From Deltaproteobacteria bacterium (lineage in GTDB: Bacteria; Desulfobacterota; GWC2-55-46), in NCBI GenBank assembly GCA_016219115.1, contig JACRCH010000021.1, positions 1 through 37,175 of the forward strand: a stretch of DNA of 37,175 nt, written 5' to 3'. Position 1 is the first letter of the stretch. Each line of letters begins with the position of its first letter. The notes below the pieces were generated by a model that saw nothing but the letters and a program-made list of their open reading frames with translations, did not search any database and was not told the DNA's origin. Shown here in pieces: positions 1-37,175 of this stretch. The position numbers and the translations under genes were made by a program.

Positions 1-495
1 CATGAGCTTGGTGGACTGAGGACCGGCAGGGCCTCCATAACCATACTCGACAATGTGAAGGTCGATTATTACGGCACGCCCACGCCCATAAAGGGGATTG
101 CGACGCTCTCCGTTCCGGAGAGCAGGACCATATCCATCCAGCCGTGGGACACCTCCCAGATACACATGATAGAAAAGGCCATTATGACTTCGGACCTCGG
201 CCTGACCCCGACGAACGACGGCAAGATGATCAGAATAAACTTCCCGCCCCTAACCGATGAGAGGAGGAAGGAGTACGTAAAGCTCGCCAGGAAGTACGGC
301 GAGGAGTGCAAGGTCTCCATCCGTAATGTCAGGAGGGACGCGAACGAGGCTTTGAAGAAACTCGAAAAGGACAAGAAGGTATCCCAGGACGACCTCAAGA
401 AGTTCCAGCACGAGGTCCAGGACTCGACCGACAGGCAGATAGCGCGGATAGAAGAGGTCCTTACCCGGAAAGAGGCCGAGATAATGGAAGTCTGA
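1..495 (+). CDS. frr: Ribosome recycling factor, 5' end cut by window edge
   Basis: RRF splits post-termination ribosomes together with EF-G. The ORF track starts at a GTG at 55, but the same frame is open to base 1 and the extra residues ([12 protein letters not shown]...) match the family's conserved RTGRAS segment. The gene is therefore truncated by the window and GTG 55 is internal. About 164 residues are visible of a usual ~185. Family motifs seen are [38 protein letters not shown] and RNVRRDANE, and the C terminus has [10 protein letters not shown] and KEAEIMEV. It heads the envelope/isoprenoid block, in the common frr-uppS-cdsA-dxr order. The weak GC-rich inverted repeat just after the stop (about 496-535) may be a terminator, but its loop is long. 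Confidence 0.97.
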
Positions 496-630
496 GCCCC
501 GTTTCAGGCCGGCCTTATTTGCTTGAGGTTCCGGGGTCTTTGTGGTAGATTTTTCATTCAGTCACTCTAAAAAGGCGGTTTAACGGCGAGAGAGAACCAA
601 CAACTGGAAAAAAGACCGAAAATTAAAAAA

Positions 631-1374
631 ATGGATAATATTTCCAAAGACAGGCTCCCACGCCACATAGCGATAATCATGGACGGCAACGGCCGCTGGG
701 CCAAGAAAAGGCTCTTGAACAGGATCAACGGCCACAGAAAAGGCATAGACGTGGCGAGGGACACGGTAAGACATTGCAGGGAACTAGGGGTCGAGTACCT
801 CACCCTGTACACTTTTTCCAAAGAGAACTGGAACCGCCCGGCCATAGAGGTCCAGATGCTGATGAGGCTTCTGGAGAGCCACTTGAAAGGCGAGCTTAAG
901 ACGCTTCTTGAGAACAATATCCGCTTCAAGGCAATAGGGTGCGTCAGTGACCTGCCCAGGGGCGTAAGGGATGTCGTAGACGAGCTTGAGGCCAAAACCG
1001 CTCACAATAACGGGATGGTGCTCTTTCTGGCCCTGAGCTACGGCGGCAGGGAAGAGATAACGAGGGCCGCGAAGGTGCTGGCGATGAGGGTAGCGGACGG
1101 CACGCTCTCGCCCGATGATATAACCGAGGAGATGTTCGGGGGATGCCTCTACACGGAGGGCGCCCCGGACCCCGACCTCCTTATACGGACAAGCGGCGAA
1201 AAAAGGATCAGTAACTTCCTCCTCTGGCAGCTTGCCTATACCGAGATATATGTGACCGATGTCCTCTGGCCGGATTTCACGAGGGACGACCTTCTGGAGG
1301 CGATACGGGATTACGCCGGCAGGGAAAGAAGGTTCGGACTCGTGAAGGAGCAGGGCGTGGGTGCGGCCGGATAG
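631..1374 (+). CDS. uppS: Isoprenyl transferase (undecaprenyl diphosphate synthase)
   Basis: This is a cis-prenyltransferase that extends farnesyl diphosphate with isopentenyl diphosphate to make the C55 carrier lipid for peptidoglycan and surface glycans. It acts at the cytoplasmic face of the membrane. Its 247 residues match the family length. The N-terminal signature IAIIMDGNGRWAKKR holds the catalytic Asp (D18). Also present are GHRKG, LYTFSKENWNRP, the LSYGGREEI block and the C-terminal PDPDLLIRTSGEKRISNFLL with WQLAYTEIYVTD and LWPDF, which form the diphosphate-binding and dimer regions. The ATG is preceded by A-rich sequence with no clear Shine-Dalgarno, but homology begins right after it, so the start is kept. 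It lies between frr and cdsA. Confidence 0.97.
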   Translation: MDNISKDRLPRHIAIIMDGNGRWAKKRLLNRINGHRKGIDVARDTVRHCRELGVEYLTLYTFSKENWNRPAIEVQMLMRLLESHLKGELKTLLENNIRFKAIGCVSDLPRGVRDVVDELEAKTAHNNGMVLFLALSYGGREEITRAAKVLAMRVADGTLSPDDITEEMFGGCLYTEGAPDPDLLIRTSGEKRISNFLLWQLAYTEIYVTDVLWPDFTRDDLLEAIRDYAGRERRFGLVKEQGVGAAG

Positions 1375-2275
1375 AAAAACAGCCGTTTATTCCTGCGGTC
1401 ATAGACCCGGCGTTGTATGCCCGGGAGGTTCGTCCCTGAAGTCCGCGCGGATCAGGGACCATGGGGAGGGAAGTCTGAAAAGGGTAGTCACGGGCGTCAT
1501 TTTGATTCCTATAATAGTCTATCTGGTCCTTTTCACCGCCGCTTTCTGGATATTCGCGGCAGTTTCCGTTCTGACACTCCTCGCGCTCCACGAGTACAAT
1601 AACCTGACTATTTTGAAGATAAGGGACAGGTGGTCGGACCGCCTCGGGATGGCCCTGGGGCTTGTCGTCCCGCTGCTCCTTTATTTTCGCGGCGCCGGAT
1701 ACCTCCCGGCCTTTCTGACGGGCGCGGTCTTCATATTCTTCTTTTACAATATGGCGGTCACCAAAGACTTGAGGGACGCCTCGTACGATACGGCCTTCAA
1801 GACTCTGGGACTGCTCTACGTCGCGGTGACGCTCTCTTACGCGATAGCGTTGAGGCAGCTCGACGGGGGGCAGTGGTGGATAATGCTCCTTCTGGTCATC
1901 ATCTGGTCAAACGACACCTTCGCCTACTTGACCGGCAAGACCGTCGGCAAGACCAGGCTCTGCCCGGAGATAAGCCCGAAAAAGACCGTTGAGGGGGCCG
2001 TCGGAGGCCTCGTCGGGGGCTTTATAGCGGCGTACCTCTTCAACAGGTTCCTGTCGATGGGGTTGGGTGTCTGCGAGGTCGTCTTTTTTTCGACCGTCAT
2101 AGGCGCCGTAGGCATAATAGGCGATCTGGCGGAATCGCTTCTTAAGAGGGCGGCCGGCGTCAAGGACTCAGGCACGCTGATACCGGGACACGGGGGAGTG
2201 CTCGACAGGATCGACTCGCTCCTCTTCGCGCTCCCCGTCTTCTATTACTCTCTCATATGGTACTTTAAGGCGTAG
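1361..2275 (+). CDS. cdsA: Phosphatidate cytidylyltransferase (CDP-diglyceride synthase)
   Basis: CdsA makes CDP-diacylglycerol from phosphatidate and CTP, the substrate for the PssA encoded downstream. It is a polytopic inner-membrane protein with hydrophobic segments throughout. The family signature near the C terminus is present: SLLKRAAGVKDSG, then IPGHGGVLDRIDS. Coordinates give the longest frame from GTG 1361, which overlaps uppS by 14 nt. The first 38 residues are hydrophilic and unlike the family. Family-like sequence starts at LKRVVTGVILIPII. That point is a CTG at 1475 with GGGGAGGG four bases upstream, and it may be the real start (266 residues, a normal length). A TTG at 1502 is the next alternative. 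Function is secure; the start is not. Confidence 0.93.
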   Translation: MRPDRKTAVYSCGHRPGVVCPGGSSLKSARIRDHGEGSLKRVVTGVILIPIIVYLVLFTAAFWIFAAVSVLTLLALHEYNNLTILKIRDRWSDRLGMALGLVVPLLLYFRGAGYLPAFLTGAVFIFFFYNMAVTKDLRDASYDTAFKTLGLLYVAVTLSYAIALRQLDGGQWWIMLLLVIIWSNDTFAYLTGKTVGKTRLCPEISPKKTVEGAVGGLVGGFIAAYLFNRFLSMGLGVCEVVFFSTVIGAVGIIGDLAESLLKRAAGVKDSGTLIPGHGGVLDRIDSLLFALPVFYYSLIWYFKA

Positions 2276-2280
2276 GCCCG

Positions 2281-3447
2281 ATGATGGACACTGGACAAAA
2301 AGCACTCGCGGTACTTGGCTCCACCGGCTCGATCGGCAGGAATACCCTCGAGGTGGTAAGGGCCAACCCATTGAAGTTCACCGTGGCATCTCTGGCCGCC
2401 GGCAACAACCTGGAGCTTCTCAAAGAGCAGGCGCTGGAGTTTAAGCCCTCGTTCGTCTCGGTGGCCACCCCGGAGGCGGCTCAAGAGCTAAGAAGCTCGC
2501 TTCCTTCCGCCGTAACCGTCGGATACGGGGTCGACGGAGCCGTTGAGGCCGCCACCCTTGAAGTGGTGGAGATGGTCCTCTCGGCCATTTCAGGGTCCTC
2601 CGGGCTCATACCGACGATGGCCGCCATAAAGGGCGGCAAGGACATAGCCCTTGCCAACAAGGAGACCCTCGTCATGGCGGGCCCCCTCGTAATGGCAGAG
2701 GTCAAAAAGAGGGGAGTAAGGCTCCTGCCGGTGGACAGCGAGCACTCGGCGGTCTTCCAGTCGCTTACGGGCCACAGGAGATGCGACATAAAGAGGATTA
2801 TACTTACGGCCTCGGGAGGGCCGTTTCTCAAGACCCCGGCTGAGGCCCTCGCCACCGTCACTCCGGCCGAGGCCCTCAGGCACCCGAAGTGGAAAATGGG
2901 CAGAAAAATTTCCGTAGACTCGGCTACGCTCGTAAACAAGGGGCTTGAGGTGATAGAGGCGTCTTACCTCTTCGAGCTTCCACCCTCGAAGATATCCGTA
3001 GCCATACACCCTCAGTCGATCGTCCATTCCATGGTAGAATACATAGACGGCTCGATAGTGGCGCAGATGAGCAACCCGGACATGAAGGGGCCGATAGCCT
3101 ACGCGCTCTCTTACCCCGAAAGGATAGAGGCCGGCACGCCGCCGCTGAACCTCTCCGGGCTGACCCTTGAGTTCATGGAGCCGGACGCCGAAAGGTTTCC
3201 GTGCCTGGGCTTAAGCTACGAGGCTTTACGGATGGGGGGCAGCGCCACGGCGGTGTTGAACGCCGCCGACGAGGTCGCGGTGGAGATGTTCCTCAAGGGA
3301 GGACTTTCTTTTACCGAGATATACAGGGTCGTCTCGGAAGTGCTCGGAAGGCACAGGGCTTCGGAGATAAACTCGATAGACGATGTCCTTGAGGCGGACG
3401 CATGGGCTCGTGACGCCGCCAGGGGATTGATTAAATACCTGAATTGA
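2281..3447 (+). CDS. dxr: 1-deoxy-D-xylulose 5-phosphate reductoisomerase
   Basis: This is the second enzyme of the MEP isoprenoid pathway. It converts DXP to 2-C-methylerythritol 4-phosphate with NADPH and a divalent metal in the cytosol. The 388 residues are full length. Motifs in order are the NADPH-binding GSTGSIG (residues 13-19), ALANKETLVMAG, the metal-ligand block PVDSEHSA, TASGGPF, HPKWKMGRKISVDSATLVNK and IHPQSIVHSMVEY, followed by the C-terminal helical domain. The ATG lies 5 nt after cdsA, so translation is probably coupled; a second ATG follows at once (2284). Its product feeds the prenyl diphosphates used by UppS. Confidence 0.97.
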   Translation: MMDTGQKALAVLGSTGSIGRNTLEVVRANPLKFTVASLAAGNNLELLKEQALEFKPSFVSVATPEAAQELRSSLPSAVTVGYGVDGAVEAATLEVVEMVLSAISGSSGLIPTMAAIKGGKDIALANKETLVMAGPLVMAEVKKRGVRLLPVDSEHSAVFQSLTGHRRCDIKRIILTASGGPFLKTPAEALATVTPAEALRHPKWKMGRKISVDSATLVNKGLEVIEASYLFELPPSKISVAIHPQSIVHSMVEYIDGSIVAQMSNPDMKGPIAYALSYPERIEAGTPPLNLSGLTLEFMEPDAERFPCLGLSYEALRMGGSATAVLNAADEVAVEMFLKGGLSFTEIYRVVSEVLGRHRASEINSIDDVLEADAWARDAARGLIKYLN

Positions 3448-3564
3448 TCCGTTTGAAATGTTAAAATATCATATCCATGCGAGAGCTTCTCCGGCGTTTT
3501 GCCGCAAGGCCGGCCACCAGGATATGCGCAACCAGGGATTGCGGCCCTGATAGACGCTTTGAAA

Positions 3565-3667
3565 AATGAACCACCCCGATAGCCTTCTCCGGGGTATCTC
3601 CTTAACCCTCCCCTCCCATCAAGGGAGGGGAGGGTTTTACAAGCTACAGGGAATTTTGTGATTTAAA
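3565..3667 (+). repeat. Family A palindromic repeat, short form (A1)
   Basis: This copy lies between dxr and rseP. It has the left hairpin of the family (AATGAACCACCCCG with CGGGGTATC), a CCCTCCC/GGGAGGG palindrome and the right end CTACAGGGAATTTTGTGATT. It lacks the ~110-bp middle found in copies A4-A6. The 100 bases before it (3448-3564) hold nothing I recognise. Confidence 0.8.
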
Positions 3668-3687
3668 ATAAACCGGTCGGGAAGAAG

Positions 3688-4989
3688 ATGACAACATTCA
3701 TATCGTTCGTAATAGTACTCGGAGTCCTTATATTCATACACGAGCTCGGGCACTTCCTTGTAGCCAAGCTTTCAGGGGTGGGGGTCGAGAAGTTCTCTCT
3801 GGGGTTCGGCCCGAAGATAGTCGGTTTTACAAAAGGCGAGACCGAATACAGGATATCGCTCCTCCCGCTCGGCGGGTATGTAAAGATGGTCGGCGAATCC
3901 GTCGGCGAGGAGGTATCCGAGGAGGACAAGTTGAGGTCTTTCGCCCACAGGCCGGTATCCAACCGTGCCGCCATCGTTGCCGCTGGCCCCATCATGAACC
4001 TTGTGCTGGCGGCCGTCCTCATGCCGGTGATATTCATGATAGGGATAAATATCCCGGCGTTCCTCGAGAAACCCTCGATAATCGGCTATGTAGTCCCGAA
4101 CGAGCCCGCCTTTAAGGCTGGGCTTAAGAAGGGAGACCTGATAGAGTCCATCGACGGCAAGAAGACCGCCAACTGGGAGCAGGTGCTTGCCAGCCTCGCC
4201 CTGAACCCCGGCAAAAGCATAGAGGTCGAGGCACTGCGGGACGGGCAGGAGATAAAGACGAAGATCACGCCGGATACATCGGCGGATACCGGGGCCGGCA
4301 CAGGCGGCATGTACCCCCCGATGCCCCCCGTCATAAGCGAGGTGTCGCATGGATATCCGGCCGAGGCGGCCGGGATCAAACCGGGGGACAGGATACTCTC
4401 TATCGACGGGCAGCCTGTCGGCCACTGGGCGGAGCTCGAGGATATCATACATAAGAGCGGGGAGAAGAAGACCTTTTCGATAGGCAGGGACAACGGGACG
4501 CTTACGATAGAGGTATTACCCAGGTACAACCCGGAAGCCAGGGTCTACCTCGTAGGCATCTCGCGCAAGGACGAGCAGACGCTCAAAAGATACGGCTTTT
4601 TCGAGTCGATAAGCAAGGGCTTGACCACCTCGGTCGAGATGACGACCAAGCTCTTTGTGGTCTTAAAGGGCCTCGTGGTCGGAAAGTACTCCTTAAAGAC
4701 CCTGGGCGGCCCGATAATGATAGCGCAGGTGGCTGGAAAGGCCGCCGCCTCGGGGCTCTCGGACCTCTTGTACCTTGTAGCCTTTTTGAGCCTGCAACTC
4801 GGCATAATAAACCTCTTCCCGATCCCCGTGCTTGACGGCGGACACCTGCTCTTTTTCGGTATCGAGTCGGTGAAGGGAAGCCCCCTCAGTGAGAGGTTCA
4901 TGACCATAGCCCAGCAGGTGGGGGTAGTGCTCCTGATCGGCCTCATGCTGCTGGTCACCTACAACGACCTCTTCCGCATATTCGGGTAA
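3688..4989 (+). CDS. rseP: RIP metalloprotease, site-2 protease family
   Basis: This is an inner-membrane zinc protease for regulated intramembrane proteolysis; in other bacteria it cleaves anti-sigma factors and remnant signal peptides. The 433 residues include the catalytic HELGH in the first membrane helix (residues 18-22). Two periplasmic PDZ domains follow: about 125-195 (PAFKAGLKKGDLIESIDGK) and about 213-280 (PAEAAGIKPGDRILSIDGQ). The second zinc-ligand motif NLFPIPVLDGGHLL lies near the C terminus in a hydrophobic hairpin, and a last membrane helix follows. Two PDZ domains match the proteobacterial RseP type. No anti-sigma/sigma pair is in the window, so the substrate is unknown. The start is ATG 3688, just after repeat A1. 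Confidence 0.96.
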   Translation: MTTFISFVIVLGVLIFIHELGHFLVAKLSGVGVEKFSLGFGPKIVGFTKGETEYRISLLPLGGYVKMVGESVGEEVSEEDKLRSFAHRPVSNRAAIVAAGPIMNLVLAAVLMPVIFMIGINIPAFLEKPSIIGYVVPNEPAFKAGLKKGDLIESIDGKKTANWEQVLASLALNPGKSIEVEALRDGQEIKTKITPDTSADTGAGTGGMYPPMPPVISEVSHGYPAEAAGIKPGDRILSIDGQPVGHWAELEDIIHKSGEKKTFSIGRDNGTLTIEVLPRYNPEARVYLVGISRKDEQTLKRYGFFESISKGLTTSVEMTTKLFVVLKGLVVGKYSLKTLGGPIMIAQVAGKAAASGLSDLLYLVAFLSLQLGIINLFPIPVLDGGHLLFFGIESVKGSPLSERFMTIAQQVGVVLLIGLMLLVTYNDLFRIFG

Positions 4990-4992
4990 GCC

Positions 4993-5676
4993 GTGCTTGT
5001 ACTGGCCTTTGACACATCTTCTCCTTCCGGTTCCGTCGCCATCGTGCGTGACGGGGCCCTTGTGGCCGAGCTGACGGTCGGCAATGTCGGCACGCACGCA
5101 GACTGGCTGATGAACGCCGTCACGCGCCTTCTCGGATCCGCCGGGATTGACATAAAGGAAGTGGACCTTTTTGCCGTGGACAACGGCCCCGGCTCTTTTA
5201 CGGGCCTGCGTATAGGCGTGGCTACGGTCAAGGGGCTCGCGTGGGCCCTCGGGAAAAAGGTCGCCGGTGTCTCCACGCTTGAATCCCTCGCGCTTAACCT
5301 GAGGTACTCGGGTCTTGTAGTCTGCCCCCTGCTTGACGCCAGGAAAGGGGAGGTATACTCTGCGCTTTACAGGTTCAACGGCGCGGCAACCTCTGCCGTC
5401 ATGGAGGATTCGGTAATGGCGCCGGAGGCGCTTTTCAGGGCCGCCTCAGAGGTCGGGTCCCCGGTAGTCTTCCTCGGCGGCGGGCTTAATGTCTACGGCG
5501 AGGCCGTAAGAAAGAATGTGAAGGGGGCGCTTGTGGCCCCGGAGGCCCTCTGGCATATACGGGCCTCAAACGTAGCTTTGCTGGCCCTTCAAAACCCCTC
5601 AGCAGCCTCAGACCCCTCGGAGCTGCTACCCGCGTATCTAAGAAAGTCAGAGGCTGAGCTCAAGGCAGGCAAATAG
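4993..5676 (+). CDS. tsaB: tRNA threonylcarbamoyladenosine biosynthesis protein TsaB
   Basis: TsaB is the non-catalytic ASKHA-fold partner of TsaD in making t6A37 on ANN-decoding tRNAs. The 227 residues carry the N-terminal strand LVLAFDTSSPSGSVA, the family motif DNGPGSFTGLRIGVATVKGL at about residues 63-82, LLDARKGEVYSALY and the C-terminal LPAYLRKSEAE. The start is GTG 4993, only 3 nt after the rseP stop, so the two are probably co-transcribed. It lacks the metal-binding HxxxH of TsaD, as expected of TsaB. Confidence 0.93.
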   Translation: MLVLAFDTSSPSGSVAIVRDGALVAELTVGNVGTHADWLMNAVTRLLGSAGIDIKEVDLFAVDNGPGSFTGLRIGVATVKGLAWALGKKVAGVSTLESLALNLRYSGLVVCPLLDARKGEVYSALYRFNGAATSAVMEDSVMAPEALFRAASEVGSPVVFLGGGLNVYGEAVRKNVKGALVAPEALWHIRASNVALLALQNPSAASDPSELLPAYLRKSEAELKAGK

Positions 5677-5779
5677 CCGCCTTCTGATTTTTCAAGGTAT
5701 CTTCACTAAAATATGGACTTTTTCCTCGAATTATCATAAAAAAATAGTGAAGGTTTTGTCTTTGTAATGCGCTTTACCC

Positions 5780-5883
5780 AATGAACCACCCCGCAAGCCT
5801 TGCTGCGGGGTATCTCCTTAAACCTCCCCTCCCCCATCGAGGGGGAGGATTTTACAAGGAAACAAGCTACAGGGAATTTTGTG
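5780..5883 (+). repeat. Family A palindromic repeat, short form, fused to B1 (A2)
   Basis: This copy has AATGAACCACCCCG, a TTGC-turn hairpin, CGGGGTATCTCC, a CCTCCCC/GGGGGAGG palindrome and the right end CTACAGGGAATTTTGTGATT. It runs without a gap into family B copy B1, sharing the bases GATTAAAA. The preceding 100 bases (5677-5779) contain CTTCACTA and TAGTGAAG as distant inverted arms and T-rich tracts, perhaps a weak terminator for tsaB. Confidence 0.8.
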
Positions 5884-6000
5884 ATTAAAATTCTCCACCA
5901 TAAATGACGGAAAATTTTGATGGTATGGAAGGTCATTTTTATTTGCCAGCCTTGACCCGCCGCTAAAGCGACGGGATTGCGGAGTGGCACACCCATTCAA
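5884..6000 (+). repeat. Family B palindromic repeat (B1)
   Basis: This ~117-bp unit begins ATTAAAATTCTCC. Its left hairpin has 10-11-bp arms in the other copies (AAAATTCTCCG/CGGAGAATTTT), slightly mutated here. A second partial hairpin, CCCGCCGC-TAAA-GCGACGGG, follows, and the unit ends TGGCACACCCATTCAA. Four copies occur in the window: two + (B1, B2) and two - (B3, B4). It encodes no plausible protein and has no flanking transposase. Confidence 0.85.
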
Positions 6001-6028
6001 GTTTGATTGGCTGCCGCTTATCGTTTTA

Positions 6029-6057
6029 TTGACAACCTTTTTTGATTGGGTTAATAT
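6029..6057 (+). promoter_or_regulatory. Sigma70-type promoter for the DUF465-like gene/ilvD
   Basis: TTGACA at 6029-6034 is followed, after exactly 17 bases, by TAATAT at 6052-6057. This is the best vegetative promoter match I found on the + strand before the branched-chain cluster. The predicted start near 6064 gives a leader of about 90 nt before the ATG at 6157. It lies just outside the right end of repeat B1. Confidence 0.7.
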
Positions 6058-6156
6058 CTAAAATTGGATATTTGCATTTAATTTCAAGCTTTTTCAAGCA
6101 TAGCGGTTAAGGCCGGACTATCGGGCAACAAGGATCAATAAAAAGAGGAGGCCTTT

Positions 6157-6381
6157 ATGGAAAAACAGGACCAGAAGGTTGTTGAAAGGCTTGTCGAGAC
6201 AGACCCGGAGTTCAAGCGGAAGTACAAGACCCATAAGGACTATGAGAACAAGCTGGAAAAGCTTGAGAAAAAACCCAGGCTTACCGCTACCGAGACACTC
6301 GAGAAGAACAGACTCAAGAAACTCAAGCTCGCGCTCAAGGACGAGATGAAGCAGAGGATAGCCGAGTATCTCGATAAGTAG
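6157..6381 (+). CDS. Small DUF465/YdcH-like coiled-coil protein
   Basis: This 74-residue, highly charged, Lys/Glu-rich protein is almost wholly helical by composition. The C-terminal half (ETLEKNRLKKLKLALKDEMK) matches the DUF465/YdcH pattern of short proteins ending in a conserved LKK-KL-LKDE helix. The function of that family is unknown. A strong ribosome-binding site (AGAGGAGG) lies 6 nt before the ATG, and a good promoter lies ~100 nt upstream, so it is expressed as the first gene of the ilvD transcript. There is no signal peptide or membrane segment. Family assignment is by eye from the motif. Confidence 0.75.
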   Translation: MEKQDQKVVERLVETDPEFKRKYKTHKDYENKLEKLEKKPRLTATETLEKNRLKKLKLALKDEMKQRIAEYLDK

Positions 6382-6403
6382 TTATTATAAAAACCATCAG
6401 ATG

Positions 6404-6428
6404 ATTCAACTCTTCAGCGTTGAATTTT
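6404..6428 (+). terminator. Weak hairpin plus T-run ahead of ilvD
   Basis: ATTCAAC (6404-6410) and GTTGAAT (6419-6425) form a 7-bp AT-rich stem followed by TTT. It could be a weak terminator or attenuator between the DUF465-like gene and ilvD. The stem is short, and no leader peptide rich in Ile/Val/Leu codons was seen. Confidence 0.3.
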
Positions 6429-6443
6429 AGAAAGTGAGAGAAG

Positions 6444-8102
6444 ATGCCGGGCCGCAGCGACAGGATCAAAAAGGGGCTTGAGAGGGTGCCGCACAGGGCG
6501 CTCCTTTACGCTACAGGCATACCTAAAGGCGAGATGAAAAAACCCTTCATAGGGGTCGCCACCAGTTTTACCGACCTCATACCCGGACACATCGGGATGA
6601 GGGACCTGGAGAGGTTCATCGAAAAGGGCGTGCACACCGGTGGAGGATACCCGATGTTCTTCGGGCTTCCGGGCATCTGCGACGGGATCGCCATGGGGCA
6701 CAGGGGCATGCACTACTCGCTGCCTTCCAGGGAGCTTATAGCCGATCTCGTGGAGAGCGTTGCCGAGGCCCACGCCCTTGACGGCCTGGTGCTCCTTACC
6801 AACTGCGACAAGATCACCCCTGGCATGCTCATGGCCGCCGGACGCCTGAATATCCCCTCGATAGTCGTCACTGCCGGGCCGATGATGACAGGCCGATACA
6901 AGGGCATGCGCACATCGTTCATCAGGAATACCTTCGAGGCGATGGGGCGCTTCCGCTCCGGCGAGATATCCAAGGAGGAGCTGAGCGCGTGCGAAAGCGG
7001 GGCTTGTCCCGGCGCGGGAAGCTGTCAGGGGCTGTATACGGCAAACACCATGGCGTGTCTGACCGAAGCGATGGGCATGAGCCTGCCGTGGTGCGGGACA
7101 GCGCTTGCCAACTCCGCCGACAAGAGAAGGATAGCCTTCGACAGCGGCGAGAGGATAGTCGGCCTTGTAAAGAAGAATGTAACGCCGAGAAAGATAATGA
7201 CAAGGGCCGCCTTTGAAAACGCCATCAGGGTGGACATGGCCCTCGGCGGGTCGTCGAACACGGTACTTCATCTTTTGGCGATAGCCCATGAGGCCGGCGT
7301 GAAACTGCCGCTTGAGCTCTTCGACGAGCTGAGTAAAGTCACCCCGCATATAACATCCCTCGAGCCAGTGGGCCCGTACTACATGGAAGACCTGCACTGG
7401 GCCGGAGGCATAGGCGCGGTGATGCAGCGATTGAAGGACTCCATAAGGGACAACCCGACGGTATCCGGGAAAAGGGTAAAGGCCTTGCTGGACGAGCCTC
7501 GTTTCATTGACGACGATGTGATAGTCCCCTTGAACAAGGCGTACCACGCAGAAGGCGGCATAGCGGTCCTTAAAGGCAACATCGCCCCTCTGGGCGCTGT
7601 CGTCAAGCAGTCCGGGGTGAGCGAGAAGATGATGTACTTCAAGGGTACGGCCCGGGTATTCGACTCCGAGGAAGCCGCCATGAAGGCCATTTTAGGCCGT
7701 ACCATAAAGGCCGGCGAGGTCCTTGTAATACGGTACGAAGGCCCCAGGGGCGGGCCCGGGATGAGAGAGATGCTCGCTCCCACAGCGACCCTTATGGGTA
7801 TGGGCATGGGGGACTCGGTGGCCCTCATAACCGACGGCAGGTTCTCCGGCGGCACAAGGGGACCCTGCGTCGGGCATATATCCCCTGAGGCCGCCGAAGG
7901 CGGCCCCATAGCCTTCATAAAAGACGGGGATACGATAGAATTGGACATTCACGGCAGGCGCCTTGATCTGAATGTAGAGGCCGGAGAGATCGAGAGAAGG
8001 AAGAAGGGCTGGAAGCCGCCTCAGCCCAAGATAAAGTCGGGGTGGCTCTCAAGGTACGCAAAGGCTGTAACCTCGGCCAACACAGGCGCGGTATTGGAGT
8101 AG
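6444..8102 (+). CDS. ilvD: Dihydroxy-acid dehydratase
   Basis: IlvD dehydrates dihydroxy-isovalerate and dihydroxy-methylvalerate to the ketoacid precursors of valine/leucine and isoleucine. It is an Fe-S enzyme of 552 residues. Motifs seen are [73 protein letters not shown] and the C-terminal [20 protein letters not shown]. Where [2Fe-2S] plant-type enzymes carry an extra early Cys, this one reads [10 protein letters not shown], as in E. coli IlvD (VPGH). That suggests the oxygen-labile [4Fe-4S] type. The ATG has GAGAGAAG upstream. It is first of the large cluster ilvD, ilvB, ilvN, ilvC, leuA, leuC, leuD, leuB. Confidence 0.97.
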
Positions 8103-8155
8103 GCCCCTTCCAGGGCCTAAAACCCAGGTAGAGGCAGGTTGTAAAAGACAATCAA

Positions 8156-8270
8156 ATTAAAATTCTCCGCCATAAATGACTGAGAATTTTGATGGTATGG
8201 AAGGTCATTTTTATTTGCCAGCCTTGACCCGCCGCTAAAGCGACGGGATTGCGGCTGGCACACCCATTCA
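8156..8270 (+). repeat. Family B palindromic repeat (B2)
   Basis: This is a nearly full copy, between ilvD and ilvB. It runs from ATTAAAATTCTCCGCC through GATGGTATGGAAGGTCA to GGCACACCCATTCA. It differs from B1 by a few substitutions and one missing base near GCGGCTGGC. With B1 it directly flanks the DUF465-like gene and ilvD. Confidence 0.85.
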
Positions 8271-8276
8271 TCCTGA

Positions 8277-8322
8277 AATGAACCCCCGCCGGTTTGAAAA
8301 ATGGCGGAGGTTTTCAGAAAGT
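8277..8322 (-). repeat. Family D small palindromic repeat (D1)
   Basis: The sequence AATGAACCCCCGCC...GGCGGAGGTTTTCAGAAAG is the reverse complement of the D pattern (TTTCTGAAACC...GGGTTCATT) seen at 34147. The inner stem CCCGCC/GGCGG is intact. The ORF-track start for ilvB (ATG 8278) lies inside it. Confidence 0.65.
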
Positions 8323-8349
8323 CAAAAAAAATACAAAGGTCTTTTGATT

Positions 8350-10050
8350 ATGAAGAAAAACGGCGCCCTGATATTCCTTGAATGTCTCAAGAAAGAAGGC
8401 GTGGACACCATCTTCGGTTTCCCCGGCGGCGTGGTGCTGCCTATTTACGACGCGCTCTACGACTTCGACCTCAACCACATACTTGTCCGCCACGAGCAGG
8501 GAGCGGTACACATGGCCGACGGGTACGCGAGGGCCACGGGAAGGCCCGGGGTCGTCCTCGTCACATCCGGGCCCGGCGCCACAAATACCGTAACGGGCAT
8601 AGCCACGGCCTACATGGACTCTATCCCGGTCGTCGTCTTCACGGGCCAGGTCCCAACGGAATTGATCGGCAACGACGCCTTTCAGGAGGCCGACATAGTA
8701 GGGATAACCCGGCCTTGCACCAAGCACAACTACCTCGTCAAGGACATAAAAGACCTCCCGAGGATCATAAAGGAGGCCTTCTACATAGCCACGACCGGCA
8801 GACCCGGCCCTGTCCTGGTAGACCTCCCAAAGGACGTCTTGACCGCGGAGGTCAGCGAGTACAAGTACCCGGACAAGGTGCATATAGAGAGCTACCAGCC
8901 CACCTACGCCGGGCACCCGGGGCAGATAAAGAAGGCGGTGGATTTTATCCTTAAGTCCAAAAGGCCCGTGATCTACGCCGGGGGCGGCGTGGTGCTTTCG
9001 AACGCGGCGGCGGAGTTGAAGGCGCTGGCGACGAAATTGAACATCCCGGCCACGACCACGCTGATGGGGCTTGGCGGGTTTCCGGGCACGCACCCTCTTT
9101 TCATGGGCATGCTCGGCATGCACGGCACATATACCGCCAACATGTCCGTTACGAACACCGATTGTCTCATCGCCGTAGGCGCGCGTTTTGACGACCGCGT
9201 CACCGGAAAGATCGACGAGTTCGCGCCGTACGCCGGGATCGTGCATATAGACATCGACCCGACCTCTATCAGCAAAAACGTCAAGGTCGATATCCCGATA
9301 GTCGGGGACGTGAAAAATGTCCTTAAGGAGTTGATAAGGCATCTGCCGAAGGCCAACGCCTTGAAGGCCTACGCCGGGGGGCTTTCCGAATGGCACGCGC
9401 AGATAAAGAAGTGGAACGCCGCTCACAAGCTCTCGTACAGGCAGGTGCCCGGGGGCAAGATCAAGCCCCAGTATGTCATAGAGAGGCTTTACGCGGCCAC
9501 TAAGGGAGACGCCATAATAACGACCGAGGTCGGGCAGAACCAGATGTGGGCGGCCCAGTTCTTCAAGTACGACAAACCGCGCACCTTCATCTCGTCCGGG
9601 GGCCTCGGGACGATGGGCTTCGGCTTTCCGGCCGCCATCGGCGCGCAGATAGCGATGCCCGGCAAGACCGTCATAGGGATAGCCGGAGACGGGTCGCTGC
9701 AGATGAACATACAGGAGCTCGCTACGGCCGTTCAGTACAAGCTCCCGGTGAAGATAGCCATACTCAACAACATGGTCCTCGGCATGGTCAGGCAGTGGCA
9801 GGAGTTCTTCTTCAACAAGAGGTACTCCCACACCTGCATCTCGGTCGCCCCTGATTTCGTCAAGCTCGCCGATGCTTACGGAGCCGTGGGCCTGAGGGCA
9901 ACGGCCCCGGAAGAGGTCGACCGTGTGATAAAAGAGGCGCTGGCCGTGAAGGACAGGCCGGTCTTGATGGACTTCAAGGTAGACCAGTTCGAGCCGGTCC
10001 TCCCGATGGTCCCGGCAGGCCAGCCTCTTAACAAGATGCTGCTTGTATAA
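8350..10050 (+). CDS. ilvB: Acetolactate synthase large (catalytic) subunit
   Basis: This is the ThDP-dependent condensation of pyruvate with pyruvate or 2-ketobutyrate, the committed step of branched-chain synthesis, made with IlvN. From ATG 8350 it is 566 residues, the family size. The Pyr domain has [14 protein letters not shown] and the catalytic Glu in [19 protein letters not shown] (E49), then [19 protein letters not shown]. The central FAD/DHS-like domain includes VVLSN and DDRVTGK. The PP domain has the ThDP motif [11 protein letters not shown]...ILNN. The ORF track adds 24 residues from ATG 8278, but these are translated repeat D1. The family N terminus is [13 protein letters not shown], with AAAGG about 10 nt upstream. 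Confidence 0.97.
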
Positions 10051-10082
10051 CGCTTTCATCCCCGCGACTTGCCGCTGGGAGA

Positions 10083-10199
10083 TTGAATGGGTGTGCCACT
10101 CCTTGACCCGTCGCTTTAGCGGCGGGTCAAGGAGTGGCAAATACAAATGATCTTCCATACCATCAAAATTCTACGTCATTTATGGCGGAGAATTTTAAT
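10083..10199 (-). repeat. Family B palindromic repeat, perfected hairpin variant (B3)
   Basis: This inverted copy lies between ilvB and ilvN. Unlike the other copies, both arms of its GC-rich half are complementary. Bases 10094-10114 pair with 10119-10139 over 21 bp (one G-T wobble) around a TTTA loop. The left-arm stretch that reads CGCAATCCCG in B4 is CCTTGACCCG here. The element ends GCGGAGAATTTTAAT. Confidence 0.85.
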
Positions 10200-10244
10200 A
10201 CGTTACCAAAGAATGCCTCGCAGGCTGGCCGGAGGAGGTTTCAT

Positions 10245-10730
10245 TTGCGCCATACGATTTCAGTACTTGTGACAAACGAGTTCGGAGTGCTGTCGAGGAT
10301 ATCGGGGCTGTTTTCGGGCCGCGGCTTCAACATCGAAAGCCTGTCGGTTGCCGAGACCATGGACCCGCATATCTCCAGGATGACAATAGTGACGAGCGGG
10401 GACGAAAAGGTCCTTGAGCAGATAAACAAGCAATTGAACAAGCTCGTAAACGTCATCAAGGTCTACGACTTTACCGGTGAAGAGCACATTGAGAGGGAGC
10501 TTGCCCTCATAAAGGTGTCGGCAAACCCGGAGAACAGGGCCGAGATCCTGAGCGTGGTAGATATCTTCAGGGCCAAGGTCGTTGACGTGAGCCCCAGAAG
10601 CTATACCGTCGAGATAACCGGGGACGAGGAGAAGATAAGAGCCATCACGGAGCTGTTGCGTCCCTTCGGCATAAAGGAGATAGTGCGCACCGGCAGGATC
10701 GCTATGGCGAGAAGCCCGAAACAGAGGTAA
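10245..10730 (+). CDS. ilvN: Acetolactate synthase small (regulatory) subunit
   Basis: This ACT-domain regulatory partner of IlvB stimulates the enzyme and gives valine feedback control in the family. The start is TTG 10245, 6 nt after a perfect GGAGGAGG, giving 161 residues that begin MRHTISVLVTNEFGVLSRISG exactly like the family. The ORF-track version starts at a GTG (10134) inside the repeat-B hairpin and adds 37 spurious residues. The N-terminal ACT domain (about 2-75) has GLFSGRGFNIESLSVAET and the effector-site region. The C-terminal domain has ALIKVSANPENRAEI, SYTVEITGDEEKI and LLRPFGIKEIVRTGRIAMARS. The gene is 194 nt from ilvB, unusually far for subunits of one enzyme. Confidence 0.95.
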   Translation: MRHTISVLVTNEFGVLSRISGLFSGRGFNIESLSVAETMDPHISRMTIVTSGDEKVLEQINKQLNKLVNVIKVYDFTGEEHIERELALIKVSANPENRAEILSVVDIFRAKVVDVSPRSYTVEITGDEEKIRAITELLRPFGIKEIVRTGRIAMARSPKQR

Positions 10731-10745
10731 GGTTTTATTTCTAAC

Positions 10746-10780
10746 GTTCTGAAAACCCTGGGGTTTTAAGCCCAGGGATG
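10746..10780 (+). repeat. Family D small palindromic repeat (D2)
   Basis: TTCTGAAAACCCTGGGG-TTTTAAG-CCCAGGGATG folds into a CCCTGGG/CCCAGGG hairpin. It lies just after the ilvN stop, between ilvN and ilvC. Confidence 0.65.
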
Positions 10781-10846
10781 AAAGAACGCCTGGAGCGATG
10801 CAGGCTTCAAGCTGAGCGCAAGCATTGTTGCTTTAAAACAGGCCCG

Positions 10847-10879
10847 ATACCCGGGCTTCAGCCCGGGGAAGGTTCATTG
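10847..10879 (+). repeat. Family D small palindromic repeat, 3' half (D3)
   Basis: CCCGGGC-TTCA-GCCCGGG (10850-10867) followed by GAAGGTTCATTG matches the right end of family D. It lies 40 nt before the ilvC ribosome-binding site. D2 and D3 hairpins together occupy much of the 189-nt ilvN-ilvC gap and could act as processing or pausing sites. Confidence 0.6.
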
Positions 10880-10880
10880 A

Positions 10881-11936
<1,056 letters not shown>

Positions 11937-11939
11937 TAT

Positions 11940-11998
11940 AAACGGGGAGCAGCAGTCCCTTCAACCGCGGACCCTCCCCGTTTTGAAAGCGGGGAGGG
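11940..11998 (+). promoter_or_regulatory. Mutually exclusive hairpins between ilvC and psd
   Basis: AAACGGGGAG (11940-11949) can pair perfectly with CTCCCCGTTT (11974-11983). That same middle arm, as CCCTCCCCG (11972-11980), also pairs perfectly with CGGGGAGGG (11990-11998). Only one can form at a time, as in attenuators. The sequence after the second hairpin (AATTGCATTTTAAG) is a poor terminator tail, so termination is uncertain and RNA processing or stabilisation is an alternative. Confidence 0.45.
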
Positions 11999-12035
11999 AA
12001 TTGCATTTTAAGAATATATCAATCGGGGGCTTTAC

Positions 12036-12674
12036 TTGAGGATACCGATAGCCAGAGAGGGTTACCCCTTTATACTGGCGGCTGTAGTCCCGGCAATGAT
12101 CGCCTGGTTCATAACGCCTTTGCTTGAGACGGTCTTCGTGCCGCTATTGGTCTTCGTCATAGCCTTTTTCAGGGACCCCGAAAGGGGAATCCCAGGGGAT
12201 GAGGACTCCATAGTGAGCCCGGCCGACGGCAGGGTCATAAAGATCGAAAAGGTCACCGAGGACAGGATACTGAAGAGAGAGTCGTTGAGGATATGCATCT
12301 TCATGAACGTCTTCAACGTTCATGTCAACAGGGCTCCGGCTTCCGGGGTGGTCACGGACATACTCTACAACCCCGGCAAGTTCTTCAACGCCAGCCTTGA
12401 CAAGGCGTCGTTGATGAACGAGCAGAACGCGGTCGTGATGAAGGCCGATAACGGCAAGACCTTCGCCTTCAACCAGATAGCGGGTCTTATAGCGAGAAGG
12501 ATAGTCTGTCACGCCAGGCCCGCGATGAAACTCTCCAAAGGGGAGAGGTTCGGGCTGATCAGATTCGGCTCAAGAGTCGACGTATATCTCCCGGCCGACG
12601 CCAGGGCGGCGGTCAAGGTGGGGGATAAAGTAAGGGCCGGGTCCTCAATACTGGGGTATTGGAATGTTGGATAA
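12036..12674 (+). CDS. psd: Phosphatidylserine decarboxylase, short form
   Basis: Psd makes phosphatidylethanolamine from phosphatidylserine. It is a membrane protein that self-cleaves to create a pyruvoyl cofactor. The 212 residues match the short Psd type. Two hydrophobic helices span about residues 9-46. Next come FFRDPERGIP, the catalytic Asp motif SPADGRV, the His motif FNVHVNR and the self-cleavage site GSR (IRFGSRVDVYLP), with Ser becoming the pyruvoyl group. The start is TTG 12036 with GGGGG about 5-10 nt upstream. It overlaps pssA by 11 nt, so the successive enzymes of PE synthesis are translationally linked. Confidence 0.94.
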   Translation: MRIPIAREGYPFILAAVVPAMIAWFITPLLETVFVPLLVFVIAFFRDPERGIPGDEDSIVSPADGRVIKIEKVTEDRILKRESLRICIFMNVFNVHVNRAPASGVVTDILYNPGKFFNASLDKASLMNEQNAVVMKADNGKTFAFNQIAGLIARRIVCHARPAMKLSKGERFGLIRFGSRVDVYLPADARAAVKVGDKVRAGSSILGYWNVG

Positions 12675-13476
12675 CGAGCTTCAAAATCAGGATGTCTCGA
12701 ACCAGAAGAAAAAGAACATCAAGAAGGGCGTCTATCTTTTGCCGAACCTGATCACCTCGGCGAGCCTCTTCGGCGGGTTCTACGCGATAATCTCGGCCCT
12801 CGACGGGCATTTCGAGAAGGCGGCGATAGCGATCCTCATCTCGGGAGTCCTGGACGGGCTTGACGGAAGGATCGCCCGGCTTACGGGGTCGAGCTCCAAG
12901 TTCGGCGTGGAGTACGACTCCCTGGCCGATCTCATAGCCTTCGGGCTGGCCCCTGGAGTACTGATATTCACCTGGGCGTTGAGGCCCTTCGGAAGGTACG
13001 GGTGGCTTGCGGCGTTCCTCTTCGTCGTCTGCGGAGCCCTGAGACTTGCCAGGTTCAATGTCCAGATAACGACGATCGAGAGCAAGCGTTTCAACGGATT
13101 GCCGATCCCGGCGGCGGCCGCGCTCGTTGCGACCACGGTGCTCATGTTTTTCTATCTGGGCCGCGGCCAGGACATGGCGAAGCACATAACGATACTCGTC
13201 GTAGTATATCTATTGGCGTTTCTGATGATAAGCAACGTCAAATACTACAGCTTCAAGGAGTTGAACCTCTCTCAAAGGATGCCGTTTCGACTATTGGTCG
13301 GGCTGGTCTTCCTGTTGATAGTCATAGCCGCCGAGCCTATCGTCGTGCTCTTCGCGCTGTCGCTGGGATACGCGGCATCGGGGCCCGTAACGACCCTTAT
13401 CGACAGGCGAAAGAAGGCTAATTTAAAGGTACCGCAAAAAACCGAGAAGAAGGAAGCTCAAGGCTTCCCCAGGTGA
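12664..13476 (+). CDS. pssA: CDP-diacylglycerol-serine O-phosphatidyltransferase
   Basis: PssA transfers the phosphatidyl group from CDP-diacylglycerol (product of CdsA upstream) to serine in the inner membrane. The 270 residues have a Lys-rich cytosolic N terminus and then several hydrophobic helices. The CDP-alcohol phosphotransferase motif is complete at about 62-83: LDGLDGRIARLTGSSSKFG followed by YDSLAD. ARFN and NGLPIPAAA match the type II PssA group. The C terminus is Lys-rich (DRRKKANLKVPQKTEKKE). It overlaps psd and sits 4 nt before leuA. Confidence 0.95.
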   Translation: MLDNELQNQDVSNQKKKNIKKGVYLLPNLITSASLFGGFYAIISALDGHFEKAAIAILISGVLDGLDGRIARLTGSSSKFGVEYDSLADLIAFGLAPGVLIFTWALRPFGRYGWLAAFLFVVCGALRLARFNVQITTIESKRFNGLPIPAAAALVATTVLMFFYLGRGQDMAKHITILVVVYLLAFLMISNVKYYSFKELNLSQRMPFRLLVGLVFLLIVIAAEPIVVLFALSLGYAASGPVTTLIDRRKKANLKVPQKTEKKEAQGFPR

Positions 13477-13480
13477 CGAC

Positions 13481-15022
13481 ATGGATAACAGGGTAAGGAT
13501 TTTCGATACGACTTTGAGAGACGGTGAACAGTCGCCGGGCGCTTCCATGAACGTGGAAGAAAAGCTCCTGGTCGCCAGACAGCTCGCCAGGCTCGGCGTG
13601 GACGTCATAGAGGCGGGGTTCGCCTTCAGCTCTCCCGGCGACTTCGATGCCGTAAGGAGGGTCGCTTTTGAAGTAGAGGGCCCGGTCGTCTGCAGTCTCG
13701 CCAGGGCCAGGCCCGAAGACATAGACGCCGCCGCCAACGCCCTCAAGGGCGCGGCGAAGACACGGATACATACCTTCATCTCTACCTCGGACATACACCT
13801 CAAGCACCAGTTCAAGCTCACCCGCGCCGAGGCGAAAAAACGGGCGGTGGAGATGGTGGAGAGGGCCAGGGGGTACGTGGAGGATGTTGAGTTTTCCGCG
13901 ATGGACGCCTCCAGGACCGAGCCCGCTTACCTCTACGAGGTGATCGAAGCGGTGATAAGGGCCGGGGCTTCCACCGTCAACATCCCGGATACCGTCGGGT
14001 ACGCCCTGCCTGAAGCGTTCGGGGCCTTGATAAAGGGTATCAGGGAGAACGTGAAAAATATCGACGGGGCTGTAATATCCGTCCACTGCCACAACGACCT
14101 GGGCCTTGCCGTGGCCAACTCGCTGGCGGCCGTGGTAAACGGCGCGAGGCAGGTTGAGTGCACGATAAACGGCATCGGCGAGAGGGCCGGAAACGCCTCG
14201 CTCGAAGAGATCGTGATGATACTCAAGACCCGTAAGGACCTGCTCGGCCTTGAGACCTCGATCAACACCGAGCAGATATATCCCTCAAGCCGCCTTGTGA
14301 GCGGCATCACCGGGATGGCCGTGCAGGCCAACAAGGCGATAGTCGGAGACAACGCCTTCGCTCACGAGTCCGGGATCCACCAGGATGGACTCCTCAAGGA
14401 CAAGTCTACTTACGAGATAATGAGACCGGAGTCGGTGGGGATATCGCGTTCTACGCTTGTAATGGGCAAGCACTCCGGGCGCCACGCCTTCAAGGAGAGG
14501 CTCAAAGAGCTCGGTTTTGAACTGAGCGGTGAGAACCTGGATAAGGCCTTCGAGAGGTTCAAGGCGCTGGCCGACAAGAAAAAAGAGGTCTTCGACGAGG
14601 ACATCGAGGCGCTGGTCCAGGACGAGGTCCTGAGGCTTGAGATGCCGGACCGCTTCAGGCTCGGCCGTCTCAATGTCAGAAGCGGCACGGACACCATGCC
14701 CGTGGCCGAGGTCGAGATGGAAGTAGACGGCAAGACCGTCAAGGAGACAGGCGGAGGCGACGGCCCCGTGGACGCCGCGTACAAGACCATAGCGAAGATA
14801 ACCGGCACCGGGTCCACCCTTTTAAAGTACACCGTAAACGCCATCACCGGCGGGACCGACGCGCAGGGCGAGGTCTCGGTGAGGATAAAAGAGGGAGAGC
14901 ATATCGTCCTCGGACAGGGCTCGCACACCGACATAATAGTAGCCAGCGCCAGGGCGTACATAAACGCTCTGAACAGGCTTGAGCACAAGAAGAAAGAACG
15001 CAGGGAGAACCTCGTACTGTAA
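13481..15022 (+). CDS. leuA: 2-isopropylmalate synthase
   Basis: This is the first committed enzyme of leucine synthesis, condensing acetyl-CoA with 2-ketoisovalerate. Its 513 residues match the long LeuA. The TIM barrel (about 5-270) has FDTTLRDGEQSPGASM, STSDIHLKHQ, NIPDTVGYALPE and the metal site SVHCHNDLGLAVANSLAAV, then CTINGIGERAGNASLEE. The linker has AFAHESGIHQDGLLKD. The C-terminal LeuA dimer/allosteric domain, where leucine binds in the family, covers about 380-500 (GDGPVDAAYKTI, ASARAYINALNRL). The ATG lies 4 nt after pssA, so leucine and PE genes share a transcript. Homocitrate or citramalate synthase is less likely, given leuC, leuD and leuB downstream. Confidence 0.95.
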   Translation: MDNRVRIFDTTLRDGEQSPGASMNVEEKLLVARQLARLGVDVIEAGFAFSSPGDFDAVRRVAFEVEGPVVCSLARARPEDIDAAANALKGAAKTRIHTFISTSDIHLKHQFKLTRAEAKKRAVEMVERARGYVEDVEFSAMDASRTEPAYLYEVIEAVIRAGASTVNIPDTVGYALPEAFGALIKGIRENVKNIDGAVISVHCHNDLGLAVANSLAAVVNGARQVECTINGIGERAGNASLEEIVMILKTRKDLLGLETSINTEQIYPSSRLVSGITGMAVQANKAIVGDNAFAHESGIHQDGLLKDKSTYEIMRPESVGISRSTLVMGKHSGRHAFKERLKELGFELSGENLDKAFERFKALADKKKEVFDEDIEALVQDEVLRLEMPDRFRLGRLNVRSGTDTMPVAEVEMEVDGKTVKETGGGDGPVDAAYKTIAKITGTGSTLLKYTVNAITGGTDAQGEVSVRIKEGEHIVLGQGSHTDIIVASARAYINALNRLEHKKKERRENLVL

Positions 15023-15042
15023 GGGGCCCCGGGGAGGACCAA

Positions 15043-15330
15043 GTGAGCGACAACAAATCATGTCCCGCTCCTGAGGGGCAATTCTGCCAGAGCTGCGGGA
15101 TGCCCATGGAAGGGGCAGGCGACGAGGGCACCAACAAGGACGGGTCTAAGAACAAGAGCTACTGCCGGTTCTGTTACTCCGGCGGCAAGTTCACCGAGCC
15201 CGGCATCACGGTGGACGGGATGATAGAGAAGGTCGTGGGGATCATGAAGGTAATGAACCTCATGGACGAGGACAAGGTGAGGCGAGCGGCAAAAGCCTTC
15301 ATCCCGACTATCGAGAGATGGAAGAAGTAG
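15043..15330 (+). CDS. Small zinc-ribbon protein (PF12674-like)
   Basis: This 95-residue cytosolic protein has paired cysteines: CQSCGMPM near residue 15 and YCRFCYSGGKF near residue 41, with GTNKDGSKN between. That arrangement matches the putative zinc-ribbon family PF12674, whose function is not established. A helical tail follows (MIEKVVGIMKVMNLMDEDKVRRA). The start is GTG 15043 with GGGGAGG about 5 nt upstream, 20 nt after leuA, so it is in the leucine transcript. A role in metal or Fe-S handling for the leu enzymes is conceivable but unsupported. Confidence 0.85.
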   Translation: MSDNKSCPAPEGQFCQSCGMPMEGAGDEGTNKDGSKNKSYCRFCYSGGKFTEPGITVDGMIEKVVGIMKVMNLMDEDKVRRAAKAFIPTIERWKK

Positions 15331-15419
15331 TTTTCAAGGCCGAGACTCTGCGGCGCGTTTACGCCGGTATATCTTCACGCATAAACCAAAAAAGACAAAA
15401 GGGAAGGTAAATAGAATTT

Positions 15420-16685
15420 ATGAGGCCCATGACAATCACTGAAAAGATCCTGGCCAAACACGCCGGCTTGAAGGTAGTGACCCCGGGCGACCTTATAAAC
15501 GCGAAGGTGGACATAGCCCTCGGCAACGACATCACCGCCCCGATAGCCATCAGCGAGTTCAGGCGCATAGGCGCAAAAAAGGTCTTCAACAGGAACAAGG
15601 TCATCCTGGTGCCAGACCACTTTACCCCTAACAAGGACATAAAGTCGGCTACACAGGTGAAGATCCTCCGTGACTTCGCGCTTGAGCAAAAGCTCACGCA
15701 CTACTACGAGGGCGGGGATGTGGGCGTGGAGCACGCGCTCCTTCCCGAGAAGGGCATCGTGGTCCCTGGAGACCTCGTGATAGGCGCCGACTCCCACACA
15801 TGCACTTACGGGGCGCTCGGAGCCTTCTCCACAGGAGTCGGCTCGACCGACCTGGCGGCCGTGATGATAACCGGGGAGCTGTGGTTCAAGGTGCCGGAGT
15901 CCATAAAGTTCGTCTTCAGGGGGAAGCTGAGGAAGTGGGTGAGCGGAAAGGACCTGATACTGCGGATAATAGGCGATATCGGGGTTGACGGGGCGCTTTA
16001 CAAGGCGATGGAGTTTACCGGAGGGGCCATCGAGTCCCTGTCGATCGAGAGCCGCATGGCGATGTGCAACATGGCGATAGAGGCCGGGGCCAAAAGCGGC
16101 ATAATACCCCCTGACGCCATCACAAAGGCCTATGTGGAAAAGAGGGCCGAGCGGCCGTATAAGTTCTACTCCAGCGACAAGGACGCCGTCTATTCGGAAG
16201 TGAGGGAGTACGACTGCGCCGATATCGAGCCGCAGGTGGCGTGCCCGCACCTGCCGGAGAACACAAAAAACGTCTCAGAGGTCAAAAACGTCAGGATAGA
16301 CCAGGTCGTCATAGGCTCCTGCACCAACGGCAGGCTTGAGGACCTGGCTGTGGCCGCGAAGATCCTCAAGGGCAAAAAGGTCGCCAGGCTGGTGCGTCTC
16401 ATAGTCATCCCGGCCACGCCCTTTATCTACAGCGAGGCGATGAAGAGGGGCTACTTCGACATATTCCTCAAGGCCGGGGCCGTTATAAGCCCGCCGACAT
16501 GCGGCCCGTGCCTCGGAGGGCACATGGGCATACTCGCCGCCGGTGAGAGGGCCGTAGCCACGACCAACAGGAACTTCGTCGGGAGGATGGGAGACGTCAA
16601 GAGCGAGGTCTATCTCGCCAACCCGGCCGTTGCCGCGGCTTCAGCCGTAAAGGGCAAGATCGCGCACCCGGACGAGGTGGTTTGA
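15420..16685 (+). CDS. leuC: 3-isopropylmalate dehydratase large subunit
   Basis: LeuC is the aconitase-family [4Fe-4S] subunit that, with LeuD, isomerises 2- to 3-isopropylmalate. The 421 residues fit the shorter archaeal/clostridial-type LeuC rather than the ~466-residue E. coli form. Seen are [50 protein letters not shown], the cluster ligands IGSCTNGR and [13 protein letters not shown], and the C-terminal [15 protein letters not shown] 15420 is preferred over ATG 15429 because of GGGAAGG at about 15400. Homoaconitase is a paralogous alternative, but adjacent leuA, leuD and leuB support leucine synthesis. Confidence 0.94.
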
Positions 16686-16773
16686 TCCGCTCAAGAAGTC
16701 TGGTTTGCAGGTAAGCTTTCGGGACGGGCTGTAATGACGGCCGGGGCGAGGGGACTCGACATGAAGTCTTTTT

Positions 16774-17424
16774 ATGAGCCATAGACCCCGGGTATCTCAT
16801 TCCATCCTGTACGAATGGTTCGCCCCGCTCTACGACCTTGGGGTGTGGCTTCTGGCGCTCCCTTTGGGGGGAGAGGCCGCCATCAGGGAGAAGGTGATAG
16901 AGAAAGCCTCTCCCCTGAACGGCATGAAGACCCTGGAGATATTCTCCGGCACCGCGAGCTTATCGCTTCTGGCGGCCCGGAGGGGCGCAAGCCCTATCGC
17001 CTTCGATATAAGCACCGGGATGCTCAAGGCGGCTCGGTTCAAGGCGGCAAGATCGGACTTAAAGCTGAATCTTGTCAGGGGTGATGCCGCAATGCTGCCT
17101 TTCGGCGAGGGCGAGTTCGACAGGGTGATAGTCTCGATGGGACTACACGAAACGGAGCCTTCGACGGTCCCGCAGATACTTAAAGAGTCCTACAGAGTGC
17201 TTAAAGACGGCGGCAGGCTGATACTCTTCGATTTTTACGGAGCGGAGGAAGGCGGCCCTAGGGTGATGCAGTCCCTCTTTTTCACCTTCGCCGAGGGCGA
17301 GACCGCTAAAGCGTGGGTCAGGACGGATGTGCAGGCTATTGTCTCAGGGACGGGTTTTAAGAACTTCAAGCGGGAGTTTCTGCACAGACGGGCCTTTCAG
17401 CTCCTGACGGCGGAGAAGAGATGA
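16774..17424 (+). CDS. Class I SAM-dependent methyltransferase, substrate unknown
   Basis: This 216-residue protein has the UbiE/Methyltransf_11 fold. SAM motif I at about residue 53 reads LEIFSGTASLSLLAARRGA, where family consensus has G-x-G; here the second Gly is Ala. The motif II acidic residue follows in PIAFDISTGML. Also seen are GDAAMLPFGEGEFDRVIVSMGLHE and SYRVLKDGGRLILFDFYG. The N terminus (YEWFAPLYDLGVWLLALPLGG) resembles quinone- or lipid-directed UbiE-type enzymes, with a hydrophobic stretch. It sits between leuC and leuD, 88 nt from leuC, without a clear ribosome site close to the ATG. Its TGA stop falls in the first bases of repeat fragment A3. The substrate is unknown. Confidence 0.8.
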   Translation: MSHRPRVSHSILYEWFAPLYDLGVWLLALPLGGEAAIREKVIEKASPLNGMKTLEIFSGTASLSLLAARRGASPIAFDISTGMLKAARFKAARSDLKLNLVRGDAAMLPFGEGEFDRVIVSMGLHETEPSTVPQILKESYRVLKDGGRLILFDFYGAEEGGPRVMQSLFFTFAEGETAKAWVRTDVQAIVSGTGFKNFKREFLHRRAFQLLTAEKR

Positions 17425-17458
17425 GCCACCCCGCAAGCCTTGCCGGCGGGGTATCCGT
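17420..17458 (+). repeat. Family A left-hairpin fragment (A3)
   Basis: GATGAGCCACCCCGCAAGCC-TTGCCGGCGGGGTATC matches only the left hairpin of family A. It supplies the stop codon of the methyltransferase gene. Confidence 0.65.
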
Positions 17459-17710
17459 TGGGAGGTCTGTTTTTATATGCGCGGCAAGCCGCGCATAATT
17501 CAACCCGAAGGAAATATCAAAACGCAGCCTCTACTTCTACGAAGTGAACGGGTGAGCGCCGCGATCCCGCCGCTCCATAAGCGGGTCGAGGCATGCTGTG
17601 AAAATGACGAGCACCTTGTTGCTGCCAGGAGACAAACCGCTCTGTACCCGCGCCACGGGCTTAAAGCCAGAGGGGGATCACGGCCGTCAAAAAAACAAAA
17701 AACGAAATCT
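17459..17710 (+). repeat. Palindrome-rich gap with diverged repeat relics
   Basis: This is the non-coding stretch before leuD. It holds a perfect palindrome TATGCGCGGC-AA-GCCGCGCATA (17476-17497) and a 25-bp element TTCAACCCGAAGGAAATATC... (17499-17523). That element recurs inverted at 37016-37040 with one mismatch. A segment at 17550-17610 (GATCCCGCCGCT...AGCGGGTC, then GAAAATGACG) looks like a decayed family B copy. The 78-residue ORF in this gap (17477-17713) is repeat-derived and not credible. Confidence 0.55.
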
Positions 17711-17725
17711 TAACGAGGTGGGTTG

Positions 17726-18220
17726 ATGAAGTTTACAGGTAATGTGTGGAAATACGGCGCTGACATAGACACCGACAGGATAATACCGGCAAGATATTTG
17801 AACACCTCCGACCCCCTGGAACTCGCCAAACACTGCATGGAGGACGAGGACCCTGCCTTCGCCTCCAGGGTCCAGCAGGGCGATATAATCGTGGCGGAGA
17901 AGAACTTCGGGTGCGGGTCCTCAAGGGAACACGCCCCGATAGCGATAAAGGCGGCCGGGATCTCGTGCGTAATAGCCAGGAGTTTTGCCAGGATATTCTA
18001 CAGGAACTCCTTCAACATGGGTTTGCCGATACTGGAATCCGACGAAGCCGTGGACACGGCCTCGCGCGGAGACGTGCTTGAAGTCGATATGGACAGCGGC
18101 AAGATACACAATGTAACCAAGGGGCTCCGTTTCAAGGCCCGTCCTGTGCCGCCGTTCATGCAGGAACTCATCAAGGCAGGAGGTCTGATGGAGTCGATCA
18201 GGAAAAGGGGGGGGATATGA
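17726..18220 (+). CDS. leuD: 3-isopropylmalate dehydratase small subunit
   Basis: LeuD is the swivelling small subunit that pairs with LeuC. The 164 residues match the archaeal/clostridial-size LeuD, in keeping with the LeuC type here. Motifs are [39 protein letters not shown] and [21 protein letters not shown], then the C-terminal [21 protein letters not shown] 17726 has GAGGTGG ending 4 nt upstream; the ORF track uses TTG 17723, one codon earlier. Its stop overlaps the next start in ATGA. Confidence 0.95.
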
Positions 18221-18432
18221 GGAAAGAAGGTGCAAAGAGCAGGGTCCTGGCCAGCGACAAGCTGCATATAGAGAACAAGACCCTGTTTGTTGACCTGAAG
18301 GAGAACGAGGGGGGAAGGTTCCTGCAGATAGCCGAGCTATCGAACGACAGGAGATCGACCGTGGTGATACCCATAAGCGGGCTGGAAGTCTTCCTTGAGG
18401 CCCTCCAGAAGATTGCGGGGGGCGTCTTTTGA
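18217..18432 (+). CDS. Single PUR-repeat nucleic-acid-binding protein
   Basis: This 71-residue protein is coupled to leuD by a 4-nt ATGA overlap, with an AAAAGGGGGGG ribosome site. The sequence [21 protein letters not shown] then RFLQIAEL, ending [20 protein letters not shown], fits one PUR-alpha repeat: four beta strands then a helix. The family hallmarks fyfDvKEN-rG-Fl-I-E are visible. Known bacterial PUR proteins (for example Borrelia BpuR) bind single-stranded DNA and RNA. One repeat implies a homodimer. Function here is unknown; the context suggests a post-transcriptional or DNA-binding role in or near the leucine operon, which is inference. Confidence 0.8.
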
Positions 18433-18501
18433 GCGCTGTAAAACACAATTGTCCTACGAGGCTTTTAAAATGATAAAGATATAGACTTCCCGCCGGCCAG
18501 A

Positions 18502-18530
18502 CTGCGGGGAGAGCGCATGCGCAGCGTTTT
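18502..18530 (+). terminator. Possible weak terminator/attenuator before leuB
   Basis: CTGCG (18502-18506) pairs with CGCAG (18520-18524) around an inner GCGCATGCGC palindrome, followed by CGTTTTT. The stem is short, so this could be a weak terminator or pause site in the 128-nt gap between the PUR gene and leuB. Confidence 0.35.
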
Positions 18531-18560
18531 TAAAATTTCAGATAACGGGAGAAGTTCAAA

Positions 18561-19643
18561 GTGAAGCATTATAATGTCGCTGTTCTGCCGGGTGACGGCA
18601 TCGGCCTCGAGATAATGGGAGAAGCGGTAAAGGTATTAAAGGCCGTAGGCAGGAAGTTCAAGGCGGAGTTCGCACTGACAGAGGCGCTTGTCGGAGGCGC
18701 TTCGATAGACGCAAACGGCGTGCCGCTGACGGATGCGGTGCTTAAGCTCGCTTTAAAGAGCGACGCCGTGCTCCTTGGCGCCGTCGGCGGGACCAGGTGG
18801 GAAGGGCTCGATTATTCGATAAGGCCCGAGAGGGCGCTTCTGGCCTTGAGGAAAGAACTCGGGCTTTTCGCCAACCTCCGTCCGGCCAAAATATATAAAG
18901 ACCTCATCGCCGCCTCGACCTTGAAACCCGAGGTCATCGACGGGGTCGATCTTTTGGTAGTACGGGAGCTTACCGGAGGGCTCTATTTCGGCACGCCCAA
19001 GGGGGTAGAGGTGCTCCCGGACGGCACCGAGCGCGGGGTGAATACCATGGTTTACACGACCCCTGAGATAGAAAGGATCGCCAGGGTAGGCTTCGAGGTC
19101 GCCCGCAAGAGGAGAAAGAAGCTCTGCAGCGTCGATAAGGCCAATGTCCTTGAGACGACCGAGCTCTGGAGGAAGGTCGTAATAAAGGTCGGCAAAGACT
19201 ACCCGGACGTGGAACTGAGCCACATGTACGTGGACAACTGCGCCATGCAGCTTATTAGAAACCCCAAACAGTTCGACGTCATTGTGACCGAGAACACCTT
19301 CGGGGACATCCTCTCGGATGAGGCGTCCATGCTCACGGGCTCCATCGGGATGCTGCCGTCGGCAAGCCTCGGCGCGACGAAGAACAGGGCCATGTACGAG
19401 CCTATTCACGGGAGCGCCCCGGATATCGCGGGCAAAGGCATTGCCAACCCGATAGCCACGATCCTCTCCGTAGCCATGATGCTCAAGTACTCCTTCGAGA
19501 TGGAGGAGGCTTCAAACCTCATCGAGGACGCCGTGGAGAAGGTCCTTAACAGGGGATACCGCACCGCCGATATCGCGCTTCCCGGTGAAAAGAAGACGAC
19601 ATGCACGGAGATGGGCGAAGCGGTACTTAAAGAACTAGCGTAA
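18561..19643 (+). CDS. leuB: 3-isopropylmalate dehydrogenase
   Basis: LeuB is the NAD-dependent oxidative decarboxylation of 3-isopropylmalate, the last step before transamination to leucine. The 360 residues match family length. Motifs are [20 protein letters not shown], the substrate-binding arginines in [32 protein letters not shown], the catalytic Lys in SVDKANVLE, the metal aspartates in [18 protein letters not shown], and [16 protein letters not shown]. The start is GTG 18561 with GGGAGAAG upstream. It ends the leucine block and is followed at once by a T-run and repeat A4. Confidence 0.96.
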
Positions 19644-19655
19644 TTTTTTTTCAAA

Positions 19656-19899
19656 AATGAACCACCCCGCGGCAAGCTCCGGGGTATCAAACGAACAAAA
19701 AGAGGTTGTTCTCGATCCGCCGTACGCCAGTACCCCCTCCCTTGACGGGAGGGCTGGGCTCCCGTTGCGCTCTTCCGATGCAACGGGAAGCGGGGAGGGT
19801 GAAAACCTGTTTTCACCCCCACCCTATCCTCCCCCATCGAGGGGGAGGGTTTTACAAGAAAACCCTGTAGCTCGCTACAGGGAATTTTGTGATTAAAAT
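19656..19899 (+). repeat. Family A palindromic repeat, long form (A4)
   Basis: This is a full-length copy. It has the left hairpin AATGAACCACCCCG, then a middle with AACAAAAAGAGGTTGTT, GTACGCCAGTAC, CCCTCCC/GGGAGGG and CCCGTTGC/GCAACGGG palindromes, a CCTCCCCC/GGGGGAGG palindrome, and the right end CTACAGGGAATTTTGTGATTAAAA. It is nearly identical to inverted copy A5 at 23517-23743. A 79-residue ORF runs through it, but it has no ribosome site and the frame is broken in A6. Confidence 0.85.
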
Positions 19900-19901
19900 C
19901 G

Positions 19902-19936
19902 AAAAGGCCCCGTAGTGAAAATTGCGGGGCCTTTTT
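19902..19936 (+). terminator. Intrinsic terminator after the leu block
   Basis: AAAAGGCCCCG and CGGGGCCTTTTT form an 11-bp stem with a 12-nt loop and a T-run. The A-run on the other side makes it usable in both directions. It separates leuB/A4 from the helicase gene. Confidence 0.8.
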
Positions 19937-19990
19937 ATCTTCCGGCTTTGCCGGGGTTAAGTACATTCTTCGGGATAAGGTGAGCGTGAG

Positions 19991-21970
19991 ATGCCATTTT
20001 TAAGATCATTGAACCCCCTGCAACTTAAGGCGGCCACCCACGGTGACGGGCCGCTATTGGTGCTGGCAGGGGCAGGGAGCGGAAAGACCAAGGTCCTGAC
20101 CTCGAGGATAGCGCACCTCGTGATAAATAAAAAGGTCCAGCCCGGGGGAATTCTCGCCGTCACCTTCACGAACAAGGCGGCAGCCGAGATAAAAGAGAGG
20201 CTTCAAGCCCTTATAGGGAAGAGTACCGGGGAGATGTGCCTCGGGACTTTCCATACCGCCGGCTTGAGGATATTGCAGGAAGAGGCGAAACAGGCCGTAA
20301 AAAAGGGGAAGCTGACAATCTTTGACGACGAGGAGCAGCTCCTGCTGGTCAGGCTCATCATGTCGGAGCTCTCACTGGACGAAAAGGACGTCCCCTCGAA
20401 GATGATACTCTATGAGATAAACCTCGCCAAGAACAACAACACGGGTGTCGAGGAGTACAGGGCCGCCTCCGATGATTCGCTCTCCAGGACTACTGCCGCC
20501 GTCTATTCGGTCTACCAGAAGAAACTCAAGTCGATGAACGCGGTGGACTTTGGAGACCTCATCTCGGAGCCTATCAGGCTCTTACAGTCGAACCCGGCGA
20601 TACTGGACAAGTACGGCTCGCGCTACAGATACATCCTGGTGGACGAGTACCAGGACACCAATATCTCCCAGTACACGCTCACGAGGCTCCTGGCGTCAAG
20701 GCACGGGAACCTTTGCGTCGTCGGAGACCCTGACCAGTCGATATACGGCTGGCGCGGGGCCAGCCTTAAAAACATACTTAACTTCAGGGAGGACTACCCC
20801 GGGGCGGTCGTGATAAAGCTCGAGCAGAATTACCGCTCGACGAAAAACATCCTCTCCGCGGCCAATTCCGTCATCAGGAACAACTCCGAGCGTCTGGACA
20901 AGACGCTGTGGACGGGCAACCACCACGGGGAGGCCGTACATTACGAGGAGTGTCTGAACGAGTATCAGGAGGCCCGTTTCGTCGTGAACAGGACGAGAAA
21001 ACTCATGAGCGAGGACGCTTCGATAAAGTACAGGGACTTTGTCGTTCTCTACAGGACGAACACGCAGTCGAGGACCTTCGAGGAGCTGTTTTTCGAGGAG
21101 GGGATCCCTTACAACATCATCGGGGGATTTAAATTCTTCGACAGGCGTGAGATAAAGGACACTCTCTCGTACCTCAAGGCGATAGTGAACCCGGACGACT
21201 CGCTCAATTTTTTGAGGATCATAAACGTCCCCCCCAGAGGCATCGGCAAGGCAGCGATAGAAAAGGTCCACTCGATAAGCCGTGACTTCGACCTCTCACT
21301 CTACGAGTCTTTCAGGAAGGCCGTAAACGACAGGGCATTCTCACGGGGCGGAGGTGTGGCTGATTTCATGGAGACCTTCGAGGCGATGCGTAGCGAATCT
21401 TCCGAGATGCCCATCCATGAGTTCACCTCGCGACTGCTTATCAGGACCGGGTACCTGGCCTTTTGGGACGCCAAGAAGACCGAGGACGTAGACGAGAGGC
21501 TTAAGAACCTCGACGGCCTCGTGGCATCGATAAAGAATTACGAAGTCAACCACCCCCGATCCACGATCGCCGATTACCTCAACCTTGTGGCCCTAATGAG
21601 CGACGCCGACGGTTTTAACGAGAAGCACAACAAGGTGACCCTCATGACGATACACTCGGCCAAGGGGCTTGAGTTCCCTTACGTATTCCTCACGGGTCTC
21701 GAAGAGGGGCTCTTCCCGCACAAGAGAAGCATTGAGGAGGAGACCGTCGAGGAGGAGAGAAGGCTCTGCTATGTCGGGATGACACGGGCCGGAAGGCAGC
21801 TCTTTTTACTGTCAGCCAAGAACAGGAGCTCAGGCAAGGAGACCAACCTCCAGGTCCGCTCCAGGTTCATCGAGGAGATAGACGCTGAGTACCTCAAGAA
21901 AAACGAGCTTGAACCCAAGGGAACGGCCGAGGAGCACATGGAGAAGATACGGAGGCTTTTGAATTCTTAA
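19991..21970 (+). CDS. UvrD/Rep-family ATP-dependent 3'-5' DNA helicase
   Basis: This is an SF1A helicase for DNA repair or replication-fork restart. It has 659 residues, close to Rep and shorter than typical UvrD or PcrA. Motifs in order are Q motif LNPLQLKAA, Walker A LAGAGSGKTKVLTSRI (about 25-40), Ia VTFTNKAAAEIKERL, Ib GTFHT, Walker B ILVDEYQDTN, III VVGDPDQSIYGWRGA, IV LEQNYRST, V LMTIHSAKGLEFPYVFLTGLEEGLFPH and VI EERRLCYVGMTRA. The C-terminal tail is short and lacks an obvious PcrA-type Tudor extension. UvrD, PcrA and Rep cannot be told apart safely here, so no symbol is given. ATG 19991 follows AAGGTGAG. Confidence 0.94.
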   Translation: MPFLRSLNPLQLKAATHGDGPLLVLAGAGSGKTKVLTSRIAHLVINKKVQPGGILAVTFTNKAAAEIKERLQALIGKSTGEMCLGTFHTAGLRILQEEAKQAVKKGKLTIFDDEEQLLLVRLIMSELSLDEKDVPSKMILYEINLAKNNNTGVEEYRAASDDSLSRTTAAVYSVYQKKLKSMNAVDFGDLISEPIRLLQSNPAILDKYGSRYRYILVDEYQDTNISQYTLTRLLASRHGNLCVVGDPDQSIYGWRGASLKNILNFREDYPGAVVIKLEQNYRSTKNILSAANSVIRNNSERLDKTLWTGNHHGEAVHYEECLNEYQEARFVVNRTRKLMSEDASIKYRDFVVLYRTNTQSRTFEELFFEEGIPYNIIGGFKFFDRREIKDTLSYLKAIVNPDDSLNFLRIINVPPRGIGKAAIEKVHSISRDFDLSLYESFRKAVNDRAFSRGGGVADFMETFEAMRSESSEMPIHEFTSRLLIRTGYLAFWDAKKTEDVDERLKNLDGLVASIKNYEVNHPRSTIADYLNLVALMSDADGFNEKHNKVTLMTIHSAKGLEFPYVFLTGLEEGLFPHKRSIEEETVEEERRLCYVGMTRAGRQLFLLSAKNRSSGKETNLQVRSRFIEEIDAEYLKKNELEPKGTAEEHMEKIRRLLNS

Positions 21971-22092
21971 ACGGCTTGAGAGGCCAGGAGTTGCCTTTTT
22001 ATCGAGACCCGCGGCTTATATACAGCCTGAACAAAAAATCCGGGGACAGTTGGTCTTTAAAACCGCCGATGGTTCATCATACCGTTGTCTAT

Positions 22093-22123
22093 CCATCGAT
22101 GGCGTCAGTAACTAATGTTACTG
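22093..22123 (+). other. Two small palindromes upstream of a secreted-protein gene
   Basis: In the 214-nt gap after the helicase gene lie a perfect 10-bp palindrome CCATCGATGG (22093-22102) and a hairpin CAGTAAC-TAAT-GTTACTG (22106-22123). Either could be a protein-binding site for the gene starting at 22185. No convincing promoter was found beside them. Confidence 0.35.
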
Positions 22124-22184
22124 TCAAACGGGGACTGTACTGATAATCTCTGTTTCAAGAAAGACGGAAAGGGGGTAGCCGCCT

Positions 22185-22802
22185 TTGAAAAAAATGATAT
22201 TTTTTCTCTTTTTTCTCGGCGCCCTGACTTTTACGGCGCTGCCGCCCGGAGACTCGGACGCCTCTGGCAGCGGGACTTTGCCGACCGTTATCATAACAAG
22301 ACCGCCTGCCGCGGTCGTTATACCGGAGACGCGCTACGTATACTTTCTTCCGGACTTCGAGGAGAATATCTTTTTTTACCATGGCTCCTGGTACCGCGTC
22401 TATCTGGACGAGTGGTACAAGTCGAAGGGATACAACGGCCCATGGGCGCGCGTTCAGAAGGTCCCCGAGGCCGTCATGAAACTTCCGGCTGACTTCAGAA
22501 CGGTCCCTCCGGTACAGGAGAGGATATCGTACAGAGCCCTTAAGAAAAACTGGAGAGTCTGGGAAGAGAATAAGTACTGGGACAAAAAATCTCAAAAGGC
22601 CAGGAATAAAGAGCGGGAGAAGGCCCGCGGAAAGACCGGGGAAGAAACCAAAGAGCCGCCTGAAGCCGTTTTAAAAGAGAGACCGAAAGAAACACCTCCG
22701 CAGGGTGTTATAATGGAGACTCCGATGCACCCCGTTGAGGATGGCGCTCCGGAAGTAAAGAGCGCCGCACCGGATCTTTCTCAAGAGGCTCCGAAGCAGT
22801 AA
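22185..22802 (+). CDS. Secreted protein of unknown family, paralogue 1
   Basis: This 205-residue protein has a signal peptide (KKMIFFLFFLGALTFTALPPG). Its exported domain, about residues 45-135, has an aromatic-rich pattern: YVYFLPDFEENIFFYHGSWY, then YNGPWARV, VPEAVMKLPADFR and YRALKKNWRVWEENKYWD. The tail (about 140-205) is low-complexity, rich in Lys, Glu and Pro. The domain is clearly homologous to the next gene, so these are tandem duplicates. The start is TTG 22185 or ATG 22194; GGGGG lies upstream. I do not recognise the family. Its many Trp, Tyr and charged residues suggest a periplasmic or surface protein. Confidence 0.75.
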   Translation: MKKMIFFLFFLGALTFTALPPGDSDASGSGTLPTVIITRPPAAVVIPETRYVYFLPDFEENIFFYHGSWYRVYLDEWYKSKGYNGPWARVQKVPEAVMKLPADFRTVPPVQERISYRALKKNWRVWEENKYWDKKSQKARNKEREKARGKTGEETKEPPEAVLKERPKETPPQGVIMETPMHPVEDGAPEVKSAAPDLSQEAPKQ

Positions 22803-22860
22803 GCGCCTTGACTCGAAAAAAAACTTTATTGCTGTCAACTTGTTGTTTTTAAAGGCTTTT

Positions 22861-22870
22861 CACTTAAGTG
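22861..22870. other. Perfect 10-bp palindrome CACTTAAGTG
   Basis: This symmetric site lies in the 157-nt gap before the second secreted-protein gene. The same gap has GTTGTTTTTAAA twice, about 80 nt apart. It is a candidate operator only. Confidence 0.25.
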
Positions 22871-22959
22871 CCATTTGCTACATACAAATAAATTCAAGTC
22901 TGGTATTCTGGCAGCCGATATGAGGCAGTCGTTGTTTTTAAAAGAAGGAGGCCGGAGTT

Positions 22960-23454
22960 ATGAAAAGAAAGTTTTTAGCGTTACTCATCGGTGCTTTCGC
23001 TGCCTCAATCGGGTATCCCGGAGCCGTCCATGCGTGGGTCGACTTCAACGGAATGAACCCCCATGTTTCCGACGGCGTTTACACGGTTCAGCCCGACGCT
23101 GTACCTGTGCCCGGCACCAATGTGTACATAGCCCCTGATTATGACGACGATATAATATTCTACCACGACTACTGGTACAGGGTGAACGAAGGCAGCTGGG
23201 ATGTGGCCAGGGATTACAACGGCCCCTGGGCTTATGCCCCTGTCGAGAGGGTCCCGGTGGAGCTTTTGAAGCTCCCGGCGGATTACCGGCGTATCGCGTC
23301 CTCACACGTAAGGATCCCGTACTCCCAGCTTAAAAGCAATTGGAAGGCGTGGGAAGAGGAGAAGCGCTGGGATAGGCATGCCGTAACAGAGATGCACAGG
23401 TACTACAGGGACTCCGCTTACGGCGTCGGCACTGAAGTCCGTAACGGGCATTAG
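22960..23454 (+). CDS. Secreted protein of unknown family, paralogue 2
   Basis: This 164-residue protein has a clear signal peptide (MKRKFLALLIGAFAASIGYP) with a likely cut after AVHA. The exported part repeats the pattern of the preceding gene: VYIAPDYDDDIIFYHDYWYR, then YNGPWAY, ERVPVELLKLPADYR, IPYSQLKSNWKAWEEEKRWD. It lacks the long charged tail of paralogue 1. A strong ribosome site AAGGAGG lies about 9 nt before the ATG. Function and family are unknown to me. The conserved FYH--WYR, YNGPW, VP--LLKLPADYR and K-NW--WE--K-WD blocks define a searchable domain of roughly 90 residues. Confidence 0.8.
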   Translation: MKRKFLALLIGAFAASIGYPGAVHAWVDFNGMNPHVSDGVYTVQPDAVPVPGTNVYIAPDYDDDIIFYHDYWYRVNEGSWDVARDYNGPWAYAPVERVPVELLKLPADYRRIASSHVRIPYSQLKSNWKAWEEEKRWDRHAVTEMHRYYRDSAYGVGTEVRNGH

Positions 23455-23516
23455 GATGTCTCCCGCGTTAGCGCGGGTCCGAGGTGAGGCATGAAGGATA
23501 TTCCGGGTCTTGTTTT

Positions 23517-23743
23517 TTTAATCACAAAATTCCCTGTAGCTTGCCCTTGTAAAACCCTCCCCCTCGATGGGGGAGGGTAGGGGTGAAAAAAATGTTTACA
23601 CCCTCCCCGCTTCCCGTTGCATCGGAAGAGCGCAACTGGAGCCCAGCCCTCCCGTCAAGGGAGGGGGTACTGGCGTACGGCGGATCGAGAACAACCTCTT
23701 TTTGTTCGTTTGATACCCCGGAGCTTGCCGCGGGGTGGTTCAT
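23517..23743 (-). repeat. Family A palindromic repeat, long form, inverted (A5)
   Basis: This is the reverse complement of A4 with very few changes; the first ~150 bases of the unit show about one substitution by eye. It lies between the convergent secreted-protein gene and the DUF1998 helicase gene. Its several hairpins may also act as a two-way terminator. A small CCCGCG-TTAG-CGCGGG hairpin precedes it near 23463. Confidence 0.85.
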
Positions 23744-23765
23744 CAGTCTGAAAAACTTCGGGGCT

Positions 23766-26069
23766 TCAGACCTTGCCGGGTTCTTTAAGCCATTCGTCGA
23801 GAATCATTACCGCTCCCCGTTTATCGAGGGGTTCGTTATTATTGCCACATTTGGGGTCCTGTGTGCAAGATGGGCATGCGACTTCGCACGCGCACTCCTT
23901 CATAAGCCTTGCGGTGTCGCCGAACCAGTCGGCGACGCACTCGAAACCCCTCCGCGTTAAACCAACCCCCCCTTCGTGGCCGTCGTAGATGAAGATGGCC
24001 GCGCTCTGCATCTGCGGGTTGTACTCGTAGCTCACCCCTCCGAGGTCCATCCTGTCGCACAGGGCGAAGAGCGGCAGAGCCGCTATCGCGGCGTGTTCCA
24101 CCGCGTGCAGCGACCCGCCGACGCTGTAGCCCTTTTTCTTTATCGTTCCCAGTATCCCCGGATCGACCTTCATCCATATCCCGACCGTGGTAAAGACCGA
24201 GGGCGGAAGTTCCAGCGGGAACTCTCCGAGGGTGCGGTCGTTGTGGATCTGCTTTTTCCTGTAGCCTGTCACCCGCTCCGTTATCCTCAGAGTCCCGAGG
24301 TTCACCGTAGTCCCGTTCAGACCCGTCGAGCCGGCTACCGTCATTATCTCGGACTCCTCGTTTGAGATGGGTCTGGTGTAGTAGTAGACGTCGTTTGCCC
24401 CCCTGCACCAGACCTTCCTTTCGGCCATGTCGAGCTTTACGACCCTGTACTGCACCCCCTTATGAAGATATATGGCGCCGGGGTGTAGGTCGAAGAGCAC
24501 CCGGGCGGAGCTGGATTCCCCGAGAGGTTTCCCGTCCTCTTTTACTATCGCGTAGGTCTCTCCGGCCTCCCGTATCGAGACCTCCATCTGCGGCAGTCTC
24601 TTTCTCGGATACCAGATGTCGCCCTTGAGCCAGTGCCTGACCTTGCCTTCCCGTTCAAGCTCTTCGAGTATCGGGGTGAACCTGGGTATGTCGTAGACGG
24701 CGTCGTCATGCCTCAAGTTGGCCTCCGACGCCGCGCAGAGAAGATGCGACTTCAATATGGAGCGGTTCTCGCTGTCCAGGACCGCCGCCTCGGCGTTACG
24801 CCTGAAAAAATCGGAGGGGTGGCGCATGAAGTACTGGTCCAGGGCGTCGGTCATCGCCACCATGACGATGAGGGAGTCGCGCCCGCTCCTGCCGACCCTG
24901 CCGCTTCTCTGCCAGGTGGAGCTTATGGTGCCGGGGTATCCGACGAGTATGCAGACATCGAGGCCGCCGATATCGACCCCGAGCTCCAGCGCGCTTGTCG
25001 AGATGACGCCCGAGAGCTCTCCGCTGAAGAGCTTGCTTTCTATCTCGCGCCTCTCCTCCGGCAGAAACCCGGCCCTGTAGGAGCTGATGCTGGAGCCTAT
25101 GTCAGGGGCGCCGTCCTTTACCCAGGAGTGCATGAGCTCGGTGATCTTTCTTGCCTTGGTGAAGGCTATGGTCTTCAAGCCCGCCCTGACCGAAGAGACG
25201 AAGAGTTTTGTGGCGATAGTATAAGGGCTTACCTCGGGCATAGGGTTGATGAAGAGGAAGTTTCTTTTGCCCTGCGGGGCAAAGCTTTTTTCGATGACCT
25301 CGAACCTGAGCCCCGTAAGCATCCGAGTCAATTCAGCCGGGTTGGCGATGGTGGCGGAGCAGGCGATAAAGACCGGGTCGCTGCCGTAGAGGTTGGCGAT
25401 CCTGCGGAGCCTCCTTAAGACATGGGCCACATGAGAGCCGAAGACGCCCCTGTAGGTGTGGACCTCGTCTACTATCACGTATTTGAGGTTCCCAAGAAAC
25501 CTCTCCCACTTCTGGTGGAAGGGGTTTATCGCCAGATGGAGCATGTCCGGGTTGGTCATCACGACAGCCGGAGGGGTCTCCCTGATCTTTTTTCTCCTGT
25601 AGGCCGTCGTGTCGCCGTCGTATATCTCGCAGAGCGACGGGACGAAGGACTTTCTGCCCTTTGTTTTGACCGAGGCGCCCCTCTCCAACGGCAGCCCCGC
25701 GGTCAGTTCCCTGAAGGCCTTGAGCTGGTCCTGCTCAAGGCCTTTCAGGGGGAAGAGGTAAAGGGCGTGAGTATCGGGGTCCTTCATGAGCGACTCCACC
25801 ACGGGGATATTGTATATGAGGCTTTTGCCGCTCGCCGTGGGGGTCATTATGACGGTATTGCGGCCTTCCCGTATCAGGTCTATTGCTCCGGCCTGATGCT
25901 CGTAGAGGGTCTTTATGCCGAGAGAGCCAAGTCCGTCCCTGACCTCTTTTGAGAGGGGTATTCGGGGCTCAGAGCAGATAGCTTGCTTCGGCGGGATCTC
26001 CTCGTGGTGAACGACTTCCCGAAGGTCTTTACGGTCCTTGATATCCGCTATGAGGTCGTCTATCAGCAT
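23766..26069 (-). CDS. MrfA/Hrq1-like DEAD-box helicase with DUF1998 domain
   Basis: This SF2 DNA helicase has 767 residues. The RecA-like core has the Q region YEHQAGAIDLIREGRN, Walker A TPTASGKSLIYNIP, VMTNPDMLH, Walker B IVDEVHTYRG, SAT (ACSATIANP), STSALELGVDIGGLD and QRSGRVGRSGRDS. After a winged-helix-like region, the C-terminal DUF1998 region has HEGGVGLTRRGFE and the four-Cys metal site CACEVACPSCTQDPKCGNNN. This layout is that of B. subtilis MrfA (YprA) and yeast Hrq1, which act in repair of mitomycin-type damage. The nuclease partner MrfB is not adjacent. It is last in a minus-strand operon behind resC-resB. Confidence 0.9.
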   Translation of the reverse strand: MLIDDLIADIKDRKDLREVVHHEEIPPKQAICSEPRIPLSKEVRDGLGSLGIKTLYEHQAGAIDLIREGRNTVIMTPTASGKSLIYNIPVVESLMKDPDTHALYLFPLKGLEQDQLKAFRELTAGLPLERGASVKTKGRKSFVPSLCEIYDGDTTAYRRKKIRETPPAVVMTNPDMLHLAINPFHQKWERFLGNLKYVIVDEVHTYRGVFGSHVAHVLRRLRRIANLYGSDPVFIACSATIANPAELTRMLTGLRFEVIEKSFAPQGKRNFLFINPMPEVSPYTIATKLFVSSVRAGLKTIAFTKARKITELMHSWVKDGAPDIGSSISSYRAGFLPEERREIESKLFSGELSGVISTSALELGVDIGGLDVCILVGYPGTISSTWQRSGRVGRSGRDSLIVMVAMTDALDQYFMRHPSDFFRRNAEAAVLDSENRSILKSHLLCAASEANLRHDDAVYDIPRFTPILEELEREGKVRHWLKGDIWYPRKRLPQMEVSIREAGETYAIVKEDGKPLGESSSARVLFDLHPGAIYLHKGVQYRVVKLDMAERKVWCRGANDVYYYTRPISNEESEIMTVAGSTGLNGTTVNLGTLRITERVTGYRKKQIHNDRTLGEFPLELPPSVFTTVGIWMKVDPGILGTIKKKGYSVGGSLHAVEHAAIAALPLFALCDRMDLGGVSYEYNPQMQSAAIFIYDGHEGGVGLTRRGFECVADWFGDTARLMKECACEVACPSCTQDPKCGNNNEPLDKRGAVMILDEWLKEPGKV

Positions 26070-26124
26070 ATCAGAGATGATAACACCTTGGGCTTCGATT
26101 TTCCATGCGGCAGGAAGGGACGGG

Positions 26125-27597
26125 TCATTTAAAAGGGGGCAGGAGTACGGGCCTTATGTCGTCCTTTGTGAGGCGGTGTTCAAGGGCCTTTACGACCCTC
26201 TCCGGGCTGAAGCCCAGGCCCTTTACGGCAATGAACAGCTCAAGGTATACGATACCGTCCTTTTCAACAATGTTGTAGGCCGCCATGCACCAGCCGATAT
26301 AAAACCGCAGGGCCATCGTGACAAGCGCCAGCAGCCCCCCGGCCCACAGGACGCCCGCGCCGGGGTCGTACCTGTAGTTAAGGACGGAGCCTGTCTCGAA
26401 GCCGGCCAGAGTGATCCGGCGGCCGTTTATATCGATCGATTCTCCGATCCTGACCTTGCCGAGGTATTCCTCCCTGTCTTTGACCTTCCTCTTCACGGTC
26501 GTAAAGGCCTCGAGCTCCGCCATGCTACCGTCGAGCCTGAGGACCTTGCCGGCCTTGACATCTCCGAATACGACGGGGTCAAGGAGGCCGGGCACGAACA
26601 GAGCGTCCCCGGCCTTTGCCTCGAGGAGTATCGGGTTGCCGTCCACGCTGACCTTTACGGTATCCTCCCATCCCGCGAGATGGAACGCGTACCCGCCGTA
26701 TTTAAGCGGCGAGTTGACTTCGGCCGTCTTCTCGTAGAGCGTCTCCTTTCCCTTAACGACTTTTATCCGCGCCTTCCAGCCCTTGACGAAGAGGGAATCC
26801 TCATGGAGTTCATATGCCGGGGAACCCCAGCCGAGCCCTATGGCAAGCCTCGCGGCCCTGTCGTCCGGATAATTCAAGTCAGGGGACTGGATATATTCGG
26901 TCCCGAAGTCCTCAAGCAAAAGGTGAAAGTCCGTCGGGTCGTCTTTCTTCTTCCAGAGGCTTTTAAGCCTGCCGGTATCATCCGGCACGACGGTATGCAG
27001 TCTTTTAGGCGACAGGGTTACGGTGCCCTCGTAGGCGAAGAGGTAAGTCAGCGCGAACCCCAGGAAGCAGACTATGATCCCGGCGTGATATAACCATGTG
27101 AGGGGCCTGTAGGGAAGGCCCTTCTCCACTACGGTCCACAGGCTGTCGCTCAAAACGGGTTTGAACTTAAGCTCCTTTACGAAGGCCTCCCTGACCTTCA
27201 CGAACGCCTCTTTAATATCCTGCGTCAGGGCTATCGAGTGAAGCGGCTCGAACTCCCTGGGGTAGTCGTCCTTTATGAAGATCGCCGGGTACCTATCGTA
27301 AGTGCATATGACGAGGTTAAGAAAAAGCAGAAAAGCGAGGAAAAGAAAGACCGGGGAGGAGAAAAAATCGAGCAGGTCAAAGAGGCTGACCAGAAAGACG
27401 AGCCTGCCTCCCTCCTTGACATACTCGGAGAGGTCCGCGCCCTGGGGAAAGACCGTCCCTATCAGATAGCAGACGGCCATGAGACCGAGGATGCAGACGG
27501 AGGTCTTCGTCGAGGCGAACAGCCGGTACGCCCGGGTAAACACATCCGTCAGCCTTGCGGCGAGGCCCTTATCGATTTTTTCATCGGAATATTCCAT
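26125..27597 (-). CDS. resB: Cytochrome c biogenesis protein ResB (Ccs1), System II
   Basis: ResB, with ResC, exports and attaches heme to apocytochromes c at the outer face of the inner membrane. The 490 residues include membrane helices near 32-48, 70-97 and 165-190, and one near 408-428. They enclose a large periplasmic domain (about 190-405) with LNYPDDRAARLAIG and KYGGYAFHLAG, typical of ResB. LFASTKTSVCILGLMAVCYL and GTVFPQG match the family N terminus. It lies 43 nt downstream of resC on the same strand and 55 nt before the helicase gene. It implies that the organism makes c-type cytochromes by System II. Confidence 0.9.
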   Translation of the reverse strand: MEYSDEKIDKGLAARLTDVFTRAYRLFASTKTSVCILGLMAVCYLIGTVFPQGADLSEYVKEGGRLVFLVSLFDLLDFFSSPVFLFLAFLLFLNLVICTYDRYPAIFIKDDYPREFEPLHSIALTQDIKEAFVKVREAFVKELKFKPVLSDSLWTVVEKGLPYRPLTWLYHAGIIVCFLGFALTYLFAYEGTVTLSPKRLHTVVPDDTGRLKSLWKKKDDPTDFHLLLEDFGTEYIQSPDLNYPDDRAARLAIGLGWGSPAYELHEDSLFVKGWKARIKVVKGKETLYEKTAEVNSPLKYGGYAFHLAGWEDTVKVSVDGNPILLEAKAGDALFVPGLLDPVVFGDVKAGKVLRLDGSMAELEAFTTVKRKVKDREEYLGKVRIGESIDINGRRITLAGFETGSVLNYRYDPGAGVLWAGGLLALVTMALRFYIGWCMAAYNIVEKDGIVYLELFIAVKGLGFSPERVVKALEHRLTKDDIRPVLLPPFK

Positions 27598-27640
27598 AAA
27601 GTTTATACGGCGTAGATGTAGATATGGAGCATCGGGATGC

Positions 27641-28495
27641 CTACAGGCTCGCCAGCCAGTTTACCCCCGGAAAAGCCATCATCACGCATATAAAGCCGAT
27701 GATGTTAAATACCGAGGCCGGCCACCCCTTTAACGCCGGGATGGTCTTTGAATGGAGATAGATCGTAAAGACGGTCCAGGTGATCAAAGACCATGTCTCT
27801 TTCGGGTCCCAGCTCCAGTATCTGCCCCAGGTGTTGTTTGCCCAAGCGGCCCCGGAGAATATCGCGAACGTAAGGAGCGGATAGCCGAAAAGGACAAGCC
27901 TGAAGGCCGACCGGTGGAAATCCCTGATATTTTCGGTGTTGACGCCATACCCCGTCGCGCCGCCCTTTTTAACGAATGGGCTTAGGATAAGGTATGCAGC
28001 CTCGATGGACGCGCTTACCGCGAATACCGCGTACGAGAAGAAGGCGAGTATCACATGCCACTCGAACCAGTAACTCTGAAGAGCAGGGGAGAGCGGCTCT
28101 ATCGCCGGGGAACCGGCAAAAAGGGCGTAAAGGCACGCCCCCATGGAGAGCGCCGAGACGAAAACGCCGGGAAAGTAGATGTTCTTCCACCTTCTCGACT
28201 CGTAGAGATAGGTGACAGAGGCACATAAGGCGAACCACGAGAGGCTTTCGTAAAGCGTCTGGAAAGGGGCCCTGCCTGCCTCGAAGGCCCTCAAGACTAT
28301 AAGCCCTGCCTGGGCTATCACCCCGACAAGCATGGCTGTGGCAGCGGCCTTGCCAAAGACATTTGCGCGTGTAATTATGTGAAAAATATAAAGAATTAGT
28401 GCCAGGCCGTAGATCAGGGAGGCTAACCAGAAAAGACGTAGCTCTATAGCCAGGAGGTAGGAGTCCCTGGACAGGATCATCTCATAGTTCAACAT
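27641..28495 (-). CDS. resC: Cytochrome c biogenesis protein ResC (CcsA), System II
   Basis: This heme-handling membrane partner of ResB has 284 residues with about eight hydrophobic helices. The tryptophan-rich heme-binding motif (WWD domain) is WGRYWSWDPKETW near residue 230, followed by LITWTVFTIYLHSK. Conserved histidines flank it, including FEWHVILAFFSYAVF and YHIITR-like positions. The ATG at 28495 is only a few bases downstream of the best -10 element, so the transcript may be nearly leaderless; another Met is at residue 6. It is first in the minus-strand operon resC-resB-helicase. Confidence 0.92.
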   Translation of the reverse strand: MLNYEMILSRDSYLLAIELRLFWLASLIYGLALILYIFHIITRANVFGKAAATAMLVGVIAQAGLIVLRAFEAGRAPFQTLYESLSWFALCASVTYLYESRRWKNIYFPGVFVSALSMGACLYALFAGSPAIEPLSPALQSYWFEWHVILAFFSYAVFAVSASIEAAYLILSPFVKKGGATGYGVNTENIRDFHRSAFRLVLFGYPLLTFAIFSGAAWANNTWGRYWSWDPKETWSLITWTVFTIYLHSKTIPALKGWPASVFNIIGFICVMMAFPGVNWLASL

Positions 28496-28503
28496 TGTCT
28501 GAA

Positions 28504-28532
28504 ATTTAACACACTCCTATTTAGTTTGACAA
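28504..28532 (-). promoter_or_regulatory. Promoter for resC-resB operon
   Basis: On the minus strand TTGTCA (28532-28527) and TTAAAT (28509-28504) are 17 bases apart. The -35 overlaps the -35 of the opposite-facing promoter. The predicted start is about 28497, almost at the resC ATG. Confidence 0.45.
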
Positions 28533-28554
28533 GCGGCTTCTTTAGGGTTAAGAT
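28526..28554 (+). promoter_or_regulatory. Promoter for the small CxxC protein gene
   Basis: TTGACA (28526-28531), 17 bases, then TAAGAT (28549-28554). This strong sigma70-type match gives a leader of about 130 nt that contains repeat D4. Confidence 0.65.
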
Positions 28555-28630
28555 TTATCATCAGATACGCCCTTAAATACGGTCTTTTCATCTCTTTAGG
28601 GCTTAAATCGAGGCATTTTCATGCTTCTAC

Positions 28631-28671
28631 TTTTTCAGCCCCGGGTTTTCAAGCCCTTTGAGGGTTCATTT
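28631..28671 (+). repeat. Family D small palindromic repeat (D4)
   Basis: TTTCAGCCCCGGGTTTTCAAG, then CCCTTTGAGGGTTCATTT, fits the D pattern. It lies inside the predicted 5' leader of the 28692 gene, about 20 nt before its start codon, so its folding could affect translation. Confidence 0.55.
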
Positions 28672-28691
28672 ACGAAAGGAAACCATATAAA

Positions 28692-29000
28692 ATGCAAAAA
28701 CTCAGATGTCACAGTTGCGGAAAAGAGCTCCCCAAAGGGAGTTTGAAGTATATTGTAGAGATAAGAACCTTTGCCGATTTCGACGGATACCTCGAGGAGT
28801 ACGAGGGTGATGTCGAGGAGGGGATAAACGAGCTTCTTGACGCCATGGAGACCGTAGACCCCAAGACCCTCGAAGAGGATGTCTCAAAGGAGCTTATCTA
28901 CATACTCTGCAAGGGCTGCATGGACAAGTTCACTAGCGACCCTTTCCAGACAGGCAAGGTGATTTTCGAGGGAGAGGATGTAAAAGGCACCATACATTAA
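28692..29000 (+). CDS. Small protein with two CxxC pairs, unknown function
   Basis: This 102-residue, acidic, cytosolic protein has CHSCGKEL at residue 6 and CKGCMDKF near residue 74. The four cysteines could bind one zinc ion across the fold. Between them lies an acidic helical stretch (FDGYLEEYEGDVEEGINELL). The C terminus ends FEGEDVKGTIH. I do not recognise a named family. It has its own strong promoter, faces away from resC, has AAAGGAAACC upstream of the ATG, and is followed by an intrinsic terminator, so it appears to be a single-gene transcript. Confidence 0.75.
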   Translation: MQKLRCHSCGKELPKGSLKYIVEIRTFADFDGYLEEYEGDVEEGINELLDAMETVDPKTLEEDVSKELIYILCKGCMDKFTSDPFQTGKVIFEGEDVKGTIH

Positions 29001-29063
29001 CAGGCTGTCGAAGTCGCGCGGTTTATAAGCGGCCGGGCGGGTCTGTTCCGGTCAAATCGCGGT

Positions 29064-29086
29064 AAAAAGCCCTTAAGGGCTTTTTT
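29064..29086. terminator. Intrinsic bidirectional terminator
   Basis: AAAAAGCCC-TTAA-GGGCTTTTTT is a perfect stem with T-runs on both strands, 64 nt after the 102-residue gene. The rest of 29001-29196 shows nothing I recognise. Confidence 0.82.
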
Positions 29087-29196
29087 ACTATCCAGCCGTT
29101 TGCCGGCGCTCGGGTCTCCGTCGTTGAAAATGCATCGCGAAAGCGTTCCCTGCGGCTTGGCTAGAGGGAGTCTTCAATAAAAGACGCGAATAGTCA

Positions 29197-29411
29197 GATG
29201 AACCCCCCGGAGCAACCTCCGGTATCAAACGAACAAAAAGAGGTTGTTCTCGATCCGCCGTACGCCAGTACCCCCTCCCTTGATTGCGAGGGCTGCGCTC
29301 CCGTTGCGCTCTTCCGATGCAACGGGAAGCGGTGGGGGTGAAAACATTTTTTCACCCCTACCCTCCCCCATCGAGGGGGAGGATCAAGCTACAGGGAATT
29401 TTGTGATTAAA
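29197..29411 (+). repeat. Family A palindromic repeat, long form (A6)
   Basis: This is a diverged full-length copy (AATGAACC variant GATGAACCCCCCGG, then AACAAAAAGAGGTTGTT, GTACGCCAGTAC, CCCGTTGC/GCAACGGG, right end CTACAGGGAATTTTGTGATTAAA). Relative to A4 it has several substitutions and indels that break the ORF found in A4 and A5. It ends 38 nt before the phosphoesterase ATG. Confidence 0.82.
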
Positions 29412-29448
29412 TCCGAGACGGAACTCTCAACGAACTCCTGACCAAACT

Positions 29449-30180
29449 ATGCGCTACGCGGTAATCTCCGATATCCACTCAAACCTTGAGGCTTTAACGG
29501 CCTTCCTTAAAAAAGCCGACGCCCTTGAAGTCGATAAGGTCGTCTGCCTGGGCGACATCGTCGGCTACAACGCCAACCCCAACGAATGCGTGGAGCTTGT
29601 CAAGGAGCGCAAAATACTCGCCCTGCTCGGCAACCATGACTCCCGCGTGGCCGGCTTCGAGGAACCCACGGACTTTAACTTCCAGGCGGCCTTCTCCGTC
29701 TACTGGACCCGCTCCGCCATAAAGCCGGAAAACATCGAGTTCCTTAAAACGCTTCCCCGCACCCTTGTCGTAAACAAGAAGTTCCTGGCGGTCCACGGCT
29801 GGGTCAACGACACCGACCGCTACATCTTCGGCTCAAGAGACGCTCTCGCTAACTTCGATCTGATGAATGAGGCGAAATCCAGTCTGTGCTTCTTCGGCCA
29901 TACGCATGTGCCGGTGGCCTATGTGAAAGACGGCGAGACCGTCTCCATGAAGGCGGACGAGTCCGTCGCTATCGAAAAGGAGAAGAGTTACCTGATAAAC
30001 CCCGGCTCCATAGGCCAGCCCCGCGACAGAGACCCACGGGCCTCCTTCCTCGTCTACGACGACAAAAAATCCCAGGTCACATTTTTCAAGATAGACTACG
30101 ACATAACCGCCACCGCCGAAAAGATAATAGAGGCCGGACTGCCTGAGAGACTCGCCGAGAGACTTAAATTAGGGTGGTGA
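29449..30180 (+). CDS. YfcE/MJ0936-like metallophosphoesterase
   Basis: This 243-residue calcineurin-like phosphoesterase of the YfcE-type has a two-metal site. Metal ligands are visible in order: DIHSN (D8, H10), GDIVGYNANP (D36), GNHDSR, AVHGW and GHTHVP, followed by the family's INPGSIGQPRDRDPRASFLVYD. Related proteins hydrolyse phosphodiesters in vitro, but the physiological substrate is unknown. There is no signal peptide, so it is cytosolic. It follows repeat A6 directly, with no clear promoter or ribosome site, and converges on moaA. Confidence 0.9.
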   Translation: MRYAVISDIHSNLEALTAFLKKADALEVDKVVCLGDIVGYNANPNECVELVKERKILALLGNHDSRVAGFEEPTDFNFQAAFSVYWTRSAIKPENIEFLKTLPRTLVVNKKFLAVHGWVNDTDRYIFGSRDALANFDLMNEAKSSLCFFGHTHVPVAYVKDGETVSMKADESVAIEKEKSYLINPGSIGQPRDRDPRASFLVYDDKKSQVTFFKIDYDITATAEKIIEAGLPERLAERLKLGW

Positions 30181-30248
30181 GGGGAGTGGCGGACGGCGGA
30201 ATTAAGAACGGACTCTATACTGAACTATATATGAGCCAAATGAGTACT

Positions 30249-30268
30249 GGTGGGCTGCGCCCACCTTT
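30249..30268 (+). terminator. Terminator-like hairpin after the phosphoesterase
   Basis: GGTGGGC-TGC-GCCCACC followed by TTTCGATTTTC is a 7-bp GC stem with an interrupted T tract, 68 nt after the stop codon. Confidence 0.5.
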
Positions 30269-30305
30269 CGATTTTCGAGCTTTGTCTTTCCAAACCCAGC
30301 GGGGC

Positions 30306-30419
30306 GTAGGGTGAGGTCGCCTAAGGGAGGAAGTGGGAGCGAGCCGAGGAGCAGGGAGCGCCAGCGACCTGAGGGGCGAGCGACGGGCGGGGGAGGCGGA
30401 ACGCGACCAGAACCCCTAC
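30306..30419. other. Structured GA-rich intergenic element
   Basis: On the + strand this ~114-nt stretch is almost all purines plus C in short GAGCGAGC-like steps. Its ends are complementary: GTAGGG..GGTCGC (30306-30320) against GCGACC..CCCTAC (30403-30419). An inner GCGACCT (30364-30370) competes for the same GGTCGC. It has no credible ORF and is unlike families A, B and D. It could be a repeat, a structured RNA or a terminator relic between the convergent phosphoesterase and moaA genes. Confidence 0.4.
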
Positions 30420-30486
30420 CCACAAGAAACGCACGGCAGTGCGTAAAAAGCCTTTACCACAAGTGCAGCGAATTTCGTTTTAATGA

Positions 30487-30523
30487 AATTGCAGGTTCAG
30501 GGTGCAACCCTGAACCCGCAATT
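30487..30523. terminator. Long hairpin between convergent genes
   Basis: AATTGC-A-GGTTCAGGGT-GCA-ACCCTGAACC-C-GCAATT is a 16-bp stem with one mismatch and a 3-nt loop, 46 nt downstream of the moaA stop on the minus strand. There is no T-run, so it is more a stability hairpin or repeat than a classic terminator. The remaining gap sequence has a small ACGCAC-GGCA-GTGCGT hairpin near 30430. Confidence 0.5.
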
Positions 30524-30568
30524 ACCGTTCTTCCGAACCCGCCCTTTTACTTTTTCCAACAATACAAC

Positions 30569-31570
30569 TTATCCCCCGATCAAACTCATCGTCCTCGAGC
30601 ACTTCTTGAAGACATTCTCGTTTATCTGGTGGCCTTCGGGTTTCTCGGCCACGGCCCTGAATAAGAGGTGCTCGATGGCCGAATCGTCTGAGCCGTCACG
30701 GAGCGCCTTTCTGATGTCGATCTCCTTGTCGGAGAAGAGGCAAGTGCGTAGCTTCCCGTCGGAGGTGAGCCTCAGTCGGTTGCACGACCCGCAGAAGTGT
30801 TCCGATACCGGGCTTATGAAGCCGACCTCTCCGGGGGCGTCCTTGAACCTGAAGCGTTTTGCCGGGCCTGCCGCGCCTTTGGTATCGGCCACGGGGATAA
30901 GCGGCTCGACGGCGTCGATCATCTCTTTGAGCTGTCTGGCGGTGAGGCACTTCTCCCTCTGCCAGCCTTCCTGGGTATTGAACGGCATGTACTCTATGAA
31001 GCGGACATGGTAGGGCTTTGTCCTGGACATCATGGCGAAGTCTATGACCTCGTCGTCGTTGAAGCCCTTTATGACGACCATGTTTATCTTTACGGGTGTG
31101 AGGCCGGCCTTCTCGGCCTCTTCAAGGCCGTCAAGTACCTGCCGGAGGTTATCCCCGCGGGTCATCTTCTGAAACCTGTCGCGCTTGAGCGAGTCGAGGC
31201 TTACATTGACCCTCTTGAGGCCCGCGTCCTTAAGGCGCCGCGCGTAGTCCTTGAGGAGCACTCCGTTGGTGGTGAGGCTCAGGTCGTCGAGGCCGTCTAT
31301 CAGAGAGAGGCTCCTGAGAAAATCGACTATGCCCTTTCTTACGAGGGGCTCTCCGCCGGTGACCCTGATCTTGGTCACGCCGTGGGCCACGGCTATGCGG
31401 GCTATCCTTAAAAGTTCCTCGTATCTCAGGATGTCGGCTGACTCTATGAGGTCGATCCCCTCGGGAGGCATGCAGTAGACGCACCTCAGGTTGCACCTGT
31501 CCGTCACCGATATCCTCAGGTAATCGATCCTGCGCTCGTAAGCGTCTATAAGCCTGGCGTGCCTGTCCAT
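30569..31570 (-). CDS. moaA: GTP 3',8-cyclase (molybdenum cofactor step 1)
   Basis: MoaA is a radical-SAM enzyme that rearranges GTP to 3',8-cyclo-7,8-dihydro-GTP in molybdopterin synthesis. The 333 residues carry the N-terminal cluster motif DRCNLRCVYCMP (C26, C30, C33), the SAM-binding VTGGEPLVRKG, SLDSL and RFIEYMP. The C-terminal second-cluster site is CGSCNRLRLTSDGKLRTC. The final Gly-Gly, needed for activity in the family, is present (MSLIGG). No other mo- genes are nearby. The stop of the upstream PBP gene lies 26 nt from this start region on the same strand, so they may be co-transcribed. Confidence 0.96.
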   Translation of the reverse strand: MDRHARLIDAYERRIDYLRISVTDRCNLRCVYCMPPEGIDLIESADILRYEELLRIARIAVAHGVTKIRVTGGEPLVRKGIVDFLRSLSLIDGLDDLSLTTNGVLLKDYARRLKDAGLKRVNVSLDSLKRDRFQKMTRGDNLRQVLDGLEEAEKAGLTPVKINMVVIKGFNDDEVIDFAMMSRTKPYHVRFIEYMPFNTQEGWQREKCLTARQLKEMIDAVEPLIPVADTKGAAGPAKRFRFKDAPGEVGFISPVSEHFCGSCNRLRLTSDGKLRTCLFSDKEIDIRKALRDGSDDSAIEHLLFRAVAEKPEGHQINENVFKKCSRTMSLIGG

Positions 31571-31595
31571 ATATACCTCGATTATATCGTATATC

Positions 31596-34043
31596 TCAGT
31601 CTACCGGTTCGTCCTCGTTGTAGGGGTCCGGCTTTTTTTCAGCCGGCTGTTCGGAGTCCGAATCCATCATGAAGAAGTCGGTCGCCCTCTTGATGCGCCC
31701 GGCGGAGACCTCTTTCGGGGCTGTGCCAGTTTTAAAGACCTCGAATACCGGGTTCTCCGTCGCCGGGCCCGCGATAAGCCCGTTCTTCGGGTCTATCTTG
31801 GTGAACTCAAGGCCGTCGGGGATCGGAAAACTTCTGACGGGGGTATCGACAAGCGCCTTCTGCATGAACTTGAGCCAAATCGGCAGCGCCGTCCTTCCGC
31901 CGGTTTCCTTGCGGCCGAGCGGCTTCTCGTCGTCGTAGCCGAGCCACGCCCCGGCCGTCAGCCCCGGCACATAACCCAAAAACCACGCGTCATTGAGGTT
32001 GTTGGTGGTCCCGGTCTTGCCGGCGGCCGGCCTTCCCAAAGCCTTTGCCCTCATGCCGGTCCCGTGTTCCACCACGCCCTGCAGGAGGTTCGTGATTATA
32101 TACGCCGTCTGCGGGGTCAGCACGGTCGTCGCAAAGGGCTTATTCTCTTCAAGGACGGTGCCGTCCCTGTCGACTATCTTCGTTATGTACATCGGCTCGG
32201 GTTTCACCCCCATGTTGTCGAAGGTGGCGAACGCGGTAGTCATCTCCGTAAGCGTCACCGCCGAAGAGCCGAGCGCTAAAGACAGGTCTCTGGCCAGAGG
32301 GGAGGTGATACCGAGCGAGCGGGCGTATTTGATGGCGTTGTCAACGCCTATGTCTTTTAATATCTTGATGGTGATGATGTTTCTCGATTTGGCGAGGGCC
32401 TCCCTGACGGTCGTGGGGCCTTTGAACTGTTCGTCATAGTTCCTCGGCCTCCACTTCTGGTCCTCTTCCGGGGCCTGAACGCCGTTGGCCGGGGCGGGCC
32501 TGGCCTCTACGACCTTTTTCTGCTCGTCCTTGACCTCCTCGAATACTATCGGCGAGTCTATGACGATAGAGGCCGGGGTGTAGCCGTGATCGAGCGCTGC
32601 CGTGTAGATGATGGGCTTGAACGACGAGCCCGGCTGCCTCAATGCCTGAACGCTCCTGTTGAACTGGGATTTGCCGTAGTCGGCCCCGCCGACCATCGCC
32701 CTGATGTAGCCGGTCTCAGGCTCCATCGCCAGCAGCGACGCCTGCGCGAGCGGTTCCTGCTCGAGCTTCAAGGCTGCCGTGCCCGGGGTTTTGTCCGGAA
32801 GCGCCTTTACCGCCACCTCGACGACATCGCCCTCGTGGAATATGTTCTTTACCTCTTGCCTTGTCCCGCCGTCGGGGTTTTTAGTCGGGTTATAGAGACG
32901 CGCCCATTCAAGGTCCTGGTACGATATCACGCCGTGGACGCTCCCGATATCTACATTCAGGGAGTTGTTCTTAGCGTTCACGGCGGTGATGACGCCGTGG
33001 TATATACCGCCGGCGGCCAGGGGCTGGTTTGAGAGTTTTTTGTCGGTCTCGGCCCTGAAAGCGTCCGTCTCTTCACCGGTTTTAAGGACAGAGGCCGGCC
33101 CTCTGTAGCCCCTTCTCTTGTCATACTCCCTGAGGCCCGCGCTTACGGCCTCGTTGGCGGCCCTCTGCATCGTTACATCGAGGGTGGTGTGGACCTGCAG
33201 GCCCCTCTTGTAAAGGATATCCGTGCCGTACTTCTCCTCGATGTGCCTTCTCACATGCTCGGTAAAATAAGGGCCGACCCAGAGGCTGTCAACGGTCTTG
33301 GGCTTTACCTTAAGCTTCTTGTTTACGGCCTTTATGGCCTCTTCCGGGGTGATGAACTTCTCCTCGACCATCCTGCTTACGATAAACTCCTGTCTCTTTT
33401 TTGAAAGCTCGAAGTTGACGAAAGGCGAGTACTTGCTCGGCGCCTTCGGGAGCCCCGCCAGAAGGGCTGATTCGGCGATGTCGAGCTCATCGACATCCTT
33501 TCCGAAGTACGCTTCAGAGGCGGTCTGGACCCCGTAGTTGCCGTTGCCGAAGTATATCTGGTTGAGGTAAAGGTTTAATATCTCGTCTTTGTTGAGGTTT
33601 TTCTCTATCCTGTAGGCCATCACGGCCTCTCTGACCTTCCTCGAAAGCTTCCTCTCCGGGGTCAGGAAGAAGCTTTTGGCGACCTGCTGGGTGATAGTGG
33701 AGCCGCCCTGGACGACTTTTCCGGCCAAAAGGTTCTTGTAAAGGGCCCGGAAGATGCTTGAGTAGCTTATACCCTCGTGCTCGAAGAACTTGGAGTCCTC
33801 GGCCGCCAGAAACGCGTTTATGAGGTGTTTGGGCATCTTCTCTATGGGCACGACTACCCTGCGTTCTATGTAGAACTCGCCTATGAGCTGTCCGTCACGG
33901 GCGTATACCTTTGTAACAAGGTTGGGGTTGTAGTCCTGGAGGCTGTCAAGGGGAGGCAGGCCGCGCGTAAAATAGTAGTACATGCCAGTTCCGGAGACCA
34001 GACATGCTGCAAGTAACACCAAGAGTATCTTCAAGGGACGCAT
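31596..34043 (-). CDS. Class A penicillin-binding protein (PBP1A type)
   Basis: This bifunctional peptidoglycan glycosyltransferase/transpeptidase is anchored in the inner membrane. From ATG 34043 it has 815 residues: short cytosolic end, membrane helix (MRPLKILLVLLAACLVSG), then GT51 domain with AAEDSKFFEHEGI and QGGSTITQQVAKSFFL. An inserted OB-like region (about 300-420) is followed by a transpeptidase with SSFKPI (SxxK), SRN and KTGTTN. The long form with OB insert matches PBP1A. The ORF track starts at 34127 and adds 28 residues before the membrane helix that do not look family-like; neither start has a clear ribosome site. The C-terminal tail is acidic and low-complexity. Confidence 0.93.
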   Translation of the reverse strand: MRPLKILLVLLAACLVSGTGMYYYFTRGLPPLDSLQDYNPNLVTKVYARDGQLIGEFYIERRVVVPIEKMPKHLINAFLAAEDSKFFEHEGISYSSIFRALYKNLLAGKVVQGGSTITQQVAKSFFLTPERKLSRKVREAVMAYRIEKNLNKDEILNLYLNQIYFGNGNYGVQTASEAYFGKDVDELDIAESALLAGLPKAPSKYSPFVNFELSKKRQEFIVSRMVEEKFITPEEAIKAVNKKLKVKPKTVDSLWVGPYFTEHVRRHIEEKYGTDILYKRGLQVHTTLDVTMQRAANEAVSAGLREYDKRRGYRGPASVLKTGEETDAFRAETDKKLSNQPLAAGGIYHGVITAVNAKNNSLNVDIGSVHGVISYQDLEWARLYNPTKNPDGGTRQEVKNIFHEGDVVEVAVKALPDKTPGTAALKLEQEPLAQASLLAMEPETGYIRAMVGGADYGKSQFNRSVQALRQPGSSFKPIIYTAALDHGYTPASIVIDSPIVFEEVKDEQKKVVEARPAPANGVQAPEEDQKWRPRNYDEQFKGPTTVREALAKSRNIITIKILKDIGVDNAIKYARSLGITSPLARDLSLALGSSAVTLTEMTTAFATFDNMGVKPEPMYITKIVDRDGTVLEENKPFATTVLTPQTAYIITNLLQGVVEHGTGMRAKALGRPAAGKTGTTNNLNDAWFLGYVPGLTAGAWLGYDDEKPLGRKETGGRTALPIWLKFMQKALVDTPVRSFPIPDGLEFTKIDPKNGLIAGPATENPVFEVFKTGTAPKEVSAGRIKRATDFFMMDSDSEQPAEKKPDPYNEDEPVD

Positions 34044-34146
34044 ATAGATAAAAATATAACAAAAACAGGGCGCTAAAGCAAGGTAAACACCTCCCTCAGG
34101 TCCGTCGCCGGGAAAAAAGACTTGCATTTCACCGTTTTTTATTCTT

Positions 34147-34191
34147 AACTTTCTGAAACCTCGGGGTTTTAAGCCCGGGGAGGGTTCATTG
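34147..34191 (+). repeat. Family D small palindromic repeat (D5)
   Basis: TTTCTGAAACCTCGGGG-TTTTAAG-CCCGGGGAGGGTTCATTG lies between the divergent PBP and rel genes. The ORF-track start for rel (TTG 34189) is its last codon. The rest of the 244-nt gap holds A/T-rich stretches and a possible TTGAAA-N17-TAAATT at 34252-34280, too weak and too close to the ATG to call a promoter. Confidence 0.65.
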
Positions 34192-34287
34192 AAGCCGCCA
34201 ACCGGCTTGCCGCAGGGGTATGCCCGGCGCGCGGGGTCGCCCGGAACTCTATTGAAAAAAAAAGATATTTGCGTTAAATTGAAAGAT

Positions 34288-36477
34288 ATGGTTCGATTTG
34301 AGGATATAATAGAAAAAGTGGCCGCCTATAACCCCGCTGCCGATACCGAGGTTATAAGAAAGGCGTATGTCTTTTCCGGGGTAGTCCACCAGGGGCAGGT
34401 CCGCCAGTCTGGCGAGCCGTACCTCACCCATCCCATAGAAGTAGCCAATATCCTTACAAATCTCAAGCTCGACGCCCAGAGCGTGGCCACGGGCCTCTTG
34501 CATGATACCGTCGAGGACACGCACACCACCATCGAGAAGATCGAGGAGCTTTTCGGCCCCGAGATAGCCGGCCTTGTCGACGGTCTCACCAAGTTAAGCC
34601 GCATAACCTTTGACAAAAAAGAGGACCACGAGGCCGAAAATTTCAGGAAGATGATCCTTGCCATGGGCAAAGACATCAGGGTCATCGTCATAAAGCTCGC
34701 CGACAGGCTCCACAACATGAGAACGCTCGCATCCCTTGACCCGAAAAAGCAGAAAAAGATAGCCAAGGAGACCCTCGACATCTACGCCCCCCTGGCCAAC
34801 AGGCTCGGCATAGGCTGGATGAAGGCCGAGCTTGAGGAACTGGCCTTCACGTATCTCGAACCCGAAAAGTACGCCTGGCTCAAGGAGAGGGTCGCCAAGG
34901 GTGAAGACGAAAGGCATACCTACGTAGAGAAGGTCAAAAAGATCATAGAGGACGAGCTTGGCAGGCACGACCTCAAGTACGAGGTGACGGGAAGGCCCAA
35001 GCAGCTCTACAGCATCCACAAGAAGATGGTCGACCAGGACGTGGAGTTCGAGAACATCCACGACATCATAGCCCTGAGGGTCGTCGTCAAGGACATCAGG
35101 GACTGCTACGAGGTCCTCGGCATCATACATTCGCTCTGGAAGCCGGTGCCCGGAAGGTTCAAGGACTACATAGCTATACCGAAGCCCAACCTCTACCAGT
35201 CGCTCCATACGACGGTCGTGGGCCCGTTCGGCGTCAGGATGGAGATACAGATAAGGACTGAAGAGATGCACAGGATCGCCGAGTGCGGGATCGCGGCGCA
35301 CTGGAAGTACAAGGAAGGCAGGGTAGTAGACAGCAAGGACGACAAGAACTTCGCGTGGCTCAGGCAACTCCTTGAGTGGCAGAGGGATTTGAAGGACTCG
35401 GACGAGTTCATGGAGTCCCTGAAGGTCGATCTCTTCCCGGAGGAGGTCTTCGTCTTCACGCCCAAGGGGGATGTGAAGGAGTTCCCGGTGGGGGCCACCC
35501 CGGTGGACTTCGCCTACGCGATCCATACCGGTGTTGGCAACAGGTGCGCCGGCGCCAAGGTCAACGGCAGGATGGTGGCGCTCAAATACAGGCTTAAAAA
35601 CGGCGATGTCGTGGAGATTACGACCTCGCAGACCCACCACCCGAGTAAGGACTGGCTCAAGTTCGTCGTAAGCTCCAGGGCCAAGACCCGTATCAGGTCG
35701 TGGATAAAGACCGAGGAGCGGGAGAAATCCATCGACCTCGGCAAAGAGATCTGCGAGAAGGAGTTCACGAGGCACGGCCTCGATTACTCGAAGCTCTTGA
35801 AGTCCGGCGACCTTGAAAAGATCGCCAAAGACGCCTTCGGAGTGCAGGACAGAGACAGCCTCCTGGCCTCGATAGGCTACGGCAAGATCTCGGTTGCGCA
35901 GCTCCTGGGAAGGATACTCCCGCCCGAGAAGCTTGAGAAGAAGGACAAGTTCTCCTTCATGAAGGTCTTTGACAAGTTCAAGACCGGCCCTAAGGGCAAA
36001 AGGAGCGCCGTAATGGTCAGGGGAGAAGACGATGTGATGGTCAGGTTCGCCAGGTGCTGCAACCCCTTGCCCGGCGACGAGATAGAGGGTTTCATAACTC
36101 ACGGACAGGGCGTGGCCGTGCACTCGGCCGGGTGCGTCAACCTCATGCACATAGACAAGGAGAGAAAGATCGAGGTGGCGTGGGACAGGAAGGCCAAATC
36201 GACCCGCCCGGTAAAGATAGCCGTCATCTGCAAGAACGAAAAGGGATTGCTCGCCGAGATGACCAACGCCATGAAATCGGCCGACGTGAATATCACGAGC
36301 GCGGATATAAAGACAAACCATCAGGAGAACAGGGCTGTGTGCACCTTCGAGGTCGAGGTCAACGACCTGGAGCACCTGAAAAACGTCATGAAACTCCTGC
36401 AAAAAGTAAAGAAAGTGATAAGCGTTGAGAGGGTCAGAAACACGGTAAGGGACGCCGAGCAGGAACCGACGGTCTGA
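34288..36477 (+). CDS. Bifunctional (p)ppGpp synthetase/hydrolase Rel/SpoT
   Basis: This stringent-response enzyme both makes and breaks (p)ppGpp. From ATG 34288 it has 729 residues, a normal long-RSH size. Domains in order: HD hydrolase with intact HPIEVANIL and GLLHDTVEDT; synthetase with TGRPKQLYSIHKKM, the RFKD motif typical of bifunctional enzymes (PGRFKDYIAIPKPNLYQSLH) and EIQIRTEEMH; TGS (FTPKGDVKEFPVGATPVDFA); Cys-containing ZFD/RIS (ARCCNPLPGDEIEGF); and C-terminal ACT (AVICKNEKGLLAEMTNAM). The ORF-track N terminus (33 residues from TTG 34189) is translated repeat D5 and spacer. No strong Shine-Dalgarno precedes ATG 34288. Whether to call it rel or spoT cannot be decided from sequence. 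Confidence 0.95.
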   Translation: MVRFEDIIEKVAAYNPAADTEVIRKAYVFSGVVHQGQVRQSGEPYLTHPIEVANILTNLKLDAQSVATGLLHDTVEDTHTTIEKIEELFGPEIAGLVDGLTKLSRITFDKKEDHEAENFRKMILAMGKDIRVIVIKLADRLHNMRTLASLDPKKQKKIAKETLDIYAPLANRLGIGWMKAELEELAFTYLEPEKYAWLKERVAKGEDERHTYVEKVKKIIEDELGRHDLKYEVTGRPKQLYSIHKKMVDQDVEFENIHDIIALRVVVKDIRDCYEVLGIIHSLWKPVPGRFKDYIAIPKPNLYQSLHTTVVGPFGVRMEIQIRTEEMHRIAECGIAAHWKYKEGRVVDSKDDKNFAWLRQLLEWQRDLKDSDEFMESLKVDLFPEEVFVFTPKGDVKEFPVGATPVDFAYAIHTGVGNRCAGAKVNGRMVALKYRLKNGDVVEITTSQTHHPSKDWLKFVVSSRAKTRIRSWIKTEEREKSIDLGKEICEKEFTRHGLDYSKLLKSGDLEKIAKDAFGVQDRDSLLASIGYGKISVAQLLGRILPPEKLEKKDKFSFMKVFDKFKTGPKGKRSAVMVRGEDDVMVRFARCCNPLPGDEIEGFITHGQGVAVHSAGCVNLMHIDKERKIEVAWDRKAKSTRPVKIAVICKNEKGLLAEMTNAMKSADVNITSADIKTNHQENRAVCTFEVEVNDLEHLKNVMKLLQKVKKVISVERVRNTVRDAEQEPTV

Positions 36478-36510
36478 CGGCAGGTCATAAAACCCGCTAA
36501 AGGAGCTGTG

Positions 36511-36903
36511 ATGGTCAAAGAAGAGATCAGGACCGAAAAGGCCCCCAAAGCCATCGGGCCGTACTCGCAGGGCGTAAGGATCGGCAGGTTTCTTTTCCTC
36601 TCCGGCCAGATCCCCGTAGAACCCCTTTCGGGCGAGCTTGTGGAAGGCGACGTGGGCGTGCAGACGAGGCAGGTCTTGAAGAACCTTCAGTCGGTCCTGG
36701 AGGGGTCCGGGGCAAGCCTCAGGGATGTCGTCAAGACTACCGTCTTTCTTAAGGACCTCGCCGCGTTTTCAGAGATGAACGCGGTATACGGCGAGTTTTT
36801 TACCAAGCCATACCCTGCCAGGGCTACCGTCGGGGTCGCCGGCCTTCCTAAAGGGGCGGCTGTGGAGATAGACGCGATAGCCGTAGTAGGGGACGATATT
36901 TAA
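36511..36903 (+). CDS. ridA: RidA-family reactive enamine/imine deaminase
   Basis: RidA hydrolyses reactive 2-aminoacrylate-type enamines released by PLP enzymes such as threonine/serine dehydratases, and so protects PLP enzymes including branched-chain transaminase. The 130 residues show the family layout: APKAIGPYSQGVRIGRFLFLSGQIP, QTRQVLKNLQSVLEGSGASLRDVVKTTVFL, FFTKPYPARATVGVAGLPKGAAVEIDAIA, with the substrate-binding Arg in PARATVGV. ATG 36511 has AAGGAG five bases upstream; the ORF track uses GTG 36508, one codon earlier. It lies 33 nt after rel and is probably co-transcribed. The link to branched-chain metabolism is familiar but indirect here. Confidence 0.95.
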   Translation: MVKEEIRTEKAPKAIGPYSQGVRIGRFLFLSGQIPVEPLSGELVEGDVGVQTRQVLKNLQSVLEGSGASLRDVVKTTVFLKDLAAFSEMNAVYGEFFTKPYPARATVGVAGLPKGAAVEIDAIAVVGDDI

Positions 36904-36963
36904 GACTTCCGCGAAGTTAAAAACTGGGGCTAAAACCGCGGTCTTCAGGACTCTGAAAATGAA

Positions 36964-36995
36964 AGGCCCCGCCCAAGGGAAGCCCGGCGGGGCCT
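36964..36995. terminator. Terminator hairpin after ridA
   Basis: AGGCCCCGCC (36964-36973) and GGCGGGGCCT (36986-36995) form a 10-bp stem with a 12-nt loop. There is no T-run on the + strand, but the minus strand continues TTTCATTTTC, so it works better for transcripts entering from the right. Confidence 0.55.
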
Positions 36996-37015
36996 GAAAA
37001 GTCTTTATTATCAGG

Positions 37016-37040
37016 GTTTTAATATTTCCTTCGGGTTGAA
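37016..37040 (-). repeat. Second copy of the 25-bp TTCAACCCGAAGG element
   Basis: GTTTTAATATTTCCTTCGGG with TTGAA is the inverse of 17499-17523 with one mismatch. Here it abuts and overlaps the end of B4. Confidence 0.6.
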
Positions 37041-37152
37041 TGGGTGTGCCACTCCGCAATCCCGTCGCTTTAGCGGCGGGTCAAGGCTGGCAAATAAAAA
37101 TGACCTTCCATACCATCAAAATTCTCCGTCATTCATGGCGGAGAATTTTAAT
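37036..37152 (-). repeat. Family B palindromic repeat (B4)
   Basis: This inverted copy near the right window edge runs from TTGAATGGGTGTGCCACTCC to GGCGGAGAATTTTAAT. The hairpin AAAATTCTCCG/CGGAGAATTTT is perfect, and the GC-rich half has the common, imperfect arms (CGCAATCCCGTCGC-TTTA-GCGGCGGG). Confidence 0.85.
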
Positions 37153-37175
37153 TAAGCGCTGTTTGCCGCGTATAC

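Follow-up and report, generated by a model that had tools for sequence, protein, structure and literature searches.

An uncatalogued aromatic domain of exported bacterial proteins with a possible role at the cell envelope

Two adjacent genes, here called P1 and P2, lie in a 37,175-nucleotide stretch of a deltaproteobacterial genome (contig JACRCH010000021.1; hereafter the window) and encode proteins with Sec-like N-termini and a common domain. This domain is real, widespread in bacteria and uncatalogued, and is not private to the window's genome; it occurs in about one fifth of the sampled genomes of the window's phylum, yet neither Pfam nor NCBIfam has a model for it, and a definition of its module would allow many exported proteins now called 'hypothetical' to be named. 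We propose, with a probability of roughly 0.45, that P1 and P2 are small periplasmic or outer-membrane-associated envelope proteins whose exposed aromatic residues touch a polymer of the envelope; both this ligand and which face is exposed are what we infer. The family is probably an ordinary but unstudied family of envelope proteins.

Results

The P1 and P2 genes

The first-pass annotation of this DNA had described two genes for signal peptides followed by the same domain of about 90 residues, one with an added Lys/Glu/Pro-rich tail of about 65 residues. Both open reading frames (ORFs), the common domain and every motif quoted there were found, and the features are as follows (a slash marks the cleavage-like site).

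22185..22802, + strand: P1 gene, TTG start, 205 aa, with signal peptide, aromatic beta module, K-K-N-W helix and Lys/Glu/Pro-rich tail (ORF)
22185..22265, + strand: P1 signal peptide, residues 1-27, by eye (K-K, hydrophobic run, cleavage-like S-D-A/S)
22311..22520, + strand: P1 core beta module, about residues 43-112 (profile and alignment A2)
22596..22799, + strand: P1 Lys/Glu/Pro-rich tail, residues 138-205, probably disordered (composition)
22960..23454, + strand: P2 gene, ATG start, 164 aa, with signal peptide, aromatic beta module and K-S-N-W helix (ORF, profile matches, AF2 model)
22960..23034, + strand: P2 signal peptide, residues 1-25, by eye (K-R-K, hydrophobic run, V-H-A/W)
23086..23295, + strand: P2 core beta module, about residues 43-112, strands and then two short helices (AF2 model, conserved columns)
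23317..23430, + strand: P2 C-terminal helical hairpin with K-S-N-W-K-A-W-E-E-E-K-R-W-D (AF2 helices 96-108 and 111-132, mature numbering)

In BLASTP, P1 and P2 are 36% identical over 159 aligned positions (E 2e-32), as expected of the paralogues they had been taken for. Judged by eye, the N-termini of P1 (MKKMIFFLFFLGALTF..SDA/SG) and P2 (MKRKFLALLIGAFAAS..VHA/W) are both like Sec signal peptides, in agreement with the annotation; the position of the P1 TTG start is common to the frame of a sibling genome, in which codon 4 is not an ATG. The tail described earlier belongs to P1, where it spans 68 residues (138-205) of which 31% are K or E and 15% are P, with no aromatics, while F, W and Y make up 21.5% of the P1 core. 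The pair is flanked by uvrD (19991-21970) on one side and by a DEAD-type helicase gene (23766-26069, minus strand) on the other, and the wider surroundings in the window are leucine-biosynthesis and housekeeping genes.

Distribution of the family and searches of catalogued families

Members of the family were found in 63 of 297 genomes of the window's phylum and in 17 of the 30 genomes of its own family, a count that includes one stop-broken copy. That copy (genome G027, contig C12, 64467-64970; L206/L211/L212) carries stops and frame changes and represents a pseudogene or else an error of assembly. Of 59 relatives, 18 gave profile matches to the P2 domain. When public genomes were scanned with a degenerate motif that required K-K-[NH]-W-[KR]-x-W-E, 33 loci were returned from Nitrospirota, Edwardsbacteria and the former, broadly defined Deltaproteobacteria, and this number undercounts the family because members without the motif are excluded. 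No plasmid homologues of P2 were found.

Pfam and NCBIfam gave nothing even at E 0.01 for P1, P2, 18 members of the family or the two- and three-module relatives described below, and PDB sequences gave nothing significant for single, double or triple forms. Of the profile searches proposed at first pass, those of Pfam and NCBIfam thus ended without a strong match to a characterised domain, and the view that the domain is unrecognised and assignable to no family holds for these curated libraries, also for the 18 relatives scanned.

Domain anatomy and predicted fold

The common domain had been described as one unit of about 90 residues; that it is common to both proteins stands, but it consists of two pieces, an aromatic beta module of about 70 residues and a C-terminal K-K-x-W-x-x-W-E helix. 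In mature P2 the beta module covers residues ~20-85 and the helical segment ~95-132. An alignment of 68 members shows Y56, F67, W80 and P99 (P2 numbering) to be invariant and W72, W90 and W128 nearly so, with positions 73 and 109 aromatic in every case. A second conserved aromatic set (positions 66, 68, 71, 73 and 81) alternates with core residues along the strands. Tails are rich in K, E, R and P and highly variable across the family, and nearly all N-termini are Sec-like, with at least one member (L017) lipobox-like.

The AF2 model of mature P2, built from the 68-sequence alignment, reached a pLDDT of 81.5 and a pTM of 0.70, in line with the earlier expectation of a defined fold. Strands are modelled at residues 22-24, 31-33, 39-43, 46-51, 54-58 and 66-68, followed by helices and a final hairpin at 96-132, so that the fold is confidently predicted as a beta-meander plus a helical hairpin.

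Two- and three-module relatives

By hmmsearch, the beta module occurs twice in one relative (L100) and three times in exported proteins of 800-950 aa (L086-L091). Profiles of the single-module and three-module proteins align with a probability of 97% (E 8e-11, 72 columns; hhalign). The beta module is the sole piece that P1 and P2 have in common with these multi-module proteins, which in the triple form have their own N-terminal region and G/Y-rich C-terminus and no K-K-x-W-x-x-W-E helix. An AF2 model of the triple form repeats the P2 strand order in its modules (pTM 0.61), and the packing of the modules in it is unsure. The two genes had been read as a tandem pair of paralogues; the paralogy stands, whereas the private pair gives way to a broad family whose core module is a repeat unit of larger exported proteins.

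A QseEGF-like sigma-54 context in a subset of relatives

QseE-QseG-QseF (GlrK-GlrR) of Enterobacteriaceae is an envelope-sensing system, and the QseF site is TGT-N12-ACA (PMC6075780). A similar arrangement adjoins the family gene in seven loci that span three lineages, among them Nitrospirota (L038) and another family of the window's phylum (L110). A histidine kinase, a QseG-like lipoprotein and an NtrC-type regulator are encoded, in the order of the enterobacterial system, directly upstream of the family gene in L038, L041, L042, L044, L051 and L110, and a QseF-like regulator alone in L050. In all seven the operon starts with a sigma-54 promoter, whose sequence is TGGCAC-N5-TTGC or TTGTA apart from minor deviations. 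This promoter is followed by a glycine-zipper lipoprotein gene (identified via clustering) and then the family gene in L041, L042, L044, L050 and L051, by a BON-like lipoprotein gene (by eye) and then the family gene in L110, and by the family gene alone in L038. Exact TGT-N12-ACA sites lie upstream in six of the loci (L038, L041, L042, L044, L050 and L110), eight sites against 0.41 expected, and the site in L051 fits at five of six positions; as in Enterobacteriaceae, these sites and the sigma-54 promoter adjoin the regulator genes.

A QseF-like regulon appears to be conserved across Nitrospirota and several deltaproteobacterial lineages, and the presence of sigma-54 and QseF-type sites in three lineages offers a concrete and testable link to envelope sensing outside Enterobacteriaceae. 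While the targets of QseEGF in E. coli are glmY and rpoE, the apparent target in the related loci is an envelope-protein operon. Paired palindromes (TGTATG-N6-CATACA, exact or degenerate by locus), about 80 bp apart, were also seen upstream of the sigma-54 promoters in L038, L110, L041-L044 and L050-L051.

The QseEGF-like system is absent from the neighbourhood of P1 and P2, whose upstream regions have neither a TGT-N12-ACA site nor a sigma-54 promoter. The window's genome has no exact QseF-type site, its one-mismatch sites are not clearly above the control pattern, and the best regulator match in it has an identity of only 48%. We restrict the link to the seven loci because exact adjacency and promoter sites occur there, while the other loci look like controls: NtrC-type regulators were found in 6 of 40 other family loci versus 5 of 40 control regions, and a family-wide neighbourhood link to two-component systems was rejected. 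A family-wide sigma-54 promoter was likewise deemed unsupported (3 of 72 at a score of at least 20, against 0.58 expected). Within about 100 bp upstream of the start, 96 genes had 4 sigma-54 sites where 0.27 were expected (P about 2e-4), in a region picked post hoc.

Discussion

Proposed function and alternatives

In the reading that we prefer, P1 and P2 would be exported by Sec and be soluble in the periplasm or at the inner face of the outer membrane, and both copies would do the same job. Residues Y56, F67, W72, W80, W90 and P99 (P2) would build the core of the aromatic beta-meander. The aromatics at 66, 68, 71, 73 and 81, judging from strand alternation and not from coordinates, probably line an exposed surface, which would most likely meet peptidoglycan, lipopolysaccharide or exopolysaccharide. 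The basic and aromatic C-terminal helix and the variable charged tails may help to keep the protein close to the wall or membrane. A QseE-QseG-QseF-like sigma-54 system likely controls the gene directly in some lineages, and the gene is apparently co-transcribed there with small envelope lipoproteins, so that a role in envelope maintenance or stress is likely.

We favour contact with a polymer because the module is exported, conserved and aromatic, is used singly or in tandem and in places is under apparent envelope-stress control. Its repetition two or three times in relatives suggests binding by analogy, since binding modules often are repeated. Of the earlier suggestion that the domain is envelope- or matrix-binding, the envelope role is plausible and the binding is something that we infer. 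A broader picture, in which this is an undescribed envelope-polymer-binding domain, single or tandem, of several phyla and in some of them the effector of a QseEGF-like system, whose known targets elsewhere are regulators and not structural proteins, is offered tentatively, as possible but doubtful.

It is also conceivable, though on the whole we think it unlikely, that these are structural or chaperone-like periplasmic stress proteins that have a role like that of small glycine-zipper or BON-domain proteins, bind no specific polymer and carry charged tails that act as solubilising or holdase segments. The glycine-zipper and BON-like lipoproteins in the operons of the subset, OmpA-like neighbour genes in L055 and L110, and K/E/R/P-rich tails that differ so strongly across the family all agree with such a role; however, a binding surface would explain better than a generic holdase why some ten aromatic positions are strictly conserved and why large proteins repeat the module. 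A carbohydrate-binding module of the CBM5/12 type is very improbable. It owes its place here to plasmid homologues of the triple form (e.g. in Pseudoalteromonas), which are named 'carbohydrate-binding family V/XII' or 'SH3 domain-containing protein' in GenBank. By hhalign and hmmsearch the window's domain is the aromatic module of ~70 residues contained in the proteins so named, which are likewise exported, but the window proteins, with 205 and 164 aa and one module, do not have their three modules and long N- and C-terminal regions. CBM5/12 and SH3-like domains are, as the P1/P2 module is, small, aromatic-rich, beta-rich and exported. Neither name has a profile match behind it in Pfam or PDB sequences: Pfam up to E 1, CBM_5_12 included, matched none of the 18 single-module members or the two- and three-module proteins, no SH3-like profile (SH3b and similar) in Pfam matched single- or multi-module proteins, and Foldseek returned SH3 entries only at E>3 with probabilities of at most 0.03. 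The carbohydrate-binding name of the larger relatives fails on testing at the level of sequence.

A blade-like module that forms a ring or propeller, within one chain in the large proteins and by oligomerization in the small ones, is very improbable. With the single module, local Foldseek matches to the PDB are indeed in many cases parts of five-bladed propeller enzymes, with one fragment of tachylectin-2, and weak propeller matches recur with the three-module model; but the single-module matches all fall short of significance (E 0.95 at best, no probability above 0.21), which also leaves CBM5/12 and SH3-like domains with no significant fold match. Moreover, the three-module model, with its modest pTM and unsure module packing, is nearest to Polo-box domains, also weakly (E 0.006, probability 0.54, TM 0.14-0.19).

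Selection and history of the gene pair

Genes of the P1/P2 type evolve under purifying selection: P1 compared with its sibling-species ortholog has a dN/dS of 0.18, closer orthologs have 0.10-0.16 and uvrD has 0.08. In the sibling genome, one contig carries leuB and uvrD and then stops inside P1, and another opens with the end of P1 and continues into the helicase gene with no P2 in between; either the window's lineage therefore gained P2 or the sibling lost it. A recent tandem duplication was considered and rejected, given this sibling without P2, an identity of 41% in the full alignment of P1 and P2 with synonymous sites saturated, and a support of 91/42 for their grouping in the tree. The tree does not settle whether the two are each other's closest kin; by their sequences they are best read as old paralogues.

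The window also contains two interspersed repeats. An intergenic repeat of ~180 bp occurs at 19642-19820, 23580-23758 (inverted, just 3' of P2) and 29221-29369, in copies that are 84-100% identical; it is present in the sibling genome too (L039:1-140) and gives rise to the spurious ORF 'MNHPAASSGVSNEQKEVVLDPPYASTP'. The second, of ~65-117 bp, occurs at 5884-6000, 8155-8254, 10135-10199 and 37036-37153, in both orientations and with 92-98% identity.
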